Shown here piece after piece: positions 1 through 56,253 of a stretch of DNA of 56,253 nucleotides. This stretch comes from Cycloclasticus sp. symbiont of Poecilosclerida sp. M (GTDB lineage Bacteria > Pseudomonadota > Gammaproteobacteria > Methylococcales > Cycloclasticaceae), in the NCBI GenBank assembly GCA_002101225.1, contig LWTN01000240.1, positions 1 to 56,253 on the forward strand, read 5' to 3'. Under the pieces are notes generated by a model that was not told where the DNA came from, did no database searches, and saw only the letters and a list, made by a program, of their open reading frames with translations. Made by a program: the position numbers and the translations under genes. Within the stretch, counting starts at the first letter, position 1; every line of letters starts with the position of its first letter.

Positions 1-110
1 AAGATCATTTTCATCGCTTTTTAAAAGAATGTGAATGGCGATTTAACAACAGTGATCCAAAGAGTCAGTTAAAGCAACTGAATCAATGGGTTAAAGAGAA
101 ACTGGGCTAG
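1..110 (+). CDS. C-terminal fragment of an IS1595-family (ISXO2-like DDE) transposase
   Basis: An open frame enters at base 3 and ends with TAG at 108-110, giving 35 residues that begin DHFHRFLKECEWRFNN and end KEKLG. The pattern of an aromatic/His-rich start, then FLKE, an aromatic-rich stretch with R-F-N-N, and a basic tail is characteristic of the extreme C-terminus of IS1595/ISXO2-like transposases as I recall them. The catalytic residues would lie upstream, outside the window. It is partial only because the window starts here; whether the element is intact cannot be judged. Confidence 0.6.
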   Translation, partial: DHFHRFLKECEWRFNNSDPKSQLKQLNQWVKEKLG

Positions 111-127
111 TTATCTAGGACAGCCCC
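1..127 (+). mobile_element. Right end of an IS1595-family-like insertion sequence (partial)
   Basis: The window opens inside a transposase-like reading frame that stops at 108-110. Just downstream, TCTAGGACAGCCCC (114-127) reads GGGGCTGTCCTAGA on the other strand, which looks like a terminal inverted repeat of the GGGCTGTCC type known from some IS1595-family elements. The left end lies outside the window, so neither the matching repeat nor a target duplication (8 bp in this family) can be checked. If the end is at 127, the duplication would begin AATAATTT at 128. Confidence 0.5.
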
Positions 128-159
128 AATAATTTTAAATAGATTGAGTTATTGAACTT

Positions 160-1323
160 ATGATACGATTTTTTTTATTGTTGTTATGTTTCTCTTCAGC
201 GGTATCGTTGGCGGCTACTAAAGTTGTTAATGTAGCTTATCTACACGAAAAATTACCCACACCTCCTGCGTTATCAAATTTAGATCCTATGGTGCTAGGC
301 GAGGGCTTGCAAGGTGTACGTTTGGGTATAGAAGACAGCAATACAACAGGTAAATTCACGGGGCACCATTATAAAATGAAGTACGTCGATGTGGCTGTTG
401 ATAGCAGTGTGCAACTCGCCTTCGATGAGCTCGTTAAAAAGGGTTACCGTTACATTATTGCTAACGTACAGGCGAAAACGTTGACCACCCTTGCGCGTTC
501 GGCAGCGGCAAAAAACATTTTAATATTTAATGTGGCTGCGCAAGATGATGCGCTAAGAAATAAAAGTTGCTCGACTAACGTTGTACATATAACGCCTAGC
601 GATGCGATGAGGGCTGATGCATTAGCCCAGTTTATGTTTAAGAAACGTTGGAAGAAGTGGTTTTTAATTAAAGGCGACTCCGCCGCAGACGAGCAATTCT
701 CATTGGCACTCAAGCGTTCAGCTAAACATTTTGGTATCAAAATTGTTGAAGAAAAAACTTGGCGTTTTCAACACGATGCGAGACGTACGGCACAAGCAGA
801 AATACCTGTTTTTACACAGGCTGATGACTACGATGCAGTCGTCGTGGCCGATGTAGCGGGTTTATTTGGTGAATACTTACCGCTCAATACCTGGTTGCCT
901 CGCCCCGTGGTGGGAACCCAAGGCTTGGTGCCTCGTGCATGGCATCGCACGCACGAGCGTTGGGGTGCTGTGCAACTACAAAATCGTTTTTATGAACAAG
1001 CTGGCCGATGGATGGGTGATGTGGATTATGCGTCTTGGTTAGCCGTAAGAGCGATTGGCGAAAGCGTAACGCGCACGCAAAAAGCGGATTTAGCCAGTGT
1101 TAAGATGTTTATGCTCAGCGAGCAATTTAGTTTGGCTGGATTTAAAGGTACTCGCTTGTCATTCCGTCGTTGGAATCAACAGCTAAGACAACCCGTGCTG
1201 TTAGCAACGGCGCGTTCATTAGTGTCTGTTTTGCCACATAGAGAATTCTTACACCCACGCACTTTCTTGGATACCTTAGGTTATGATGAACCTGAATCAA
1301 GTTGTCAACTAAATACTAATTAA
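160..1323 (+). CDS. PQQ-associated ABC transporter substrate-binding protein (TIGR03863-like)
   Basis: A 387-residue exported protein with an N-terminal signal peptide: basic MIR, a hydrophobic run of about 14 residues, cleavage near Ala18-Ala19. The mature part is a type-I periplasmic-binding-protein-like fold, with alternating beta/alpha segments such as YRYIIANVQ and VVVADVAG. It carries none of the lipid-anchor cysteines of Gram-positive binding proteins. It is the first gene of a four-gene set whose later members are a YVTN beta-propeller, an ABC ATPase and an ABC-2 permease. That is the signature of the transporter found beside PQQ-dependent alcohol dehydrogenase genes in proteobacteria. 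The ligand is unknown. It follows an IS end by only 33 bp, so any promoter must lie within the IS end or the short spacer. Confidence 0.75.
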   Translation: MIRFFLLLLCFSSAVSLAATKVVNVAYLHEKLPTPPALSNLDPMVLGEGLQGVRLGIEDSNTTGKFTGHHYKMKYVDVAVDSSVQLAFDELVKKGYRYIIANVQAKTLTTLARSAAAKNILIFNVAAQDDALRNKSCSTNVVHITPSDAMRADALAQFMFKKRWKKWFLIKGDSAADEQFSLALKRSAKHFGIKIVEEKTWRFQHDARRTAQAEIPVFTQADDYDAVVVADVAGLFGEYLPLNTWLPRPVVGTQGLVPRAWHRTHERWGAVQLQNRFYEQAGRWMGDVDYASWLAVRAIGESVTRTQKADLASVKMFMLSEQFSLAGFKGTRLSFRRWNQQLRQPVLLATARSLVSVLPHREFLHPRTFLDTLGYDEPESSCQLNTN

Positions 1324-1344
1324 GAAGTAGAGTAGCTAAATTTT

Positions 1345-2316
1345 ATGAAAAAAGATTATATGAGAGGATTCGTTTGCAGTTTTTGTTTGCTGTTTAGCGT
1401 ACACGCGTTAGCCGATACCATTTATGTCACTATCGAAAAAGATAACGCCTTGGCGGTTATGGATGGCGAGACGGGTGAATTACTTAAAACCGTTCCTGTG
1501 GGGCAAAGACCGCGCGGTATAGCGCTAAATAAAGATCAAACGCTTTTATATGTCGCGGCCAGTGACGATGATACGATTCAAATTATTGATGTGGCAAGTC
1601 TTAAGGTCGTGGGTGATTTGCCATCAGGCGAAGACCCAGAAACGTTTAGCTTGCACCCGAATGGTAAGTGGCTATACGTATCCAATGAAGACGATAATTT
1701 AGTGACTGTCATTGACGTTGATACAAAGAAAGTTGTCAAACGGATTCCTGTCGGCGTAGAACCCGAAGGTGTGGCGGCCAGTTCAGATGGAAAGTGGGTT
1801 GTGAATACATCTGAGACGACCAATATGGCGCATTGGATTGACCCTGAAAGCCAAACAATCAAAGCTAACACATTGGTTGACCCACGCCCACGGGCAGCGG
1901 CCTTTTCGCAAGATAGTAAGAATTTATTCATCACCTCAGAGATTGGTGGTTCGCTTTCACGTTTAGACGTAGCGAGTAAAGAGATTAAAGATAAGGCTTA
2001 CTTCAAAATCCCAGGTGTTGCGAAGGAGCTCGTGCAGCCAGTGGGTGTATTGGTGCACCCAAATGGGAAGTTAGTATTTGTGGCACTAGGGCCTGCTAAT
2101 CGTGTTGCTGTTGTTGATGCTGCGACGATGGAAGTCAAAAAGTATTTGCTGGTGGGGCAGCGCGTATGGAATTTAGCCTTTTCTCCAGACTTATCGCGTT
2201 TGTATACGACGAATGGTGTGAGTAACGATATTTCAATTATTGACGTTAAATCGTTAAAGGTAAAAAAATCTATTCGTGTCGGCCGATACCCTTGGGGTCT
2301 TGCAGTTAAACCATGA
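1345..2316 (+). CDS. PQQ-dependent catabolism-associated YVTN beta-propeller protein (TIGR03866-like)
   Basis: A 323-residue protein with a signal peptide ending near ALA-D (residues 22-24). It is then built of about seven repeats of roughly 42 residues, each with the pattern xVSNxxDxxVxVID, followed by a vPVGxxPxG turn. Clear copies are AVMDGETGELLKTVPVGQRPRG, where the repeat begins, VIDVDTKKVVKRIPVG and IIDVKSLKVKKSIRVGRYPWG at the C-terminus (each split here by position only). YVTN propellers of this type are periplasmic and fold as closed seven-bladed rings. This one consistently accompanies the PQQ-linked ABC genes and may be the transporter's periplasmic partner (inference). It starts 21 bp after the binding-protein stop and overlaps the ATPase start by 4 bp (ATGA), which implies translational coupling. 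Confidence 0.78.
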   Translation: MKKDYMRGFVCSFCLLFSVHALADTIYVTIEKDNALAVMDGETGELLKTVPVGQRPRGIALNKDQTLLYVAASDDDTIQIIDVASLKVVGDLPSGEDPETFSLHPNGKWLYVSNEDDNLVTVIDVDTKKVVKRIPVGVEPEGVAASSDGKWVVNTSETTNMAHWIDPESQTIKANTLVDPRPRAAAFSQDSKNLFITSEIGGSLSRLDVASKEIKDKAYFKIPGVAKELVQPVGVLVHPNGKLVFVALGPANRVAVVDAATMEVKKYLLVGQRVWNLAFSPDLSRLYTTNGVSNDISIIDVKSLKVKKSIRVGRYPWGLAVKP

Positions 2317-3059
2317 GCCAAACAGGTGGTTTTTCATTACAGGTAGAAGCACTGAGTTATGCGTACGACGAAAAGCGGGCGCTTAATAATGTTAATTTTT
2401 CGTTACAACCCAAAGACTGTACTATTTTGTTGGGTCCCAATGGCGCGGGTAAAACAACGCTTTTTTCGCTCATCACCCACCTCTATAGTGCGCGTGAGGG
2501 CCGTGTTTTAATTAACGGATACGATGTTAAAAAGCAGCCCAGCCTTGCTTTAGCTAACTTAGGCGTGGTGTTTCAGCAGACAACCTTAGACCTTGATTTA
2601 AGCGTGTTACAGAACCTCAAGTACCACGCTTCTTTACACGGTATGGGGCGCAAACAAACGGTGGCAAGAATTCAGCAAGAACTCGAGCGCCAAGGGATGT
2701 ATGAACGTCGTAACGAACAAGTGAAATTATTAAATGGTGGTCACCGTCGCCGCGTTGAAATAGCAAGGGCGTTGCTACATCAGCCCTCTATTTTGTTATT
2801 GGACGAACCCACGGTGGGTTTAGATATGCCAAGCCGTAAAGGAATCGTAGAGCACGTGCACAGTCTGTGTAAAGACGATAATTTGTCCGTTCTATGGGCA
2901 ACGCATTTATTTGACGAGGCGTATGAAACGGATCAGCTTGTGGTTTTACACGCGGGCGAGGTAAAAGCAAACGGTTCAGTGAAAGAGGTCTGCGAGCAAC
3001 AATCAGCTAACGACATCGCTGCGGCCTTTCAACAGCTAACGGCCAAGAAGGCATCATGA
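2313..3059 (+). CDS. ABC transporter ATP-binding protein, PQQ-associated (TIGR03864-like)
   Basis: A 248-residue ABC ATPase. Walker A GPNGAGKT lies at about residues 42-49, the Q-loop at VVFQQ, Walker B at ILLLDEP and the H-switch at WATHL. The signature motif is LNGGH rather than LSGGQ: Ser is replaced by Asn and Gln by His. I recall this variant as usual for the PQQ-linked subfamily, so it need not mean loss of activity. It overlaps both neighbours by 4 bp (ATGA), so ATPase and permease are probably made in stoichiometric amounts. The expected partner is the ABC-2 permease immediately downstream. Confidence 0.82.
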   Translation: MSQTGGFSLQVEALSYAYDEKRALNNVNFSLQPKDCTILLGPNGAGKTTLFSLITHLYSAREGRVLINGYDVKKQPSLALANLGVVFQQTTLDLDLSVLQNLKYHASLHGMGRKQTVARIQQELERQGMYERRNEQVKLLNGGHRRRVEIARALLHQPSILLLDEPTVGLDMPSRKGIVEHVHSLCKDDNLSVLWATHLFDEAYETDQLVVLHAGEVKANGSVKEVCEQQSANDIAAAFQQLTAKKAS

Positions 3060-3865
3060 AATCACGTCACGCCTCGATTGCTCTAAACGGCATTATTAAA
3101 CGAGAGTTGTGGCGCTTCTTGCGTCAGCGCGAGCGCTTTGTTGCGGCACTTGTTCGCCCGTTGGTCTGGTTGTTTGTCTTTGCTGCGGGTTTTCGTTCTA
3201 CACTCGGTATCGCGATTATCCCGCCCTACGAAACGTATATCCTTTACGAGGTTTATATTGCCGTTGGTTTGATTGGTATGATCCAACTATTTAATGGCAT
3301 GCAAAGCTCGTTATCGATGGTCTATGACCGTGAAATGGGTAGCATGAAAACCCTACTCATTAGTCCTTTGCCGCGCTGGTTTTTATTAACCGGTAAATTG
3401 ATGGCGGGGGCGTTTGTTTCAATTATGCAGGTGTATACATTTTTATTGGTCGCTTGGTTTTACGATATTCAGGCCCCGTGGCTCGGTTACCTTACCTTGT
3501 TGCCAGCGCTTATCTTGGTAGGGCTTATGTTGGGCGCTTTAGGTATGTTGCTGTCGTCATTTATTAAGCAACTGGAGAACTTCGCGGGCATCATGAACTT
3601 TGTCATCTTTCCGATGTTTTTTATGTCGACCGCTTTGTATCCGCTGTGGAAAATCAAAGAGTCGAGTGAACTATTGCATACTCTAGCGAGTTACAACCCA
3701 TTTTCTCAGGCGGTTGAACTGCTTCGTTTTGCGCTATATGGACAGTTTAACGCGTATGCCTTTGTGTACACCTTGGTTTCGTTTGCTATTTTCATGGGCG
3801 TTGCGATTTGGGGGTATAACCCGTCAAAAGGCATGATGGTTAAAAAAGGTGGCGGCCCTCCTTGA
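3056..3865 (+). CDS. ABC-2 type transporter permease, PQQ-associated (TIGR03861/PedC-like)
   Basis: A 269-residue ABC-2 membrane protein with a basic cytoplasmic N-terminus and about six hydrophobic segments. The conserved MGSMKTLLISPLPRW coupling region sits in the middle, around residues 95-110. The family layout is that of exporters, which is odd beside a periplasmic binding protein, but the same mixture is characteristic of this PQQ-linked set. It has been proposed to move alcohols, aldehydes or a cofactor-related compound; no substrate is established. Its stop codon overlaps a TTGACA hexamer that may serve miaB. Confidence 0.8.
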   Translation: MKSRHASIALNGIIKRELWRFLRQRERFVAALVRPLVWLFVFAAGFRSTLGIAIIPPYETYILYEVYIAVGLIGMIQLFNGMQSSLSMVYDREMGSMKTLLISPLPRWFLLTGKLMAGAFVSIMQVYTFLLVAWFYDIQAPWLGYLTLLPALILVGLMLGALGMLLSSFIKQLENFAGIMNFVIFPMFFMSTALYPLWKIKESSELLHTLASYNPFSQAVELLRFALYGQFNAYAFVYTLVSFAIFMGVAIWGYNPSKGMMVKKGGGPP

Positions 3866-3890
3866 CAGCTTTAGCTGCGCTTACTGTGTT
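3862..3890 (+). promoter_or_regulatory. Possible sigma-70 promoter for miaB operon
   Basis: A consensus -35 TTGACA (3862-3867) overlaps the permease stop. With a 17-nt spacer the -10 would be TGTGTT (3885-3890), only a fair match. A better hexamer, TAAAAT at 3901-3906, is too far away for this -35 element. Confidence 0.3.
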
Positions 3891-3916
3891 CGCCCTATGT
3901 TAAAATCCGGTTCGAT

Positions 3917-5293
3917 ATGACGAAGAAATTATTTATACGAACACACGGTTGCCAGATGAATGAATATGATTCTGAGAAGATGGCGGACGTGTTAGCCGAA
4001 TCGCATGGTTTGGTTTTAACGGACAAGGAGGCAGAAGCCGATGTGTTGTTGTTAAACACGTGTTCTATTCGTGAGAAAGCACAAGAAAGAGTATTTCATC
4101 AATTGGGTCGTTGGCGCCCGTTAAAAGAACGCAATAAAGACGTGTTGATTGGCGTGGGTGGTTGTGTTGCAAGCCAAGAAGGTAAGGTTATTCGCCGTCG
4201 AGCACCCTATGTTGATGTGGTGTTTGGACCGCAGACTCTGCACCGTTTGCCTGCGATGTTGACGCAAGCCCAGAGCAAAAAAAAACTGGTTATGGATATC
4301 TCTTTTCCAGAAATTGAGAAATTCGACAATCTCCCTGAACCTCGTGCAGAAGGCCCAAAAGCTTATGTTTCCGTGATGGAAGGTTGTAGTAAATATTGCA
4401 CGTTTTGTGTGGTGCCGTATACCCGTGGTGAAGAGGTAAGCCGACCTCTAGATGATGTGATTGCAGAAGTGTCTAGTCTCGCATCTCAAGGCGTTAGAGA
4501 GGTTAATTTACTAGGTCAAAACGTTAACGCATATCGGGGCGAAATGGTCGACGGGGAGACCGCTGATTTTGCCTTATTGCTTCACTATGTCGCCGCGATT
4601 GACGGTATCGACAGGATTCGCTTTACCACCTCACACCCTAAAGAATTTTCAGAGAGCCTCATTCAAGCCTACGAAGATATTCCGGAATTGGTGGATCACC
4701 TTCATTTGCCCGTTCAAAGTGGAAGCAACAGCGTATTAGCAAGAATGAAACGCGGCCACGAGATTGACGAGTACATTGAAAAGTTAGAACGGCTTCGAAA
4801 AATACGGCCCAATATAAGTCTCTCATCGGATTTTATTATTGGTTTTCCACAAGAAACAGACGAAGAGTTTGAGCAAACAATCGCGTTAATTAAGAAAATA
4901 GGTTTTGATTTTTCATTTAGTTTTATTTTTAGTGCGCGGCCGGGTACGCCAGCTGCTGATATGCAAGACGATATCGCAATGGATATTAAGAAGCTGCGAC
5001 TTGAAAGACTGCAAAAGATTATTGCTCAACAAACGGCTGCGCTATCTGAGAATATGGTGGGCACAACGCAGAGCATTCTGGTTGAGGGAGAGTCAAAGAA
5101 GAACTCTCTGCAGATAACCGGGCGTACAGAAAATAATCGAGTGGTTAATTTTGCAGGTCACCCTCGTTTATCAGGTCAGTTTGTTGATGTTTTGATAACG
5201 GAGGCCTTGCCGTATTCACTTAAAGGAAGAATGGTAAGCACGCAAGCTGAGACGGGTCGGTACGAAGAAAAAATGAGGCGTACAGTTTCTTAA
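3917..5293 (+). CDS. miaB: tRNA-2-methylthio-N6-isopentenyladenosine37 synthase MiaB
   Basis: A 458-residue radical-SAM methylthiotransferase that adds the 2-methylthio group to i6A37 of tRNAs reading UNN codons. The N-terminal UPF0004 domain has cluster cysteines C12, C49 and C83. The radical-SAM core carries CX3CX2C at C157, C161 and C164 ([10 protein letters not shown]). A TRAM domain closes the protein, from about residue 385. The length matches the family. The ATG at 3917 is directly followed by the conserved [16 protein letters not shown] start. It abuts phoH with no gap, as in the standard gammaproteobacterial miaB-ybeZ-ybeY-ybeX-lnt operon. Confidence 0.96.
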
Positions 5294-6262
5294 TTGAGTG
5301 ATTCACAGACAACAATAGGCGCTAGCCTAGAACCCTTAAATAATAAGTGGTTGGCTAATTTGTGTGGACAACATAATGAACACTTAAGTCAATTGGAAGA
5401 ACGCTTTGTTGTAACGATTAAAAATCGTGGCAATCATTTTAATGTGAGCGGCGAGAAACCACAGGTCAACAAGACAGTCGACGCGTTAAATGAATTATAC
5501 GCACTCGCAGAGCACGAGCTATTAACGCCTGCACTTATTCATTTGCGCATTCAAGAAGGCCAAACGGCTGATGCTAACGCTCCTCCTCCGAGCGAAAGGG
5601 GTGTTATCTACACACCGAGAAAGTCAATAAAGCCGCGTGGAATTAATCAGCATGCCTACGTTAAAAGCATTGCCGAAAACGATGTTGTTTTTGGAGTCGG
5701 CCCTGCAGGTACGGGTAAAACTTATCTCGCTGTTGCTTGTGCGGTTGAGGCGTTAGAAAGAGATGAAGTGAGACGAATCGTTTTGGCGCGTCCAGCGGTA
5801 GAGGCCGGTGAGCGCTTAGGCTTCTTGCCAGGCGACCTAAGCGAAAAAATAAATCCATATCTCATGCCTTTATACGATGCTTTATATGAGATGCTTGGGA
5901 ATGAACGGGTTGAGAAATTAATTGAAAAAAACGTTATAGAAATCGCGCCGTTGGCCTTTATGCGTGGGCGAACCTTGAGCGAAGCCTTTATTATTTTAGA
6001 CGAGGCGCAAAATACGACACCAAAGCAAATTAAAATGTTTTTGACGCGTATTGGCTATGGTTCTACCGTTGTGGTGACGGGGGATATAACTCAAATTGAT
6101 CTACCCAACCATGTCGAGTCGGGTCTATGTTTAGCGTTGCGTATACTGCAAAATATTGACGGTATCAGCTTCAGCCAGTTTGAAGCGAAAGACATTATGC
6201 GGCACCCTATCGTGCAGAAAATCGTCACTGCGTATGACTCACATAAAGAGGATGAGTCCTAA
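5294..6262 (+). CDS. ybeZ: PhoH-family ATPase (YbeZ)
   Basis: A 322-residue PhoH-like ATPase of the YbeZ subgroup. Walker A is GPAGTGKT at residues 136-143; Walker B is FIILDEAQN. An N-terminal KH-like region precedes the ATPase. YbeZ works with the neighbouring endonuclease YbeY in rRNA maturation and ribosome quality control. The start is TTG at 5294, the base immediately after the miaB stop (TAATTG). No ATG gives a full N-terminus, so translation is likely coupled to miaB termination. The 3' end overlaps ybeY by 11 bp. Confidence 0.93.
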   Translation: MSDSQTTIGASLEPLNNKWLANLCGQHNEHLSQLEERFVVTIKNRGNHFNVSGEKPQVNKTVDALNELYALAEHELLTPALIHLRIQEGQTADANAPPPSERGVIYTPRKSIKPRGINQHAYVKSIAENDVVFGVGPAGTGKTYLAVACAVEALERDEVRRIVLARPAVEAGERLGFLPGDLSEKINPYLMPLYDALYEMLGNERVEKLIEKNVIEIAPLAFMRGRTLSEAFIILDEAQNTTPKQIKMFLTRIGYGSTVVVTGDITQIDLPNHVESGLCLALRILQNIDGISFSQFEAKDIMRHPIVQKIVTAYDSHKEDES

Positions 6263-6734
6263 GTTGATGCTGGAGGTTCAGTCAGCATGTGAAGGTTTAG
6301 CTGTGCCCAATACCGAGTTGTTTGAGCAGTGGGTGAGTATTGCCTTACGCGGTAAACAAGATGCAAGTGTTGTAATCAGGCTAGTGGATTTAGCTGAAGG
6401 TGCCGAGCTTAATGAAACATACCGTAAAAAAAGTGGCGCGACTAATGTCCTTAGCTTTCCATTTGAAAGGCCAGAAGGTTTGCCAGCCAGTGAGCTGAGT
6501 GAAGAGGTGTTAGGCGATTTGGTTATTTGTGTGCCGATTGTTATCGAGGAAGCCGGTGCTCAAAATAAGCCCGTGTTGGATCATTGGGCCCACCTTGTGA
6601 TTCATGGTTGTTTTCATTTGCAAGGTTACGACCATGTTGATGATAAGCAGGCGCTTGAAATGGAAGCGTTAGAGGTGCAGTTGCTAGCCGAGCTAGATAT
6701 TAAAAACCCCTATATTGAATGTATAAGTGCATGA
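6252..6734 (+). CDS. ybeY: Endoribonuclease YbeY, rRNA maturation factor
   Basis: A single-domain metalloprotein of 160 residues with the family signature HGCFHLQGYDH at residues 118-128; its three histidines bind zinc. It takes part in 16S rRNA 3'-end maturation and 70S quality control. The frame stays open further upstream inside phoH. I chose ATG 6252 because MSPKLMLEVQSACEG aligns with the E. coli start and the overlap with phoH is only 11 bp. TTG 6264 or ATG 6267, both better spaced from AAAGAGG at 6245-6251, are real alternatives. The end overlaps corC by 4 bp. Confidence 0.93.
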   Translation: MSPKLMLEVQSACEGLAVPNTELFEQWVSIALRGKQDASVVIRLVDLAEGAELNETYRKKSGATNVLSFPFERPEGLPASELSEEVLGDLVICVPIVIEEAGAQNKPVLDHWAHLVIHGCFHLQGYDHVDDKQALEMEALEVQLLAELDIKNPYIECISA

Positions 6735-7588
6735 ATAAAGAGCAAGAAAAAGACCCGCAACAGCGTTCGTGGCTTGAGCGTATAGGCTATGCGCTAATAG
6801 GCGAGCTTAAAAATCTTGATGATTTAATCAGCCTGATTCGTGGTGCAGAAAAAGCGAACCTATTAGGCCCCGATGCGCTTGCGATGATAGAGGGTGTGTT
6901 GCAGGTCTCCGAGCTGCAAGTTAGAGACATTATGTTGCCGCGCCCGCAAATTATTTTTATTTCACGCGATGCAAGCTTGGAAGATATATATTCTGCCGTA
7001 ATTGCCGCTTCGCATTCTCGTTTTCCTGTGCAGGACGATGAAACGTCTGAAGTGGTTGGAATTTTATTGGCAAAAGACTTATTACCTTATGTAGATAAGG
7101 CTAAGAGCCAGAGTTTTGATGTGCGCGATGTGATGCGTCAGGCAATATTTGTACCAGAGAGCAAACGCCTCAATGTGATGTTGAATGAGTTTAGAATGCA
7201 TCGTAATCATATGGCGATGGTCGTCGATGAGTACGGCTCGGTAGCAGGTCTGATAACGATAGAAGATGTACTCGAACAAATTGTGGGTGAAATTGAGGAC
7301 GAGCACGATTTTGAAGAAGAAGCGTCCATTCTTCAGCGCAGCGAAGATGAATTTACGATTAAAGCGTTGACAGAAATAGTGGCTTTTAATGAACGCTTTA
7401 GCACGAATTATTCGGATGATTACGACACAGTGGGTGGCTTTGTTATTAAACGTTTTGGCCACGTCCCCAAAAGCGGTGAAACAATGCTCGTGGACAACTT
7501 GCAGTTTGAAGTGTTACGCGCTGATAACCGTCGTGTTCACCTCTTGCGTATGACAATTTTGCCGTTGCTAGAAAAAGATGAGAGCTAG
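6731..7588 (+). CDS. corC: CorC/YbeX-type CBS-domain protein
   Basis: About 285 residues. There is no membrane segment; a tandem CBS pair (about residues 65-190) begins with the conserved VRDIMLPRPQI and contains DEYGSVAGLITIEDVLEQIVGEI. A CorC/HlyC transporter-associated domain follows (about 205-280). The family is linked to Mg2+/Co2+ efflux, and YbeX is also connected to ribosome homeostasis. ATG 6731 overlaps the ybeY stop (ATGA). An in-frame ATG four codons upstream is less likely. It sits between ybeY and lnt as in E. coli. Confidence 0.92.
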   Translation: MNKEQEKDPQQRSWLERIGYALIGELKNLDDLISLIRGAEKANLLGPDALAMIEGVLQVSELQVRDIMLPRPQIIFISRDASLEDIYSAVIAASHSRFPVQDDETSEVVGILLAKDLLPYVDKAKSQSFDVRDVMRQAIFVPESKRLNVMLNEFRMHRNHMAMVVDEYGSVAGLITIEDVLEQIVGEIEDEHDFEEEASILQRSEDEFTIKALTEIVAFNERFSTNYSDDYDTVGGFVIKRFGHVPKSGETMLVDNLQFEVLRADNRRVHLLRMTILPLLEKDES

Positions 7589-7637
7589 CTTGAATCGTTC
7601 TACACAATGCTTGATTAAAGCGTAGCCTCACCTTTTT

Positions 7638-9149
7638 ATGATAGACGTAAAGCAAACGCCATCCTCTTATTTTTATTTGCATGCACTATTTGCAGGGGCA
7701 CTTTTACCGTTCGCTTTTGCACCTTATGAGTTGCCATTTTTAGCTGTTGTAAGTTTGTGTTTATTGCTCCAGCTAGTGCAACATGCAAAGCCACGTTCTT
7801 CTGCACTCATCGGGTATTACTTTGGTTTGGGTTACTTCGGCCACGGAATTTACTGGGTCTACTTTAGTATCCACCACTTTGGGAATGCGCCCCTGTGGCT
7901 AGCCGTTATTATTATGCTCGGCATGGTGGCCATCTTAGCGGGCTATATCGCGGCCTTGTGTTGGTTAGTGAATAAATTTTTTAGACAAACCTTATGGGCG
8001 CGCTATCTACTGGTTTTTCCGGCTTTATGGGTGTCATTCGAATGGTTTAGGTCAATTTTGTTTACTGGGTTTCCATGGTTGAGCCTCGGGTTTAGTCAGC
8101 TCAATACATGGCTGTCGGGTTGGGCGCCTGTCGTCGGTGTGTTTGGCGTGTCTTGGGGTGTCGCTTTAACTGCGAGCGCTTTATTTTACTTGTTTCAATC
8201 TAGGCTTATTAAAGCGAGTCAACTGTTAGCTATTATGCTGCTCTGTGCCGTATGGGGTGGTGGCTTAGGCTTATCCCAAATCGGATGGAGTGAAAAGGCA
8301 GGTGAGTCAATAAAAGTAGCGCTATTGCAAGGAAATATCCCGCAAGAAATAAAATGGATGCCCAGCTTTTTACCGCGCAATATCAATATCTATGAAGATA
8401 TGACGTTGCAGCAGACCGAGGCAGATTTGATAATTTGGCCAGAAACTGCAATCCCTGCGTTTTATCACCGTATTGAGAGCAATGTGTTGCGGAGGCTTAA
8501 GCTAAGAGCTGAAACGCAACAGCAGGATGTTGTGATGGGTTTGCCCGTGCTGGATGACGCGAGACGGTTTTATTTTAATGGACTGTTGAGTGTCCGTCAG
8601 CCTAAAGAAATTTACTTTAAACGGCACTTGGTCCCGCTCGGTGAATATATGCCGCTAAAGCCCCTCTCGACTATTATTCTTAAATTTTTAAATATTCCGC
8701 TATCCGATTTTAACGCAGGCGCAGATGAACAGCCTCTGTTGCAGGCCGCGGGCTATCCCTTTGCTTCGTCAATTTGTTATGAAGATGTTTTTCAAATAAC
8801 GTCTTTAGACGGTTTGCCAGAGGCGGCGTACCTAGTCAATGTCAGTAATGATACGTGGTTTGGCGATACCATAGCCCCTTTTCAACATCTAGAAATGGCG
8901 CGCATGCGTGCTTTGGAAAGTGGGCGTTATCTATTAAGGTCAACCAACACAGGCCTCACAGCCATTGTAGGCCCGAAAGGCGAGCTGCTTAAGCAAGCAC
9001 CGATGTTTAAACGTTTTGCACTCACAGGGAGTCTCACACCTATGAAAGGTGCTACGCCCTTTGTAGCGGGTGGTTGGTGGCTTGTTTTGGCCTTAAATTT
9101 TGTCGTGCTATTAACCAGCCTCCGTTGCTTAGATAGTGCAAGACGCTGA
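7638..9149 (+). CDS. lnt: Apolipoprotein N-acyltransferase Lnt
   Basis: An inner-membrane enzyme of 503 residues that N-acylates the lipid-modified N-terminal cysteine of lipoproteins. The N-terminal half has about six to seven hydrophobic segments (residues 12-210). The periplasmic nitrilase domain follows, with catalytic triad Glu269 (WPETAIP), Lys328 (YFKRHLVPLGEY) and Cys380 (SSICYEDVF). A final membrane segment lies near residue 480. It is last in the miaB-phoH-ybeY-corC-lnt operon, 49 bp after corC, and converges with the zinc-ribbon gene 2 bp away. Confidence 0.96.
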   Translation: MIDVKQTPSSYFYLHALFAGALLPFAFAPYELPFLAVVSLCLLLQLVQHAKPRSSALIGYYFGLGYFGHGIYWVYFSIHHFGNAPLWLAVIIMLGMVAILAGYIAALCWLVNKFFRQTLWARYLLVFPALWVSFEWFRSILFTGFPWLSLGFSQLNTWLSGWAPVVGVFGVSWGVALTASALFYLFQSRLIKASQLLAIMLLCAVWGGGLGLSQIGWSEKAGESIKVALLQGNIPQEIKWMPSFLPRNINIYEDMTLQQTEADLIIWPETAIPAFYHRIESNVLRRLKLRAETQQQDVVMGLPVLDDARRFYFNGLLSVRQPKEIYFKRHLVPLGEYMPLKPLSTIILKFLNIPLSDFNAGADEQPLLQAAGYPFASSICYEDVFQITSLDGLPEAAYLVNVSNDTWFGDTIAPFQHLEMARMRALESGRYLLRSTNTGLTAIVGPKGELLKQAPMFKRFALTGSLTPMKGATPFVAGGWWLVLALNFVVLLTSLRCLDSARR

Positions 9150-9151
9150 AA

Positions 9152-9661
9152 CTATTTACTGAAACGAGCGAAACGCGTCTTGTGACACTTGGGACACGGT
9201 GGAATGTGCCCAGTTTTTTTAAAGTTAAGCGTCTGCTTACACGCGGTGCAGCTGAGCGTTCCAGACCCGGTAACTTCACCTGAATGATAGAGTATGGTTT
9301 CTTTGGTTTGTAGGTTAAAGGCGTTCCATTGTAGCTTTGTTCTATCGGCAACAATGTTGAACCATTCATCCGCTTTTCCCTCTAGCAGAGTCGATTCAAA
9401 AGCGAGCCAGTCCGAAAATTCGGCCTGTGTCTGATGCAAATAGGCCGAGACATCTTGCAAATCTCTTTTTAGATAACAGGCTATTTTCTCAGACTCTTCA
9501 AGGGTTAGTTCACCCAGCTCGTGGGCTTTATTTTGTGCTTGTTTAAGGTGTTCTTCAAACGATGGTATCGTTTTTTCTTCGGTGTGTTTAATGGCCTCAG
9601 TTAAATGTTCAGCCATTTTGTCATAAGCTCTGAGAAACTTATCTTGAAATGGACTTGTCAT
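9152..9661 (-). CDS. Zinc-ribbon-containing protein, YbeL/DUF1451 family
   Basis: A 169-residue soluble protein. The N-terminal two thirds is helical and charged, with a likely coiled-coil character (residues 1-100). The C-terminus is a zinc ribbon with two CxxC pairs, CTACK and CPKCHK, about 23 residues apart. YbeL family members lie near leuS in E. coli too, which supports the call; function is unknown. It is divergent from leuS across 87 bp and converges on lnt. Confidence 0.82.
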   Translation of the reverse strand: MTSPFQDKFLRAYDKMAEHLTEAIKHTEEKTIPSFEEHLKQAQNKAHELGELTLEESEKIACYLKRDLQDVSAYLHQTQAEFSDWLAFESTLLEGKADEWFNIVADRTKLQWNAFNLQTKETILYHSGEVTGSGTLSCTACKQTLNFKKTGHIPPCPKCHKTRFARFSK

Positions 9662-9748
9662 ACGACCCCCTCGCGGAATTCGCTTTAGGTTTGCGGGCAG
9701 CTAAGGTATTCTAGCGCCTGTCTTAATAGTGTGCTTGGCGGTGCGTAA

Positions 9749-12199
9749 ATGCAAGAAGAATATCAACCTTCTCGAATAGAAAAATCAGTACAAGAGAAGT
9801 GGCAAAACGAAGGTTCGTTCGAAGTTAACGAGGACTCAAAAAAGGAAAAGTATTACTGCTTATCTATGTTCCCTTACCCAAGTGGGCGTTTGCACATGGG
9901 GCACGTGCGTAATTACACGATTGGCGACGTGATTAGCCGTTACCAGCGGATGAAGGGTAAAAATGTGTTGCAACCGATGGGCTGGGATGCATTTGGCTTG
10001 CCTGCAGAAAATGCTGCGATGAAGCACGGTGTGCACCCAGGTGATTGGACGCTCGAAAATATCGATTATATGCGTGACCAGCTTAAGCGTTTGGGTTACG
10101 GCTACGACTGGAAGCGCGAAGTTGCTACCTGTTCACCCGATTACTATCGCTGGGAACAGTGGATGTTCACACGCTTACTAAAAAAAGATTTGGTTTACAA
10201 AAAAACCGCCCCGCTTAATTGGTGTACAGACTGTAATACGGTGTTAGCTAATGAACAGGTTATTGATGGCCGTTGCTGGCGTTGTGACACGACGGTTGAA
10301 AAGCGCGAAATATCACAGTGGTTTATGCGTATAACGGAGTATGCAGATGAGCTGCTAGATTCATTAAAGCAGCTTGAGGGTTGGCCAGAACAAGTACGTT
10401 TAATGCAGCAAAATTGGATTGGACGCTCTGAAGGGGTTGAGGTTTCTTTTGCAATGGAGGGCGATGCGGAGCCGCTGTCGGTTTACACAACGCGTCCGGA
10501 CACATTGATGGGCGTAACATATCTTGCCGTTTCAGCAGAGCACCCCATCGCAATACAAGCGGCTGAGAATAATGATGAGATTTCAGCGTTTATCGCAGAA
10601 TGTAAAAGTATGGAAACGTCCGAGGCTGCGATTGAAACGATGGAGAAGAAGGGCGTTGACTCTGGTGTAAAAGTGACACACCCCCTTACTGGAGGAAAGG
10701 TACCCGTTTGGATAGCAAATTTTGTGCTGATGAATTACGGAACAGGTGCGGTGATGTCGGTACCTGCCCACGATCAACGTGACTATGAATTTGCGAAAAA
10801 GTACTCGCTATCCATAAAACAAGTTATCGAACCAAAAGAAGCTGAATCAGTCGATTTAAAACAGGCGGCCTATATGGGTAAAGGGGTCTTAGTTGATTCA
10901 GCTCAATTTGATGGCTTGAATTTCCAACAAGCCTTCGACGCAATTGCAGATGCGCTTGGAGAAAAGAATAGCGGGGAAAAGAAGGTAAACTACCGTTTGC
11001 GTGACTGGGGGATTTCGCGCCAACGCTATTGGGGCACGCCGGTTCCGGTGATTTATTGTAAGGCGTGTGGCGCAGTCCCTGTACCAGATGATGAGCTCCC
11101 CATCGTTTTACCCAAAGACGTTTCACTCGATGGTGTGGGCTCTCCGCTAGCGCGATTAGAGTCGTTTAAAAAAACAAACTGCCCATCTTGTGGTAGAGCT
11201 GCGGAACGTGAAACAGACACTTTCGATACGTTTATGGAGTCTTCATGGTATTTCGCTCGTTATTGTTGTGCGGATAATGACCAAGCAATGCTGGATGAAC
11301 GTGTAAATCATTGGTTGCCGGTAGATCAATATGTGGGTGGTATAGAGCACGCTATTTTACACTTATTGTATTCGCGTTTTTATACAAAATTATTGCGTGA
11401 TGAAGGTCTTGTAATGTGTGACGAGCCCTTTAAAAATTTGTTAACCCAAGGGATGGTTTTAAAAGACGGTATTAAAATGTCCAAGTCAAAAGGCAATACC
11501 GTTGACCCACAAGGGCTAATTAAACAATATGGTGCCGATACAGTCCGCCTGTTCACCATGTTTGCCGCGCCACCCGAGCAGTCGCTGGAGTGGTCAGAGA
11601 GCGCTGTGGAAGGTGCATTCCGGTTTATTCGCCGCTTATGGCGGCAAGTGTATGAACAAGTAAATAGTACGCAGCTTGAAGGTTCGACTGATGAGGCGCT
11701 GGATTCTGCTGGCAAGCAACTCAATCGCTTATTGCATGAAACATTGAGCAAGGTCGATGACGATTATGGACGTCGTTTAATGTTCAATACAGCTATCGCT
11801 GCAAACATGGAGTTGCTCAACGCTTTGACTAAGTACAAGGTTGAATCAGTCGCAGCTAATAGTTTACGTGTTCAGTGTGTTGAGGCGATTGTGTTGATGT
11901 TAGCACCGATTACCCCACACGTTTGTGACGAGCTATGGCGTGCCTTAGGTTATGAGGAACCTCTAATTGATGTAGTCTGGCCTCAGCACGATGCGTCGGC
12001 TTTATTGCTAGATGAGATTGAACTGGTTGTGCAGGTTAATGGTAAGTTGCGGGCTAAAATAAAAGTTGCGGCGGGTGCTGATAAAGAAACGATAGAAAAA
12101 TTGGCCTTATCGGAGGACAATGTGCAAAAATTTATTTCCGATAAGCCCGTGCGACGGGTTATTATTGTGCCTAATAAATTAGTTAACATTGTTATTTAG
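9749..12199 (+). CDS. leuS: Leucyl-tRNA synthetase
   Basis: A class Ia synthetase of 816 residues, the usual bacterial length. The HIGH motif is HMGH at residues 49-52 ([16 protein letters not shown]). The zinc-binding segment has paired cysteines near 157-175. The CP1 editing domain contains TTRPDTLMG and the downstream [23 protein letters not shown] is at 576-580. An anticodon-binding helical domain and a C-terminal domain complete the protein. It heads the leuS-lptE-holA run. Confidence 0.98.
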
Positions 12200-12233
12200 C
12201 GATAAATTAAAGCTGTCTGGAAGGGGCAACCGA

Positions 12234-12767
12234 ATGAAGAGAATGAAAAAACCTACGTTAACTTTGCTAGTAAATATTTTACTGCTGGTTTTATTATCAG
12301 CGGCATTATCTGGTTGTGGCTTCAAGCTACGCGGCGCTGACATGCCAGAAGGAATGCAAAAAATCTATGTAAAAGGGTCAGGTCAAAGTGATGTGGTAAA
12401 AGACTTAAAGACATTATTGGGTTACACACCTTCGGGTGTGGCTGCGAGCGAGAAAGATGCAGAGGCGATTCTTGAAATTAATGATGAACTAATAAAAAGA
12501 AGGACAATTAGTGTGGGTTCTTTAGGTCGAACGCGTGAATCGGAGCTCCAATACACTGTTGTGTATACACTAACTAATGCGCTGGGTGAAATGATACTAG
12601 CGAATCAGAAGCTATTTTTAGTGCGTGATTTCATTGATGATGCGGATGACGTGATAGGTCGCCAAAATGAGGCAGAGCTTATAGAAAGAGAGCTCAAAAG
12701 AGATGCGGCAAGTCAAATCATAAGACGCTTGCAAGTGCTCAAACCCGTTGCTACAACTGCACAATAG
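12234..12767 (+). CDS. lptE: LPS-assembly lipoprotein LptE
   Basis: A 177-residue outer-membrane lipoprotein that plugs the LptD barrel. The signal sequence ends in LSGC with lipidated Cys28, followed by the family hallmark GFKLRG. The frame is open to 12189 inside leuS. ATG 12234 was chosen because it follows GGAAGGGG (12219-12226) at normal spacing and gives a proper lipoprotein signal peptide. It lies in the conserved position between leuS and holA. Confidence 0.92.
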   Translation: MKRMKKPTLTLLVNILLLVLLSAALSGCGFKLRGADMPEGMQKIYVKGSGQSDVVKDLKTLLGYTPSGVAASEKDAEAILEINDELIKRRTISVGSLGRTRESELQYTVVYTLTNALGEMILANQKLFLVRDFIDDADDVIGRQNEAELIERELKRDAASQIIRRLQVLKPVATTAQ

Positions 12768-12798
12768 GCGATTATTCTAGTGTTGTACCTTTAGATAG

Positions 12799-13839
12799 AT
12801 GAAGGTAGATGTCTCACAGTTAGCTAAAAATGTTCAAAAAAGTTTAGCATCGGTCTATCTTGTTTCAGGTGATGAACCACTTCAGCTAGGCGAGTCCGTC
12901 GGTTTAATACGCAAACAAGTACGGGCTAATGGTTTTTCTAACCGCATAGTCTTAGATGGCGATGTGCGCTTTGATTGGAAGTTGTTGGCGGCGGCTTGTA
13001 TGAGCCAATCACTGTTCGCAGAAAAAAATCTCATTGAGTTAAATTTACCGACGGCAAAACCGGGCAAAGAAGGAAGTGCCGCAATCGTTGATATTATTGG
13101 GCAGCTATCAGGTGATAATGTGCTTATTATTATTGCCGGAAAGCTTGATGCCACTGCAAAAAAGTCTCGTTGGTTCAAGGCCATTGAGTCGCAAGGTGTT
13201 GTAGTCCAAATATGGCCAATCGAAGGTGTGAAGCTCGTTAATTGGCTGAAGCAAAGATTGCAACAAAAACAACTTAAGCTGAACGATGAAAGCGTAAAAT
13301 TTTTGATGCAATGTGTGGAGGGTAATTTGTTGTCGGCTGCACAAGAGATTGAGAAACTTCATGTGTTGTATGGATCAGCTGAGCTTTCGCTAGAGCAAAT
13401 TACTTTATCTATTGCTGATAATTCGCGTTACGATGTGTTTAAGTTGACCGATAGTATGTTACTGGCTGATGCGTCACGCGTTATGCATATATTAAAAGCC
13501 TTACGTGCTGAAAAAATCGCCGCAGCTGTTGTGCTGTGGGCTTTGTCACGTGAGATAAGAATATTATCTGCGTTGAGTTTTGAGAAAAGTGGCTCAGGGC
13601 GTTTAGATAAAGTGTTCCAGAAGCATAGAATTTGGGATTCAAAAAAAGCAGTGTATTTGAAAACAATAACGAGAGGCAGACTGGCGCATTGGCACGGCCT
13701 GTTGCAATGTTGCTCAGATGCAGATTTAATGATTAAAGGGTTAAAAAAAGGAAATGAGTGGCTTGTTTTTGAGCAAATCTGTTTGGGTGTTTGTTGTCCT
13801 GAGAGGGTTAAAGACACAGCATCAGCGATCATTATTTAA
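12799..13839 (+). CDS. holA: DNA polymerase III delta subunit HolA
   Basis: Clamp-loader delta subunit, 346 residues, which opens the beta sliding clamp. The start (VYLVSGDEPLQLGE) matches the family motif for the AAA-like domain I. A middle helical domain and the C-terminal collar domain follow. There is no functional Walker A, as expected for delta. It is the third gene of leuS-lptE-holA; 51 bp separate it from proA, which has its own strong ribosome-binding site. Confidence 0.93.
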   Translation: MKVDVSQLAKNVQKSLASVYLVSGDEPLQLGESVGLIRKQVRANGFSNRIVLDGDVRFDWKLLAAACMSQSLFAEKNLIELNLPTAKPGKEGSAAIVDIIGQLSGDNVLIIIAGKLDATAKKSRWFKAIESQGVVVQIWPIEGVKLVNWLKQRLQQKQLKLNDESVKFLMQCVEGNLLSAAQEIEKLHVLYGSAELSLEQITLSIADNSRYDVFKLTDSMLLADASRVMHILKALRAEKIAAAVVLWALSREIRILSALSFEKSGSGRLDKVFQKHRIWDSKKAVYLKTITRGRLAHWHGLLQCCSDADLMIKGLKKGNEWLVFEQICLGVCCPERVKDTASAIII

Positions 13840-13890
13840 AAGTTTCAATTAAATGATAAAACGCGAAATACTAAGATATAAGGGAAAGAA

Positions 13891-15150
13891 ATGAGTGAGT
13901 TACTAAAATACATGCAAGGGCTTGGCTCGCGAGCAAAGGCTGCAGCGCGAGTGATTGCTCGGGCGGATACGGGTCAAAAAAATGAAGCTTTGGAGCAAAT
14001 TGCTAAGCAAATTGAAGTTCGGCAAGCTGATATCTTGAAAGCGAATGCACTTGATATGAAAGCGGGTGAGAAAAATGGTTTAGATGCTGCTTTATTAGAT
14101 CGCCTAAAACTCGATGAGGAGCGCGTGGCAGCGATGGCGGAAGGTCTGCGTCAAATAGCGAGCTTGCCAGACCCTGTTGGTGAAATGGGTCAGATAAATG
14201 CTAGGCCTTCAGGTATTAAGGTGGGTCAAATGCGTGTGCCACTTGGGGTGATTGGGATTATTTATGAATCCCGCCCAAACGTGACAGCGGACGCAGCGGC
14301 TTTATGCCTTAAGTCGGGTAATGCGTGTATTTTACGGGGCGGTTCGGAAGCAAAATATTCAAATCAGGCTATAGCAGCTTGTATTGATGAGGGCTTACAA
14401 AGAGCGGGCTTGCCTGTTGATGTGGTGCAAGTTATCGAAACAACAGACCGTAATGCAGTGGGCGAACTGATCAAGATGGAAGGCTTTGTTGATGTCATTA
14501 TCCCGCGTGGTGGTAAGGGGCTTATTGAACGTATTACAAAAGATGCACGTGTTCCAGTCATCAAACATTTACACGGCGTCTGCCATGTGTATATCGATGA
14601 TAAAGCCGATTCAGAGATGGCTAAGTCGATAGCATTTAATGCGAAAACACAGCGCTATGGAACGTGCAATACGATGGAGACTTTATTAGTTTCTCGAAGT
14701 GTGGCGCCTTCTTTATTGCCAGAACTTGCAAAGATGTATTTGGACGAAGGTGTCGAGCTACGTGGCTGCGAAAAAACATGTCAGATTATAGGTGACTGTC
14801 ATCTTGCCACCGAAGCTGACTGGGATGAGGAGTATCTAGCGCCTATTTTGTCCATCCGAGTGGTTAAAGATATCGATATGGCGATGGAGCATATCCATCA
14901 GCACAGTTCAGGGCATACTGAATCAATCGTAACGAGTGATTATTCGAGGGCGATGCGTTTCTTGCGTGAAGTGGATTCGAGCTCAGTGATGGTGAATGCC
15001 TCCACACGTTTCGCTGACGGTTTTGAATATGGTTTGGGCGGTGAAATTGGCATCAGCACAAATAAATTGCACGCACGTGGGCCCGTTGGCTTGGTCGGGT
15101 TGACGACGCAAAAATACATCGTCTTAGGTGAAGGGCATATTCGCCAATAA
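13891..15150 (+). CDS. proA: Gamma-glutamyl phosphate reductase
   Basis: A 419-residue NADPH-dependent enzyme of proline synthesis that reduces gamma-glutamyl phosphate to glutamate-5-semialdehyde. The aldehyde-dehydrogenase fold is evident. The catalytic cysteine lies in [11 protein letters not shown], around residue 257; [14 protein letters not shown] and the C-terminal [17 protein letters not shown] are classical ProA blocks. AAGGGAAAGAA sits just before the ATG. Its stop overlaps the nadD start by one base (TAATG). proB is not in the window. Confidence 0.96.
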
Positions 15151-15815
15151 TGACGCTTGACCTGATTGGGGTATATGGCGGTACATTTGATCCAATTCAT
15201 TTAGGACATGTGCAGGCTGCGAGTGAAGTGCAAAGAAAGCTAGGAATGCGCGAAGTTAGAATGGTGTTGTCTGCAACGCCTCCCCATCGCGAAACACCTT
15301 TTTTGTCGGCCCAAAAGCGTTTTGAATTATTGCAGCTAGCGCTGAAAGAGAATTCTAGTTTAATTGCTGACGATATAGAGCTGGAGCGCAGCGGTTCTAG
15401 TTATATGGTGGATACGCTACGCTTAATGCGTCATCAGTTGCCAACAACGGCTATTGCATTGATTTTAGGTATAGAGGCCTTTAATCATTTGCAGTCTTGG
15501 TATGAGTGGCAAGAACTCATTGAACTCGCGCACATTGTAGTGACGGATAGGGCGAGCTTTGGTAATGAACTTAATATAGAACTTAATGCTTTTGTGAAAA
15601 AGCACGAAACGCAAGAGTTGAGTCAATTAAAAGAGTTAACGCATGGTAAAATATACAGGCAAAACGTTACGCCGTTTGAAGTCTCGGCCACACAGATAAG
15701 AAGTGATATACAGCAAGGGATATCAGTGGCTGATTTTTTAGCGCCTCAAGTGTGGCAAAAAATTGAGCAGTTAAATTTGTACGGTACAAAAAAATTAATC
15801 TTAAATAACAATTAA
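15150..15815 (+). CDS. nadD: Nicotinate-nucleotide adenylyltransferase
   Basis: 221 residues; transfers AMP from ATP to nicotinate mononucleotide in NAD synthesis. GVYGGTFDPIHLGHV carries the nucleotidyltransferase HxGH at residues 17-20, and VSATQIRSDI is the C-terminal (S/T)xxxR motif. It is coupled to proA by a one-base overlap and lies 3 bp before rsfS, the common nadD-rsfS pair. Confidence 0.95.
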   Translation: MTLDLIGVYGGTFDPIHLGHVQAASEVQRKLGMREVRMVLSATPPHRETPFLSAQKRFELLQLALKENSSLIADDIELERSGSSYMVDTLRLMRHQLPTTAIALILGIEAFNHLQSWYEWQELIELAHIVVTDRASFGNELNIELNAFVKKHETQELSQLKELTHGKIYRQNVTPFEVSATQIRSDIQQGISVADFLAPQVWQKIEQLNLYGTKKLILNNN

Positions 15816-15818
15816 TCA

Positions 15819-16160
15819 ATGAGTAAAAAACTGATAGCAATGGTTATAGATGCGCTGGAAGAAAAAAAAGCAAAAGAAATAGAAGTGTTTGACGTGGCAG
15901 ATAAATGCTCGTTTACAGATTACATGGTCGTAGCGAGTGGTAACAGTAATCGGCAAGTTAAGTCATTAGCTAACGAAGTGGTTATGAAATCTAAGGCAGC
16001 TGGCCTTCCGCCAATAGGCGTTGAAGGAATGGATGTGGGTGAATGGGTGTTGGTTGATTTAGGAGATGTTATTGTGCATGTGATGCAACCACAAACAAGA
16101 TCCTTTTATCAGCTAGAAAAATTATGGTCCGTAGAAGTTTCCGAAGCTGAAGCGAGCTAG
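15819..16160 (+). CDS. rsfS: Ribosomal silencing factor RsfS
   Basis: 113 residues of the Iojap/RsfS family, which binds uL14 and blocks subunit joining during starvation. Recognised by DVADKCSFTDYMVVASGNSNRQVKSLA (continuous block at residues 25-51) and the C-terminal LGDVIVHVMQPQTRSFYQLEKLW block. In most relatives rlmH follows directly; here an OmpA-like lipoprotein gene with its own terminator lies between them. Confidence 0.95.
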   Translation: MSKKLIAMVIDALEEKKAKEIEVFDVADKCSFTDYMVVASGNSNRQVKSLANEVVMKSKAAGLPPIGVEGMDVGEWVLVDLGDVIVHVMQPQTRSFYQLEKLWSVEVSEAEAS

Positions 16161-16183
16161 AGTACATAATTAGGATAAATTCA

Positions 16184-16217
16184 TAGTTTGTTCAGTAAAC
16201 TAGGTTAGTATTTAACC
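16184..16217. promoter_or_regulatory. Two adjacent short inverted repeats upstream of the OmpA-like lipoprotein gene
   Basis: TAGTTT-N7-AAACTA (16184-16202) is followed immediately by GGTTA-N5-TAACC (16203-16217), 79 bp before the lipoprotein ATG. They could be operator half-sites, or a weak structure at the end of the proA-nadD-rsfS transcript; there is no T-run. A good AGGAGAG precedes the ATG at 16296, but I see no convincing -35/-10 pair. Confidence 0.3.
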
Positions 16218-16295
16218 AATAAGTTTAAGATTTATTGTGTTTGTTAAATACGCTAAAACACTTAGAAGTTTGGGCGTTCATAAATAGGAGAGAAT

Positions 16296-16955
16296 ATGAA
16301 AATTAACAAAAGTATCTATAAAGGATTGTTGGTTGGGCTCGTTTTTGTAACGGTCGGTTGTACAACTATTAACCCCTATACTGAAGAACAACAAACGAGT
16401 AATGCTGCTAAAGGCGCGGGTATTGGGGCCGTAACAGGAGCGCTAATTGGCGCGATGAAGGGGGATAGGAAAACAGCTTTAAAAGGCGCATTACTTGGAG
16501 CCGCAGCAGGTGGTGGCATTGGGTATTACATGGACGTTCAAGAAGCTAAATTGCGCCAACAATTACGCGGTACGGGTGTTAGCGTTAGTCGTGTAGGTAA
16601 CCAGCTGACTTTGAATATGCCAGGCAATATTACATTTAGTTCAGCGAGCGGAAACATCAACGCTGGCTTTTATAGTGTGTTGAACTCGGTGGTTATTATC
16701 TTAAAAGAATATGCCGATACCCAAGTGACGGTAACAGGGCACACCGATAGTGTGGGTGATGCAACGTATAATCAAGGTTTGTCTCAGCAGCGCGCGAGCA
16801 GTGTTGCGAGTTATCTTCAGCAACAAGGTGTTGCAGGTCAGCGCATTAGCATAGTGGGTGCGGGTGAGAATCAACCTGTAGCAAGCAATGTTACCGCGCA
16901 AGGCCGCGCACAAAATAGGCGTGTAGAAATCACGTTGATTCCGTTAAATGGATAA
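16296..16955 (+). CDS. OmpA-family lipoprotein with glycine-zipper segment (YiaD-like)
   Basis: 219 residues. A lipoprotein signal peptide ends VTVGC with Cys22. A glycine-zipper region follows (about residues 39-85: GAGIGAVTGALIGA, then GALLGAAAGGGIGYY), which tends to insert in membranes. The C-terminal OmpA peptidoglycan-binding domain (about 105-219) carries VTVTGHTDSVGDATYN and the ending GRAQNRRVEI. It probably tethers the outer membrane to peptidoglycan. It is a self-contained unit: a 135-bp leader, strong AGGAGAG ribosome-binding site and its own hairpin terminator. Confidence 0.9.
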   Translation: MKINKSIYKGLLVGLVFVTVGCTTINPYTEEQQTSNAAKGAGIGAVTGALIGAMKGDRKTALKGALLGAAAGGGIGYYMDVQEAKLRQQLRGTGVSVSRVGNQLTLNMPGNITFSSASGNINAGFYSVLNSVVIILKEYADTQVTVTGHTDSVGDATYNQGLSQQRASSVASYLQQQGVAGQRISIVGAGENQPVASNVTAQGRAQNRRVEITLIPLNG

Positions 16956-16990
16956 AATATCTTGCGACAACAGTTCGCACTGAGGAACGA

Positions 16991-17018
16991 AAAAACGGCT
17001 TGTAAGAGCCGTTTTTTT
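16991..17018 (+). terminator. Rho-independent terminator after the OmpA-like lipoprotein gene
   Basis: AAAAACGGCT (16991-17000), loop TGTAAG, then AGCCGTTTTTTT (17007-17018): a 7-bp GC-containing core extended by A-T pairs and ending in seven T. It is a textbook intrinsic terminator 35 bp after the stop at 16955, but it also ends only 11 bp before the rlmH start codon. Confidence 0.9.
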
Positions 17019-17029
17019 AACCTTTTAAA

Positions 17030-17500
17030 ATGAAACTTAAAATCTTATCTATTGGTGCAAAAATGCCGACTTGGGTTCAGCAGGCTTACGCTGAATACGC
17101 TAAAAGAATGCCGAGAGAGTGTTCTATACAGCTTGTAGAAATAGCGTCTGCTAAAAGAAGCAAGAAAAGTGACATTAAGAAAATTAAAGAAGAAGAAAAG
17201 TCGCGTTTATTAAACGCCGTTAATTCGACTGATTATGTCGTTGCGTTGGATGAGAAAGGGAAAGCGTGGTCAACGGCCGATACGGCAAAAAAAATGTTGA
17301 GTTGGCAAGGCGTTCATCAAGTGGTTGTGTTGTTAATCGGTGGGCCTGATGGCTTGCACGAAGCTTGTTTAGAAAGGGCTAATGAGTGTTGGAGTTTATC
17401 CGCATTGACTTTCCCTCACCCATTGGTGCGCGTCATTTTAGCTGAGCAGCTCTATCGCGCGTGGAGCTTGATGAATAACCACCCTTACCACCGCGAGTAA
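17030..17500 (+). CDS. rlmH: 23S rRNA pseudouridine-1915 N3-methyltransferase RlmH
   Basis: 156 residues; an SPOUT methyltransferase acting on pseudouridine 1915 of 23S rRNA. Family blocks are all present: MKLKILSIGAKMPTWVQ at the start, LLIGGPDGL for S-adenosylmethionine binding, LSALTFPHPLVRVILAEQLYRAW, and the terminal NHPYHRE. The ATG lies 11 bp after the terminator T-run and lacks a clear ribosome-binding site. The gene overlaps maf by one base (TAATG). Confidence 0.95.
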   Translation: MKLKILSIGAKMPTWVQQAYAEYAKRMPRECSIQLVEIASAKRSKKSDIKKIKEEEKSRLLNAVNSTDYVVALDEKGKAWSTADTAKKMLSWQGVHQVVVLLIGGPDGLHEACLERANECWSLSALTFPHPLVRVILAEQLYRAWSLMNNHPYHRE

Positions 17501-18078
17501 TGAACAAAGAAAAGAAAATAATTCTTGCCTCAGCTTCACCACGACGTCAAAAATTACTGATGCAAATAGGGGTGGATTGTGATGTTTGCCCTGCAGATAT
17601 TGATGAGTCAGTACTTGCTAATGAGAAAGTAAAAAACTACGTCATTCGGCTGGCAAAAAGTAAGGCGCTCTATGTTAAGAAGAAGCAAAGGGGTAAGAAA
17701 ATATATTTAGGTGCAGATACAATTGTTGTCATAGGTAAGGAAATCTTAGGTAAGCCCGTTGACAAGAACGATGCCGTTAGGATGCTGACACAGCTGTCCG
17801 GCTCTACGCACCGTGTGTTAACTGCTGTAGCGGTTATAGGTAAAACTTTAAACTGTCGGATGTCAGAAAGCAGGGTGACGTTCAAGGCGTTGTCTGAGAC
17901 TGAAATCGAAGGATATTGGTCAACAGATGAGCCCAACGATAAGGCGGGAGCCTACGCTATACAGGGTAAAGCGGCCACCTTTATCACACATTTAGAAGGC
18001 AGTTTTTCGGGCGTCATGGGGTTGCCGCTCTATGAGACGGCGCAGATGTTATTAAAAGAAAACGTGGAGCTTAGCTAG
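17500..18078 (+). CDS. maf: Maf/YhdE nucleoside triphosphate pyrophosphatase
   Basis: 192 residues. The N-terminal motif ILASASPRRQKLL and central YLGADTIVVIGKEILGKPVD mark the Maf family, which hydrolyses dTTP/UTP or modified nucleotides to monophosphates. Being next to rng points to the YhdE (dTTP/UTP) subgroup. It is coupled to rlmH by a one-base overlap. Its 3' end overlaps the small reverse lipoprotein gene by 8 bp. Confidence 0.93.
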   Translation: MNKEKKIILASASPRRQKLLMQIGVDCDVCPADIDESVLANEKVKNYVIRLAKSKALYVKKKQRGKKIYLGADTIVVIGKEILGKPVDKNDAVRMLTQLSGSTHRVLTAVAVIGKTLNCRMSESRVTFKALSETEIEGYWSTDEPNDKAGAYAIQGKAATFITHLEGSFSGVMGLPLYETAQMLLKENVELS

Positions 18079-18328
18079 AGGGTTTCTTAATAGCTAAGTT
18101 GTTGGCTTCGTTCTTTTGCTTCAGGTCTTTTGCAATGGGAGAGAAAGAGTATTTAACGCCATCCATACAATAAACGGCAGTGCTAACCATTGCGTAAATT
18201 TGTATTTTATCGACGCCTTGGTTGTTTTTACATAACTGGTTCGCTATCTCTATATCAATATGGTCGACAGATTGAAAAGCACAACCTTGTAAAGAAAGAA
18301 AAATGACCGCAAAAAGAATGTTTTTCAT
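18071..18328 (-). CDS. Small predicted lipoprotein, unknown function
   Basis: An 85-residue reverse-strand frame. The frame is open to 18562, but the natural start is ATG 18328. It gives a compact lipoprotein signal (MKNILFAVIF then LSLQGC, Cys16) and a short mature domain containing two further cysteines (QLCKNN and VYCMDG) that could form a disulfide. The ending is charged (KDLKQKNEANN). No family recognised. There is no strong ribosome-binding site. It separates maf from rng, converging with maf and diverging from rng across 72 bp. Confidence 0.6.
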   Translation of the reverse strand: MKNILFAVIFLSLQGCAFQSVDHIDIEIANQLCKNNQGVDKIQIYAMVSTAVYCMDGVKYSFSPIAKDLKQKNEANNLAIKKPSS

Positions 18329-18400
18329 TGTAAAGTAGGGGTGATTAATTAAATTAGTAACCAATAGTTTAATCGAAAAAAGGAATTCACGAAAATATAA

Positions 18401-19852
18401 ATGAGTGATGAGATTTTTATCAATGTAACCCCACCTGAAACGCGCGTTGCTATGGTTGAAAATGGGGTGTTGCAAGACATAAACCTTGAGCGTAAACACA
18501 GGCTGGATATGGTGGGCAATGTGTATAAGGGTGAGGTTCGCCGCGTTATGCCAGGCATACAAGCCGCGTTTGTCGATATTGGTTTAGAACGGGCAGCCTT
18601 TTTACACGCATTTGATGTTACCGTGGACGGCGTTTCTCCGTGTGAAGAAAAAGGCATTGAGAAGTTTTTGCGCGACGGTCAAATATTAGTTGTTCAGGTT
18701 TCGAAGGAGCCTATCAGCAGTAAGGGTGCGCGTATCACGATGAACCTTTCTATCTCTTCACGTTACCAAGTGTTTTTGCCGTTTTCTGAAAAGCTTGCGT
18801 TATCGCAACAATTAGAAGATGAAGAAGAAAGAGAGCGGTTGCTTGTTTGTATGCAGGCGTTTAAAGACCAAAGTTATTTAGGTGGCTATATCGCAAGAAC
18901 TGCGTGTGAAGGTGTAGCAGAAGAGCGAATTAGAAGCGATATGCTGTTCCTGAATAAGCTATGGGAGGAAATTAAGGGCAAAATTGATGGAACTTCATCA
19001 GGCCTTATTTATGAAGATCTACCGTTAACACTGCGTGTTTTGAGAGATTGGTACCAATCTTCTGTGAGCGTAATAAAAATTGATTCGAAAGAAAATTTTG
19101 AACAAATGGTGGCGTTTTCCCATAAATTTATGCCAGACGTTGAGCCATTGATTGAACTCTATACAGGGACAAGACCCCTGTTTGATGTGTACGATGTTGA
19201 GTCAGAAATTCATAAGGCATTAGAAAGAAAAGTGAGTCTTAAGTCGGGTGGCTACTTGGTTTTTGACCAAACGGAAGCGATGACGACAATTGATGTGAAC
19301 ACAGGCAGCTTTTTAGGTAAGTCGAGCGTCGAACAGACTATTTTTAAAACCAATATGGAGGCGGCGCAAACGACCGCACGTCAAGTTAGGCTACGTAATC
19401 TTGGCGGCATAATCATTATTGATTTTATCGATATGACTAATGAATCGCATAAGGAGTCAGTCTTACTTGCTTTAGAAAAAGCCTTAGCGAAGGATCACGC
19501 GCGTTATACCATCAGTAATGTTTCTCAGTTGGGGTTGGTTGAAATGACCAGAAAACGGACTCGAGAGAGCTTAGAAAGACTCATGTGTGAGCCCTGCAGT
19601 ATGTGTTCAGGTAGGGGCACTTTGCGAACACCTGAAACAACTTGTTATGAGATTTTTCGTGAAATCATGCGCGATGCGCGTCAATATGAGGCGAAAGAGC
19701 TGCTTGTTTTGGCGTCGAATGAAGTTGTAGAAAGGTTGCTTGATGAAGAGTCCACTACATTGGCTAATTTGGCGGCTTTTGTGGAAATAAAAATTCGTTT
19801 TAGGGTCGAATCTGGCTACACCCAAGAGCAATATGATGTTGTGCTGGTATAA
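18401..19852 (+). CDS. rng: Ribonuclease G
   Basis: A 483-residue endoribonuclease of the RNase E/G family, which trims 16S rRNA 5' ends and some mRNAs. An S1 RNA-binding domain lies at about residues 38-120 (GNVYKGEVRRVMPGIQAAFVDI, continuous at 39-60). The catalytic metal-binding aspartates appear as TTIDVN (Asp298) and IIDFIDM (Asp341). The zinc-link cysteines are in CEPCSMCSGRG near residue 400. It lacks the long RNase E C-terminal scaffold, so G rather than E. yhdP follows 16 bp downstream. Confidence 0.95.
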   Translation: MSDEIFINVTPPETRVAMVENGVLQDINLERKHRLDMVGNVYKGEVRRVMPGIQAAFVDIGLERAAFLHAFDVTVDGVSPCEEKGIEKFLRDGQILVVQVSKEPISSKGARITMNLSISSRYQVFLPFSEKLALSQQLEDEEERERLLVCMQAFKDQSYLGGYIARTACEGVAEERIRSDMLFLNKLWEEIKGKIDGTSSGLIYEDLPLTLRVLRDWYQSSVSVIKIDSKENFEQMVAFSHKFMPDVEPLIELYTGTRPLFDVYDVESEIHKALERKVSLKSGGYLVFDQTEAMTTIDVNTGSFLGKSSVEQTIFKTNMEAAQTTARQVRLRNLGGIIIIDFIDMTNESHKESVLLALEKALAKDHARYTISNVSQLGLVEMTRKRTRESLERLMCEPCSMCSGRGTLRTPETTCYEIFREIMRDARQYEAKELLVLASNEVVERLLDEESTTLANLAAFVEIKIRFRVESGYTQEQYDVVLV

Positions 19853-19868
19853 AGGGTGGTACTTCAAG

Positions 19869-22800
19869 ATGCTTAAATTACAAGCTATAGGACAATTTGT
19901 ATTATGGGTGTTCACCATTGGTATAGCCCTAGTTGCGCTTTCTAGTATTGCGGTGCGGGTTTTATTAGTGGAGCTGCCTGCTTATAAGAATAATCTTGAA
20001 GCCTATCTCAGTGAAGAAATTGGCGGAACAATTAGTGTTGGAGATATTGCGGCAGAAGTTGATGGCTATAAAACACAAATAATTTTGAGTGATATTCAGT
20101 TAGAAGATGAGGTTCAAATTAGCAATAGTCTTAATGTAAAAGAAATCAGGCTATTGTTTAACCCTTTGGATTTAGTTATCGGCCAGCTTAAGCCAGAGCG
20201 CTTGATAATTGTAAATGCTCGTTTGTCGATTAAGCGATATGCCGATGGGCATATAGCACTATTAGGGTTGCCAGAAAATAAAGGCGAGGATAGTTCGGGT
20301 GATTTTTCTTTATTGCTAGATGATGGGGCGTTTGAGGTGGTTGATAGCACGATTGAGTGGCAAGATCAGATGCGAGATGTCCCAGATATACAGCTTAGAA
20401 ATGCGAGTTTAGTGTTTAAAAACACAGGTCGTATCCATCAGTTAAGCGTAATGGCAAGCTTACCAAAAGAGATTGGTAAACCATTTAGACTTTCGATGAG
20501 GCTAGAAGGAGATATTTTAACGGGGAGTGAGTGGAGCGGAGAGGGGTATCTCAAAGTCGAGAAAATCAATGTGTCGCAAGTGCTCAATAGAATTGAAGGT
20601 AACGTTCCTGAAATTCAAGATGGGTTAGCCAACCTTGAAATCTGGAGTAAATGGGATAAGGCCCGTTTGTCACAAGTAAAAGGCTATATGGAGATAAGTG
20701 ATGTGCGGATGAAGGTAGATGAGAATAAAATTGCGCTCGAAACTTTTTCTAGCAGCTTTAAATGGAAAAATAAGTCAAAAGGTTGGCGTTTAGCCGCTTC
20801 AAACTTAATGTTTAAAGGGAATGGTTTGTTGCAAAAGAATGCTAATCTTAGCATAGACTATAGCGAAAAAAGTTTAAATGAATCAACGTTAAATGTAGCA
20901 GGGCAGGGTTTGAGTCTATCTGCTTTATCGGGCGTATTGCTTAAAACAAACGCACTATCAGAAGACAGTAAAGCAACACTAGAGCAACTGAAACTAGCGG
21001 GTAATTTGAATAATATACAAGTTGCTTTAGCCAGTAGAAACGAAATAAGTTCGTGGGCGGTGTGCGGTGAGGTAGTTAATTTTTCGAATCAATATGTGGT
21101 TTCAATGCCTGCGTTAAAGAACATCTCAGGTACGTTTTGCTCGACACAAGATACAGGTTGGTTAGACTTGGCATCGGGCAATTCTTCTATAACATTTAAA
21201 GATTTATTTAGAGATCCGCTACTTATTGAAAGCTTGGCTGGGCAGCTTATATGGAAAGCTACTTCTGATGGGTGGTCGTTAACATCCGATAATCTAGCGC
21301 TGCATTCGCCTCACATCAATACTAAAACCCGCTTAGAGCTCTATTTTCCGTCGGACGGCAAAGGTTCTTTTGCGAAGATGCAAACAGACTTTACCCAAGG
21401 TGATGTGCGCTACGTGAGCCAGTATTTGCCAGTTGGCATTATGAGCGAGGGAGTTGTTGAGTGGTTAGACTCAGCTTTTGACAGTGGGCAGGTGAGGGGT
21501 GGTAGTATGCTTTTGGAAGGAACACTAGATGGTTTTCCGTACCGAAAAAACGAAGGTATTTTTCAGGTCTTATTCCAAACTCAAGGTTTGAGTTTACATT
21601 TTGCAGATAAGTGGCCTTCTTTAGAAGGGATTATATCGGAAGTAGAGTTCAGAAATGAAGGCATGGAAATTCGCGCAAGCACAGGAGATATTTCGGGGAG
21701 TTCAATTCAATCCGCACTCGTCTATATTCGTGATTTAGAAAATGATGGATTTTTGAAAGTAGAAGGAAGCGTGAAAGATGATGCGAGAGGTTTGTATCGG
21801 TTCTTCAGAGAATCACCGCTTGCAAGTCGCGTTAGCACTTTACTTGAGCACAGTGACATAGAAGGTGCTCTAGAAGTGGACTTGGATATTAAGATACCGT
21901 TACGAGAGGGGGTTGAGGAGGAGGTTTATGCGCTGGCGAAATTACAGGAAAACAAACTCACATTACCGGATTTGAATTTATCGATTGAAGGTATTAGTGG
22001 GCTTATTCAATATGATAAGACAGGCTTGTCGGCTAAAAGTCTAAAAGGGACATTATGGGGTGAACCTTTAGCTGCGACTATCGATAACACTAAAGATCAG
22101 ACAATTATTGATGCAAAGGGCTTTTTGCCTTTGGCGGCCTTAATAAAACGTTATCCAACTGAATGGTGGGAAAAAGCGCAGGGAAAAACAAAAAGCAATG
22201 TAAAAGTCTTAATTCCACACGCTGGCCTTAGTAGTGATGCTCAGGCAGAGGTGACGTTAATTAGTGACTTGCACGGCCTTTCAATTGACCTCCCCAGCCC
22301 GCTTGGAAAAAGTAAAAAAAGCAGTCGTCAGTTAACTGTCACAACGCAGCTGGGCGAAAAAAATGTTCCAATGCAGTTTCGCTACGGAAAGATGTTACAA
22401 GGCAGTTTCATATTCGCTGAAAATAAACAAACCGGACTTGAATTGCAGCGTGGAGATTTAAAATTAGGTGATGGTAAAGCAAGTTTGCCAACTTCTAAGG
22501 GTTTGCGTTTATCCGGTTTTATTAGAGAGTTAGACTTGAGCGCTTGGCTGTTAGTTGTAGGGGATAAAAACACGGCTAGGGGTCAGGCTGGGGGGATTAA
22601 TCAAATAGATCTGAAAACGGATAGTTTGTTTTGGAGTGACATGACATTTGAGCATATAGGAATAAAAGGACGTCATGAAAAAGACGCTTGGCAAGGCCGT
22701 ATAGATAGCGATTTAATGACGGGTGAGTTTGTTTTACCAGATCAATTAGATGGGGTTAATGTAATTAACTTAGATTTGGAAAAATTGAACATACCTAAAG

Positions 22801-23765
22801 ATAGCGATGATGAAGTTGAAAGCGAAGAAACCTCAGTTTTTGACCCTGCGGACATTCCAAATGTTGATCTAAGAAGCCGTCGTTTTTTTATAGGGAAAGA
22901 AAATTTGGGCAGGCTTCAATTGCAAGCTAGACGTGGTGAAAAAGGCTTATCTATCGAAAAATTTACACTTAAATCAAAGCGGGATGAGCTATCGCTTAAA
23001 GGGAGGTGGTCAAAAACAAACAATAAAATTTACACGACAGTGCAAGGGGAATTAGAAAGCGAGGCCTTAGGTGGCTTGCTAAAAGACGCAGATTTATTTG
23101 ATGATATTAGAGACGCGCCGGCTAAACTTAATTTTGATTTGAATTGGCCAGATGCACCCCATGCTTTTTCAAAAGACATTCTTAGTGGTACAGCGAGCAT
23201 CAAATCAGAAAAAGGCCGAATACTTAATTTAGAGCCTGGAGTCGGGCGTATTTTTGGCCTGCTTAGTTTGAATACGCTTAAGCGGCGTCTGCAGCTGGAC
23301 TTTAGTGACCTAGTTCAAAAAGGGTTTAGTTTTGATAAATTGAAAGGGCATTTTTTATTGAAGGATGGTGTTGCGACTACAGATGATTTTTACCTTGAAA
23401 GCCCTGCTGCATGGATTGATATGCAAGGCAGTATTGGGCTTAAAAATGAAGACTATAATCAATTGGTGACGGTGACACCCAAAACGACTGACAGCTTACC
23501 CGTAGCAGGGGCGTTAGCGGGTGGCCCAATTGTCGGGGCTGCGGTTTTTGTAGCGCAAAAAATAGTCGGAAAAACCGTCAATAAGTTAGTTAATTATCAG
23601 TATCAAATAACGGGAAGCTGGGCTAATCCAGATATTAAGCAATTGAGTCAACCAGGCCAAAATATACTTGGCAATATGTTTGATGTGGTTAAGCCCATTT
23701 TAGACGTTATACCAGGTTTACCAAGCGCAGAAGATAAAAACGAAACGGTGCCAACTGAACCGTAA
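19869..23765 (+). CDS. yhdP: YhdP family AsmA-like inter-membrane lipid transport protein (TIGR02099)
   Basis: 1298 residues. One N-terminal membrane anchor (about residues 8-30) is followed by a very long periplasmic, beta-rich region with DUF3971 and an AsmA-like C-terminal part (GRIFGLLSLNTLKRRLQLDFSDL and LPVAGALAGGPIVGAAVFVAQ, each at a continuous block near the end). YhdP, with TamB and YdbH, is thought to form a hydrophobic groove bringing phospholipids to the outer membrane. ATG 19869, 7 bp after AAAGGGTGG, is preferred over ATG 19833, which lies inside rng. Order rng-yhdP-(nit)-tldD matches gammaproteobacteria. Confidence 0.93.
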   Translation: MLKLQAIGQFVLWVFTIGIALVALSSIAVRVLLVELPAYKNNLEAYLSEEIGGTISVGDIAAEVDGYKTQIILSDIQLEDEVQISNSLNVKEIRLLFNPLDLVIGQLKPERLIIVNARLSIKRYADGHIALLGLPENKGEDSSGDFSLLLDDGAFEVVDSTIEWQDQMRDVPDIQLRNASLVFKNTGRIHQLSVMASLPKEIGKPFRLSMRLEGDILTGSEWSGEGYLKVEKINVSQVLNRIEGNVPEIQDGLANLEIWSKWDKARLSQVKGYMEISDVRMKVDENKIALETFSSSFKWKNKSKGWRLAASNLMFKGNGLLQKNANLSIDYSEKSLNESTLNVAGQGLSLSALSGVLLKTNALSEDSKATLEQLKLAGNLNNIQVALASRNEISSWAVCGEVVNFSNQYVVSMPALKNISGTFCSTQDTGWLDLASGNSSITFKDLFRDPLLIESLAGQLIWKATSDGWSLTSDNLALHSPHINTKTRLELYFPSDGKGSFAKMQTDFTQGDVRYVSQYLPVGIMSEGVVEWLDSAFDSGQVRGGSMLLEGTLDGFPYRKNEGIFQVLFQTQGLSLHFADKWPSLEGIISEVEFRNEGMEIRASTGDISGSSIQSALVYIRDLENDGFLKVEGSVKDDARGLYRFFRESPLASRVSTLLEHSDIEGALEVDLDIKIPLREGVEEEVYALAKLQENKLTLPDLNLSIEGISGLIQYDKTGLSAKSLKGTLWGEPLAATIDNTKDQTIIDAKGFLPLAALIKRYPTEWWEKAQGKTKSNVKVLIPHAGLSSDAQAEVTLISDLHGLSIDLPSPLGKSKKSSRQLTVTTQLGEKNVPMQFRYGKMLQGSFIFAENKQTGLELQRGDLKLGDGKASLPTSKGLRLSGFIRELDLSAWLLVVGDKNTARGQAGGINQIDLKTDSLFWSDMTFEHIGIKGRHEKDAWQGRIDSDLMTGEFVLPDQLDGVNVINLDLEKLNIPKDSDDEVESEETSVFDPADIPNVDLRSRRFFIGKENLGRLQLQARRGEKGLSIEKFTLKSKRDELSLKGRWSKTNNKIYTTVQGELESEALGGLLKDADLFDDIRDAPAKLNFDLNWPDAPHAFSKDILSGTASIKSEKGRILNLEPGVGRIFGLLSLNTLKRRLQLDFSDLVQKGFSFDKLKGHFLLKDGVATTDDFYLESPAAWIDMQGSIGLKNEDYNQLVTVTPKTTDSLPVAGALAGGPIVGAAVFVAQKIVGKTVNKLVNYQYQITGSWANPDIKQLSQPGQNILGNMFDVVKPILDVIPGLPSAEDKNETVPTEP

Positions 23766-23766
23766 T

Positions 23767-24606
23767 ATGAAAGAAACTGTATGTGCTGCTGCGATACAGA
23801 TGCAGTCGTCGTCTGAACTTGCAGAAAACCTTAATAATGCAGGTTTGCTAATAGACCAGGCCGTGAAAGCGGGCGCAGAGCTGCTTGTTCTACCGGAAAA
23901 CTTTGCTTTAATGGCGCAGCACACAACGCAACTCTTAGCGCATAAAGAAGAATCTGGTTCAGGCCCTATTCAAGACTTCTTATCAAAAAAAGCTAAGCAA
24001 CACAAGATATGGCTTATAGGTGGCTCGGTGCCGCTTGAAACGACTCATAAAGACAAGGTGTACGCAGCGTGTTTAGTCTTTAATCACGAGGGGGAGAGTG
24101 TCGCCCAATATAATAAATTGCACTTGTTCGATGTGGAGTTGCCTAAGAAACAGGAGAGTTATCGAGAGTCCGATGCGTTTGTTGCCGGTGCACAGGTCGT
24201 TACGATTAATACGCCTTTCGGCGTGCTGGGGTTGTCTATTTGTTATGACGTAAGGTTTCCGGAGCTGTATCGAGCATTAGCTGTTCAAGGCGCAGAAATT
24301 ATTGCTGTGCCCTCAGCTTTTACACAAACGACAGGGGTGGCGCATTGGTCGATGTTATGCAAAGCTCGCGCGGTGGAGAATTCGTGTTACCTTATCGCGG
24401 CAAACCAGTGTGGTGAACACGCTAACGGAAGAAAAACGTTTGGTCATAGTACGATTGTCGACCCTTGGGGTGAAATCTTAGCTGAAGCTGAAAGTGGCCA
24501 GGGAGTTATTGTCACGAGTTTAAAGCAGTCTAGACTCGTTGAGGTACGCTCCTCTTTTCCTGTTCTAAAACACCGCCGGTTCTCTTTTAATTTAACGAGT
24601 AAATAA
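23767..24606 (+). CDS. Carbon-nitrogen hydrolase (Nit1/deaminated-glutathione-amidase-like)
   Basis: A nitrilase-superfamily hydrolase of 279 residues with the complete triad Glu44 (VLPENFAL), Lys117 (YNKLHLFD) and Cys159 ([16 protein letters not shown]). The last motif and its length place it near Nit1/NitB amidases that repair deaminated glutathione; the substrate here is inferred. It begins 1 bp after yhdP and overlaps the tldD start by one base, so it is embedded in the operon. Confidence 0.88.
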
Positions 24607-26048
24607 TGTCGAACGAAATTCAACACGCTACAGCGACTCTTCTGGAACCGGTAGGTTTGTCCGTCAATGATATAGAAAATGTAATGGGCCGAATGATGTC
24701 GCGTTCAATTGACCAAGCGGATATTTATTTTCAAACCTCACGCAGCGAAGCATGGGTGTTGGAAGACAGTATCGTAAAGGAAGGTAGTTACAATATAGAG
24801 CAAGGTGTTGGCTTGCGGGCTGTAAGCGGAGAAAAGACAGGTTTTGCCTACAGTGAAGAATTGAATTTACCCAGTATGCTCGAAGCTGCGGGAAACGTTC
24901 GTGCCATATCAAGCCGAGGCCAATCAGGCATTCTTAGACCAAGGTCAACGGGTATAGTCCCCGTTCGCTACGCGCCCATAGACCCGCTCGATACACTCAC
25001 CAACGAAGATAAAGTTGCTCTATTGAATAAGATAGACCGCCAAACGCGTGCGATCGACTCACGCATCGAACAAGTCATGGTCAGCCTAGTTGGGGTTCAT
25101 GAGGTTATCTTGGTTGCTACAGAAGATGGCAATATGAGGAGTGATGTTCGACCACTCGTGCGTATGAGTATTACCGTTATTGTTGAGCAAAATGGCCAGC
25201 GTGAGCAAGGCAGTTCGGGTGGTGGCGCGCGTCGGGGTTACGACTATTTTCTAGAAGAAGACCGAGTGATGGGTTATGCAGATGAAGCCGTCCGATTGGC
25301 GCTCGTTAACTTAGAAGCAGTGGATGCACCTGCGGGCAACATGACGGTTGTGCTAGGTCCTGGTTGGCCAGGGATTTTATTGCATGAAGCGATAGGTCAT
25401 GGGTTAGAAGGCGATTTTAATCGCAAAGGAAGCTCGGCCTTTAGCGGGCGAATCGGTGAAAAGGTAGCTTCTTCTTTGTGTACGGTGGTGGATGATGGAA
25501 CCTTGGATAACCGTCGTGGCTCTTTAACGATTGATGATGAAGGTGAACAAAGTCAGTGCACGACGTTGATTGAGAATGGAATTTTAAAAGGGTATATTCA
25601 AGACAAGATGAACGCCAGATTGATGGGGCAAGTTTCCACAGGAAATGGTCGGCGTGAATCCTATGCGCATTTACCGATGCCACGTATGACAAATACCTAT
25701 ATGTTAGCCGGCCAACACGACCCAAAAGAAATTCTTTCTTCGGTTAAAAATGGGCTTTATGCGGTTAACTTTGGAGGTGGGCAAGTTGATATCACCTCGG
25801 GTAAATTTGTTTTTTCGGCTAGTGAAGCTTATTTAATTAAGGATGGCAAAATAAGCCACCCGGTGAAAGGTGCAACACTCATTGGTAATGGACCTGAGGT
25901 GCTGACACAAGTGAGTATGGTTGGAAACGACTTAGCGCTTGATGGAGGTGTTGGGACATGCGGGAAAGAAGGGCAAAGCGTACCTGTAGGTGTGGGGCAG
26001 CCGACGTTAAAGATAGATACACTGACCGTGGGTGGCATTCATGTCTGA
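24606..26048 (+). CDS. tldD: Metalloprotease TldD
   Basis: 480 residues; the catalytic half of the TldD/TldE heterodimer, which degrades unfolded peptides and matures some peptide toxins in other bacteria. The zinc motif HEAIGH is at residues 260-265 ([13 protein letters not shown]). The N-terminal [17 protein letters not shown] and C-terminal [20 protein letters not shown] blocks are typical. pmbA overlaps its 3' end, so both subunits are probably produced together. Confidence 0.96.
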
Positions 26049-27399
26049 TGCTAAAAATGGGCAAAGCGAAAAGAGTTTTGACTTAGACACACTTAAAAAT
26101 ATTGCTGAGGAGGTTTTGACTGAGGCAAAAAAACAGGGTGCAACGGAATCGGAAATCTCACTTAATGTGGGGCGAGGATTATCTGTTAATGCCCGTTTAG
26201 GCGATGTCGAATCGATTGAATATCATCGCGATCAAGGTTTAGCTATTAGCGTGTATATGGGGCGTAAAAAAGGTTCGGCTAGCTCTACTGACTTTAAGAT
26301 GGCTTCAATTCATGAAATGGTCGTTGCAGCGTGTGCTATTGCGTGTCACGCAGAAGAGGATGAGTTTTCAGGTTTGCCGCAACAAGATTTATTGGCGACG
26401 ACTTTTCCAGAGTTATCGCTGTTTCACCCCTGGCCATTGGACACTGAGCAAGCTATTCGATTAGCAATTGATTGCGAACAAGCAGCACGCTCGTATCATA
26501 CGGATATAACGAATTCTGAAGGCGCTAGCATCCAAAGTTTTGACGGTGTGAGCGTATTGGCTAATAGCTTAGGTTTTAATCATGGTTATCCGGCGAGCCG
26601 ACATAGTTTGAGCTGTTCTGTGATTGGTGAGCGCGAGGGACAAATGCAACGTGATTACTGGTACAGCAGCGCAAGAAAAGAACAGGGTTTAGAAAGCGCT
26701 CAACAAGTCGGTGAAAAAGCGGCTGAGCGTACGGTAAATCGATTGGGTGCACGTTCGATTAGTACAAGAAAGTGCCCGGTGATGTATTCGTCAGATGTAA
26801 GCGGTGGCTTAATTGGGCATTGCATTGCCGCGATTAGGGGCGGGAATATCTATCGAAAATCTTCATTTCTACTTGATAGCCTTAACAAACAAATCTTCCC
26901 TAGCTTTATGCATATTCATGAACAGCCTCATTTGCGTGAAGCGATGGGTAGTGCGCCTTATGACGCCGAAGGCGTAGTGACTAAGGCGCGCGATATCGTC
27001 CATGATGGCTGCTTACAAGGCTTTGTGTTGAGTAGTTATTCAGCGCGTAAATTAGGTATGAAAACAACTGCAAATGCAGGGGGTGTTCGTAATCTAACTG
27101 TTGAGTCTGGAGAGTTAGGCTTCAAAGGGATGCTCGCTAAGATGGGCACTGGTTTTTTAGCCACCGAGTTAATGGGGCAGGGTGTTAATGCTTTAACAGG
27201 TGATTACTCTAGAGGTGCTGCAGGGTTCTGGGTCGAGGGCGGTGAAATTCAATACCCTGTTGAAGAAGTGACTATTGCGGGCAACTTAAAGGATATGTAC
27301 AAAGCTATTGTGGCGGTCGGCAATGATGTCGATTTACGCGGAAACATCCGTTGTGGCTCAATATTGATTGACGAAATGACACTGGCTGGTACGGACTAA
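26041..27399 (+). CDS. pmbA: TldE/PmbA, partner of TldD
   Basis: About 452 residues; the non-catalytic homologue of TldD, lacking an HExxxH motif. Recognised by [20 protein letters not shown] (positions about 340-360) and the C-terminal [22 protein letters not shown] block. ATG 26041 overlaps tldD by 8 bp and follows GGGTGG; a GTG three codons upstream is possible. In E. coli the two genes are far apart; here they are adjacent, without the intervening darP/yjgA seen in some relatives. No clear terminator was seen in the 32-bp convergent gap with mgtE. Confidence 0.95.
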
Positions 27400-27431
27400 T
27401 CAGCTGATAGGTGTGTGTTCGGTTTTTGATG

Positions 27432-28790
27432 TTAAAGTAAAAAGATAGTTGCTAAACCTAAAAACGAGAAAAACCCAATGATGTCGGTTATCGTTGTGAG
27501 TGCAACACCACCTGCTAAAGCAGGGTCAATTTTTAAACGTTTAAGTATTAGGGGAATGGTGGCGCCAGCGAAGGCGGCGATTACCAAAGTGATAACCATC
27601 GCAGCGGCAATGAGCAGGCCAATTGCCATACTTTGAAACCAAGTGCCGGCAATCGCGCCAATAACTGTGGCCCAAAGTATACCGTTCAAGCCACCAACAG
27701 CGAGTTCCTTCCACAGTAACCATTGCGCATTGGTATCACCTACTTGATTCAGCGCCATGCCACGTATCATCAAGGTTAGTGTTTGGCTGCCAGCGATGCC
27801 ACCCATACTAGCGACAACAGGCATTAAAACGGCGAGAGCGACAAACTGTTCGATTGTTTTTGCAAACAACCCGATAACAATTGCGGCAAGTAAGGCCGTG
27901 AATAAGTTTAAGCCCAGCCAGACAGCGCGGCGTTTTGCGCTTAACACGACGGGGGCAAACATATCGTCTTCCTCATCAAGCCCAGCCATGCTGAGCAAGG
28001 ATCGGTCGGCCTCGTCACGAATCACGTCAACAACGTCATCGACTGTAATTCTACCTAATAGCTGATTATTTTCGTCAGCGACAGGGGCAGAGACTAAATC
28101 GTGATTCTCGAAAAACAGAGCAACTTCGTTGGCGGAAAGGCTAGGGTTAAGTGCTCTTTCGCTTGTCACCATCACGTCGGTGGCGGGCAATTTTGGATCG
28201 TGTGTTAATAGATCTGCAATTGATAGAACACCGAGGTAGCGATCATCTCTATCGACGACAAAGAGCTTATCTGTGTTGGCAGGGAGTTCGCCGCGTTGTC
28301 GAAGGTAGCGGTGTACAACGTCTAAGGTAACGTTGGGTCTAATTGACACCATATCGGGGTTCATAAGGCCGCCAGCGCTGTCTTCATCGTATGCCATGAC
28401 AGACTGTAGACGTCGCCTATCTTGATTTGACATGGAGCGCACAACTTCGTGCAGTACAACATCGGGTAGGTCATCGAAAATATCAGCGAGATCGTCTGTT
28501 TCCAGTGATGCTACGGCTGTTACAAGGTCTTGCTCGTCGGTTTCCTCAATCAGACCGAAACGCACTTCTTCATTAACTTCAACGAGGATCTCACCTGTTA
28601 ATTCAGCATCAATCAGTTTCCATACGATACGGCGATTTTTAGGGGGTAAAGACTCAAGTAAATCGGCTATCTCGGCTGCACGAAGGCTGTTAATTTGATA
28701 TTTAACTTGAGACAGTGCGCCGGTCTCCAGACTCTCAGAGAGCAAACGGAGGTGCTTATGCGTATTGTCGTGTTGATCGGTAGCAGTCAT
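27432..28790 (-). CDS. mgtE: Magnesium transporter MgtE
   Basis: 452 residues. The N-terminal MgtE_N superhelix (about 20-125) contains IADLLESLPPKNRR and LADIFDDLP. A pair of CBS domains that sense Mg2+ follows (about 140-260, beginning DEDSAGGLMNPDMV). Then come about five transmembrane helices (290-452) with the pore-region block MPVVASMGGIAGSQTLTL. It sits downstream of rapZ after a 102-bp gap, so it may have its own promoter there. Confidence 0.95.
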   Translation of the reverse strand: MTATDQHDNTHKHLRLLSESLETGALSQVKYQINSLRAAEIADLLESLPPKNRRIVWKLIDAELTGEILVEVNEEVRFGLIEETDEQDLVTAVASLETDDLADIFDDLPDVVLHEVVRSMSNQDRRRLQSVMAYDEDSAGGLMNPDMVSIRPNVTLDVVHRYLRQRGELPANTDKLFVVDRDDRYLGVLSIADLLTHDPKLPATDVMVTSERALNPSLSANEVALFFENHDLVSAPVADENNQLLGRITVDDVVDVIRDEADRSLLSMAGLDEEDDMFAPVVLSAKRRAVWLGLNLFTALLAAIVIGLFAKTIEQFVALAVLMPVVASMGGIAGSQTLTLMIRGMALNQVGDTNAQWLLWKELAVGGLNGILWATVIGAIAGTWFQSMAIGLLIAAAMVITLVIAAFAGATIPLILKRLKIDPALAGGVALTTITDIIGFFSFLGLATIFLL

Positions 28791-28892
28791 TTAATTAAAA
28801 ATAATTAGGCGCTAGATGTGCCGTATTCTAGCTTAATACACGGTGTGCTGCTTTATTTTATTGGCGGCTGATGTTGAATCAGAGTTTGGCGT

Positions 28893-29759
28893 CTAAGAGA
28901 GTTCCCTGTGTCGAGCTATGATGTTGAAATCACGCCCATCGAGAAGTTTGGCGAGGGCTTCTATGAGGTAAACAGAGCGGTGTTGCCCGCCTGTGCATCC
29001 TATTGCAACTGAAAGATAGTTTCTATTGCCGCTAGAAAATTGGGGTATCCACTGTTCTAGAAAGTGATGCACGTCTTTGAGGTAGCGTTGAGCAGTTTTT
29101 TTCTTGTCTAAGAACTCAACGACTTTCGGATCTAAACCTGTCAAGGGACGCAGGCTTTGATCCCAGAAGGGGTTGGGTAGGCAGCGCGCATCAAAAACAA
29201 AGTCGACGTCGCTTGGGACGCCGTGTTTGTAACCAAATGAAAAAAGCTGTAAAGATAAATTTTTTCTGCCCTTAAAACCAATTCGGTCACGTATTAAATC
29301 ACGAAGCTGGTGAATGTTAGTGTGGGTTGTGTCGACTTGTAGAGTTGCGTGATTAGCGATATGAGATAAGCGTTCTATTTCAATATCAATGGCTTCATCA
29401 AGCGAGGTTCCGCTATCTGATAAGGGATGTTTTCGACGTGTTTCACTAAACCGTTTAAGAAGACTTTCTTTAGAAGCGCGAAGAAAAATTATTTCGTAAT
29501 CAACTTTATCGATGTTGAGTTGTTGAATAAATTCATCAAATTGATTAATACCTTCCGTGCCGTCTAATTCGTTTCGAGCATCAATGCCAACGGCTGTATT
29601 TTTAAAAACAGGTTTTTGAGAGTGGCGTAGTAGTGCTGAAAGTTCATGTAGTAACGAAACCGGCAAATTATCGGTGCAATAAAAACCAGAATCTTCGAGG
29701 GTGTCTAATGTGACACTTTTGCCTGACCCAGATAACCCACTAACGATAATCAGTTTCAT
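28893..29759 (-). CDS. rapZ: RNase adapter protein RapZ
   Basis: 288 residues. The N-terminal P-loop is GLSGSGKS at residues 8-15. The C-terminal domain contains FGYKHGVPSDVDFVFDARCLPNPFW and AIGCTGGQHRSVYL (each a continuous block). In E. coli it delivers the sRNA GlmZ to RNase E and so tunes glucosamine-6-phosphate synthesis. It lies in the rpoN-hpf operon 50 bp after hpf. The ptsN gene usual at that point is absent. Confidence 0.96.
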   Translation of the reverse strand: MKLIIVSGLSGSGKSVTLDTLEDSGFYCTDNLPVSLLHELSALLRHSQKPVFKNTAVGIDARNELDGTEGINQFDEFIQQLNIDKVDYEIIFLRASKESLLKRFSETRRKHPLSDSGTSLDEAIDIEIERLSHIANHATLQVDTTHTNIHQLRDLIRDRIGFKGRKNLSLQLFSFGYKHGVPSDVDFVFDARCLPNPFWDQSLRPLTGLDPKVVEFLDKKKTAQRYLKDVHHFLEQWIPQFSSGNRNYLSVAIGCTGGQHRSVYLIEALAKLLDGRDFNIIARHRELS

Positions 29760-29809
29760 AAGACAGAGTTGTTAAGGGTGGTTTACATCCTGTAAACCAC
29801 CTGTTGTGT

Positions 29810-30100
29810 TTAACGGTGTGTGGTAGATTTTTCTTTATGTTTTCTCACCTGCCTGTCTAGCTTATCCACTAGGCTGTCAATCGCGGCATACATGTTTTCT
29901 TTGGTGTCTTCAGCAAAGATTTTGTTACCGTTTAATTGGATTGTCGCTTCTGCTTTTTGTTCTAATTTTTCGACAGATAGGATGACATGAACATCAATAA
30001 CTTTATCAAAATGACGTTTAATGCGTTCAAATTTTGTATCTACGTATTCGCGTAATGAATCGGTTACATCAACATGGTGGCCAGATATTCCTAGTTGCAT
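29810..30100 (-). CDS. hpf: Ribosome hibernation promoting factor, short form
   Basis: A 96-residue protein of the YfiA/HPF family that dimerises ribosomes in stationary phase. Typical features are the start MQLGISGHHVDVTDSLREYV, AEATIQLNGNKIFAED, and the basic C-terminal helix (DKLDRQVRKHKEKS). It lacks the extra C-terminal domain of long HPF. It is 30 bp downstream of rpoN, as in many proteobacteria. Confidence 0.95.
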   Translation of the reverse strand: MQLGISGHHVDVTDSLREYVDTKFERIKRHFDKVIDVHVILSVEKLEQKAEATIQLNGNKIFAEDTKENMYAAIDSLVDKLDRQVRKHKEKSTTHR

Positions 30101-30130
30101 ATTATATTCTCCTGGGTTGGTGATGGAAAT

Positions 30131-31573
30131 TCAAAGAAGTTGCTTTCTTTGATTTGAGGGTGCTATTGACATTGATTCTCGGTATTTTGCAATGGTTCTT
30201 CTCGCAACGTTAATCCCTTTGTCTTCTAGTATAGCTGTGATTTTGTTATCACTCAGTGGCTTTTTTTTATTTTCGCTATTTATTAGCTCTTTGATGATAG
30301 CTCGGATGGCTGTTGCTGAACATTTCCCGCCTGTCTCTGTTGATACATGGCTGGAAAAGAAGTGTTTTAGTTCAAAAATACCATTTGGTGTGTGTAGATA
30401 TTTTTGCGTGGTAACACGTGAAATGGTTGATTCGTGTAATTCTACGGCTTCAGCGATATCTCTTAAAATAAGAGGTTTCATGGCGATAGCCCCATGGGCT
30501 AAAAATTCAGATTGACGGTCGACAATTTCTTGTGAAACTCGGAGCAGAGTCTCGTTTCTGTTTTGCAGGCTTTTGATGAACCAACGTGCTTCTTGTAGAT
30601 GGTTCTTCATGGCCTGGCCATCAGGACTTTTATCGCCCCTTTTCATGAGCGTTTCGTAGTAGGGGTTAATGCGAAGGGTGTTAAAAACATGTCCATTGAG
30701 CGATACACGCCAGCCATTTTTAGTCTTGCGCGTGTAAACATCGGGTGTAATGTAATTTGTTTCCGTGTTTTGTATAACAGAGCCGGGCTTAGGGTTAAGG
30801 CGTTTAATGAGCGCAAGGGTCTGTGATAGCATCTCGTCGCTCATATCAAGGTTACGCTTTAGTTTTACGGTATCTTGTATGGCTAAAGTTTCCATATGCT
30901 CGCTTATTAATTCCAACGCTTCACTTAAGAAAGGTGTTTGTGGTGGTAATTGTCTTAGTTGGATTAATAAACAATCTTGTAAATTTAAAGCACCAATTCC
31001 GGGTGGGTCGAAAGACTGTATTTGATGCAGAGTAGCTGTAACTTCATCGTGCTCAAGGTCATCTAGTTGTTTAGAAAGATGCACGTGGATGTCTTCGGTG
31101 CCTATTTTAAGGTAGCCATCCTCATTTATCGCATCAATGATTGTAGTAGCGATTGCGTAATCTTTATCAGAGAAGTTTGTGAGCTCTATTTGCCAAAGCA
31201 AGAGGTCTTGTAACGATTGTGTAGCAGCATTTATAGCGCCGGGGTCAGGATGAATTGCATCAGATGTTTGTGGTAAACCGGCTGAAGTGGTTGGGTCATA
31301 TATGTCATCCCAAGAAGTGTCAAGAGCAAGATCCTCGGGGAGCTGTTCATCAGTATGGTTGTTCTGTTCTTTAGCTTCGATGCTGAATGTATCTTCACGC
31401 TCGGCTATAGAGGGCTCCTCATCAGGAAGCTCAAGCATTATATTGCTTTCGAGTGCGGATTGAATTTCTTGCTGTAGCTCAAGAGTGGAAAGTTGTAGTA
31501 GCCGAATAGCTTGTTGAAGCTGTGGCGTCATGGTCAGGCTCTGACCGATTCGTAGTTGTAATGCTTGCTTCAA
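30131..31573 (-). CDS. rpoN: RNA polymerase sigma-54 factor RpoN
   Basis: 480 residues, full length. The Gln/Leu-rich region I (LTMTPQLQQAIRLLQLSTLELQQEI, residues 14-38) inhibits open-complex formation until activator ATPase acts. An acidic region II follows. The core-binding and DNA-binding region III includes the helix-turn-helix LHESTISRVTTQKYLHTPNG (about 385-404) and ends with the RpoN box ARRTIAKYRESM, which reads the -24 element. It lies between lptB and hpf, the classical arrangement. Confidence 0.97.
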   Translation of the reverse strand: MKQALQLRIGQSLTMTPQLQQAIRLLQLSTLELQQEIQSALESNIMLELPDEEPSIAEREDTFSIEAKEQNNHTDEQLPEDLALDTSWDDIYDPTTSAGLPQTSDAIHPDPGAINAATQSLQDLLLWQIELTNFSDKDYAIATTIIDAINEDGYLKIGTEDIHVHLSKQLDDLEHDEVTATLHQIQSFDPPGIGALNLQDCLLIQLRQLPPQTPFLSEALELISEHMETLAIQDTVKLKRNLDMSDEMLSQTLALIKRLNPKPGSVIQNTETNYITPDVYTRKTKNGWRVSLNGHVFNTLRINPYYETLMKRGDKSPDGQAMKNHLQEARWFIKSLQNRNETLLRVSQEIVDRQSEFLAHGAIAMKPLILRDIAEAVELHESTISRVTTQKYLHTPNGIFELKHFFSSHVSTETGGKCSATAIRAIIKELINSENKKKPLSDNKITAILEDKGINVARRTIAKYRESMSIAPSNQRKQLL

Positions 31574-31635
31574 AATAAATAGCCTTGTCTAGCCAGCGTC
31601 ACTCTTTTTCTACACCCCATAAGTAGCAGTCTAGT

Positions 31636-31653
31636 ATAAAAACCTCGAAGGTT
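31636..31653 (-). terminator. Possible weak intrinsic terminator between lptB and rpoN
   Basis: Read on the minus strand, AACCT-TCG-AGGTT is followed by TTTAT (31653 down to 31636). The stem has five pairs and the T-run is short, so it may only attenuate read-through from lptB into rpoN. The 98-bp gap is the longest in this part of the operon, which fits partial separation of the two transcripts. Confidence 0.3.
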
Positions 31654-31671
31654 GTACGTGTTTTGAAAAAT

Positions 31672-32397
31672 TTACATGCTAAATTCATGCCCAAGATAGA
31701 CGTCGCGCGCTTCACGGTGTGCAAGAATCTCCTGTGGAGTCCCCTCGGTAATCACACAACCATTATTTAGTATATATGCACGGTCACACGTTTTAAGCGT
31801 TTCTCGAACATTATGATCGGTAATTAAAATGCCTAGGCCGCGCTCACACAAGTGGTGAACGGTTTTTTGAATATCAATCACTGATATGGGATCCACCCCA
31901 GCGAAAGGCTCGTCGAGGAGAATAAATTGAGGTTCGGTTGCGAGTGCGCGCGCTATTTCTAGACGTCGCCTTTCCCCACCTGAAAGCGAAGTGGCTTCTT
32001 GTTTGCGTAAGTGGTTAATGCCAAATTCTTGCAGCAATTCATCGAGCAAAAGCTCTTGCTGACCGAGCGACATGGTATCGCGTGTTTGCAATACGGCGCG
32101 AATATTGTCTTCTACGTTTAGTTTTCTAAAGATAGAGGCTTCTTGTGGCAAATACCCGATGCCTTGTTTGGCGCGTATATGCATAGGGGCATGCGTGATA
32201 TCTTGGTCATCTAGAAAAATATGGCCTTCGTCAGGGTTAATTAAGCCGACTGCCATATAAAAACTTGTGGTCTTTCCTGCTCCATTGGGACCTAGTAGGC
32301 CGACAACTTCGCCGCTTTTTACATTAAAGCTAGCTTCATCAACAACAGTGCGTTTATTAAATTGCTTGCAAATTCTTTCTGCTCGAAGTGTGCCCAT
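31672..32397 (-). CDS. lptB: LPS export ABC transporter ATP-binding protein LptB
   Basis: 241 residues; the ATPase of the LptB2FG extractor that drives LPS along the Lpt bridge. Walker A is GPNGAGKT (about 34-41), signature LSGGERRR, Walker B FILLDEPFAGVDP, H-loop ITDHN. IGYLPQEASIFRKL is the LptB-type Q-loop block. It starts 2 bp after lptA. lptF and lptG are not in the window. Confidence 0.97.
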   Translation of the reverse strand: MGTLRAERICKQFNKRTVVDEASFNVKSGEVVGLLGPNGAGKTTSFYMAVGLINPDEGHIFLDDQDITHAPMHIRAKQGIGYLPQEASIFRKLNVEDNIRAVLQTRDTMSLGQQELLLDELLQEFGINHLRKQEATSLSGGERRRLEIARALATEPQFILLDEPFAGVDPISVIDIQKTVHHLCERGLGILITDHNVRETLKTCDRAYILNNGCVITEGTPQEILAHREARDVYLGHEFSM

Positions 32398-32399
32398 GG

Positions 32400-32909
32400 T
32401 TACTCTGCTTTTGATTTGCTGGGTTGTAAAATAATTTTAACGCGTTTTGAGTTCCCCCCTTTTTGCGCGCCTCCCTTGATGATGGACCGTTTACTATCAT
32501 ACTCGATACGATCGCTTGAAAACTTACTTCCTTTTTGCCAAAGAGTTGCGTTGCCCGTCATTACGAGAGTGTCCTTGCTTAATAAGTAATTGAATTGGCT
32601 GGCTTCACCTCGCACTAACGCTTGGTTTCCATCGGGTTGCTGTTGAAATTTAACAGGTCGCCCGTTGGCGACTACCTTGTCTGTTTTACCACTTGAATTG
32701 TGAATCGATATTTTGTCGGCTTCGATTCTCATACTGCCTTGGGTGATAATGACGTCACCTGAATAGGTGGTCAATTTCTTTGCATCATCTAACGTGAAGT
32801 TGTCGGCTTCAACTTCTACTGGTTGATCTTTATCGGTGCTTAGAGCAAAACTTTGTGCGGAAAAATAGCCACATAAAATTAAGACAAATAATAACTTATT
32901 TAATCGCAT
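32400..32909 (-). CDS. lptA: Periplasmic LPS-binding protein LptA
   Basis: 169 residues. Signal peptide (MRLNKLLFVLILCGYFSAQSFA-L) precedes an OstA/LptA beta-jellyroll beginning DQPVEVEADNFTLDD. The frame continues upstream inside lptC. ATG 32909 was chosen because it starts the signal peptide and follows AGAGG at good spacing; the overlap with lptC is then 14 bp. The C-terminal tail is strongly basic (KGGNSKRVKIILQPSKSK). Confidence 0.93.
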   Translation of the reverse strand: MRLNKLLFVLILCGYFSAQSFALSTDKDQPVEVEADNFTLDDAKKLTTYSGDVIITQGSMRIEADKISIHNSSGKTDKVVANGRPVKFQQQPDGNQALVRGEASQFNYLLSKDTLVMTGNATLWQKGSKFSSDRIEYDSKRSIIKGGAQKGGNSKRVKIILQPSKSKAE

Positions 32910-33489
32910 GTTTACCTCTGGCGTCAGATTGTACTTTAATATAAATTGGGTCACGGAAATGGGCCCTTAAGCCAGTACCTTCAATCGTGATTCCTTTCGA
33001 AATGATTTTAACGTACTCGTCGGTCTCGGCGTAATCGTTTGACAACTGTATGCGCAAATTATGTGTGTCGACAATCATGGGGTCGAGCTTGTCTTTAGCT
33101 TCACGGCGTATAGTAACGGCCCCATTGAGCAGCACAAGCTCGCCATCAGATGAGATAAAACCCGTGTCTGATTTAATTTGCAAATCCGGCTTATCCTCAG
33201 AATACATAGTGATTTGGGGGAGCTTCATCTCAGTCGTATCATTGTCTGAAAAATGTTTCATATATTCTGCTTGAAGTCTTTCTTTTGGTAAGCCATTCTC
33301 GGTCATACTGAGGGCGTTAAAGTTTTTCAAGAAGTAATCTATTTTATGTGTTTGTTCGCCTTCTTCAAACAAAGTGGGAGGCTCTTGTGAAAATGATATC
33401 CACCACGTAGCAAGCGCGAGCGTTAGCAAACTGATCGTTCTAAGCTGCTTGACCTTTAGCACGCTGCGATACAGCTTTTTACTTAGCAT
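32896..33489 (-). CDS. lptC: LPS export protein LptC
   Basis: 197 residues. A single N-terminal membrane anchor (about 16-34, SLLTLALATWWISF) is followed by a periplasmic LptC jellyroll that passes LPS from LptFG to LptA. Recognised by its place between kdsC and lptA and by blocks such as MTENGLPKERLQAEYMKHF and GELVLLNGAVTIRRE. The start overlaps kdsC by 11 bp and the end overlaps lptA, so the three are tightly coupled. Confidence 0.92.
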   Translation of the reverse strand: MLSKKLYRSVLKVKQLRTISLLTLALATWWISFSQEPPTLFEEGEQTHKIDYFLKNFNALSMTENGLPKERLQAEYMKHFSDNDTTEMKLPQITMYSEDKPDLQIKSDTGFISSDGELVLLNGAVTIRREAKDKLDPMIVDTHNLRIQLSNDYAETDEYVKIISKGITIEGTGLRAHFRDPIYIKVQSDARGKHAIK

Positions 33490-34018
33490 GGGTAAAATTT
33501 TTCACAGCGGCGGATAAATTGTCTTGAGCGTTCAAGATAGCATCACACACTTCTCGTGCGGCACCGGAGCCACCTTTCCGTGTTGTTTGCCAGTGACAGT
33601 GCGGTAATACCGAAGGGTTGGCATCAGCAACAGCGATGGCTAGCCCAACTCGCATCATGATAGCAAGGTCGGGTAAATCATCGCCAACGTGCGCAATTTC
33701 TTCTGAAGACAATTTTAAGCTGGAGAGAACGTCGTTGAAGGCGCTGATTTTATTTTCATGGCCCAAATAAACATGTTCGATGCCTAGCCCACGCATACGC
33801 TCCATAACGATAGATGATGAGCGTCCTGAAATAATGGCGACGTGTACGCCTTGTTGTTGCAATATTTTTAAGCCCTGCCCATCTTGCACGTTAAAGCTTT
33901 TGTATTCTTGGCCGTTTAAATCGAAGAAAAGTCGCCCATCAGTTAAAACCCCATCAACGTCAAAAATAACGCATTTTATTTTTTTTGCGCGTTGAACAAA
34001 ATCGTTTGGTAGTGACAT
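33479..34018 (-). CDS. kdsC: 3-deoxy-D-manno-octulosonate 8-phosphate phosphatase KdsC
   Basis: 179 residues, HAD superfamily. The nucleophile motif is CVIFDVDGVLTDG near residue 20; motif II is AIISGRSS and motif IV GDDLPDLAIM. It dephosphorylates Kdo-8-phosphate. Start: ATG 34018 overlaps the kdsD stop as TGATG; a TTG one codon earlier is less likely. It keeps the conserved kdsD-kdsC-lptC order. Confidence 0.96.
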   Translation of the reverse strand: MSLPNDFVQRAKKIKCVIFDVDGVLTDGRLFFDLNGQEYKSFNVQDGQGLKILQQQGVHVAIISGRSSSIVMERMRGLGIEHVYLGHENKISAFNDVLSSLKLSSEEIAHVGDDLPDLAIMMRVGLAIAVADANPSVLPHCHWQTTRKGGSGAAREVCDAILNAQDNLSAAVKNFTHAK

Positions 34019-35001
34019 CAAGAAATACCGGCTTTGAGTAAATCGTGCATATTGAGAGCGCCTACTAACTCATCTCCCTCAGTTACGAGTAGGGCGTTAA
34101 TTCGCTTGTCTTGCATTAGTTGTACAGCTTCAACGGCAAGTTGCTGGCGTCCAATTGTGGAGCCATGCGTTGTCATAACGCGTTTGATGTTTGTTGTGTG
34201 TACATTCATATTGTTTTCTAACATGCGGCGTAAATCGCCATCTGTAAAGATTCCTGTAAGCAGGCCTTCGGAATTCTTAACTGCGGTCATACCTAATTTT
34301 TTTTCAGTCATTTCTAGCAGTGCCTTACTGACATCATCAGATTCTAAAACGACAGGGATAGCATTGCCTTTGTGCATAACATCTTGTACGTGCAGCAGCA
34401 GACGACGCCCTAGGCTGCCTCCAGGGTGAGACAGGGCGAAATCTTCTTCAGTGAAGCCTTTAGCTTCAAGCAGAGCAATGGCTAGAGCATCTCCCATAAC
34501 AAGGGCTGCTGTGGTGCTAGACGTTGGAGCCAGACCGAGCGGGCAAGCTTCTTTTTTTGTACTTGCGTCAATATGCACGTGTGCAGCTGTAGCTAAGGTT
34601 GATTTTTTGTTGCCCGTCATAGATATTAAAGGCACGCCTAGGCGTTTAATGATAGGCAAAATGGTTAGCACTTCACTGGTTTCACCAGAGTTAGACAAGG
34701 CAAGAATGACGTCTTTTTTTGTGATCATCCCTAAGTCACCGTGGCTGGCTTCACCTGGGTGTACAAAAAAAGCAGCGGTGCCGGTGCTGGCTAGTGTGGC
34801 TGCAATTTTATTGGCAATGTGCCCCGATTTCCCCATGCCAATGACAACGACTTTACCTTTGCACTTGAGCAGTAATAAACAGGCGTCGCTAAAGTTATCG
34901 TCGACTCTGTTTATTAGGTCGACAACAGCCTCAGCCTCGGTCTTTATTACGGCAAGGCCTAATTGTTTTAATTTATCTTTTTCAGACATGTTGTCAGGCA
35001 T
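34018..35001 (-). CDS. kdsD: D-arabinose 5-phosphate isomerase KdsD
   Basis: 327 residues. The SIS sugar-isomerase domain (about 35-185) contains VVIGMGKSGHIANKIAATLASTG (continuous block) and the active-site segment HPGEASHGDLGMI. Two CBS domains follow (about 205-325). It makes arabinose-5-phosphate from ribulose-5-phosphate, the first committed step toward Kdo. It is 17 bp downstream of the antiporter gene. Confidence 0.96.
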   Translation of the reverse strand: MPDNMSEKDKLKQLGLAVIKTEAEAVVDLINRVDDNFSDACLLLLKCKGKVVVIGMGKSGHIANKIAATLASTGTAAFFVHPGEASHGDLGMITKKDVILALSNSGETSEVLTILPIIKRLGVPLISMTGNKKSTLATAAHVHIDASTKKEACPLGLAPTSSTTAALVMGDALAIALLEAKGFTEEDFALSHPGGSLGRRLLLHVQDVMHKGNAIPVVLESDDVSKALLEMTEKKLGMTAVKNSEGLLTGIFTDGDLRRMLENNMNVHTTNIKRVMTTHGSTIGRQQLAVEAVQLMQDKRINALLVTEGDELVGALNMHDLLKAGIS

Positions 35002-35018
35002 AATTAATGATGTTGTTC

Positions 35019-36002
35019 TTAGGCTGAAAAACCTATTGTGTCTAAGTATAACTTGCCGAGGTAAGCAATAAAAAGAAATACCAGGACAAAGCCTTTGGCT
35101 CGCCCAAGTTGAGCCTTGTTTTTAAAGTTGAAAGATAGCAAGAAGAGCAATACTGTCATCAGTAACATAAGAGGGAAGTCGCGATAAATAGCGAGCGAAT
35201 CGATGCTGCCGGGTTGGATTAGACCCGGTAAAGAAAGTACCGCAAGTAGGTTGAAGATGTTTGAGCCCACTACGTTACCAACGGCTAAGTCAGGTTCTTT
35301 TTTAAGTACGCTGGTGATGGAGGCAGCCAGTTCTGGCAAACTGGTTCCGATGGCCACAATTGTAAGGCCAATAACTAAGTCGCTAACGCCAAAAGTTATC
35401 GCTATATGTACCGCTGCCCATACCAACAACTTTGAACTGAGAACAAGCCCAATCAGTCCAAATAGGCAAAAGAAACTGGCTTTTGAGGTTGAGGTATCTT
35501 TCGGTATTTCAGCCGAAAATTCTACATCGAGTGGGTCGGCTAGGGCTTTTTTGCTCTTTTGAGCACAGCGAACCACCCAGAGCAAAAAAACAACCAAACT
35601 TCCCAAAAGCACTAAGCCATCAATAAAGGACAAATTTCCGTCGATTAAAAGTAGGTAGCTGGCAGAGGAAATAAGCAGTAGCACGGGAAATTCGCGGCGT
35701 AATATGGCAGAACGTACGACAATGGGTGAAACCAGAGCGGTAACACCTAATACCAAACCAATATTAGCAATATTAGACCCAATGGCGTTACCGATAGCCA
35801 GCCCCGTGTTGCCTTGCCATGAAGCGGTAGCGGCCACCAACATTTCGGGCGTTGATGTGCCGAGGCCTACAATAGTGAGGCCAATAATTAAGGGTGAAAC
35901 ACCCAAATTACGTGCTAAAGCCGAAGCACCACGAATAAAGTAGTCAGCCGCAACAATTAAAATACAAAAACCGACCGCGAGGCCTAGAAGGTATAAAAAC
36001 AT
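35019..36002 (-). CDS. yrbG: Calcium/sodium antiporter, YrbG family
   Basis: 327 residues with about ten hydrophobic helices. The two alpha-repeats of the CaCA superfamily are explicit: GLGTSTPEMLVAAT with GNAIGSNIANIGLVLG in the first half, and AIGTSLPELAASIT with GNVVGSNIFNLLAVLS in the second. The acidic Glu in each repeat (PEM, PEL) is the cation ligand. It is first in the minus-strand kds/lpt/rpoN operon and is divergent from murA across 169 bp. Confidence 0.93.
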   Translation of the reverse strand: MFLYLLGLAVGFCILIVAADYFIRGASALARNLGVSPLIIGLTIVGLGTSTPEMLVAATASWQGNTGLAIGNAIGSNIANIGLVLGVTALVSPIVVRSAILRREFPVLLLISSASYLLLIDGNLSFIDGLVLLGSLVVFLLWVVRCAQKSKKALADPLDVEFSAEIPKDTSTSKASFFCLFGLIGLVLSSKLLVWAAVHIAITFGVSDLVIGLTIVAIGTSLPELAASITSVLKKEPDLAVGNVVGSNIFNLLAVLSLPGLIQPGSIDSLAIYRDFPLMLLMTVLLFLLSFNFKNKAQLGRAKGFVLVFLFIAYLGKLYLDTIGFSA

Positions 36003-36097
36003 GGTGAAGGTTAAAATTAATCAGAGAGGCATTATGCCAGTTAGCTAAATAAAATAGTCTATTTTTGCAGTAGAAAGCACACAGCCCATAAAGTTCA

Positions 36098-36127
36098 TTG
36101 ACTAATGCTACCCTGAGCTAGGACAAT
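36098..36127 (+). promoter_or_regulatory. Candidate sigma-70 promoter for murA-hisGDC
   Basis: TTGACT (36098-36103), an 18-nt spacer, then GACAAT (36122-36127), in the 169-bp region between the divergent antiporter gene and murA. Both hexamers match well at -35 (5/6) and moderately at -10 (4/6). Transcription would begin about 37 nt before the murA ATG at 36172; AGGAAG at 36157-36162 supplies the ribosome-binding site. Confidence 0.45.
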
Positions 36128-36129
36128 AG

Positions 36130-37437
<1,308 letters not shown>

Positions 37438-37442
37438 ATATT

Positions 37443-38072
37443 ATGTTGACGATTGCCATTTCAAAAGGAAGGATTCTTAAAGATGCTTTGCCGTTGCTTG
37501 CCGAGGCAGGCATCGAGCCGTCTGAGGACTTAGGTAAAACACGTAAGCTCATCGTCTCGAGTAAAAAAGGCGATGTGAATTTAGTCATCATTCGTGCGAC
37601 AGACGTACCCACATTTGTGGAGTATGGCGCAGCCGACGTGGGCATTTCCGGCAAAGATGTTTTGGTTGAGCACAATAGTGACAGTCTATACGAGATGCTT
37701 GACCTGCAACTCGCGAAGTGTCGATTAATGACGGCGGTTATTAAAGGGTGCGAACTGCCTGCTGGGAAGATTCGCGTGGCAACGAAATATGTGTCATTAG
37801 CGCGGCAGTATTTTGCTAAAAAAGGGCGCCAAGTTGAAATCATTAAGTTGTATGGATCAATGGAGCTCGCGCCTATTGTTGGGTTGGCGGATTGCATCGT
37901 GGACTTGGTCGATACAGGAAGCACCTTGGAAGCTAATAATATGGAGCCGCAAGACTTGATTATGCAAATTAGCTCTCGTTTGGTCGTTAACAAAGCCTCC
38001 ATGAAAATGAAGCACGAGGAAATAAAAGAACTCGTTAAGCAACTTCAAGTCGCCGTAGATAAACGGTGTTAA
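37443..38072 (+). CDS. hisG: ATP phosphoribosyltransferase, short form
   Basis: 209 residues; first enzyme of histidine synthesis. The PRPP-binding block is [13 protein letters not shown] near residue 160. It ends soon after the catalytic domains and lacks the C-terminal ACT-like regulatory domain of the long (about 300-residue) form. Short HisG normally works as a complex with HisZ, a HisRS paralogue, which is not in the window. It lies 5 bp after murA. Confidence 0.95.
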
Positions 38073-38087
38073 ATAAGGCTTAACAAC

Positions 38088-39395
38088 ATGAACATGCGAC
38101 GATTATTCGCAGATGCACCTGACTTTGATTCTTCGTTAAGCGGCTTGCTGAGCTGGGATGCAGTGCATGACGCGTCGGTTTCACAAACAGTCGCTAAAAT
38201 TATCGAAAGTATTCGCCAGCAAGGCGACGCAGCGCTTTTTTCGTATACACAAGAATTTGATAAGTGGGCAGTGACAGCTGTCAACGTGCTGGTGCCATCA
38301 GAAGATTTAAAGGCAGCGTGGAAGAATTTGCCCCAGGAACAATCCGACGCATTAACGGTCGCGGCACAAAGGCTACGCGATTATGCGCAGCAGCAAAAGC
38401 TGGCTTCATGGGAATTTGTAGACGCTAGCGGAAATACACTCGGTCAACGGGTTAATCCATTACAGCGAGTGGGGGTTTATGTGCCAGGAGGCAAGGCGGC
38501 TTATCCATCGTCTGTTTTGATGAATGTTATTCCCGCAAAAGTAGCAGGGGTGCCAGAGATTACGATGGTTACACCGACACCTTTAGGAGAAGTGAATCAG
38601 CTTGTTTTAGCAGCGGCCTATTTGGCGGGTGTTGATCAGGTCGTGCGGGTCGGTGGGGCTCAAGCTATTGCAGCCCTTGCGTATGGAACTGAGCTCATCT
38701 CGGCGGTAGATAAAATTGTAGGCCCAGGAAATGCTTTTGTCGCCGAGGCAAAAAAGCAGGTATTTGGAAAAGTAGGTATAGATATGATCGCGGGCCCGTC
38801 TGAGATACTCATTATCTGTGACGGAAAAACCAACCCCGATTGGATTGCGATGGATTTATTTTCGCAAGCTGAACACGATGAGCAAGCACAGGCTATTTTA
38901 ATATCACCCGATGAGAGCTTTTTAGAGCAGGTCGAAGAGAGTATCGTTAAGTTATTACCTAACATGGAGCGTGCCGAAATCATTCAGAAGTCATTCCAAG
39001 CGCGCGGTGCTTTTATTCAAGTTAATGACTTAGATCAGGCGGTTGCTATTGCTAACAAGATCGCACCAGAACACCTTGAGCTTTCAGTTGAAAATCCTGC
39101 AGAATTAGTTGAGAAAATTCAACACGCAGGAGCAATCTTTATGGGTCGTTATACACCAGAAGCGCTGGGCGACTATTGCGCAGGGCCTAACCACGTGTTA
39201 CCGACGGCAGGCACATCAAGGTTTTCATCCCCCTTGGGCGTTTATGATTTCCAAAAACGCAGCAGTTTGATTTTTTGCAGTCAGCAAGGCGCGTCCGATT
39301 TAGCAGAGAGCGCTTCGGTGCTAGCGCGTGGGGAAGGCTTGACGGCACACGCGATGTCGGCTGAAATGCGATCTCTCAGAAAGCCTAAAAACTAA
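38088..39395 (+). CDS. hisD: Histidinol dehydrogenase
   Basis: 435 residues; a zinc enzyme that oxidises L-histidinol to histidine in two NAD-dependent steps. Signature segments are [43 protein letters not shown], the catalytic AEHDEQAQ and the C-terminal [13 protein letters not shown]. Full length. It follows hisG by 15 bp and precedes hisC by 19 bp. Confidence 0.97.
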
Positions 39396-39414
39396 GTCTA
39401 TTAAGGTAGATATT

Positions 39415-40500
39415 TTGAAACAAACAGAAGAAAATTTGTTGGCACTGTTGCGGCCTGAAGTGCAAGCTATGAACGCTTACCGTGTGCCTGAATCGCTCGG
39501 CTTAATTAAGTTGGATGCGATGGAGAATCCGTATGCGTGGCCGGATAAGATGAAGCAAGAGTGGTTGCAGCTGATGTCCGAGGCTGAGCCAAACCGCTAC
39601 CCAGACCCCGCCGCAAAACAGCTTGTTAGTCAGTTACGAACATCCTTTGGTGTGGATTCTGCGCTCGGCTTAGTGCTGGGTAATGGTTCGGATGAGCTGA
39701 TTCAGCTCGTTTTAATGGCTTTGTGTGAAGGCTCTGTCGTCATGGCACCCACACCAACATTTGTCATGTATCAGCATGTCGCGCACTCGCTAGGGTTGGT
39801 GTTCACTGGCGTGCCGTTACAAAATGATTTTAGCCTTGATGTGACGAGCATGTTAAAAGTCATAGAGCGCGACCGTCCAGCCGTTATTTTCTTGGCGTAC
39901 CCAAATAACCCGACGGCAAATTTATTTTCTGAGCAAGATGTGGTTCAGATTATAGAGGCAGCTCCAGGCTTGGTTATTGTGGATGAAGCTTATCAACCTT
40001 TTGCAAAGAAGAGTTTTTTAGAAGCGGTAATAAAATACCCACAATTGCTCGTGATGCGGACTGTTTCAAAGTTAGGCTTAGCCGGCTTGCGCCTAGGCTA
40101 TTTGGTTGGCACAAAATCAATGACAGATCAGCTGGAAAAAATTCGGCTACCTTATAATATCAATATTTTTACTCAGTTGACGGCACGTTTTGCCTTTGAC
40201 CATTCTGAGGTGTTACAGCAACAAGCAGAGCAGCTTTGCGAACAACGCGAACAAATGCTTAAGCGATTGGCTGATTTAAAAGGCTTAAGCGTTTTTCCCA
40301 GTGACGCCAATTTTATTTTATTTTCACTTGTGAGTGCAAAAGCCGCTCAAATCTTTGCAGCTTTAAAAGAAGCGGGCGTGTTGGTAAAAAATATGACCGG
40401 GGTAGAAGGCTTGCCAGCGCAGTGCTTGCGCGTAACGGTGGGCACAGAAAGCCAAAACAAACTCTTTATGGACGCGCTAGAGAACATCTTAAAAAGCTAA
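39415..40500 (+). CDS. hisC: Histidinol-phosphate aminotransferase
   Basis: 361 residues, PLP-dependent aminotransferase class I/II. LGNGSDELI binds the cofactor phosphate region, FLAYPNNPTANLF is the NPxG-like block, and the Schiff-base lysine lies in MRTVSKLGLAGLRLGY. The start is TTG 39415, preceded by AAGGTAG; no ATG gives a complete N-terminus. It ends the murA-his run; other his genes are elsewhere. Confidence 0.95.
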   Translation: MKQTEENLLALLRPEVQAMNAYRVPESLGLIKLDAMENPYAWPDKMKQEWLQLMSEAEPNRYPDPAAKQLVSQLRTSFGVDSALGLVLGNGSDELIQLVLMALCEGSVVMAPTPTFVMYQHVAHSLGLVFTGVPLQNDFSLDVTSMLKVIERDRPAVIFLAYPNNPTANLFSEQDVVQIIEAAPGLVIVDEAYQPFAKKSFLEAVIKYPQLLVMRTVSKLGLAGLRLGYLVGTKSMTDQLEKIRLPYNINIFTQLTARFAFDHSEVLQQQAEQLCEQREQMLKRLADLKGLSVFPSDANFILFSLVSAKAAQIFAALKEAGVLVKNMTGVEGLPAQCLRVTVGTESQNKLFMDALENILKS

Positions 40501-40642
40501 GTCGCGCAATCCACATTGTGCCTTTAGAAAGAGCTGGTTTGCCTTGCTTATTCACGGACAAACAAGCAGAGATAATTTTTCAATATCAGTGATGCGCCAA
40601 GGGTAAAAAATTTCTTGTTGCAGCGCACATAAAATCCATTTG

Positions 40643-40651
40643 TGATATAAT
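40643..40651 (+). promoter_or_regulatory. Extended -10 promoter for petABC
   Basis: TGATATAAT: a perfect TATAAT (40646-40651) with the upstream TGn of an extended -10, which reduces the need for a -35 element; none is convincing at the right distance. Transcription would start near 40658, leaving a leader of about 70 nt before the petA ATG. Confidence 0.55.
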
Positions 40652-40688
40652 TCGCTGGATAATTTTTTCGTAATTTTTACTTGGGCCG

Positions 40689-40702
40689 ACGTTTAAAAAC
40701 GT
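40689..40702. promoter_or_regulatory. Short palindrome in the petABC leader
   Basis: ACGTTT-AA-AAACGT, perfect arms of six bases. It lies about 30 nt downstream of the predicted start point and 27 nt before the petA ATG, so it could be an operator blocking elongation, or a small leader hairpin. No regulator can be named from the sequence. Confidence 0.35.
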
Positions 40703-40728
40703 TTGGTTTAAGCAGATGGAGATTGGAC

Positions 40729-41325
40729 ATGAGTGAGCAAGTTGTAGACAAGCGTAGGCGTCGCCTTTTAACGCTTGCAGCTGCTGCAGTAACTGGGGTT
40801 GGTGCTGTTTACGTCGCGGTTCCTTTTTTGTCCTCAATGCAGCCGAGCGCAAGAGCTAAAGCCGCTGGGGTTCCTGTTGAGGCCGATATTTCAAAATTAG
40901 AGCCCGGGCAATTAATTCGCGTTGAATGGCGTGGCAAACCCGTTTGGGTTTTAAAGCGTACCGATGGGGCGCTAGCAGAACTTAAAACGACAGAAGACAA
41001 ATTACGCGACGCAGATTCTAACGAATCGGAGCAGCCTGAATATTGTAAAAACGAAGGTCGTTCAATTAAAAAGGATATATTTGTCGCCGTTGGAATTTGT
41101 ACTCACCTAGGTTGTTCTCCAACGTTTAGACCAGAAGTTGCTCCTGAAGATTTAGGACCCGAGTGGCGTGGTGGGTTCTTTTGCCCGTGTCATGGTTCTG
41201 CGTTTGATTTGGCCGGACGTGTGCATTCCGGCGTACCTGCTCCCTTAAATTTGGTTATACCACCGCATCAATACTTGACCGATTCGCGAATCCTTATCGG
41301 TGAAGACGGAGAACAATCAGCATGA
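40729..41325 (+). CDS. petA: Ubiquinol-cytochrome c reductase iron-sulfur (Rieske) subunit
   Basis: 198 residues. The N-terminus is basic (KRRRRLL) then hydrophobic (residues 15-35), a Tat-type uncleaved anchor. The Rieske 2Fe-2S site is complete: C124-T-H126-L-G-C129 and C152-P-C154-H155. ATG 40729 follows a GGAG; the frame is open upstream to a TTG at 40681, but that extension has no family resemblance. It overlaps petB by 4 bp. Confidence 0.96.
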   Translation: MSEQVVDKRRRRLLTLAAAAVTGVGAVYVAVPFLSSMQPSARAKAAGVPVEADISKLEPGQLIRVEWRGKPVWVLKRTDGALAELKTTEDKLRDADSNESEQPEYCKNEGRSIKKDIFVAVGICTHLGCSPTFRPEVAPEDLGPEWRGGFFCPCHGSAFDLAGRVHSGVPAPLNLVIPPHQYLTDSRILIGEDGEQSA

Positions 41326-42551
41326 GTGACACAATGAAAAACGCGCTTAATTGGATAGACGATCGATTCCCGTTAACGAAAGTCTGGAATGAGCACTTGG
41401 CGAAGTATTATGCGCCAAAGAACTTTAACTGGATGTACTACTTTGGCTCGCTGGCGATGTTGGTGTTGGTCAATCAAATTATCACGGGTATCTTTTTAAC
41501 AATTCACTATAAACCTGACGCTTTGCTGGCTTTTGATTCGGTCGAATACATCATGCGTGATGTTGATTGGGGTTGGCTCATTCGTTATATGCACTCAACA
41601 GGGGCATCGGCTTTCTTTATTGTGGTGTATCTACATATGTTTCGTGGCTTAATCTACGGATCATTTAGAAAACCACGTGAATTAGTTTGGACCTTCGGCA
41701 TGATTATTTACGTGTGCTTAATGGCTGAAGCTTTCATGGGCTATTTATTGCCTTGGGGTCAAATGTCTTACTGGGGTGCTCAGGTTATTGTGTCCTTGTT
41801 TGGCGCGATACCGTATGTAGGCGAAGACTTAGCGCTTTGGTTACGAGGTGATTACGTGATCTCAGATGCAACATTAAACCGCTTCTTTGCATTTCACGTG
41901 ATAGCGATACCTTTAGTGCTCGTTATTTTAGTGTTTATGCATATCGTAGCTTTGCACGCGGTTGGCTCAAACAACCCAGATGGTATTGAAATTAAGAAGC
42001 TAAAAGGTGCGGACGGCATCCCGTTAGACGGGATTCCTTTCCACCCTTACTACTCAGTTAAAGATTTAGTCGGTGTCGGGGTGTTCTTGTTTATCTTTGC
42101 GCTGATTATTTTTTACATGCCTGAAATGGGCGGTTATTTCTTGGAGCACGCAAACTTTGTACCTGCTGATCCGTTGAAAACGCCAGAACATATCGCGCCT
42201 GTTTGGTATTTCACGCCGTTCTATGCGGTTTTAAGGGCTGTGCCAGATAAGTTCCTAGGTGTTGTAGCAATGGCTGGTGCCATTGTCGTGTTGTTTTTAC
42301 TGCCCTGGTTAGACAAAGGAATCAATAAATCAATTCGCTATAGAGGCCCTCTGTTCAAGAAAGCCATTATTGCGTTTGTCATTAGCTTCGTTATGTTGGG
42401 CTATTTCGGTATGCAGCCTGTAACGCCAGTAGGAACCTTCTTTTCAAGGCTGTTCACTTTGGTTTATTTCGCATTCTTTTTATTGATGCCTTATTACACA
42501 AGGTTGGATAGAGATAAAGAGCTGCCCGTTCCAGAGAGGGTGACAGACTGA
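41322..42551 (+). CDS. petB: Ubiquinol-cytochrome c reductase cytochrome b subunit
   Basis: 409 residues with eight or more transmembrane helices. The paired heme histidines appear in MHSTGASAFF/VYLHMFRGL and FHVIAIP/FMHIVALHAVG. The quinol-oxidising site loop reads APVWYFTPFYA: the canonical PEWY is PVWY, so the usual proton-handling Glu is Val. This variant is known in other gamma- and betaproteobacteria. ATGA overlap with petA and one-base overlap with petC. Confidence 0.97.
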   Translation: MSDTMKNALNWIDDRFPLTKVWNEHLAKYYAPKNFNWMYYFGSLAMLVLVNQIITGIFLTIHYKPDALLAFDSVEYIMRDVDWGWLIRYMHSTGASAFFIVVYLHMFRGLIYGSFRKPRELVWTFGMIIYVCLMAEAFMGYLLPWGQMSYWGAQVIVSLFGAIPYVGEDLALWLRGDYVISDATLNRFFAFHVIAIPLVLVILVFMHIVALHAVGSNNPDGIEIKKLKGADGIPLDGIPFHPYYSVKDLVGVGVFLFIFALIIFYMPEMGGYFLEHANFVPADPLKTPEHIAPVWYFTPFYAVLRAVPDKFLGVVAMAGAIVVLFLLPWLDKGINKSIRYRGPLFKKAIIAFVISFVMLGYFGMQPVTPVGTFFSRLFTLVYFAFFLLMPYYTRLDRDKELPVPERVTD

Positions 42552-43288
42552 TGAGAAAATTAATTTTAATACTCAGTATGTTTGCCGTGTTCCAAGTGCA
42601 CGCTTCTAGCACAGGGCCTGAGCTACACGCAGCAAAAATAGATATGACAGATAAAGCCTCGTTACAACGCGGTGCGAAGTACTTTGTAAATTATTGTATA
42701 AGTTGTCACTCCGCTAAGCAGATGCGCTACTCGCGTGTGGGCCAAGACCTCGGTATTTCAAATGAATTGGTTCAGTCAAACCTCATGTTTAATGGTGAGA
42801 ATATTTTTGACGGAATGAACGTAGCGATGACGGCGAAAGATGGAGAAAAGTGGTTTGGCGTAAGCCCACCTGATCTATCTTTAATAGCTCGTTCACGCGG
42901 CGCTGATTGGTTGTATAGCTACCTGACAAGTTTTTACATTGATGAAGAACGCCCCTTTGGTGTGGACAACTTATTATTTTCGAAAGTAGGGATGCCGCAC
43001 GTGCTAGCTGACCTTCAAGGTATGCAAAAGATTGTTTATAAAGAAGTTGAAACGGATGAAGGTGGTGTTAAGCAAGTATTTGACCGTTTTGAATTAGTTA
43101 AAGCAGGTGTTATGTCTGAAGAGGAATACCAAGTAGCGGTCAACGACCTCGTTGCCTTCATGGTGTATGTGGGTGAACCTGCAAAACTCGAAAGGCAAGC
43201 TATGGGTTGGAAAGTGCTGTTATTTATATTGGGTATGACGGCCGTGTTTTATGCATTAAAGAAAGATTACTGGCGAGATATTCACTAA
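42551..43288 (+). CDS. petC: Ubiquinol-cytochrome c reductase cytochrome c1 subunit
   Basis: 245 residues. Signal peptide (residues 1-18, ending VHA), then heme-binding C49-I-S-C52-H53 in VNYCISCHSAKQMRYSR. The axial Met is probably in the KVGMPHVLADLQG segment. One C-terminal membrane anchor (about 218-236) keeps it in the inner membrane. It completes the three-subunit bc1 complex and is followed 60 bp later by sspA. Confidence 0.96.
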   Translation: MRKLILILSMFAVFQVHASSTGPELHAAKIDMTDKASLQRGAKYFVNYCISCHSAKQMRYSRVGQDLGISNELVQSNLMFNGENIFDGMNVAMTAKDGEKWFGVSPPDLSLIARSRGADWLYSYLTSFYIDEERPFGVDNLLFSKVGMPHVLADLQGMQKIVYKEVETDEGGVKQVFDRFELVKAGVMSEEEYQVAVNDLVAFMVYVGEPAKLERQAMGWKVLLFILGMTAVFYALKKDYWRDIH

Positions 43289-43348
43289 ACAAAATTTATA
43301 TTAAATAGTTTTGGTTTGTATGACAGAGCTCAAAAATTGGAAATAACT

Positions 43349-43996
43349 ATGGAAGATGAAGTAAACAGAAAAGCAATATTGACCTTATATGCTGATCCCA
43401 CGTGCCACTATAGCCACCGTGCTAGGTTTGTTTTAAGTGAGAAAAGCGCATCAGCTGACGTGGAATATATTAACCCGAGAGAGTTGCCTGAGGATTTACA
43501 AGAGTTGAATCCGTATGGAACGTTGCCGATTTTAATTGATCGTGATTTGTCGTTGTTTAACTCCAGAATTATCATGGAGTATTTAGACGAGCGTTTTCCG
43601 CATCCGCCGCTTTACCCAGTGGATCCTGTTTCTAGAGCGCGTTCACGCTTGTTAATTCACCGAATTGACCAAGATTGGTACACGTTATTGGATGACGTGA
43701 TAAACGCAGGTGAAAAGAAAGCAGCGAAAGCGAAGAAGCTTTTACGTGAAAACTTAATAGCAGCCGTGCCCTTGTTTACGGCAAAGTCATATTTCTTGAG
43801 TGATGACTTTACCCTCGTTGATGCTGTGTTAGCCCCCTTACTTTGGCGTCTACCTTTGTATGGTATTGAGTTTCCTGCTGAGGCAAAAGTGATAACCACT
43901 TATACTGCAAGGGTTACCGCGCGTGAAAACTTCCAAAATAGTTTGAGCGATGCAGAACGCGAAATGATGGAAAGCTATAAGTTATTGTCCGCATAA
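43349..43996 (+). CDS. sspA: Stringent starvation protein A (GST-fold)
   Basis: About 216 residues. The thioredoxin-like N-terminal half starts ILTLYADPTCHYSHRARFVL (residues 9-28). The GST C-terminal helical domain follows. SspA binds RNA polymerase and aids stress and acid responses. ATG 43349 was chosen over the upstream TTG 43316 because the added residues lack resemblance to the family. petABC-sspA is a conserved gammaproteobacterial order; the usual sspB does not follow. Confidence 0.9.
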   Translation: MEDEVNRKAILTLYADPTCHYSHRARFVLSEKSASADVEYINPRELPEDLQELNPYGTLPILIDRDLSLFNSRIIMEYLDERFPHPPLYPVDPVSRARSRLLIHRIDQDWYTLLDDVINAGEKKAAKAKKLLRENLIAAVPLFTAKSYFLSDDFTLVDAVLAPLLWRLPLYGIEFPAEAKVITTYTARVTARENFQNSLSDAEREMMESYKLLSA

Positions 43997-44032
43997 GGCT
44001 TATTTAAATAAGTGTTAGGATGGCGTTTTATT

Positions 44033-44062
44033 TTGATAATAAAAGGGAACTTTTAGAATAAT
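44033..44062 (+). promoter_or_regulatory. Candidate promoter for the unknown membrane-anchored protein gene
   Basis: TTGATA (44033-44038) with AATAAT (44057-44062) at 18-nt spacing; TAGAAT (44054-44059) at 15 nt is the alternative. Located in the 108-bp gap after sspA. Confidence 0.4.
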
Positions 44063-44104
44063 TTTGTATCTTATCCGTTATTAACCAAATAGGCAGAGAA
44101 TAAA

Positions 44105-44506
44105 ATGACTGAGGCGAAAAGCACAAAGACGACAGATAAACCAGTATTTTGGGTCGTTGTAATTGCAATAACAATTATTCTTGGCTTGATTCAGTTTGAT
44201 ATTATTAGCGTGCCTTCAGGAAATGAAGTGGTTAAGATGCAGGTGTATATGTCGGGTGAGCCCGCTGATATCACGGCTGTTGCTGAAAAAATTGAACTCG
44301 TTGAAGCTGCAGCGTGTAGCGGAAGTGAAGTGGGTATCGAAATTGTAAAGAAGGCGGTCATATCGATGTTGCGATTGAAGGCTGATGAAGTAGACGGCGA
44401 TGCGATTGTCGATGCAAGTTTCAGTTTTACCCCACATGAATCAATTAATAGTAATTGCCTGTATCCGGTTAGTGCTGTTGGTATGGCCGTTGCGTTACAA
44501 GACTAA
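44105..44506 (+). CDS. Single-pass membrane-anchored protein of unknown function
   Basis: 133 residues. A short charged N-terminus, one membrane helix (about 14-31, VFWVVVIAITIILGLI), then a small periplasmic domain. That domain has two cysteines (AACSGSE and NSNCLYP) and the pattern of an alpha helix followed by LKADEVDGDAIVDASFSF and a final VGMAVALQD strand. The layout (Cys, helix with an LR.KA-like segment, GDAIV, Cys, GxAxxL) faintly recalls RcsF/YbjQ-type sensor domains, but this is resemblance of pattern only. AGGCAGAG precedes the ATG. It has its own promoter candidate and terminator. Confidence 0.72.
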   Translation: MTEAKSTKTTDKPVFWVVVIAITIILGLIQFDIISVPSGNEVVKMQVYMSGEPADITAVAEKIELVEAAACSGSEVGIEIVKKAVISMLRLKADEVDGDAIVDASFSFTPHESINSNCLYPVSAVGMAVALQD

Positions 44507-44523
44507 CGACGAGTAATAAAAAC

Positions 44524-44560
44524 AAAAAAAGCAGTCACGGCTTGTGACTGCTTTTTTTTT
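44524..44560 (+). terminator. Strong rho-independent terminator
   Basis: GCAGTCAC (44531-44538), loop GGCTT, GTGACTGC (44544-44551), then nine T (44552-44560), flanked upstream by an A-run that extends the stem. It is 18 bp after the stop of the membrane-anchored protein gene. The A-run makes it potentially bidirectional. Confidence 0.93.
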
Positions 44561-44569
44561 GCCTATAAT
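44542..44569 (+). promoter_or_regulatory. Candidate promoter overlapping the terminator, for the acyl-CoA ligase gene
   Basis: A perfect -10 TATAAT (44564-44569) lies 3 bp after the terminator T-run. At 16-nt spacing the -35 is TTGTGA (44542-44547), inside the terminator hairpin's right arm. Transcription would begin near 44576, 35 nt before the ATG at 44611. Confidence 0.45.
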
Positions 44570-44610
44570 TCTTCAAAATTCAGTAATAAATAATTCTTAA
44601 GCGAGGCAGG

Positions 44611-46140
44611 ATGGAAGGTTCTCTTATAACGGCACTGAATGCTGCCGCGGACACACACGCTAACGAACAAGCGCTTATCGATGGTGATAAACATTGGACG
44701 TTTTTAAAATTAAAAAATAAGTCCGATAGCTTCGCAGCGGGATTGCACGCCAAAGGGGTTAAAAAAGGCCATCGTATCGCTTTGTATTGCATTAATGGCG
44801 CTGATTTTGCCGCATCTTATATGGGTATCATTAAGGCGGGTGCCGTGGTTGTGCCGGTTAACTTATTACAAAAACCATCTGAAATTCAATTTATATTGAA
44901 TGACGCGGGTATCTCGGGGTTTATACATCACGCTCTATTCGAAGCTAACGTCAATGAGATAAGGCAGTCATTGCCAAAGCTGTTGGTCGATATTTGTATA
45001 GCGTCAGAAGCCGAGAACAACGTACAAACGTTTTTGGATAACACCTTAGATGCGCCAGTGATTGAGATAAACCCCAAGGAAGATTTAGCGGCTATTTTGT
45101 ATACCTCGGGTACCACGGCTCACCCAAAAGGGGCGATGCTAACGCACAATAATTTGTACTCAAATACGCACAGTGTTTTTAAGGCGATGAAGTGGAAAGC
45201 GGGTAAAGACATTATTACGCTCGTGCTCCCCATGTTCCACGCGTTTGCCGCGACCGTTGGCATGTTAACGCCGTTAATTCACGGCTGCTGTATTTTGTCA
45301 TTAGCAAAGTTTGACCCGGCTAGTTTACCCGATGCTATTGAACGAAATAAGGCGACCATCTTTTTGGGTGTGCCGAGTATGTACAACGCCTTATTAAATA
45401 TCAAAGAAGAAAAAGTGTCCGCCTTCGGTTCAATTAAATACGGTATATCGGGCGGCGCTTCGATGCCCGTTGATGTAATGAGGCGATTCGAAGAAAAATT
45501 TTGCATGCCTATTTATGAGGGCGATGGGCCGACGGAGTGTTCTCCAGTAACGAGCGTTAACCCTATTGATGGCGAAAGAAAAGTGGGCACCATAGGCTTG
45601 CCCGTGCCGGGTGTTCAAATGCGTATCTTAGATGAGCAAGGAAGTGAGCTAGCGACAGGTGAAATAGGAGAGATAGCCGTTCGTGGACCCAATGTCATGA
45701 AGGGTTATTGGAATTTACCTGAGGCAACGGAAGAATCATTTATCGATAATTGGTTTTTAACAGGTGATCTGGGAAATGTGGACGAAGACGGTTATTTCAG
45801 TATTCTTGACCGCAAAAAAGACATGGTGATTGTTAACGGGATGAATGTCTATCCGCGCATTATTGAAGAGGTGCTGTATCAATTTGAGCCTATTCTAGAA
45901 GCTGCGGTAATCGGCGAAATAGATGAACGACACGGTGAAATCCCCGTCGCCTATGTCGCCATAAAAGAAGGCTTTGAAACGAGTGCGGCTGATATACGAC
46001 GTTGGTGTAGAGAACGTTTAGGCAGTTATGAAGTACCTCGTCGGGTTAATATTATTGATGCCTTACCCAAAAACGCAGCAGGTAAAATTGTAAAACGCGT
46101 ATTGCGCAAGCACGGCGAAATAGAAAGAGGCATTCAATAA
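44611..46140 (+). CDS. Long-chain-fatty-acid-CoA ligase-like AMP-forming synthetase
   Basis: 509 residues, ANL superfamily. The AMP-binding P-loop is YTSGTTAHPKGAMLTHNN (from about residue 166). The A5-type motif is YEGDGPTECSPVTSVNP, where the canonical YGxTE is replaced by GDGPTEC. A7 is LTGDLG, A8 is LDRKKDMVIVNGMNVYP, and the catalytic A10 lysine is in NAAGKIVKR. It activates a carboxylic acid to acyl-AMP and then acyl-CoA; chain length cannot be read from the sequence. It is followed 4 bp later by an unknown gene. Confidence 0.88.
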   Translation: MEGSLITALNAAADTHANEQALIDGDKHWTFLKLKNKSDSFAAGLHAKGVKKGHRIALYCINGADFAASYMGIIKAGAVVVPVNLLQKPSEIQFILNDAGISGFIHHALFEANVNEIRQSLPKLLVDICIASEAENNVQTFLDNTLDAPVIEINPKEDLAAILYTSGTTAHPKGAMLTHNNLYSNTHSVFKAMKWKAGKDIITLVLPMFHAFAATVGMLTPLIHGCCILSLAKFDPASLPDAIERNKATIFLGVPSMYNALLNIKEEKVSAFGSIKYGISGGASMPVDVMRRFEEKFCMPIYEGDGPTECSPVTSVNPIDGERKVGTIGLPVPGVQMRILDEQGSELATGEIGEIAVRGPNVMKGYWNLPEATEESFIDNWFLTGDLGNVDEDGYFSILDRKKDMVIVNGMNVYPRIIEEVLYQFEPILEAAVIGEIDERHGEIPVAYVAIKEGFETSAADIRRWCRERLGSYEVPRRVNIIDALPKNAAGKIVKRVLRKHGEIERGIQ

Positions 46141-46144
46141 CGGT

Positions 46145-46480
46145 ATGGAGTTAGAAGTGGTTGATAAGGACTATTGGCAAACAATAGATGTTTTTAGTGT
46201 GTGGCAGACCGCCTTCCTTATGTGTAATGCAGAGCCCTGGGATGAACCTATTTCAGCTAATAGAATGCCGCCCGCAAAGGTCGAAAAACTCAGGACGATA
46301 TTGCTCAATAACGTTGCCCATTTTGAAACAGGTGAATTGTTTACGTCGGGTGGTTGGTCGTGCAAGTCACAACGCCCAGCGCAATTGTCGGGTGACTACT
46401 TTAGTCGCTCAATGCTTCTAGTGTGGGCGAAAGACTATTTCTCAATGACAAGCTTGCCGGAATTTTTAGACAATAGTTAA
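46145..46480 (+). CDS. Small hypothetical protein after the acyl-CoA ligase
   Basis: 111 residues, soluble, rich in Trp and Phe, with no signal or membrane segment. It starts 4 bp after the ligase stop, which implies co-translation. It begins with a tryptophan-containing helix (YWQTIDVFSVWQTAFLMC), has a middle helix (KVEKLRTILLNNVAHFETGEL), and ends with an SMLLVWAKDYFSMTSLPEFL helix. The layout resembles small helical domains found in uncharacterised proteobacterial proteins, where an aromatic 'SVWxAAfLw' helix and a final 'WA...PxFL' recur; no function is known. It converges on the NosR-like gene 7 bp away. Confidence 0.65.
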   Translation: MELEVVDKDYWQTIDVFSVWQTAFLMCNAEPWDEPISANRMPPAKVEKLRTILLNNVAHFETGELFTSGGWSCKSQRPAQLSGDYFSRSMLLVWAKDYFSMTSLPEFLDNS

Positions 46481-46487
46481 AAGCTTA

Positions 46488-48632
46488 TTACGGTAGCTCA
46501 AGTTTAACGGCTTGTTTTCTAGCGCGCTTATTTTCGAGCATCACGGGAGCGCACTGGTGCTCATCGTTATAAATCACTAAGCATTCAAGGCATTGAATAC
46601 ACTCGTTGTAATCGACCTCTCCGGCTCTCGGAATAGCCTTGATTTCACAACGAACATGACACACTTGGCAAGGCTTGCCACAGTCAGTACGGCGATCTAG
46701 CCATTCGAATAGATGGAAACGACCCAATATCGCTAAGCCAGCACCGAGGGGGCAAACATAACGACAGTAGAACTTATGAATAAACATGCCGATGGCGAGC
46801 AGTCCGACGGCAAAGGCTACAAAGTACCACTCACGGTCAAACACGAGTGTAATACTGGTTTTGAATGGCTCAATTTCTGATGCGGTTTGTGCCAAGCCCA
46901 AATCGTAAAAACAAAGCGCGGATAGTGCAACGACAATCACATATTTCAATTTTTGTAAGACTCGATGAAGCGGCTCTTTGATGCGAATTTGTGGAAATCT
47001 AAGTACCTTTCCTACCCATGCGAACATTTCTTGAAGTGCACCAAACGGGCATAACCAGCCACAGAACAGGCCGCGCCCCCATATAAATAAGGTCACGAAG
47101 GTATAGAGCCAAATTATAAATAAGACAGGATCGAGCAAGTACACGTCAAATTTAAAACCGTCACGCAGGGATAGTAAAACGGTATAGATGTTCACCACCG
47201 ACAACTGCCCTTGCGCATAAAAACCAATAAAGAAGACGGTAAAGAACATGAAGACCCAACGCCCGTATTTAACGACTTTAGGATATGAAGATAATGCGCG
47301 CTGTTTAATAAAAATAAGGGTGAGTAAGGTTAATGAAATGACGGTAATGGTTATTTCTAGCACCCGAGATTTCCACAAACGTTTCCAAATAGGGATGCGT
47401 TTTTCTTCAACTATTCTCGGTTTATAAAACAATTCAGCAGGCAATTGGTGCGAGCTACCCAGGGTGACATTCTCGCCAAGCAAATGGTTTTGTCGTAGAT
47501 CGTAATTCAGTTTAATGTCGAGTTTTGTCGCGGGGTCAAAGCCGGCATTGCCTTTAATCTTTACCAGTCTAAAGTTGTCTAAATCCGGAATACTCTTTGG
47601 TAAGTTTTTATCATAGAAACGGTAGAAAGCCATGTCCCGTATAAGCAGAGGCAACTCGTTTTGGTATAACGAAACCCGTGTAGGGATTTTACCGGGCCTA
47701 AAGTCATCTTCCAAAAAACTGTAAGGCCCACGCGACATAATGCCGACTATATTTTCACCCGGTTTAATGGTTTCCATTAAACGCGCGTAATCCTCTTCAC
47801 CGAGTAGGTTTTTGCCCACCATCGGTGAATTCAAATAGGCGTAATACACTTCGGTAACTATTTCTAGCTCAGGGTCTTCAAAACCGTAATCAGGGTAATC
47901 GGTCAGCTGTCTATCGACAGCGGTTTCTAATGCCTCACGGGTTACAACCCAGTGGCCGACCAACTTCTTGTCCAATAATTCATCCCAATCGAGTTGCTCG
48001 TACACGTCCATTTTTGGTAATGACGCTGCTGCTTGAACAAACTTACCCAATACTTTACGCGCTACCTCTAAGGCGGCCGTTAACAAAGTATCGTTGGCCG
48101 CAATGACCGACACGGTCGCCTTGGTAACGCCATCAAAAATCAAGCTGCCTTCACCGGCTGATGAAACTGAGCGAGAACGGCTACTGTCGACAATTATGCG
48201 ATCAGCAACACTGTGCCCTGGGTATTGAGCGAGAAACTCTTCGAGTGCCTCAGGCCCTAACCCGTGCATAAAAATGGGTTCGTGTTGAAACAGCACACGC
48301 ACACCCATAATCTGGCCATCGTTATCAATACCAATTAATAAGTTGATGATGTCGCCGGCAAAACCTTGTATACGGATGAAATCTTGGCTCTCAAATGCGT
48401 AGCCCACTTGCTGAAAAGCAACGTAAATAGGCCATACCTTTTGCTTAGGATCCTTAGCCTCGATACGAGTAGATTCTGGAAAAACCTCTCTAATTAAACG
48501 TTCAGCTTTTTTGTCGACAATGGGGTTATCAGAAAATGGGTTGGTGCCCTTGCCTGATTTTTCTTCAGAAAAACCCAATGGGGCGTAACAGAACACACAG
48601 CATAAAATGATTCTTATTATTTTTTTGTACAT
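46488..48632 (-). CDS. NosR/NirI-like flavo-iron-sulfur membrane protein
   Basis: About 714 residues from ATG 48632 (the frame is open to 48737, but this ATG begins the signal peptide). A periplasmic FMN-binding domain follows, with GYAFESQDF and the likely covalent flavin site DGVTKATVS, where the first Thr or the Thr before VS would carry FMN. A membrane part of about six helices contains two cytoplasmic cysteine motifs, CGWLCPFGALQE and CRYVCPLGAG. A polyferredoxin-like tail has CX3CX2CX3C (CGKPCQVCHVRC) and CIQCLEC. NosR feeds electrons or helps nosZ expression in denitrifiers. No nosZDFYL genes are here, so its partner is unknown. Confidence 0.85.
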   Translation of the reverse strand: MYKKIIRIILCCVFCYAPLGFSEEKSGKGTNPFSDNPIVDKKAERLIREVFPESTRIEAKDPKQKVWPIYVAFQQVGYAFESQDFIRIQGFAGDIINLLIGIDNDGQIMGVRVLFQHEPIFMHGLGPEALEEFLAQYPGHSVADRIIVDSSRSRSVSSAGEGSLIFDGVTKATVSVIAANDTLLTAALEVARKVLGKFVQAAASLPKMDVYEQLDWDELLDKKLVGHWVVTREALETAVDRQLTDYPDYGFEDPELEIVTEVYYAYLNSPMVGKNLLGEEDYARLMETIKPGENIVGIMSRGPYSFLEDDFRPGKIPTRVSLYQNELPLLIRDMAFYRFYDKNLPKSIPDLDNFRLVKIKGNAGFDPATKLDIKLNYDLRQNHLLGENVTLGSSHQLPAELFYKPRIVEEKRIPIWKRLWKSRVLEITITVISLTLLTLIFIKQRALSSYPKVVKYGRWVFMFFTVFFIGFYAQGQLSVVNIYTVLLSLRDGFKFDVYLLDPVLFIIWLYTFVTLFIWGRGLFCGWLCPFGALQEMFAWVGKVLRFPQIRIKEPLHRVLQKLKYVIVVALSALCFYDLGLAQTASEIEPFKTSITLVFDREWYFVAFAVGLLAIGMFIHKFYCRYVCPLGAGLAILGRFHLFEWLDRRTDCGKPCQVCHVRCEIKAIPRAGEVDYNECIQCLECLVIYNDEHQCAPVMLENKRARKQAVKLELP

Positions 48633-48670
48633 GGTACTAAGCGTTTTCGGTGGCCTGTTATTCAAGAAGG

Positions 48671-48676
48671 TATAAT
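48671..48676 (+). promoter_or_regulatory. Likely -10 element for the thioesterase-ATPase-selO operon
   Basis: A perfect TATAAT in the 81-bp region divergent from the NosR-like gene, 38 bp before the thioesterase ATG. No -35 of good quality is seen 16-18 bp upstream, so strength is uncertain. Confidence 0.35.
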
Positions 48677-48713
48677 AACAAATTACGTTAATCATTTTTG
48701 AGTAAGAAACGGT

Positions 48714-49154
48714 ATGAGTAATCAAGATTTTAAGCATAAACTTTCAGTGCCTGTTCGTTGGGGCGATGCGGATGTTTATGGTCACATTAATAATGTTGAA
48801 TTTGTGCGCTATGTTGAATCAGGCCGAGTGGCTTACTGTGAAGAGGTATTAGGGTTAGAGTTAGTAACAGGCATGGATATGGGTTGGGTGTTGGCCGATA
48901 TACAGTGCAGTTACCTTCAACAAGTACATTATCCCGCGCATTTGGAGGTTCATACACGTATTAGCAAGGTGGGGAATAAAAGTGCGACCATATTGGCTGA
49001 AATTTACCAAGAAGGCAGAGACAGCCCAGTTTTAACAAGCGAAGCTGTCATGGTTTGGGTCAATCTTAAACAACAAATGAGTGAGTCGGTCCCAGACGTT
49101 CAAAAAGAAAAAATTTCTGCCTTCGAAAAATCTGTTGAAGGGCTAAAGTCGTAA
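48714..49154 (+). CDS. Acyl-CoA thioesterase, YbgC/FadM-type hotdog fold
   Basis: 146 residues. The 4HBT signature VRWGDADVYGHINNVEFVRYVESGR carries the catalytic Asp (GDAD) and the following HxNN at about residues 18-27 (described by position). A single hotdog domain fills the protein. The family hydrolyses acyl-CoA thioesters; a plausible link is to the nearby acyl-CoA ligase, although the two are in different transcripts. The end overlaps the PP-loop ATPase start by one base (TAATG). Confidence 0.87.
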   Translation: MSNQDFKHKLSVPVRWGDADVYGHINNVEFVRYVESGRVAYCEEVLGLELVTGMDMGWVLADIQCSYLQQVHYPAHLEVHTRISKVGNKSATILAEIYQEGRDSPVLTSEAVMVWVNLKQQMSESVPDVQKEKISAFEKSVEGLKS

Positions 49155-49843
49155 TGCCTAAAAAAACATTGCTTTCATGGAGTAGCGGTAAAGATAGTGC
49201 TTGGACGCTATACCAATTACAGCAAGACGATGACATTGAATTAGTTGGTTTAGTGACGACAGTTAATGAAACGCACCAACGCGTTGCCATGCATGCTGTT
49301 CGTGTGGAACTGTTAAAACAACAAGCGCAGGCAGCCGGTTTGCCGCTGCATACCATTAATATTCCTCACCCATGTACGAACGAGATTTATAACCAAGCGA
49401 TGAATAATTTTTTTGATAGCATTAAAGGGAAAGGGATTACGCATATGGCGTTTGGTGATTTGTATTTAGAGGATATTCGTCAATATCGAATAGATAACCT
49501 AAAGCCCACGGGCTTAGAACCGTTATTCCCACTCTGGTTAAAAGCCACTAAGCAACTCGCACAAGCGATGTTAGCAGGCGGTCTAAAAACACGCATTACC
49601 TGTGTTGACCCGAAGCAAATACCCATGAGTTTTTGCGGTCGTGAATTTGATCAGCAGTTCCTCGATGACTTACCAGAAGGCGTAGACCCCTGTGGTGAAA
49701 ATGGCGAATTTCACAGCTTTGCCTATGCGGGACCAATGTTTAAACACGAAATAAAAATCACCTCAGGCGAAGTGGTTGAGCGTGATGGATTTGTTTTTGC
49801 TGATTTAATACTGGAAGTCTCGCCAGAAGGCACATCAGCGTGA
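49154..49843 (+). CDS. Diphthine-ammonia-ligase-like PP-loop ATPase (Dph6/MJ0570 family)
   Basis: 229 residues. The N-terminal PP-loop is LLSWSSGKDSAWTLYQL (SxGKDS type), and the family-specific block THMAFGDLYLEDIRQYRI and the C-terminal PCGENGEFHSFAYAGPMF are present. Archaeal and eukaryotic homologues amidate diphthine on EF2; bacteria lack diphthamide, so the bacterial substrate is unknown. It overlaps selO by 4 bp (GTGA). Confidence 0.87.
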   Translation: MPKKTLLSWSSGKDSAWTLYQLQQDDDIELVGLVTTVNETHQRVAMHAVRVELLKQQAQAAGLPLHTINIPHPCTNEIYNQAMNNFFDSIKGKGITHMAFGDLYLEDIRQYRIDNLKPTGLEPLFPLWLKATKQLAQAMLAGGLKTRITCVDPKQIPMSFCGREFDQQFLDDLPEGVDPCGENGEFHSFAYAGPMFKHEIKITSGEVVERDGFVFADLILEVSPEGTSA

Positions 49844-51417
49844 AGCACTTAAAATTTGATAACCAATTTGTACAGCAATTACCTGCCGATAGCATAACGG
49901 AGAATTACCCACGCCAAGTTCAAGGGGCGTGTTTTTCATGGGTAACGCCAAAACACATGCAAGCACCCGCGATGGTGGCTTATTCAAAAGAAGCGGCGGC
50001 CTTACTTGATAGTCAGGAACAAGATTGCCAATCAGAATCATTCATTCAAGTGTTTGCAGGCAACCAACAACTGGATGGCATGCAGTCCTACGCCACCAGT
50101 TATGGCGGGCATCAGTTCGGTAACTGGGCGGGGCAGCTGGGTGATGGTCGTGCCATTAACCTCGGTGAAATTACAAATAAGCAGGGCGAACGTTGGGCAA
50201 TACAACTTAAAGGCGCAGGGCCAACGCCGTATTCAAGAACAGCCGATGGTTTGGCAGTGCTTCGATCATCTATCCGAGAGTTCCTATGCAGTGAAGCGAT
50301 GGTTCACCTTGGCGTACCTACTACACGGGCCTTGAGTGTTTTAACCACGGGCGAGCAGCTAGTGCGGGATGTGATGTACGATGGCAACCCAGCGCCAGAG
50401 CCAGGCGCTGTGGTGTGTCGATTAGCACCATCGTTTACTCGCTTCGGGCACTTTCAATATTACGCGCAACAAAACGTAGAATTACTCAAACAGTTTGTCG
50501 ATTACACGATAAAAATGGACTTTCCACATCTGCCTGAGCTGAATAAAGAAACCTATATCAAATGGTTTGAAGAGGTCTGTACCTCAACCTGCGCCATGAT
50601 CGTGGAATGGATGCGCGTGGGTTTTGTACACGGCGTAATGAACACCGACAATATGTCTATACTTGGGCTGACTATCGACTATGGCCCCTATGGCTGGCTA
50701 GAACCTTACGACCCAAACTGGACGCCGAATACCACCGATGCACAACACCATCGCTATGCCTTTGGACAACAAGCACAAATTGGGCACTGGAACTTGTATC
50801 AGCTAGCGAATGCTATTTATCCGCTTATTGATGAAGTTGAGCCATTAGAAAAAGCGCTGAATGAGTACGCCGGTCGCTATGGCAAACAGTGGCTATTGAT
50901 GATGACAAAGAAACTGGGTTTCTCAAGCGTCAATAAAGAGACTGATTCTGATTTGGTTAAACAGCTTTTAACATTTCTCGGACAGCAAGAAATCGATATG
51001 ACGATTTTCTATAGGCGTTTAGCCAACGTATCGAGCAAGGATGACACGCTGGATATTGAAACGGCAATCAAACAGCTAAGCCCTGCCTTTTATTCAGATG
51101 AATTGTCGGCGAATACAAAAAAGGCATTAACAGATTGGTTGGAAGTTTATTGGCAACGCCGTCAGCAAGATTCTATTACTGCGGAACAACGTATCGTGTT
51201 GATGAATAAGGTCAACCCAAAGTACGTATTGCGTAATTACCTAGCGCAGCAAGCGATAGAGAAATCTGAGCAGGGTGATCACAGTATGGTGAATGAGCTA
51301 TTAGACGTGTTAAGACATCCTTATGATGAACAGCCGGATAAGGAGCACTTAAACCAAAAAAGGCCGGAGTGGGCGAAGTTGAAGGTGGGGTGTTCTATGT
51401 TGTCGTGTAGTTCATAA
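49840..51417 (+). CDS. selO: Protein adenylyltransferase SelO (YdiU)
   Basis: 525 residues; a pseudokinase-fold AMPylase that transfers AMP to Ser, Thr or Tyr, implicated in redox stress. Motifs are GGHQFGNWAGQLGDGRAINLGE (around residue 85), KGAGPTPYSRTADGLAVLRSS and the inverted active site GVMNTDNMSILGLTIDYGP (each continuous at that place). The C-terminus ends CSMLSCSS; this cysteine tail aligns with the selenocysteine region of mammalian SELENOO, so the protein is complete. The start is GTG 49840, overlapping the ATPase stop. Confidence 0.95.
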   Translation: MKHLKFDNQFVQQLPADSITENYPRQVQGACFSWVTPKHMQAPAMVAYSKEAAALLDSQEQDCQSESFIQVFAGNQQLDGMQSYATSYGGHQFGNWAGQLGDGRAINLGEITNKQGERWAIQLKGAGPTPYSRTADGLAVLRSSIREFLCSEAMVHLGVPTTRALSVLTTGEQLVRDVMYDGNPAPEPGAVVCRLAPSFTRFGHFQYYAQQNVELLKQFVDYTIKMDFPHLPELNKETYIKWFEEVCTSTCAMIVEWMRVGFVHGVMNTDNMSILGLTIDYGPYGWLEPYDPNWTPNTTDAQHHRYAFGQQAQIGHWNLYQLANAIYPLIDEVEPLEKALNEYAGRYGKQWLLMMTKKLGFSSVNKETDSDLVKQLLTFLGQQEIDMTIFYRRLANVSSKDDTLDIETAIKQLSPAFYSDELSANTKKALTDWLEVYWQRRQQDSITAEQRIVLMNKVNPKYVLRNYLAQQAIEKSEQGDHSMVNELLDVLRHPYDEQPDKEHLNQKRPEWAKLKVGCSMLSCSS

Positions 51418-51756
51418 CGCTTTGCTAACCGCACCGTTGTTTGGGTGAGCTTTTTTATGAGTTTTTTCCAAGACTGGGGCTACCACCTTGGTATGGTTTA
51501 TAAGCATTGCCGTACTGTTTTTACCCCATGACTTAATATTTGACGCAGGAATCCCAATTTTTTTAGCTTTAATTTTGATCTTCTTTGCTCTTCTAGTCAT
51601 CTCTTTTATAACTCTCTGGGCATCAGGGTTAGAAAGCTCTTTTTTTAGAAGTATTTCAGCTTCAGAATCACCTTTCAAAGTTTTATAGCAGAGTTTCTTG
51701 ATTCGCCTGCAATAAGACTTTCTATTGCTATTCTCGGTTGTTACATCTTTATTCAC
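51412..51756 (-). CDS. Hypothetical lysine-rich protein
   Basis: About 114 residues from GTG 51756 (TTG 51771 also possible). It is strongly basic, with a helical centre (EAEILLKKELSNPDAQRVIK, then RRAKKIKIKAKK) and a Lys/His-rich C-terminus; no family recognised. It converges on selO and overlaps its stop by 6 bp. There is no Shine-Dalgarno sequence before the start. The opposite strand (51488-51688, TTG start) reads a hydrophobic 66-residue frame; I judge that a shadow of the Lys codons, but cannot exclude it. Confidence 0.35.
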   Translation of the reverse strand: MNKDVTTENSNRKSYCRRIKKLCYKTLKGDSEAEILLKKELSNPDAQRVIKEMTRRAKKIKIKAKKIGIPASNIKSWGKNSTAMLINHTKVVAPVLEKTHKKAHPNNGAVSKAL

Positions 51757-51808
51757 TATGGTTAAAAACAACAGTGCTTGGGATGAGAATTTAGCTTAAA
51801 AAGTTGAC

Positions 51809-51891
51809 TTTTAACCACAGTCACTTGCTAGACGGAGCGCGAAGCGGCGCAGTCTCACAAAGACAATGGTTAGTGTCGGCTGCCGTTAGAT
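51809..51891 (-). repeat. attC-like imperfect hairpin
   Basis: On the minus strand ATCTAAC (51891-51885) fits the integron R'' box RYYYAAC, and GTTAAAA (51815-51809) fits R' GTTRRRY at six of seven positions. On plus coordinates the pairs nest in order: TAAC 51812-51815 with GTTA 51885-51888, CAG 51818-51820 with CTG 51880-51882, CACT 51822-51825 with AGTG 51872-51875, AGAC 51830-51833 with GTCT 51852-51855, and GCGC 51837-51840 with GCGC 51847-51850. Unpaired bases separate the blocks, as in attC sites. No integrase or cassette array is in the window; orientation is uncertain. Confidence 0.35.
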
Positions 51892-51926
51892 CGGAATGCT
51901 CGCGACAGCGAGCGTTCCGATCTAAC
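51885..51926. repeat. Long near-perfect hairpin
   Basis: Arms 51885-51903 and 51908-51926 are complementary over 19 pairs with a single T-G mismatch (a wobble in RNA) around a GACA tetraloop. The arms begin GTTAGATCGG and end CCGATCTAAC. There is no T-run, so it is not a standard terminator. Its left box is shared with the attC-like hairpin. Confidence 0.85.
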
Positions 51927-52021
51927 TAGTGATTAAGAGGAATAAAATAACCCTATCTAAGTTAACACTAGCATACTTAATAAAAGGTATAGGTTTAATA
52001 AGGCAACACTGCCGTGAGGAC

Positions 52022-52060
52022 GTTCATTTCTTTTGTGTGCTGGCAACGCAAAAAATGAAC
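52022..52060. repeat. Inverted repeat downstream of the epimerase gene
   Basis: GTTCATTT (52022-52029) and AAATGAAC (52053-52060) are perfect inverted arms with a 23-nt interior that itself has TTTTG...GCAAAA pairing. It lies 19 bp after the minus-strand stop of the epimerase gene. It may act as its transcript end, but neither side has a long T-run. AT-rich motifs of this type recur in many proteobacterial intergenic regions as I recall. Confidence 0.45.
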
Positions 52061-52078
52061 AAAGAAAAATCAAGTACA

Positions 52079-52999
52079 CTATATGGTGCCCAGTAAAGCA
52101 CTCTCTAAGTCTTTATATCTAAACTGATAACTTAGACTTAAAGCTTTTACAGGCAATATTTTCTTCCCTGCCAGCAACAACTCTTCACCCATTTGTCCCA
52201 TTAATAGCTTTATTACAAACGCTGGCATGGGGAAAATAGTCGGGCGTTTGAGTACCTTACCTAAAGTTTTGGTAAAGGTTTGATTAGTTACAGGGCTAGG
52301 CGATGTGCTGTTAATGGGGCCGTTTACATCATCGTGCTGTATGCAGTGCAAAATAATACCCACTAAATCATCTAGATGAATCCAAGGCATCCAATGGGTA
52401 CCTTTGCCCATTCTTCCTCCTAGGCCTAATTTAAAAGGTAGCAGCATTTTGCTTAATGCGCCGCCACCTTTGCCCAGCACGATGCCGGTACGCAAAAGGC
52501 ACGTTCGAATGCCGAGTGTTTGTGCTTGCAAGGCAATGGTTTCCCACCGTTGGCAGAGTTGGCTGGAAAAACTATCGTCCCCCTCTGCGGATTCATCTAT
52601 AGCATCATCTGTTTCGCCAACGCCATAATAACCAATGGCAGAACCACTAATAAACACGCCGGGTTTGTGTTTGGTCGCTTTAAAGTAGTTAATCAGTTTT
52701 TGTGTGGTGTCTAGCCGACTGCTCAAAATACGTTGCTTTTGTTTATCGCTCCACCGCTTATCTGCAATGGGTTCGCCTGCTAGATTAATCACAACATCAA
52801 AAGCGGCATCATTCGCTAGTTGTTCAAGTTCATTAATACCGTATAGGGGTGCTTTTAGCGGTTTAGGGCGACGGGTCAGCACCGTAATGTTATGTTTATT
52901 TTCCAATAGACGAGAACACAGAGCAGAACCAATAAAACCCGTTCCACCGGTTATTAAAACGCTCATCTCTTTATTCGCAAGTTCACTAGATGCCTGCAT
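52079..52999 (-). CDS. yfcH: TIGR01777 family NAD(P)-binding epimerase-like protein (YfcH)
   Basis: 306 residues, extended short-chain dehydrogenase fold. The nucleotide motif VLITGGTGFIGSALCSRLL begins at residue 14. DVVINLAGEPIADKRWSDKQKQ and SGSAIGYYGVGETDDAIDE are the family blocks (each continuous); the C-terminal DUF1731 domain ends with QFRYKDLESAL. The substrate is unknown; older annotations call it a SulA-like division inhibitor. ATG 52999 follows GGAG at good spacing, better than ATG 52966. Confidence 0.9.
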   Translation of the reverse strand: MQASSELANKEMSVLITGGTGFIGSALCSRLLENKHNITVLTRRPKPLKAPLYGINELEQLANDAAFDVVINLAGEPIADKRWSDKQKQRILSSRLDTTQKLINYFKATKHKPGVFISGSAIGYYGVGETDDAIDESAEGDDSFSSQLCQRWETIALQAQTLGIRTCLLRTGIVLGKGGGALSKMLLPFKLGLGGRMGKGTHWMPWIHLDDLVGIILHCIQHDDVNGPINSTSPSPVTNQTFTKTLGKVLKRPTIFPMPAFVIKLLMGQMGEELLLAGKKILPVKALSLSYQFRYKDLESALLGTI

Positions 53000-53309
53000 T
53001 ACGATCTCCGGTTACCAACGTTTTCTGTCGTATTTAATATACACCCTAGAAGAAAGGTGTGTATTTGGCATGGGTTAAACTGCTTTATTTAAGCGGGCTT
53101 CAAATTCAAATGTCATTGTTATCGTTGACAAAAGATCGCGTATTTCAATATGAATTTTGTCGACTATGGCTTTTATGAATCGCTAGACTTGTTACAATAC
53201 GATTTTTTAAGAGGGGTGAAAACCGCTGATGGCAGGGAGTAGCAACTGAGCATGTTAAGCCTTTGTAAGTGGTGCACTTAATTATGCGAATCTAGGAGTC
53301 ATAAAGCTT
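53000..53309. other. 310-bp intergenic region upstream of the LpxL-type gene
   Basis: The region lies between divergent genes. The epimerase side holds its ribosome-binding site. The right half has an extended -10 (53190-53198) and a leader of about 105 nt that contains two minute frames, 53229-53249 (MAGSSN) and 53252-53281 (MLSLCKWCT). I see no terminator, and no tRNA or riboswitch that I can name. Confidence 0.6.
53190..53198 (+). promoter_or_regulatory. Candidate extended -10 promoter for the LpxL-type gene
   Basis: TGTTACAAT: TACAAT (53193-53198, 5/6 match) with a TGn extension. No good -35 was seen. The leader to the TTG start at 53310 would be about 105 nt, long for an ordinary gene. 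Confidence 0.4.
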
Positions 53310-54230
53310 TTGTTTAAATTAGAATTCTTTCACCCACGTTTTTGGCCAAGTTGGTTGCTTTTCGGTTTCTTGGCGCTTCTTGCGCGACTACCTCTTTCCT
53401 TAGCCACTCGAATTGGTGCTGGAATAGGCTGGTTAATTTCTAAAATTGCTGGAAAACGTTACGAAGCTGCTCGAATTAATATTGAGCTGTGCTTCCCAGA
53501 ACTCAATCGTTTAGAACAAGATGAGCTTTTGCGCGAACACTTTCGCTTTTTAGGTGTTGCCGCAATAGAAACAGGGCTTTGCTGGTTTTCACCTAAGGAT
53601 AGGTTGCAGAAATTACTTAAAGAAATAGAAGGTGAGGAATATCTTATTCAAGCGCTGGAAGCTGGGCGGGGTGTGATTTTACTTAGTTGTCACTTTACTC
53701 ACCTAGAAATAGGGGGGTCGTTGCTAGCAAGTAAGCATCCTGTTGCTGCGGTTTATGAGCCGATTAAGAGAAACTCTTTGTTTGAGGCAGTAATGTTGAG
53801 GTCTCGCAACGTCAACACTAACAATCGTACGGTTGATCGTACCAATACACGGGGAATGCTTCGAGTGCTTCGTGATAACTTACCACTTTGGTACGCACCT
53901 GATCAAAATTACAGGGGAAAGTTCTCCGTATTCGCACCATTTTTCGGCATTCAAGCCTCAACAAATATTGCAACAAGCCGGCTAGCTAAAATCAGCAAAG
54001 CGCCAGTGTTACCTTTCTTTCAGGAACGTTTAAAAGATGGGAGTGGTTACCGAGTGATTATTAAACCGCCACTTGAAGGGTTTCCAAGTGGGAGTCAAAG
54101 GGATGATGCTAAGCATATCAACGCGATTTTTGAAGAAGAAATTCGTAGAAGGCCTGCTGAATACCTCTGGATACATCGCCGCTTTAAAAGTCGGCCCGAG
54201 GGCGAGGATCCAATTTATCCAAAGAAGTAA
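53310..54230 (+). CDS. lpxL: LpxL/LpxM-type lipid A (lauroyl) acyltransferase
   Basis: 306 residues. A single N-terminal hydrophobic segment (about 12-32) is followed by the lysophospholipid/lipid A acyltransferase domain. The catalytic HX4E is in SCHFTHLEIGG, near residue 128; ELCFPELN and WYAPDQNYRGKFSVFAPFFG are typical LpxL blocks. It adds a secondary acyl chain to Kdo-lipid A; whether LpxL, LpxM or LpxP cannot be settled. The start is TTG 53310, 11 bp after AGGAG, as no ATG fits the conserved FHPRFWPSW start. Confidence 0.86.
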   Translation: MFKLEFFHPRFWPSWLLFGFLALLARLPLSLATRIGAGIGWLISKIAGKRYEAARINIELCFPELNRLEQDELLREHFRFLGVAAIETGLCWFSPKDRLQKLLKEIEGEEYLIQALEAGRGVILLSCHFTHLEIGGSLLASKHPVAAVYEPIKRNSLFEAVMLRSRNVNTNNRTVDRTNTRGMLRVLRDNLPLWYAPDQNYRGKFSVFAPFFGIQASTNIATSRLAKISKAPVLPFFQERLKDGSGYRVIIKPPLEGFPSGSQRDDAKHINAIFEEEIRRRPAEYLWIHRRFKSRPEGEDPIYPKK

Positions 54231-54303
54231 TGCACGTCGATTTTTGTTAAAATACCCTTACCGGCACTGGATTTACGTTCCAGCCAGCTAATAAAGGAAA
54301 ACC

Positions 54304-55296
54304 ATGCAAGATCAAGAATACGTTGTTTGTGCGTTCTACCATTTTGTCCGTTTGGACGACCACACCTCTCTAAAACAACCCTTGCTGAAGTTAATGAACC
54401 ACTACGGTATTCGTGGCACGTTGCTCTTAGCAGCGGAAGGCATTAATGGCACGATAGCGGGTAAACGAAAAGCTATTGACCATTTGTTGCAATGGTTAAG
54501 AAATAAAGACGAATTCCAAAATTTAGTGCATAAAGAATCTTATGTGGGGGCGCAGCCGTTTAACCGCACCAAGGTTAAATTGAAGAAAGAAATCGTTACG
54601 ATGGGCGTGGAAGATATCGATCCAAATCATATTGTTGGAACCTACGTTAAGCCGAAAGATTGGAATGAGTTAATCACAGACCCTGATGTGTTGCTCGTTG
54701 ATACACGCAATGACTACGAAGTAGCCATCGGTACATTTAAAGGCGCATTAAATCCTGAGACAGAAACCTTTCGTGAGTTTCCTGGCTACGTTAAAGAAAA
54801 TTTAGAAACAACAAAACACAAAAAAATAGCAATGTTTTGCACGGGCGGTATTCGTTGTGAAAAATCGACGGCGTACTTAAAACAACAAGGTTTTGATGAG
54901 GTGTATCACCTAGAGGGCGGTATTTTGAAATACTTAGAAGAAGTGCCTGAAAGTGAAACCGAGTGGGAAGGTGAGTGCTTTGTGTTTGATAATCGCGTGT
55001 CGGTTGATCACAATTTAGATAAAGGTCATTACGACCAGTGTTACGGTTGCCGAATGCCAATTACCGAACAAGATAAATTACACGCGCATTATCAGCAAGG
55101 TATCAGTTGTCACCATTGTTTTGATAAAACCGATGACGAGCAAAAGGCTCGTTATATTGAGCGGCAACATCAAATTGAACTGGCTAAACAACGCGGCGAA
55201 GAACATCTTGGCGGCGAAATGAAAGAGCTTATTGAACAACACCGCAAAGAAAAAACGAATAAGAAACGCGCAGATCAGGAAAAGGCTGGCGTTTAA
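54304..55296 (+). CDS. trhO: tRNA uridine(34) hydroxylase TrhO (YceA), rhodanese domain
   Basis: 330 residues. An N-terminal acylphosphatase-like domain ([11 protein letters not shown] at about 43-53) precedes the rhodanese domain. Its active-site loop is [11 protein letters not shown] with Cys179 and Cys185 conserved. A C-terminal extension has two CxxC pairs (CYGCR and CHHC) that suggest a zinc site. The enzyme forms 5-hydroxyuridine at tRNA wobble position 34 with prephenate dependence shared with CmoB-type pathways in some bacteria. AAAGGA precedes the ATG. Confidence 0.95.
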
Positions 55297-55299
55297 TAG

Positions 55300-56034
55300 A
55301 TGCTAATAGCAAATGATAAAGACCCGCTCGGTTCAGCTTTTTTAGATTACCAAAACGACGGTGCTGCGCCTTTAATTACGGTTCAGTTTGATGTTGCAGA
55401 AGACGATACGATTGACCCCGCGTACTTTTTTAGAAATTACGAACAGTGTCCAAAGTTGGAACAACTGGCCTTAGATGAATGTAGAGGGCGCGTATTAGAT
55501 GTTGGCGCAGGAGCAGGCTCGCATAGTTTATATCTTCAACAACAAGGCTTGGATGTTTCGCCTATCGATATTTCACCCTTGTCTGTAGAGGTGATGAAAT
55601 CACGGGGTTTAGAACAAACTCAACAAGTCGACTTTTACGATATTTCAAAAGGCGGTTTTGATACCTTGCTTTTGTTGATGAATGGGGTTGGTCTTGTAGG
55701 ACAGTTAGATAACTTCGAGCATTTTTTTACACACGCCAAAACCTTGCTTAATGATGGTGGTCAAATCTTGCTGGATAGTTCTGACCTTATCTATCTTTTC
55801 GAACAAGAAGACGGCGCGTTCGTGATTGATTTAAACGAAAAGTATCACGGGGAAGTGAAGTTCGAGATAAGCTATAAAGAGATTAAGTGCGAACCGTTTG
55901 ATTGGCTATACGTTTCGCAAGAGTTATTGATAGACGCGGCACGAGAGCACGGTTTTGATTGTGAGATTTTGATGGAAGGCCCGCACTATGATTATTTGGC
56001 TAGATTGAGTTGTATGATTAAAAAACCGCACTAA
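55300..56034 (+). CDS. Class I SAM-dependent methyltransferase
   Basis: 244 residues. Motif I is VLDVGAGAGSHSLYLQQ (from about residue 64), motif II VSPIDISPLSVEVMK, and the post-motif FDTLLLLMNGVGLVGQL. The substrate is not evident. It begins 3 bp after trhO, so it is very likely co-transcribed, and a tRNA- or translation-related substrate would fit, but that is inference. The 56055 palindrome follows 20 bp after its stop. Confidence 0.85.
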   Translation: MLIANDKDPLGSAFLDYQNDGAAPLITVQFDVAEDDTIDPAYFFRNYEQCPKLEQLALDECRGRVLDVGAGAGSHSLYLQQQGLDVSPIDISPLSVEVMKSRGLEQTQQVDFYDISKGGFDTLLLLMNGVGLVGQLDNFEHFFTHAKTLLNDGGQILLDSSDLIYLFEQEDGAFVIDLNEKYHGEVKFEISYKEIKCEPFDWLYVSQELLIDAAREHGFDCEILMEGPHYDYLARLSCMIKKPH

Positions 56035-56054
56035 AACGGGTAAACTGAGACGCA

Positions 56055-56074
56055 CCTTTAGTTGCAACTAAAGG
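56055..56074. repeat. Perfect 20-bp palindrome
   Basis: CCTTTAGTTG-CAACTAAAGG, every base paired with its mirror. As RNA it could fold as an 8-bp stem with a TGCA loop. The bases after it, CTTTATG, contain only a short T-run. It could be a weak terminator for trhO-methyltransferase, or an operator for the gene starting at 56228. Confidence 0.8.
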
Positions 56075-56227
56075 CTTTATGTTACAGATCGATGGAGTGA
56101 TGGCTTTTTTCTTTATTAAGAAAACAAAACCGATAACAAGTGAGAGCGTAACATAACTCATTAAAGTAATAACTCGAACAGTCATCAGGGACTCGCAGCC
56201 CGTATAGCAAGTAGGAGTAATACTACC

Positions 56228-56253
56228 ATGAATAATCAAGAAATAAACGTAGG
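56228..56253 (+). CDS. Start of a further gene, cut by the window end
   Basis: ATG 56228 follows AGGAG (56212-56216) by 11 bases and opens MNNQEINV before the window ends. The good ribosome-binding site and the long upstream gap (193 bp from the methyltransferase stop) make a real start likely, but eight residues do not allow identification. Confidence 0.42.

Follow-up and report, generated by a model that had tools for sequence, protein, structure and literature searches.

A probable collapsed integron cassette array with a hairpin cassette at attI in a Cycloclasticus symbiont of Poecilosclerida

Introduction

The sedentary chromosomal integron consists of an integrase gene (intI), an attI site and an array of attC sites, and clusters of two or more attC sites that lack intI are referred to as CALINs. 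Loot et al. (2024) are said to have described attG insertions, in which IntI recombines at unusual sites, and Tetu & Holmes (2008) reportedly recognized an IS1111-attC group of insertion sequences, inserting at attC ends. The origins proposed for integrase-less cassette clusters in one paper (PMC8618304) are off-target insertion, loss of intI and rearrangement.

We present an analysis of a 56,253 bp stretch of DNA (the window; contig LWTN01000240.1 of assembly GCA_002101225.1) from the Cycloclasticus sp. symbiont of Poecilosclerida sp. M, in which a site resembling attC had been noticed next to a hairpin. The locus, situated between SelO and epimerase-like genes, is very probably a collapsed integron cassette array with a hairpin cassette at attI and an attC cut by an insertion sequence (IS). 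The evidence, read from the DNA sequence, comprises the IS end, half an attC, the hairpin cassette, an attI remnant, synteny with the genome designated G008, and a complete IntI elsewhere. The locus matters in that related marine Cycloclasticus genomes have several putative attI docks away from the integrase gene.

Organization of the locus

The SelO gene (49840..51417, plus strand; Pfam SelO, 3e-126), which is syntenic with G008 and G016, flanks the locus at its far end, and an epimerase-like gene (52079..52999, minus strand; Pfam Epimerase, 1.2e-27, and DUF1731), syntenic with G008, flanks it on the attI side. The minus strand serves as the cassette strand; along it are found, in order, the attI, the hairpin cassette, the first half of an attC, the IS end, approximately 330 bp with a 119-aa ORF, and an R' box abutting SelO.

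The attI (51920..51956, minus strand) is degenerate and belongs to the family designated A. A profile (R1) derived from nine attI-A sites, the window excluded and four of the nine not being beside intI, has its best match in the 56-kb window at 51921-51956 (17.3 bits, E 1.7e-4; runner-up 7.2 bits). The remnant is only 36 nt long, and its 17.3 bits correspond to an E value of 0.0098 in a whole-genome search. The crossover falls between G51926 and T51925. The attI of an integron is thus represented by this remnant and by an intact attI-A at the orthologous place in G008. There is no adjacent intI, the remnant (51956) being separated from the epimerase gene (52079) by only about 120 bp.

The preliminary description had proposed comparing this junction in relatives, and the G008 SelO-epimerase interval indeed contains a cassette array headed by an intact attI. 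The SelO and epimerase of G008 are 84% and 79% identical to those of the window; after the attI-A come ORFs on the cassette strand, one of them with an FTCD_C domain (4.8e-16), and intI is absent. AttC-like stretches of 60-91 nt are shared between this array and the G008 array that is linked to intI, a kind of recurrence also shown by attC sites. A strict attC filter found no site in the G008 interval and a looser finder one.

At the other end, a GTTATGA box overlapping the SelO stop (51412..51418, minus strand) was assigned, by boundary comparison and by eye, as the R' (crossover) box of the former array's last attC. The end of SelO and the onset of sequence divergence share a ...GTAGTTC(A/G)TAACG boundary in the window, G008 and G016, and in G016 an IS-cut attC-like hairpin (boxes by eye) directly follows it. 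Since the boundary is common to the three, the window appears to retain the former array's two ends (51412-51956). The 119-aa ORF from the ORF list (51412..51771, minus, i.e. cassette, strand) is a possible remnant of a cassette gene; it had no Pfam match and no relative among the loci compared. Half an attC and a single R' box are fewer than the two attC sites of a CALIN. No attI was seen beside the epimerase gene in the stretch inspected of G009, G010 and G011.

The genome was also searched for an IntI integrase, as had been suggested, and a complete, stop-free one was found at G000:C218:21904-22848 (444.9 bits versus a cut-off of 265; G000 is the window's own genome), so that an integrase is present at the genome level. 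IntI above the cut-off occurs in 13 of the 18 genomes of the genus, which is probably Cycloclasticus. Three such matches were recorded in G013 (C1:92229-93176, C1:365692-366639 and C6:88399-89343), one with an in-frame TAA.

The hairpin and the proposed attC site

The 42-nt, 19-bp hairpin of the preliminary description (51885..51926, minus strand) is borne out: the complementarity between its arms (51885-51903 and 51908-51926) is 95%, and folded alone it gives -19.0 kcal/mol versus -5.14 in shuffles (z -8.30; 0/200 shuffles as good). Both the GTTAGAT box said to be shared with the attC-like part and the closing ATCTAAC box are present at its edges. Its fold and its copies elsewhere mark it as the body of an ORF-less mini-cassette. 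Box spacing alone is uninformative because a search for GTTAGRY...RYCTAAC pairs returned 5 places versus 6 for a backward control. The hairpin pattern had 0 matches among viral contigs, and the full hairpin-attC element no match in plasmids.

The five nested blocks that had been taken for an attC at 51809-51891 fold at chance level. By itself this segment gives z -1.15 on the plus strand (24/200 shuffles as good) and z -1.66 on the minus strand (12/200), because the left portion (51809-51827) belongs to the right end of an IS110-family element; and since it folds much as its shuffles do, the z of -5.60 for the wider region around the hairpin must stem mostly from the hairpin. The proposed site is, to judge from its composition, chimeric, an IS end joined to half of a real attC. 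That half, which is what stands of the attC-like site, is the first half of an attC at 51828..51891 (minus strand), with the R'' box ATCTAAC at 51885-51891 followed by GGCAGCCGACA..., and is broken by the IS at GTCTAGC|AAGTGAC. The true partner of the right half is in relatives of the CGGCAGCCGACAAT...TTTG|TTAGAC type and is missing from the window. Paired R''/R' boxes around a folded stem are consequently not present, the IS insertion having removed R' and left R''. The cassette start and R'' persist, the full attC being found in the G013 and G017 copies, and the window copy is presumably no longer able to work as an attC.

Copies of the hairpin cassette

A search for further copies, likewise proposed earlier, located them in the own genome (G000:C209), in relatives (G012, G013 and G017) and in the Methylophaga-labelled MAG NORP33. 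G012 is probably Cycloclasticus sp. symbiont of Bathymodiolus heckerae, and G013 and G017 are apparently uncultured Piscirickettsiaceae / Cycloclasticus MAGs. Window positions 51825-51926, which include the attC half, match a 180-nt element at G013:C1 with 91% identity, other copies being those of G017:C9 and G013:C6. Intact copies (attC-like part plus hairpin) fold with z -11.56 (G013:C1) and -7.07 (G013:C6) as a closed stem and then the hairpin, the G013:C1 copy having inner arms. Their minus-strand sequence, GTTAGAT-hairpin-ATCTAAC-GGCAGCCGACAAT...ATTGTCGGCTGCC-G, is arranged like a cassette, with start box, body, R'' box and attC. A G precedes TTA in the five copies inspected, and two G012 copies have a cassette body of about 33 bp.

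In G013:C6 the hairpin cassette occupies the first cassette position at the attI-A beside intI; in G000:C209, G012:C117 and NORP33 it comes after a textbook attC. On G012 contigs C113 and C115 it lies directly at an attI of the second family, B, and is followed by a gene; at two G012 loci the hairpin would precede the first gene in the transcript, and a putative role as leader or plug is possible.

The G013:C1 copy (319303-319582; L034, L138) is inverted inside an orphan attI-B, which it splits, about 53 bp from the crossover. This copy does not fit ordinary insertion at attI.

The IS110-family element

Positions 51744..51827 (plus strand) were identified, through identity to a copy on contig C243 of the own genome, as the right end of an IS110-family element, consisting of the 3' end of the transposase gene and a short 3' noncoding end, the rest being lost. 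Window 51744-51832 and the right end of the 1192-bp C243 copy share 93% identity, and in an own-genome search 51780-51852 recurred at C231 (99%) and 51780-51832 at C243 (98%). The C243 transposase matches Transposase_20 (PF02371; 6.1e-15), as expected of the DEDD transposases of the IS110 family; a 51-aa N-terminal piece of it had no Pfam match.

The C243 IS sits in an apparent attC, with GCATAAC...GCCTTG as its left flank and TTAGAAC as its right, and by eye the left flanks at G000:C243 and at G016:C67, C76 and C77 are attC-like. Six of eight right ends show G|TTA, the remaining two being CTA and a T-run. Insertion thus appears to be into the attC crossover box, as in the IS1111-attC group. 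At two IS left ends in G000 (window 56010 and C155) no attC was visible. In the C243 copy the transposase gene is preceded by about 217 bp and followed by about 35 bp, and no clear subterminal repeat was visible by eye; the downstream noncoding region and subterminal inverted repeats of the IS1111-attC elements are not found in it.

The left end of a second IS110-family copy, with no attC visible, runs from 56010 or 56012 to the contig end at 56253, downstream of a methyltransferase-like ORF. In NORP33 (L044, 5202-5243 onward) the hairpin cassette that follows the textbook attC is interrupted at ...ATCTAAC|AAGTGACTATGG, a junction resembling that of the IS in the window.

Dispersed attI-like modules

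Two families of attI occur upstream of intI, A in G015, G017, G005, G008 and G013:C6, and B in G000:C218, G004, G012, G001 and G003. Merged profile searches, in which profile B was built from intI-linked sites only, returned 68 attI-like modules of at least 55 bits in 16 of the 18 genomes, 10 of them beside intI by position, a count in which neighbouring intI genes may be missed as several assemblies are fragmented. The single-contig genomes G008 and G015, which are safe from this effect, have 8 and 6 attI sites, respectively, and one intI each. With three intact IntI proteins as queries, 44 attI loci comprised 9 with a near-full IntI, 3 with a short intI fragment and 32 with none. The fragments (L083, L085 and L114, the last near a contig end) resemble the N-terminal part of IntI, hinting at loss of intI or at a duplication reaching into it. 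Beyond the genus, profile B matched only two genomes among the 121 of the order (29.1 and 23.8 bits).

In 28 orphan attI modules the homology to intI-linked sites extends from about -75/-105, and once from -160, to the crossover, stopping 5-7 bases short of it in two. A purpose-written simple attC finder, applied within 2.6 kb of 31 attI junctions (28 orphan and 3 intI-linked; the short stretches L156, L162, L163 and L165 were left out), gave 25 strict attC-like sites on the cassette strand against none on the opposite one and 0-2 in ten shuffles. Such a site was present at 16 of the 28 orphan loci and absent from 12; the background in 51.4 kb of the window was 1 and 4 per strand. On contigs C217 (L162) and C220 (L165) of G000 the attI-B copies agree at 82/105 positions and have unrelated flanks (82/295), and immediately after the G of G|TT 364/364 bases are identical, both contigs ending inside this stretch; the two evidently carry the same first cassette at two putative docks.

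The occurrence of attI-like modules dispersed in Cycloclasticus genomes is new here; in open-licence PMC text no description of such modules or of Cycloclasticus integrons was recognised. There is perhaps an even chance that they form a distributed integron, in which one IntI would serve scattered attI docks, each heading a small array, the hairpin mini-cassette would hop among them as plug or leader, and the window would be a decayed dock.

Origin of the locus and alternative explanations

The preliminary description had left a choice between a lone recombination site, a fossil cassette junction and a new repeat family. A fossil integron locus with a recurring ORF-less cassette is what emerged, one half of the proposed attC having turned out to be IS. 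The former array between SelO and the epimerase gene would have had an attI and no adjacent intI. The ORF-less hairpin cassette would have been inserted at the G|TT crossover of this attI by integron-type recombination, and its attC probably then cut by the IS110-family element, which may target attC crossover boxes and other G|TTAGR-like sequences. Deletion of most of the IS and of nearly the whole array would leave the present ~540 bp. Acting in trans, IntI would insert cassettes at several attI modules, and the hairpin cassette would be one of the passengers.

Were the hairpin and its adjacent stem instead a MITE- or REP-like mobile repeat, moved by a transposase and often found in integrons as tolerant sites, the inverted G013:C1 copy away from the usual junction would be explained, and the hairpin end and the copies on several contigs would be in keeping. 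We consider this improbable: the ends of the element are core-site boxes with the constant G before TTA, copies in G013:C6, G012 (three copies), C209 and NORP33 are placed exactly at attI or behind attC, and no transposase was linked to the element. Less credible still, to the point of being nearly negligible, is the view of the hairpin as a terminator of transcription or a regulatory RNA lying between SelO and the epimerase gene, unrelated to integrons. The strong stem and the convergent genes would suit it; however, there is no T-run 3' of the hairpin in the sequence, an Rfam scan at the locus gave nothing relevant (sub-threshold chance matches only), the interval is not RNA-conserved in G008 or G016, as an intergenic RNA should have been, and copies exist in unrelated contexts.

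A somewhat greater, although still small, probability is attached to the dispersed modules being a promoter-like repeat which by chance also lies upstream of intI. The module is a discrete unit of ~80-105 bp, and intI fragments accompany only 3 of the 35 loci without full intI. Against this, the homology mostly ends at or a few bases from G|TT, the attC-like sites that follow are oriented, and an identical cassette occurs at two modules.

Comparison with known systems

If true, the distributed integron would give attI-headed arrays and thereby a further origin of CALINs. With many attI modules and one intI per genome, trans action at several native docks would be directly testable, and the hairpin cassette would be a natural, almost minimal cassette for learning which structures IntI accepts.

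The IS resembles the IS1111-attC group in being inserted at an end of attC sites (PMC11187229) and differs in that the noncoding sequence before the transposase gene is long and that after it short, which is an IS110-type layout. Like the Xanthomonas CALINs, as portrayed in PMC12444791, the locus has cassettes without a neighbouring intI at a conserved chromosomal position; unlike them it is headed by its own attI. The hairpin cassette shares the lack of a reading frame with the ORF-less cassettes mentioned in PMC12444791 and PMC8618304, but its body is a near-perfect hairpin alone, two core boxes and the intervening bases. AttI-type cassettes and attG insertions (PMC12901181; Loot et al. 2024) also involve IntI recombination with unusual sites; they reportedly concern mobile integrons or E. 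coli libraries rather than dispersed native attI sites as in Cycloclasticus. With the sedentary chromosomal integron the locus has in common an attI, in remnant form, a probable cassette insertion at G|TT with half of its attC, and a TIGR02249-family IntI in the genome, and it is set apart by an attI without adjoining intI, by its collapse and by the several attI modules elsewhere in the genome.
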